A stretch of 9,417 nucleotides of DNA, from NCBI GenBank assembly GCA_900313545.1, contig OMRS01000031.1, positions 1-9,417 on the forward strand. Direction: 5' to 3'. Of the stretch, positions 1 through 9,417 are shown in pieces (position 1 is the stretch's first letter; each line of letters starts with the position of its first letter). The stretch comes from an uncultured Eubacteriales bacterium (GTDB taxonomy: Bacteria > Bacillota_A > Clostridia > Christensenellales > Aristaeellaceae). The notes beneath the pieces are model-generated. The model saw only the letters and a list, made by a program, of their open reading frames with translations, was not told the DNA's origin and did not search any database. The position numbers and the translations under genes are program-made.

Positions 1-1058
1 AGCTGATGAAGAAGGCCGGCAAGGAGCTGAAGATCGTCTATACGCCCATCCATGGTTCCGGAAACAAGCCGGTGCGCCGCATTCTCAAGGAGATCGGCAT
101 CGAGAACGTGTATGTGGTCAAGGAGCAGGAGCTTCCGGATCCCAACTTCTCCACCGTCAAGGTGCCCAACCCCGAGGATCCCGCAGCCTTCACCCTGGCC
201 ATGAAGCTGGCGGACGAAGTGGGTGCGGACTGCATTTTCGGCACCGACCCCGACTGCGACCGCGTGGGCATTGCCGTCAAGGATGACCAGGGCAAGTATT
301 ACCTGATGACCGGAAACCAGATCGGCAGCACCCTGCTGTACTACATCCTCACCTCCCGCAAGGCGCTGGGAACCCTGCCGGCCAACGGCGCCGTGGTCAA
401 GTCCGTGGTGTCCACCGAGCTGGCCCGCAAGATCGCCGAGAGCTTCGGCCTGGTCTGCTTTGACACCCTGACCGGATTCAAGTGGATTGCCAACAAGATC
501 CAGCAGTTTGAGGACAACGGTGACCACACCTTCATCTTCGGATTTGAGGAGAGCTACGGATTCCTGTCCTCCACCTTCGTGCGGGACAAGGACGGCGTCA
601 ATGCTTCCCTGCTGATTGCGGAAGCTGCGGCATGGGCCAAAACCCAGAACAAGACCCTCTATGACATCCTGCAGGAGATCTACAGGAAGTATGGCTACTA
701 TGTCGAGAAGGTGGTCTCCGTGACCCTGCCCGGCAAGGACGGACTGACCAAGATGCAGGAGATCATGAGGAATCTGCGTCAGAATCCGCCCGCTGAAGTG
801 GCCGGCAAGAAGGTTCTGGCGGTCCGGGATTATCTGGCGGGTACCCGCAAGGCGGCGGACGGCAGCCAGACCCAGGTGGATCTGCCCAAGAGCGACGTGC
901 TCTACTTTGAGCTGACCGGCGGAGAATGGGTCTGCGTGCGGCCTTCCGGCACCGAGCCCAAGATCAAGCTGTATGTCAATACCAATGCGGACAATGCGGA
1001 AACCTCCCAGAAGGAGAATGCCGCACTGGTGGACGCATTCAAGGCGCTGCTCGCATAA
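1..1058 (+). CDS. pgcA: Phospho-sugar mutase (alpha-phosphoglucomutase / phosphomannomutase family), 5'-truncated by the window
   Basis: Interconverts hexose 1-phosphate and 6-phosphate (glucose and/or mannose) in the cytoplasm, feeding sugar nucleotides for envelope polysaccharides. About 351 C-terminal residues are visible. The frame is open to the window edge, so the ATG at 6 is internal. The family is usually about 560-580 residues, so roughly the first 220, with the catalytic phosphoserine loop, lie outside. Seen in order: the domain-2 entry motif YTPIHGSGNKPV near 39-75; the metal-binding loop GTDPDCDR at 240-263; the LTGFK segment near 467-481; the sugar-specificity loop GFEESYG at 540-560; and the phosphate-binding loop RPSGTEP at 939-959. 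All motifs are intact. It ends in TAA just before a strong terminator, so it belongs to a separate transcription unit from the following gene. Sugar preference (Glc versus Man) cannot be told from this part; the layout most resembles Bacillus PgcA. Confidence 0.93.
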   Translation, partial: LMKKAGKELKIVYTPIHGSGNKPVRRILKEIGIENVYVVKEQELPDPNFSTVKVPNPEDPAAFTLAMKLADEVGADCIFGTDPDCDRVGIAVKDDQGKYYLMTGNQIGSTLLYYILTSRKALGTLPANGAVVKSVVSTELARKIAESFGLVCFDTLTGFKWIANKIQQFEDNGDHTFIFGFEESYGFLSSTFVRDKDGVNASLLIAEAAAWAKTQNKTLYDILQEIYRKYGYYVEKVVSVTLPGKDGLTKMQEIMRNLRQNPPAEVAGKKVLAVRDYLAGTRKAADGSQTQVDLPKSDVLYFELTGGEWVCVRPSGTEPKIKLYVNTNADNAETSQKENAALVDAFKALLA

Positions 1059-1077
1059 TCCGCTTTATTCCACTGCG

Positions 1078-1109
1078 AAAAAGGTCTCCGGGAAACCGGA
1101 GACCTTTTT
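1078..1109 (+). terminator. Rho-independent terminator of the phospho-sugar mutase gene
   Basis: A perfect 9-bp stem, GGTCTCCGG (1083-1091) with CCGGAGACC (1096-1104), closes a GAAA tetraloop and is followed by TTTTT (1105-1109). The five A residues at 1078-1082 can extend the stem against the T run. It lies 19 bases after the stop codon. Confidence 0.92.
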
Positions 1110-1136
1110 GCATAATGGGGGTCGATGTGTTATGAT
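1108..1136 (+). promoter_or_regulatory. Predicted sigma-A promoter for the HAD-phosphatase operon
   Basis: TTGCAT (1108-1113) and TATGAT (1131-1136) are separated by 17 bases, and TG at 1128-1129 gives an extended -10 (TGnTATGAT). The -35 match is weak (TTG only) and starts within the T-tract of the preceding terminator. Predicted transcription start is near 1143, giving a leader of about 28 bases to the ATG at 1171. This is a pattern-based call only. Confidence 0.6.
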
Positions 1137-1170
1137 ACCCATACTATCAGATGAGAAGGAGAGGGATAAA

Positions 1171-1812
1171 ATGAAGGGAAGTCGGTTTGATCTGATGGAG
1201 GGCACCATGCCCTGGCACAGGATCGACACGGTGGTGTTTGACATCGGTAATATCCTGATTCGCTTTGATCCTGAATACTTTCTGACGCTGCTGTATCCGG
1301 GAGACCCCCTCACGCAGAAGAACATGCTGGAACGGGTCTACAAAGGTCCTTACTGGATCGAGTTTGACCGGGGAACCCTGAGCTATGAAGAGGCGGCCGG
1401 AAAGCTGGCTGAGCAGTGGGGCGGAACGCCGGAAGAATACCTGGTCCCCATGAAAGGCTGGATTGATCTGAAGACCCCCATCGAGGAAGGCTGGGAGACG
1501 GTACGGCGGTGCAGGAGAGCGGGAAAACGGCTCTGGCTGCTGAGCAATTACGCGGAAGATGGATATCTTGCTCTTCGGAAAAAGTTCGCGGATCTCTTCG
1601 AGCTTTTTGATGGGGCCACGATCTCGTGCTTTCATCATGAAATCAAGCCCGAACCGGCCATCTACCGGTCCCTGATTGCGGAAAGCGGGCTGGATCCCCG
1701 GAGAAGCCTGTTCATCGATGACGTGCTGGCCAATGTGGAAGGCGCCATGGAGGCGGGAATCAACGGATTCCACATGCATGAAAAAGGCGCCATGAAGCGG
1801 TTCTTTATCTGA
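1171..1812 (+). CDS. HAD-superfamily hydrolase, YihX-like sugar-phosphate phosphatase
   Basis: A 213-residue cytoplasmic phosphatase of the haloacid dehalogenase superfamily. Motif I is VVFDIGN (nucleophile Asp24). The position two residues on, normally Asp in HAD phosphatases, is Gly26, as in the FDLGN motif of E. coli YihX, a glucose-1-phosphate phosphatase. Motif II is LLSN (Ser125), motif III the Lys of EIKPE (Lys159), and motif IV FIDD (Asp183/Asp184). The small helical cap lies between residues about 35 and 115. The start at 1171 is chosen because GAAGGAGAGG (1155-1164) sits 6 bases upstream. A second ATG at 1207 with its own GGAGGG would give 201 residues and cannot be excluded. It is probably the first gene of the operon; a 44-base gap containing a palindrome separates it from the next gene. 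The neighbouring sugar-phosphate mutase makes a hexose-phosphate substrate plausible, but this is inference. Confidence 0.85.
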   Translation: MKGSRFDLMEGTMPWHRIDTVVFDIGNILIRFDPEYFLTLLYPGDPLTQKNMLERVYKGPYWIEFDRGTLSYEEAAGKLAEQWGGTPEEYLVPMKGWIDLKTPIEEGWETVRRCRRAGKRLWLLSNYAEDGYLALRKKFADLFELFDGATISCFHHEIKPEPAIYRSLIAESGLDPRRSLFIDDVLANVEGAMEAGINGFHMHEKGAMKRFFI

Positions 1813-1826
1813 AGCAAGAAAGGGGG

Positions 1827-1848
1827 CGGCAGGAGGATCCTCCTGCCG
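1827..1848. repeat. 22-bp perfect palindrome containing a consensus Shine-Dalgarno sequence
   Basis: CGGCAGGAGGA (1827-1837) is followed immediately by its exact reverse complement TCCTCCTGCCG (1838-1848). The left arm carries AGGAGG (1831-1836), but that lies 20 bases from the ATG at 1857, too far for direct use, and the right arm is its complement. No other good ribosome site is seen between the palindrome and the ATG. There is no T-tract, so it is not a standard terminator. It could be a processing or attenuation hairpin, a binding site for a dimeric regulator, or a hairpin that modulates translation of the next gene. Confidence 0.6.
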
Positions 1849-1856
1849 GACAGCCG

Positions 1857-2867
1857 ATGAAAAACAAGGGATGGGCCGCGGCGGCAGCGGCAGTCATGAT
1901 GGTTTGCCTGGCTTCAGGTGTGCCGGCGGAAAGCGCATGGGCAACGCCGGGGGAAGCGCAGAGGGTGTCCGCTCCGGAGACGCCGGAGGAGGCGCAGAGG
2001 GTGTCCGTTCCGGAGACGCCGGAGGAGGCGCAGGGGACGGACGCTCAGGAACAAGTGCAGACGGAATCCCGGGATGCGCAGGTGACCCTGATCGTTCCGG
2101 AGACGACGGCGATCCCTGTTCCTGAGAACATCCGGGATGAAGGCTTCTGCCTGGGCGACCGGATTCTGATCAGGGGCATGGAGGGAACAGATGTGGCGGA
2201 GCTGCAGGCCCTGCTCCTGAGCCTGGGATATGACGTGGGCGAGGTGGACGGCAAGCTGGGCCGGCAGACCGTCAAGGCCATCCGGGATTTTCAGCGCAGG
2301 AATGAGCTTGAAAAGGTGGACGGAAAGGCCGGCCCCATCACCATTGAGCACCTCCGGTCAGAAACGGCGGTGGGAAGGCCTACGCCGGTACCCACAGCGA
2401 CCCCTGTCCCGACATCTTCGCCTGCGCCTACGCCCACTCCGGAACCTACGCCGGAACCCACGCCCGTGCCGGATGTGAGGGAGGCCCCCTTTGAGGTGGA
2501 GGAGCGCGGTGTCCAGCTGAGCGGAGAGGTGTCGCATCTGCTGGTGGGCAGAGGCACCAACGGGGAGCCCCTGTATCCCCTGAGCGAAGTGCTCAGGCCC
2601 TATGGCTATTCTCCGTGCCGGGAGGGACAGGTGTTCACCTTCCGGAGGGAGGCTCCGGCGTCTGAAATCACCCTGGAAGCCAAGACGGTGCGGGGGCTGA
2701 GCGATTACACCATCGGAGCGGTTGACGGCGTGCTGTTCCTGACGGACGAGCAGGCTCAGATGTACGTGTGGAATGACGAGCTGTTCGTCAATGCGGAATT
2801 CATGAGACGAATCGGCTATCTGGTGAGGGAACTGCCGGAAAACCTGGAAATCGAGAAGGCCAGATAG
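1857..2867 (+). CDS. Exported peptidoglycan-binding protein with Pro-Thr linker and C-terminal beta-type domain
   Basis: 336 residues, predicted to act outside the membrane and bind cell wall. An N-terminal signal peptide has Lys residues, an Ala-rich hydrophobic core, and a likely signal peptidase I site after AWA (residue 29); no lipobox is seen. Residues 30-65 are three 12-residue repeats (TPEEAQRVSVPE type). A PG_binding_1-like domain spans about 98-166, with the typical G-x-D-V-x-x-LQ...LGY...DG..G..T..A...FQ pattern. Residues about 174-208 are a Pro-Thr-rich wall-spanning linker. The C-terminal domain (about 212-336) weakly resembles the copper-amine-oxidase N-terminal (stalk) fold (PLYPLSEVLRPYGY, then VWNDELFVNAEFMRRIGY). 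No enzyme motif is seen. The ATG at 1857 is the only in-frame start that begins the signal peptide, although it lacks a well-spaced ribosome site. The next gene starts 5 bases after its stop. Confidence 0.8.
   Translation: MKNKGWAAAAAAVMMVCLASGVPAESAWATPGEAQRVSAPETPEEAQRVSVPETPEEAQGTDAQEQVQTESRDAQVTLIVPETTAIPVPENIRDEGFCLGDRILIRGMEGTDVAELQALLLSLGYDVGEVDGKLGRQTVKAIRDFQRRNELEKVDGKAGPITIEHLRSETAVGRPTPVPTATPVPTSSPAPTPTPEPTPEPTPVPDVREAPFEVEERGVQLSGEVSHLLVGRGTNGEPLYPLSEVLRPYGYSPCREGQVFTFRREAPASEITLEAKTVRGLSDYTIGAVDGVLFLTDEQAQMYVWNDELFVNAEFMRRIGYLVRELPENLEIEKAR
1944..2051 (+). repeat. Three 36-bp tandem repeats coding for 12-residue units
   Basis: Units at 1944-1979, 1980-2015 and 2016-2051 encode TPGEAQRVSAPE, TPEEAQRVSVPE and TPEEAQGTDAQE. 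Units 1 and 2 differ at only 3 of 36 bases, so at least one duplication is recent. Unit 3 has diverged in its second half. The array sits just after the signal peptide and probably varies in copy number as a spacer. Confidence 0.85.
2376..2480 (+). repeat. Pro-Thr-rich linker-coding low-complexity tract
   Basis: Degenerate repeats of Pro-Thr-Pro-x units coded by ACG/CCN codons join the peptidoglycan-binding domain to the C-terminal domain of the exported protein. Such linkers commonly span the thick Gram-positive wall. The same kind of linker occurs in the reverse-strand protein at 5341-7497. Confidence 0.75.
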
Positions 2868-2872
2868 CCTCC

Positions 2873-3766
2873 ATGGAGTGCGGGAGGAATGCGCTGAGGC
2901 AGCGCAACTGGGACGTGATGGCCCTGTGCAGCGGGTACCTGAGAAGTGGCGCCCGGATCCTGCCGGAGCAGGTGGACCAGCTTCAAAGCTCGTGCGGAAT
3001 CGGGGAGGAGGAGGCGGTCCTGCAGCTGCTGTGTGCGCAGTGCGGGCTTGACTACGGGCAGCGCGGGCACCGGGAGATAATCGAGCGCTATCTGCGCCCC
3101 GGTCTTCGCAGGCTTGATCCGGGGAACTACCGGGCAGCCGCCTACCGGAGGATACTGGACCATCTGGAGGTTCAGCAGGGCAGATGGCAGATCACTCAGG
3201 CGGAATACCGGCCTTTTGAGATTTTCGTCCGGGATGATCTGCAGGTCCTGGCGGACGGAAGGGAGATCCCGCAGCTCGGGTACTTCGGGGAACCTTTCCC
3301 GTATGCCACGGTTCGCGAAAACGGCAACGACTGGATGACGCTGGCACCTGTGGAAATCAACAGCATGAAGGGACCTGTTTCCCGCTCAAAGGGCGAGGTG
3401 GTCACCCTGGGTCTGGGTCTGGGATATTTTGCCTTTGAAGCGGGCTGCCGCAGGGAGGTGTCGCGCCTGACGGTGGTGGAGAGGGACGCTGAGCTTATTT
3501 CGATGTTCAGGGAACGGCTGCTGCCTGCATTTCCCTGCAGGGAAAAGATCGCCCTGGTGTGTATGGATGCCTTTGAATATGTCCGTCTTGTGCTGCCCCG
3601 AAGGCGCCCGGATTATCTGTTTTGCGACATCTGGCATGATGCGGGAGACGGGCTCCCCCTGTATCAGAAGCTGAAACGGGAGATTCCCGCAGACCTCCCC
3701 TGCGACTACTGGATTGAGAACCTGCTGCGGGCAAGAGAACAAATGCTGGAGGCATCCGATGAATGA
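2873..3766 (+). CDS. SAM-dependent methyltransferase-fold protein (spermidine-synthase-like), function unknown
   Basis: 297 residues, cytoplasmic (no signal or membrane segment). The N-terminal ~110 residues look helical and match no family I recognise. Residues 174-190 (GEVVTLGLGLGYFAFEA) fit the glycine-rich nucleotide loop of class I methyltransferases. TVVERD (200-205) supplies the acidic residue at the end of strand 2 expected to hold the ribose. MDAFEYV (231-237) and PDYLFCDIW (246-254) fit the motif II and III strands. The order resembles spermidine/spermine synthases, but the aminopropyltransferase active-site motifs are not evident, so the substrate is unknown. The start at 2873 follows the previous stop by 5 bases. 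GAGAAGG (2853-2859) is 13 bases upstream, long for a ribosome site, so translation probably depends on coupling. An internal ATG at codon 16 is an alternative. The gene overlaps the DUF3783 gene by 8 bases. Confidence 0.6.
   Translation: MECGRNALRQRNWDVMALCSGYLRSGARILPEQVDQLQSSCGIGEEEAVLQLLCAQCGLDYGQRGHREIIERYLRPGLRRLDPGNYRAAAYRRILDHLEVQQGRWQITQAEYRPFEIFVRDDLQVLADGREIPQLGYFGEPFPYATVRENGNDWMTLAPVEINSMKGPVSRSKGEVVTLGLGLGYFAFEAGCRREVSRLTVVERDAELISMFRERLLPAFPCREKIALVCMDAFEYVRLVLPRRRPDYLFCDIWHDAGDGLPLYQKLKREIPADLPCDYWIENLLRAREQMLEASDE
3748..3752 (+). promoter_or_regulatory. Ribosome binding site deciding the DUF3783 start
   Basis: GGAGG ends 6 bases before the ATG at 3759. The frame is also open further upstream (ATG at 3714), but only the 3759 start has a correctly spaced site, and it gives the expected family N-terminus. 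Confidence 0.7.
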
Positions 3767-4133
3767 ATCTGCGACGCTGCTGTGCTTTGGACTGGACGGG
3801 GAGCGCATGAAGCTGCTGGAGGGCATGGCCGTGATGCAGGGCATGCGGGTGCGCCGCGTCATGCGTGAGGAGGCTGCCATGCCCCTGGAGGAGATCCTTC
3901 GCCGGAAAGAACCGGAGGGGGGGACGCCCTTTCCGGGAATGATGCTGGTCATGTGTCACCTGAGCGACCCCGCACTGGATATGGTGCTGAAGGAACTGTC
4001 CCGGGGCGGTCCCCGGACGGCAATCCCTCTCAAGGCGGTCCTGACATCCGCCAACCGCCGTTTCAGACCGATGGAGCTGATGATGCACCTGATGTCAGAA
4101 TCGGAGAAAATCAGAAACGCAGGACGAAAGTGA
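3759..4133 (+). CDS. DUF3783 family protein
   Basis: 124 residues, small and cytoplasmic, with no signal peptide. It begins with a beta-strand-like segment (SATLLCFGLDGERM), followed by a central segment with FPGMMLVMCHLSD. The C-terminal signature IPLKAVLTSANRRF...MELMMHLMSES matches what I recall of DUF3783 (I-x-LKAVLT-x-x-N-x-x-W, then a short helix rich in Glu/His). The position usually occupied by Trp is Phe. No biochemical function is established for the family. The ATG at 3759 overlaps the end of the methyltransferase-like gene (stop 3764-3766), and the stop at 4131-4133 is 17 bases before the chosen start of the TRAP-type gene, so it is almost certainly co-translated with its neighbours. 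Confidence 0.75.
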   Translation: MNESATLLCFGLDGERMKLLEGMAVMQGMRVRRVMREEAAMPLEEILRRKEPEGGTPFPGMMLVMCHLSDPALDMVLKELSRGGPRTAIPLKAVLTSANRRFRPMELMMHLMSESEKIRNAGRK

Positions 4134-4150
4134 TCCGTGCAGGAAAGGAC

Positions 4151-5155
4151 GTGAACGGCTTGAAAAGATGGCTGTGGACAGCGCTGGTCTGGCTGTGCCT
4201 GAGTGCCCAGGTTCAGGCGGAAACGGTTCAGATGATCCTGAGCGAATCCTATCCGGAGAACCATCCCGTGGTCCGGGCGGAACGGGAGTTTGCCCAGAAC
4301 GTGAATGAGCGCAGCGGGGGACGGATTCAGATTGAGCTGTCCTGTTCCGGGAGACTGTATCTGGAGGAGGCGGCAGCGCTTGAAGGCGTGCTGCACGGGG
4401 ATGTGGCCCTCGCTCGGGTGAGCGCGACGGTCTGTGAAAAGCTGGTGCCGGAGATGGAGGTGTTCCGCCTTCCCTATCTGTTTGGCAGCGGGGAGCATTA
4501 CCGGCGGGTCATGGAAGGAAATATCGGGGAGGAACTGCTCGGCGCGATCGGGCGCAGCGGCGGGGGCGCGCAGGCCCTGTGCTGGCTGGATGGCGGCGCG
4601 CAGGGATGGTACACGACCCGTCCCCTGGTGAATCTGGGGGATTTGAAAAATCGCAGAATCTGCACGGAGAATCCCCTTCTCAAGGAGGTCCTTGAACACC
4701 TGGGTGCCCGGACGCTGACGGGCATCGGCCCCCACAGCGTGTATTCGACGCTGGCGCAGGGCAATGCGGAAGGCGCGGAGGGGACGGCTCTGGACTACTA
4801 TACCCGGGGCGATTATGATGCGGCGCCCTACTACTACCAGGACCGTCACCTGCAGATCCCGGGTGTGCTGCTCATTTCCGACAGGGCGCTGGAGCTGCTG
4901 GAGGAACAGGATGCAGCAATTCTGCTGGAGGAAGCGGGAACCCTGAACCGCAGGGCAGGTGAGCTGCTGGAGGAGACGATGCAGGCCCAGAGGGCGGCCA
5001 TCGAGGAAGCCGGAGGCCACTTTGAAGAACCCGCACAGGAGGAGAGGTCGGACACGGCCCGCAGCCTGATGTCGGGAAGTTCCTCAGGGATTGGAAAGAT
5101 CCGGGACAGACAGCAGACACTGGTTGACCGCATCGAGACGGAGAACAACGGGTAG
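4151..5155 (+). CDS. Orphan TRAP-type solute-binding protein (DctP family), divergent
   Basis: 334 residues, the usual size of DctP-like periplasmic or extracytoplasmic binding proteins. Residues 1-23 form a signal peptide (KRW, hydrophobic core, likely cleavage after AQVQA); no lipobox is seen. Family features: ENHPVVRAEREFAQNVNERSGG near residue 36, the LPYLFGSGEHYRRVM segment (106-121), GDLKNRRI...LEHLGA (163-185), and the HSVYSTLAQGNAEGAEG hinge region (195-211). By recalled alignment to SiaP, both ligand-contacting arginines appear replaced (Gln at the first, Cys171 at the second), so the ligand may not be a carboxylate. No TRAP membrane subunits lie in the window. GTG at 4151 is chosen with AGGA 6 bases upstream. 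TTG at 4160 (331 residues) and GTG at 4130, which overlaps the previous stop, are alternatives. The C-terminal ~60 residues are charged and helical. Confidence 0.8.
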   Translation: MNGLKRWLWTALVWLCLSAQVQAETVQMILSESYPENHPVVRAEREFAQNVNERSGGRIQIELSCSGRLYLEEAAALEGVLHGDVALARVSATVCEKLVPEMEVFRLPYLFGSGEHYRRVMEGNIGEELLGAIGRSGGGAQALCWLDGGAQGWYTTRPLVNLGDLKNRRICTENPLLKEVLEHLGARTLTGIGPHSVYSTLAQGNAEGAEGTALDYYTRGDYDAAPYYYQDRHLQIPGVLLISDRALELLEEQDAAILLEEAGTLNRRAGELLEETMQAQRAAIEEAGGHFEEPAQEERSDTARSLMSGSSSGIGKIRDRQQTLVDRIETENNG

Positions 5156-5193
5156 ACGGGCAGCTCCTGCCCTCCGGACAGGATGGTCACATA

Positions 5194-5225
5194 CGAAGAA
5201 GCCGGCATTTTTGCCGGCTTCTTCG
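5194..5225. terminator. Terminator-like hairpin at the end of the operon
   Basis: A perfect 13-bp stem, CGAAGAAGCCGGC (5194-5206) with GCCGGCTTCTTCG (5213-5225), closes a 6-base loop ATTTTT. There is no clear T-tract after the stem on either strand, so efficiency as an intrinsic terminator is uncertain. Its position, 38 bases after the stop and between two converging genes, supports a role in transcript ending or protection on either strand. Confidence 0.6.
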
Positions 5226-5303
5226 CATTTGGACTGTCAGGGGAAGGTCTCCCGCGGGCAGCAGGGGCGCTTTGAGGATTGTCCCGGTTGGGGGGATACA
5301 TTG

Positions 5304-5332
5304 AAAAAGGCAGGAACGGGCGCGTTCCTGCC
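5304..5332 (-). terminator. Rho-independent terminator of the SH3/PDZ protein gene
   Basis: Read on the reverse strand, GGCAGGAACG and CGTTCCTGCC form a perfect 10-bp stem (arms 5323-5332 and 5309-5318) with a CGCC loop, followed directly by TTTTT (5308-5304). The stem begins 8 bases after the TAA stop at 5341-5343. Confidence 0.92.
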
Positions 5333-5340
5333 GGAAAGTT

Positions 5341-7497
5341 TTACTTTTTGGGACGGATCAGCTCGGTGGAATAGTACTGGCCGTTTCTGTAGAAATAGCA
5401 GGTGACGGCCTGGCCGGGGAGAATCTGTCCGCAGATCCTGCGCAGGGTTGCCCGGCCCAGGACGGTGGCTCCGCCGATTCCCATGAGGATGTCGCCAGGC
5501 ATCAGGCCGGCGTCTTCAGCGGGAGATCTGGGCACAATCTCCTGAATATAGGTTCCCTGGGGGAGACTGTAGTACTCCTGATAGGGCGGCAGGATATAGG
5601 TGCCTCTGATGCCCATGTCCCATTCGGAACTGATCCGCCGCTCATCTTCGGTCAGGGTGATGGGAAGCGTGTTGATCTGGATTTCCGGAGGACATTTATC
5701 CACGGGAACAAAGACCAGCTGATCATCATCGATGTAGACGGTTTGAGATCCCACCCTGTACCAGCAGATGGCGACCTGGGCGCCGGGGAAGTAGGTCTTG
5801 TAGGCGACTGTAAAGTGATGCGGCCACGTGAATTCCCAGTCTGCGGTTTCGTTGGTTTCAAAATCGGAATAGGAATGGCCGGGCTGAATGAGCACATCCG
5901 CCGAGTATTCGCGGAGGCATTCCTTCTCATAGGAGCCTTCATACCCCAGAGGCTCACCTGTGGCGCTGTTGGGCAGCACCTTGATGCCGAAAGACGAGAT
6001 CCTTCCGCCGGAGTTGTTTCTGACCACCAGCTGGACGCTGCCGTAGAAATCATACTGGGTACAGGCGGCGCGCTGGATATAGACCGGCTGATTCTTGGCC
6101 TGCAGATAGACAACGGCCTTGGAGGATTTTTGGTTGGGGAGGGTCCTTTCGTCATAAAGCATGGCCTGAGTCAGGGGATCCGCGATGCCAGTGGGCTCAA
6201 TGCCCACATCCCGCTGGAAACGGGCCACGATTTCGGCAGTGGATTTGGTATACAGATTGGTGGTGCTTTCGTTCTGGTAATAGCCTTTCTCGTAAAGGCG
6301 CTGACGAAGGTTGACCACGTGCTTGTTCCTGTCGCCCACATTGAGAGTCTCAAACTCTTTCAGTTCCTCTTCCGTGTAGTAGAAGGGCTCCGGGTTATCC
6401 GCGGCGACAGACAGGGGATCCGTGGAGATCACGGGGAAACGGGCCTTGAGTTCCTCAACGCTGACGCTGTTCAGGTGCACGGGGCGGAGCTGCTCCACCA
6501 TCTCTTCCAGCAGATATCCGCCGGGCATGTTCATGGTTGCTTCGATATGCAGCCATGGCTTGTCGTCAACGACGATACGTCCGGAAGCATAGATGCGCAG
6601 ACCTTCCTCGAGTGCCCCGAGACGGTCCCCGTTGGGAGTTTTGCGCAGATTGCAGCGGATAATGGTGCGCACCAGCTTATGCTCAGAGAATACCTCTTCC
6701 ACAGGCTCCGGAGTGGGAGAGACATAGGGCGTGGGAGCCGGCGTATTTGTCGGGACGGGAGTCGGTGTCGGGGTGGGAATCGGCTCCAACAGGGAGGAGA
6801 GGATATAGCCCTTTTTCCCGGAATCCTTTAAACGGATATAGCACCAGTCTTCACCGTTGTAGGCAAAACGCTCAAAAACCCGGAGGTAGGAGCGGGGCGG
6901 AACGGCGGTAATCACGATGGCCTGGGTGTTCGGTTCCTTGCGGATATTGGCCCCCTTGTTGGTGCGCATCATGGAAGCATCTGTGAACTGCGACTCGTCA
7001 TACTGCTTCTGGTCCGGACGCAGTGTGGGCACCGGTGTGGGAACGGGTGTCGGCGTGGGAACGGGTGTGGGAGTGGGAGCGGGGGTCGGTGAGGGCGTCG
7101 GCGTGGGAGTGGGGGTCGGCGTGGGGACAGGGGTAGGCGAAGGAGTGGGAGTGGGTGAGGGCGTGGGAGTGGGCGTTGGAATCGGTTCGCACAGTTCCGC
7201 CAGAATATAGCCTTTCCACTTGCTGCCCTTCGGATGAACATACAGCCATGTCTCTCCGCCTTTATCGACTGTTTCCAGAATTTCCACGTTCTGGAATTTG
7301 GGTAGGCGCTGCACAAGATCGGATTTGATGTCCGGTTTCTTACGCATGTTTGCCTGTTTTTTGGTTCGCAGGAATTTTTCAGATATCACGGAAGCGGTGT
7401 CTGCTTCTGTTCCTTCCGTTCCCTCACACCATCCGGGGAGAGAAATCAGAAGAAAGGCAAGGCAGATCAGCCAAAGAAATCTGGCAGTTCTGTTCAC
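5341..7497 (-). CDS. Large exported wall-associated protein: three SH3 domains, peptidoglycan-binding domain, beta domain, C-terminal PDZ
   Basis: 718 residues, predicted to be secreted and wall-bound. Residues 1-25 form a signal peptide. Three bacterial SH3-like domains lie at about 42-106, 174-240 and 272-338. Each opens with a related strand ([36 protein letters not shown]) and the first two end in GYIL. Pro-Thr linkers follow the first (106-162) and second (238-266). A PG_binding_1-like domain spans about 384-450 ([23 protein letters not shown]...[12 protein letters not shown]). A beta-rich domain (about 477-602) contains [16 protein letters not shown], reminiscent of FxLYD-type domains. 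The C-terminal ~75 residues are a PDZ domain ([27 protein letters not shown]). No protease or other catalytic domain is present, so a scaffold, sensor or wall-anchoring role is inferred. The GTG start at 7497 is set by AGGAGGT 8 bases upstream. It is a single-gene unit with its own promoter and terminator. Confidence 0.85.
7018..7185 (-). repeat. Pro-Thr linker low-complexity tract (first linker)
   Basis: About 55 codons of Pro-Thr-Pro-(Thr/Ser/Val/Ala), seen on the + strand as GTGGGN-type hexamer repeats. It separates SH3 domains 1 and 2. A shorter version (about 6703-6782) separates SH3 domains 2 and 3. The repeat makes the opposite strand look open as a Gly-Thr-Val frame, which is a shadow. 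Confidence 0.85.
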
Positions 7498-7505
7498 GGA
7501 ATCGG

Positions 7506-7512
7506 ACCTCCT
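7506..7512 (-). promoter_or_regulatory. Consensus ribosome binding site fixing the GTG start of the SH3/PDZ protein
   Basis: The reverse strand reads AGGAGGT, ending 8 bases before the GTG at 7497-7495. This supports GTG as the true start, immediately before the Asn-Arg of the signal peptide. Confidence 0.85.
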
Positions 7513-7538
7513 GACAAGATGTGCAGTTGATATATCAT

Positions 7539-7567
7539 ATTATAGGTTGGTTCAGGATTCAAATCAA
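7539..7567 (-). promoter_or_regulatory. Sigma-A promoter of the SH3/PDZ protein gene
   Basis: On the reverse strand TTGATT (7567-7562) and TATAAT (7544-7539, a perfect -10) are separated by 17 bases. Predicted start is near 7532, giving a leader of about 35 bases. Confidence 0.8.
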
Positions 7568-7706
7568 GTTTAATCGCTGAATCTACAGACGGCTACAGGA
7601 GATTGTCCCTTTTTTCCCCAAGCGGGGCATTTCAGGTGCGTGAAAAATGCTTTCAGGGAAAAGGAGAGCGGGAGGGAGCAAAAGCGTTCAGGATGGAAAA
7701 GGGGCA

Positions 7707-7735
7707 TTGATGTGAAGCATACAGAGGATTACAAT
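7707..7735 (+). promoter_or_regulatory. Sigma-A promoter of the barnase-barstar pair
   Basis: TTGATG (7707-7712) and TACAAT (7730-7735) are separated by exactly 17 bases. Predicted start is near 7742, leaving a short leader of about 25 bases. It faces away from the promoter at 7539-7567, and the 139 bases between the two -35 boxes hold no gene I can support (only a short CCCC-AAGC-GGGG hairpin near 7617). Confidence 0.7.
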
Positions 7736-7751
7736 ACGCTCAGAAAGGCTT

Positions 7752-7758
7752 GAAGGAG
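7752..7758 (+). promoter_or_regulatory. Ribosome binding site deciding the tandem-barnase start
   Basis: GAAGGAG lies only 2 bases before the ATG at 7761 but 8 bases before the in-frame ATG at 7767, so 7767 is preferred. Either start leaves the signal peptide intact. Confidence 0.75.
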
Positions 7759-7766
7759 CGATGACA

Positions 7767-8645
7767 ATGAGAAAACATGTTTTAAGGCTGATGATCCTGC
7801 TGCTGGTCCTTGCAGCCGCTGCGGCCCATGCGCAGATTCTCGTTGATGCGGCAAAGTGGCCGATTCGTGAGGACGGATGGTATTCCTCCATGGAAGAGGT
7901 GTCGGTGTACCTGGACCGCTATGCCAGGCTTCCTGAGAACTATCTGACCAAGGCGGAAGCACGGAATCTGGGCTGGGGAAGCCTGTACAGAAATGTCGGA
8001 GATGCGGCGCAGGGCATGTCCATCGGCGGTGACCGGTACGGCAACTATGAAGGACTGCTGCCGGAGGCATCAGGCAGACGGTGGACGGAATGCGATATCG
8101 ACTACGCCGGGAAGAAAAGGAATGGCAAACGAATTGTATTCTCAAATGACGGACTGATCTATTATACCCAGGACCACTACAGCACGTTTGAAGAGGTCAG
8201 GGTAGAGAATCAGGACGGGAAGGCGGCCGGCGGGAAACCTGCAAAGGACAGCGGGTCGCAGGAGGACGGCCATGGAATGAAGATACGCTATACCCAAAGC
8301 CAGGTCGAGGAATGGGAACACTATACGGCATGGCAGGATGTTTCGGCATATCTGATGACCTACGGTCATCTTCCGGAAAACTACATGACGATGGAGGAAG
8401 CCCGGGAACTTGGATTCAGCTCGAAGAAGGACAATATGAACCAGGTGGCCTGGGGATATGGCATCGGAGGCGGAAGGTATGAGAACCGTGAGGGGCTTTT
8501 GCCGGCGGGGCAGTGGCTGCAGTGCGATGTGGACATGAAGAACGGCAAACGCGGTAACCACCGTCTGGTATGGAATGAAGAGAAGGTCTATCTGTCGGAG
8601 GACAGACTGAAGAGCTTCGTGGAGATAAGGAGGAAGGAACCGTGA
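7767..8645 (+). CDS. Secreted ribonuclease with two tandem barnase-like domains, second domain degenerate
   Basis: 292 residues. A signal peptide (1-22, likely cleavage after AHA) directs export. Domain 1 (about 43-145) and domain 2 (about 191-289) are both of the barnase family, which cleaves RNA after guanosine. Shared marks are LPENY, EAR-x-LG, IGG-x-RY-x-N-x-EG-LLP and the W-x-x-C-D stretch. Domain 1 keeps the equivalents of barnase Glu73 (E108), Arg83 (R118), Arg87 (R122), His102 (H137) and Tyr103 (Y138), but has Arg54 for Lys27 and Tyr94 for Arg59. Domain 2 keeps Arg59 (R241), Arg83 (R262) and Arg87 (R266), but has Gln252 for Glu73, Arg280 for His102 and Leu281 for Tyr103, so it is probably inactive. 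A hydrophilic Gly/Lys/Asp linker (about 146-172) joins them. The barstar-like gene overlaps its stop by GTGA, as expected for toxin plus immunity. Target (competitor, host or environmental RNA) is unknown. Confidence 0.9.
   Translation: MRKHVLRLMILLLVLAAAAAHAQILVDAAKWPIREDGWYSSMEEVSVYLDRYARLPENYLTKAEARNLGWGSLYRNVGDAAQGMSIGGDRYGNYEGLLPEASGRRWTECDIDYAGKKRNGKRIVFSNDGLIYYTQDHYSTFEEVRVENQDGKAAGGKPAKDSGSQEDGHGMKIRYTQSQVEEWEHYTAWQDVSAYLMTYGHLPENYMTMEEARELGFSSKKDNMNQVAWGYGIGGGRYENREGLLPAGQWLQCDVDMKNGKRGNHRLVWNEEKVYLSEDRLKSFVEIRRKEP
8627..8633 (+). promoter_or_regulatory. Strong ribosome binding site for the barstar gene inside the barnase gene
   Basis: AAGGAGG ends 8 bases before the GTG at 8642 and lies in the last codons of the ribonuclease gene. 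It allows barstar to be translated efficiently by coupling and by independent initiation, which would help keep inhibitor in excess over toxin. Confidence 0.8.
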
Positions 8646-8923
8646 GACAGATCCTGATTGACTGCAATCAAATCAGCAGCGTGAAGGCGCTGCACATTTA
8701 TCTTCAGCATGTGATGGATCTTCCCGAATACTATGGCAGAAACCTGGACGCGCTGCATGATGTGCTGACAGAGATCGCGCAGCCCACAGAGCTGGTCCTC
8801 AATGCAAGCGAGCCGCAGCTCAGTGATGAAATGAAGGGATTTGTCCCAAGGCTGGTGAGGGTCCTTAAGGATGCGGCTCAGGAAAACCCTGCGCTGATTC
8901 TGACAGGTGAACGCTTCAGTTAA
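8642..8923 (+). CDS. Barstar-like ribonuclease inhibitor (immunity protein)
   Basis: 93 residues, cytoplasmic, no signal peptide. It matches the barstar family: LPEYYGRNLDALHD (27-40) corresponds to barstar's LPEYYGENLDALWD, with the barnase-contacting Tyr29/Tyr30, Asp35 and Asp39 preserved as Tyr30/Tyr31, Asp36 and Asp40. The residue equivalent to Glu76 appears to be Asp77 (VLKDA), and Trp38 is His39. The role is to plug the active site of barnase before export, blocking RNA cleavage inside the producer. The GTG start overlaps the upstream stop (GTGA) and has a strong ribosome site 8 bases before it. Length agrees with barstar (about 90). No terminator is visible after the TAA; a probable insertion-sequence end starts 15 bases later. 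Confidence 0.93.
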   Translation: MRQILIDCNQISSVKALHIYLQHVMDLPEYYGRNLDALHDVLTEIAQPTELVLNASEPQLSDEMKGFVPRLVRVLKDAAQENPALILTGERFS

Positions 8924-8937
8924 GCAGGGCAGAACGA

Positions 8938-8964
8938 TGTAAAGTGTACCCCTTTTCAAGGACG
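8938..8964. mobile_element. Probable solitary IS3-family (IS150-like) terminal repeat remnant
   Basis: The sequence starts with TG and reads TGTAAAGTGTACCCCTTTTC, then AAGGACG. The TG start, an A/C-rich GTACCCC-TTTT core and GGACG at about position 23 resemble the terminal repeats of IS150-group elements as I recall them. No transposase frame and no matching inverted copy of the other end are seen in the window, so it is at most a relic or a miniature element. GGACGTT (8960-8966) and AACGTCC (8986-8992) form a 7-bp inverted repeat at its inner side. Confidence 0.4.
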
Positions 8965-9126
8965 TTGTTCAAAACAGCAGAGTAAAACGTCCAGGACCAT
9001 GCATTGCGGTTCCGTGTACCCGACCTTGGTGTCTGATTGTAGAGGCGTCTGATTGCGCACAGGTGTGCTCGATTGGCTGAGTTTCCGCCCGTTACAAGGG
9101 GAGGGGTTGTCAAGCATGAAGCCGCG
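8965..9126. other. Non-coding stretch after barstar
   Basis: Together with the IS-like end, this makes about 200 bases without a gene between the barstar stop and the reverse-strand fragment. Open frames here on either strand lack ribosome sites and protein-like composition. It contains a 9-base direct repeat GTCTGATTG (9031-9039 and 9047-9055) and a second GTGTACCC (9014-9021) resembling the core of the IS-like end. I see no terminator, tRNA or other RNA gene. It may be degraded mobile DNA. Confidence 0.4.
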
Positions 9127-9381
9127 TCAGCGGTGCGAAGCAGACTTCACAAAAGAGAAGCTCATGATATCCTTCGCCAGCCGATCAGCAGCTTTGGACT
9201 GATCAGGATTGGATTTGTTCAGTGGGTATACGGTGAGGCAGTATTCATCGTATTCGTTAGGGGTGAGTCTGGCAAACTGACAGATGTCATTATTATCTTG
9301 AAATAAATATATATAGTTATCAGTGGTGCCATTGGCGTCCTCATAGGACTCAGCGGAGTTGTCCTTAATGTGGTCTTTCAT
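9127..9381 (-). CDS. Unrecognised protein fragment, possibly the C-terminal end of a broken exported protein
   Basis: 84 residues from the ATG at 9381. The composition is protein-like and acidic (DNYIYLFQDNNDICQF, then YDEYCLTVYPL and DRLAKDIMSFSF). The alternation of short hydrophobic strands ending in an amphipathic helix with SFSF resembles the C-terminal end of PsbP/DUF1795-type or small lipoprotein domains, but I do not recognise the family. No signal peptide and no good ribosome site precede the ATG. The frame continues sensibly for 8 codons upstream to a stop at 9406-9408, which suggests an N-terminally truncated or frameshifted gene rather than an intact one. It is more A+T-rich than the genes to its left. 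The window ends 9 bases beyond that stop, so the upstream part cannot be judged. Confidence 0.4.
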   Translation of the reverse strand: MKDHIKDNSAESYEDANGTTDNYIYLFQDNNDICQFARLTPNEYDEYCLTVYPLNKSNPDQSKAADRLAKDIMSFSFVKSASHR

Positions 9382-9417
9382 GTGACTGAAGAAACTCTCT
9401 GCGTTTTATGCGAATAT

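Follow-up and report, generated by a model that had tools for sequence, protein, structure and literature searches.

Work on catalysis, folding and protein-protein binding uses barnase as a standard model, and has studied it as one small domain. The window analysed here, a stretch of 9,417 nucleotides from an uncultured Eubacteriales bacterium (contig OMRS01000031.1), contains a gene in which two barnase-like domains follow one another in a single chain, the second without the general acid and the general base of barnase. This locus raises the question of what such a domain might do beside a live one.

A tandem barnase gene overlaps a barstar gene

The open reading frame encodes a putative signal peptide and two barnase domains, and its frame and coordinates, as the first-pass annotation gave them, were correct on re-check (Table 1). 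Of the two candidate start codons, ATG 7767 is preferred to ATG 7761, as the GAAGGAG motif ends 8 nt before the former and 2 nt before the latter. The protein is predicted to be secreted. Two stretches match PF00545 (E 7.3e-26) and the domains share 42% identity (45/106, E 7e-28), far beyond chance, which bears out the annotation's view that one polypeptide carries two barnase-like domains. With PF00545 the only Pfam family matched in the tandem protein, we found neither a wall-binding family nor the N-terminal trafficking or repeat domains and exchangeable toxin tip of a polymorphic toxin. The AlphaFold2 model has a mean pLDDT of 91.2 and a pTM of 0.60; both domains lie mostly above 90, and the lowest values, below 50, fall at linker residues 152-157.

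Table 1. Features of the tandem barnase locus, in window coordinates, with the basis of each assignment.
Feature	Positions	Strand	Basis
Ribosome-binding-like GAAGGAG, 8 nt 5' of ATG 7767	7752..7758	+	sequence reading; inference
Tandem barnase gene, 292 aa	7767..8645	+	open reading frame; two PF00545 stretches
Putative signal peptide, residues 1-22	7767..7832	+	sequence; helix 2-17 in model; cleavage after AHA judged by eye
Domain 1, predicted live barnase domain, residues 38-145	7878..8201	+	
K62 (barnase K27)	7950..7952	+	alignment
E108 (barnase E73, general base)	8088..8090	+	alignment
R118 to R122 (barnase R83 and R87)	8118..8132	+	alignment
H137 (barnase H102, general acid)	8175..8177	+	alignment
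Linker, residues 146-182	8202..8312	+	pLDDT <50 at 152-157; 17-51 aa in 28 genome tandems
Domain 2, predicted pseudo-barnase, residues 183-288	8313..8630	+	PF00545 E 1.8e-7 alone; 42% identity to domain 1
M209 replacing K27	8391..8393	+	alignment
N240-R241-E242, guanine loop (barnase N58, R59, E60), retained	8484..8492	+	N 120, R 118, E 120 of 120 listed homologues
Q252 replacing E73	8520..8522	+	CAG at 8520; Glu in 118/120 listed homologues
R262 to R266 (barnase R83 and R87), retained	8550..8564	+	both Arg in 120/120 listed homologues, 28/28 genomes
R280 replacing H102	8604..8606	+	His in 0/120 listed homologues, 0/28 genomes
Barstar gene, 93 aa, GTG start overlapping the barnase stop codon	8642..8923	+	PF01337 E 8e-16; PDB barstar E 1.5e-7

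Domain 1 has the barnase fold and passes PF00545, with 91 bits for the whole protein against a cut-off of 24 (best stretch 49-146 of a 294-aa reading). The catalytic set of Lys27, Glu73, Arg83, Arg87 and His102 is complete as K62, E108, R118, R122 and H137, the last four of which stand in the columns that the annotation had assigned to them. We take the barnase numbering of these columns to be E73, R83, R87 and H102, which agrees with the PDB ranges of the matches. A protein search returned 7466 matches, and the best 120 were examined; all align over both domains, and one, P0002, is the window protein itself. In domain 1 of these 120 listed homologues K27, R83, R87 and H102 are present in every case and E73 in 119. 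The 28 tandems found in genomes have Lys, both Arg and His in all domain 1 copies, with Glu in 28/28.

The downstream gene exceeds the PF01337 cut-off (58.2 bits versus 23.4), with the contact acids Asp35 and Asp39 both aligned. A single barstar on the same strand accompanies the tandem in 28/28 genomes, its match beginning 3-34 nt after the last barnase codon.

The other genes of the window include, upstream of the barnase gene and divergent from it, a 718-aa protein (5341-7497, minus strand) with two SH3_3 stretches and a peptidoglycan-binding domain, with Pro/Thr-rich spacers, and with a PDZ domain at its C terminus. A DctP-type solute-binding protein (4142-5155, plus strand; PF03480, E 1e-39) adjoins a DUF3783 protein (3756-4133), and an 84-aa open reading frame (9127-9381, minus strand) has no match in Pfam, NCBIfam or PHROGs. 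Among the ten neighbouring genes tested at the tandem loci L001-L004, we saw neither the SH3/PDZ protein nor any shared neighbourhood or toxin context.

Loss of the catalytic histidine marks domain 2 across the family

Domain 2 alone also exceeds the PF00545 cut-off (32 bits versus 24), as do its counterparts: 28/28 dead domains of alignment A2 match the family. It has high pLDDT, a barnase-like order of elements and a profile match to PDB barnases, and a barnase fold is probable for it; the structural matches to PDB entries cover mainly residues 21-148. Q252, R262, R266 and R280 occupy the E73, R83, R87 and H102 columns, so that, as the annotation had it, R280 stands for the general acid and Q252 for the general base. 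Lys27 is further replaced by Met209 and Tyr103 by Leu281. The third Arg of domain 2 is R241, at the place of barnase R59, where domain 1 of the window has Tyr94 (residues 94-96, 8046-8054). We infer that domain 2 is catalytically dead.

Conservation separates what is general in these changes from what is local. Among the 120 listed homologues, domain 2 has R83, R87, E60 and N58 in all 120 and R59 and E73 in 118 each; the two with Gln at E73 are the window protein and its close relative P0003. The K27 place holds Lys in 69 and Arg in 27. At the H102 place we find Ala (33), Lys (26), Asn (21), Arg (18), Gly (13), Ser (5), Gln (3) and Asp (1), and His in none. The 28 genome tandems have Glu in 23 and Gln in 5 at E73 and again no His, L111 being one residue shorter at that column and so appearing as a gap; R83, R87 and N58 are present in all, E60 in 27/28, and Arg or Lys at position 59 in 28/28. 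On the domain-2 tree there are 2 Glu/Gln changes, and 9 changes at the His column, none of them to His.

The claim that domain 2 lacks both catalytic residues thus holds for His throughout the family, while Glu is mostly kept. His loss marks the tandem family. Gln252 is a local change, because Glu is found in domain 2 of 118/120 listed homologues and 23/28 genomes, and we rejected it as a family character. None of the 120 listed homologues or the 28 genome tandems has two intact domains. Because the window's domain 2 is among the more changed copies (Gln252, Met209, Arg280, Leu281 and small deletions), conclusions drawn across the family are safer than any on the window protein alone.

Domain 2 could still be a weak RNase that works through Glu73 and another acid. 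This would fit the retention of Glu and both Arg in most relatives, and His does occur at the next position (barnase 103) in 32/120 listed homologues and 6/28 genomes. We consider it improbable, however, since the position of the acid varies freely among Ala, Lys, Asn, Arg, Gly, Ser and others without a single reversion to His, and since Glu itself has been lost at least twice (2 tree changes), including in the window. Moreover, H102A barnase is called catalytically inactive (PMC6306431; title of PDB 2c4b).

An inter-domain disulfide between C109 and C253 was rejected: both Cys are invariant in the 120 homologues but are not tied to the tandem, as Cys stands at this place in 116/117 single-domain relatives as well; 76 of the 117 had been collected by a scan with three patterns, one of which included this Cys. 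At barnase position 59, Tyr occurs in the live domain of 120/120 listed homologues and in about 73% of the 117 single-domain relatives, although in barnase itself R59 is among the main contacts to barstar. The acid at barstar position 76 is kept although single live domains nearby have Tyr59. Because live domains have Tyr59, yet their barstars keep this acid, the pair of domain 1 and barstar may bind somewhat differently from barnase and barstar.

In the genomes sampled, the tandem occurs in one family and in two domain orders

In named genomes 539 loci were confirmed and the best 80 kept, 4 of them tandem and 76 single. The four tandem loci come from metagenome-assembled genomes of Clostridia or an unspecified bacterium, three of them from roe deer. 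Within the family-level group of the first locus, 28/300 genomes give a full-length tandem match. A class-wide search at E <= 1e-60 matched 2/391 genomes, namely the genome of the first locus and one in which a single domain is covered, and an order-wide search at E <= 1e-90 matched 5/396, all five within the 28. In the genomes sampled, no tandem was seen outside a single family-level group of Clostridia. Of the 29 genomes that share the genus-level group of the first locus, 6 have the tandem, 14 have a single live domain and 9 give no match at E <= 1e-30. Domain 2 is therefore not needed for a working pair, because 14 of these 29 genomes have a live domain without a dead one. A mobile origin of the tandem was considered and set aside, with no relative confirmed in viral contigs and no PHROGs match; among plasmid records, 4 had any match and none had a single place covering 80% of the query.

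The single-domain proteins nearest to domain 1 (L005-L008, L113, L114 and L116-L122) end, in place of a dead domain, in an acidic C-terminal tail of 23-49 aa with a net charge of -4 to -17, and 11/13 of these tails close with a Trp-Leu-Phe-like motif. Tails of at least 20 aa are found in 7/103 of the other singles. Tandems and tailed singles occur in the same genus-level group, 13 of whose 14 genomes with a single domain were read, so the tail may serve as a different kind of accessory element or as a self-inhibitor.

We saw no free-standing dead domain among the best 120 of 6658 matches of a profile of the 28 dead domains to proteins of single-domain length. The catalytic set is intact in 112 of these 120, and 8 are without His. 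Five of the 8 retain the tail of a live domain, two (P0127 and P0128) sit on contigs of 578 and 582 bases, and P0135, whose contig has up to 4325 bases, has its start within the domain. Seven can thus be explained as cut-off tandems, with P0135 as the exception.

In five genomes of the same family (308 searched) the order is reversed. The N-terminal domain has Gly or Arg in place of His102, and the C-terminal domain has the full catalytic set. All five of these dead domains retain R59, E60, E73, R83 and R87, and their live partners have Tyr59, like domain 1. The barstar reading frame extends for well over 100 further residues, repetitive and hexapeptide-like by eye, in four of the five (L139, L157, L159, L160) and has no such extension in the fifth (L147/L158).

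Trees were built from 14/28 genome tandems with P0001 and P0003, all five reverse-order genes and 41/117 singles. With 12 trait columns omitted, all 21 dead domains fall on one side of a branch (96/78); support for the grouping is 69 once binase is added. Domain 1 groups firmly with the single-domain proteins nearest to it (100/99). Because all sampled dead domains group even without the trait columns, the trees suggest a single dead lineage used in two domain orders. Constrained trees were not rejected, either with both domains of the reverse genes placed together (p-AU 0.376) or with domain 2 joined to domain 1 and the singles close to that domain (p-AU 0.413). Independent duplications are thus compatible with the trees.

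Domain 2 is under purifying selection in close relatives

Four pairs have dS below 0.6 for each of the two domains, and in these omega ranges over 0.02-0.11 in domain 1 and over 0.06-0.18 in domain 2. The 14 pairs shown include values of up to 0.51 and 0.72, at which the counts are noisy or close to saturation. In 333/406 pairs the dN of domain 2 exceeds that of domain 1. These values indicate that domain 2 is constrained, though less so than domain 1, with purifying selection in close relatives. The annotation's suggestion that the second copy is retained is upheld by the His-less domain 2 of 120/120 listed homologues and 28/28 genomes together with the purifying selection in the four closest pairs.

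The faster evolution of domain 2 and the extra losses in the window's copy would also be expected of a functionless, decaying duplicate. We regard this as highly improbable. Domain 2 is full-length and free of internal stops in 28/28 genomes, it has invariant Arg, Cys, Asp, Gly and Pro columns, omega is well below 1 in the closest pairs, and His-less domains with the same retained residues occur in two domain orders.

What the dead domain may bind

With moderate confidence, we propose that the gene product is a secreted RNase in which a live domain 1 is joined to a pseudo-barnase that holds RNA, while barstar protects the producer. The protein would be a guanyl-type RNase with a working domain 1, a flexible linker and domain 2. 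Domain 2 would bind guanine-containing single-stranded RNA without cutting it, and would keep the RNA near domain 1 much as a carbohydrate-binding module does for a polysaccharidase. Barstar from the overlapping gene would shield the producer's cytosol from domain 1. This proposal starts from what can be read from the sequences, namely a two-domain protein, the His loss and its conservation, purifying selection among close relatives and the pairing with one barstar; to these it would add RNA binding and tethering by domain 2.

We favour RNA holding because the domain 2 family is close to the H102A mutant of barnase, which has been studied with d(CGAC) bound. That mutant is described as catalytically inactive, and its purification was chosen to rid it of bound nucleotide (PMC6306431). 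Across the family, domain 2 retains the guanine loop, both phosphate-binding Arg and mostly Glu, with the acid His lost, and the dead domains of the five reverse-order genes show the same pattern. Among the new roles that the annotation had put forward for domain 2, RNA binding appears to fit best; for an inhibitor decoy we found no positive evidence. The retention of residues in domain 2 does not by itself point to RNA, because RNA and barstar use nearly the same residues.

For this same reason, barstar binding is the main rival. Domain 2 might be a second barstar-binding site, acting as a decoy or sponge for the inhibitor of the producer or of a competitor, or as a tuner of barstar hold and release. 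One barstar gene adjoins each of the 28 tandems, and domain 2 retains R59, R83, R87 and E60, which are barstar contacts in a published table (PMC4207830), the first of them absent from domain 1. We nonetheless find a barstar site rather unlikely. H102, one of two barnase residues placed at the start of barstar association in the same source (PMC4207830), is lost throughout, and K27 is often lost. In addition, we compared barstars from tandems (29, the window's included), near singles (14), reverse-order genes (2) and other loci (89). The contact positions agree between barstars of tandems and those of the nearest single-domain genes, and no co-evolution with domain 2 was seen at these positions across the compared barstars.

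The charge of domain 2 bears on RNA holding and on a further alternative. When all columns are compared, the largest gains of positive charge from domain 1 to domain 2 are at barnase positions 59, 39, 104 and 82, around the old active site, and at 31; the largest losses are at 55, 86, 19 and 40, and elsewhere the domain is more acidic. At nine contact positions from the published table (PMC4207830), domain 2 is the more positive of the two domains in 24 of the 28 genomes, equal in 2 and less positive in 2, which favours RNA holding. The charge picture is mixed, and part of the argument from it rests on columns picked after the alignment was seen. The changed charge pattern, like the signal peptide, would also suit a domain that binds the cell wall, a receptor or a surface polymer outside the cell, with the old active site reused or idle. 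This seems distinctly unlikely to us, as conservation falls on the nucleotide site and no wall-binding family was matched.

If RNA holding is combined with the grouping of the dead domains, a broader picture emerges, which we offer tentatively: a single pseudo-barnase lineage, joined in both orders to different live barnases within one family of Clostridia, would serve as a guanine-reading RNA-capture module for secreted RNases.

Relation to known barnase systems and significance

The locus resembles the barnase/binase and barstar systems (PF00545, PF01337) in the fold and catalytic set of domain 1 and in the adjacent barstar. Known barnases among the PDB matches are single-domain proteins, whereas the tandem adds a fused, conserved copy without His. 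Domain 2 resembles the laboratory mutant H102A (for example PDB 2c4b), a barnase fold without the acid His. Unlike that mutant, domain 2 is natural, family-wide and in cis with a live domain, and it shows many residues at position 102 and changes at other positions too.

Two barnases are also found in one chain in the engineered scFv 4D5-dibarnase. That protein is an artificial construct in which two barnase molecules are fused to an antibody, and the available part of its description mentions no dead copy (PMC8625414). The native binase dimer brings two barnase-type units together as the tandem does, but these are described as two copies of one protein and not as a live and a dead domain in one chain (PMC6901985). 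Polymorphic toxin systems with barnase-type tips have, as here, a toxin gene followed by an Imm-Barstar gene (PMC3482391); in contrast, the tandem is without a trafficking or repeat domain and forms a simple two-gene pair with a signal peptide. We recognised no description of a natural tandem or dead barnase in the open-licence literature, which is weak evidence of absence.

Selection keeps a His-less barnase beside a live one in this family, a natural counterpart of a mutant made for binding studies. The family thereby allows direct tests of what use an RNase fold has after losing the ability to cut, and its many matched live and dead domains are material with which substrate and inhibitor binding can be separated from catalysis. 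If our proposal is true, the dead barnase would be the RNA equivalent of a carbohydrate-binding module.
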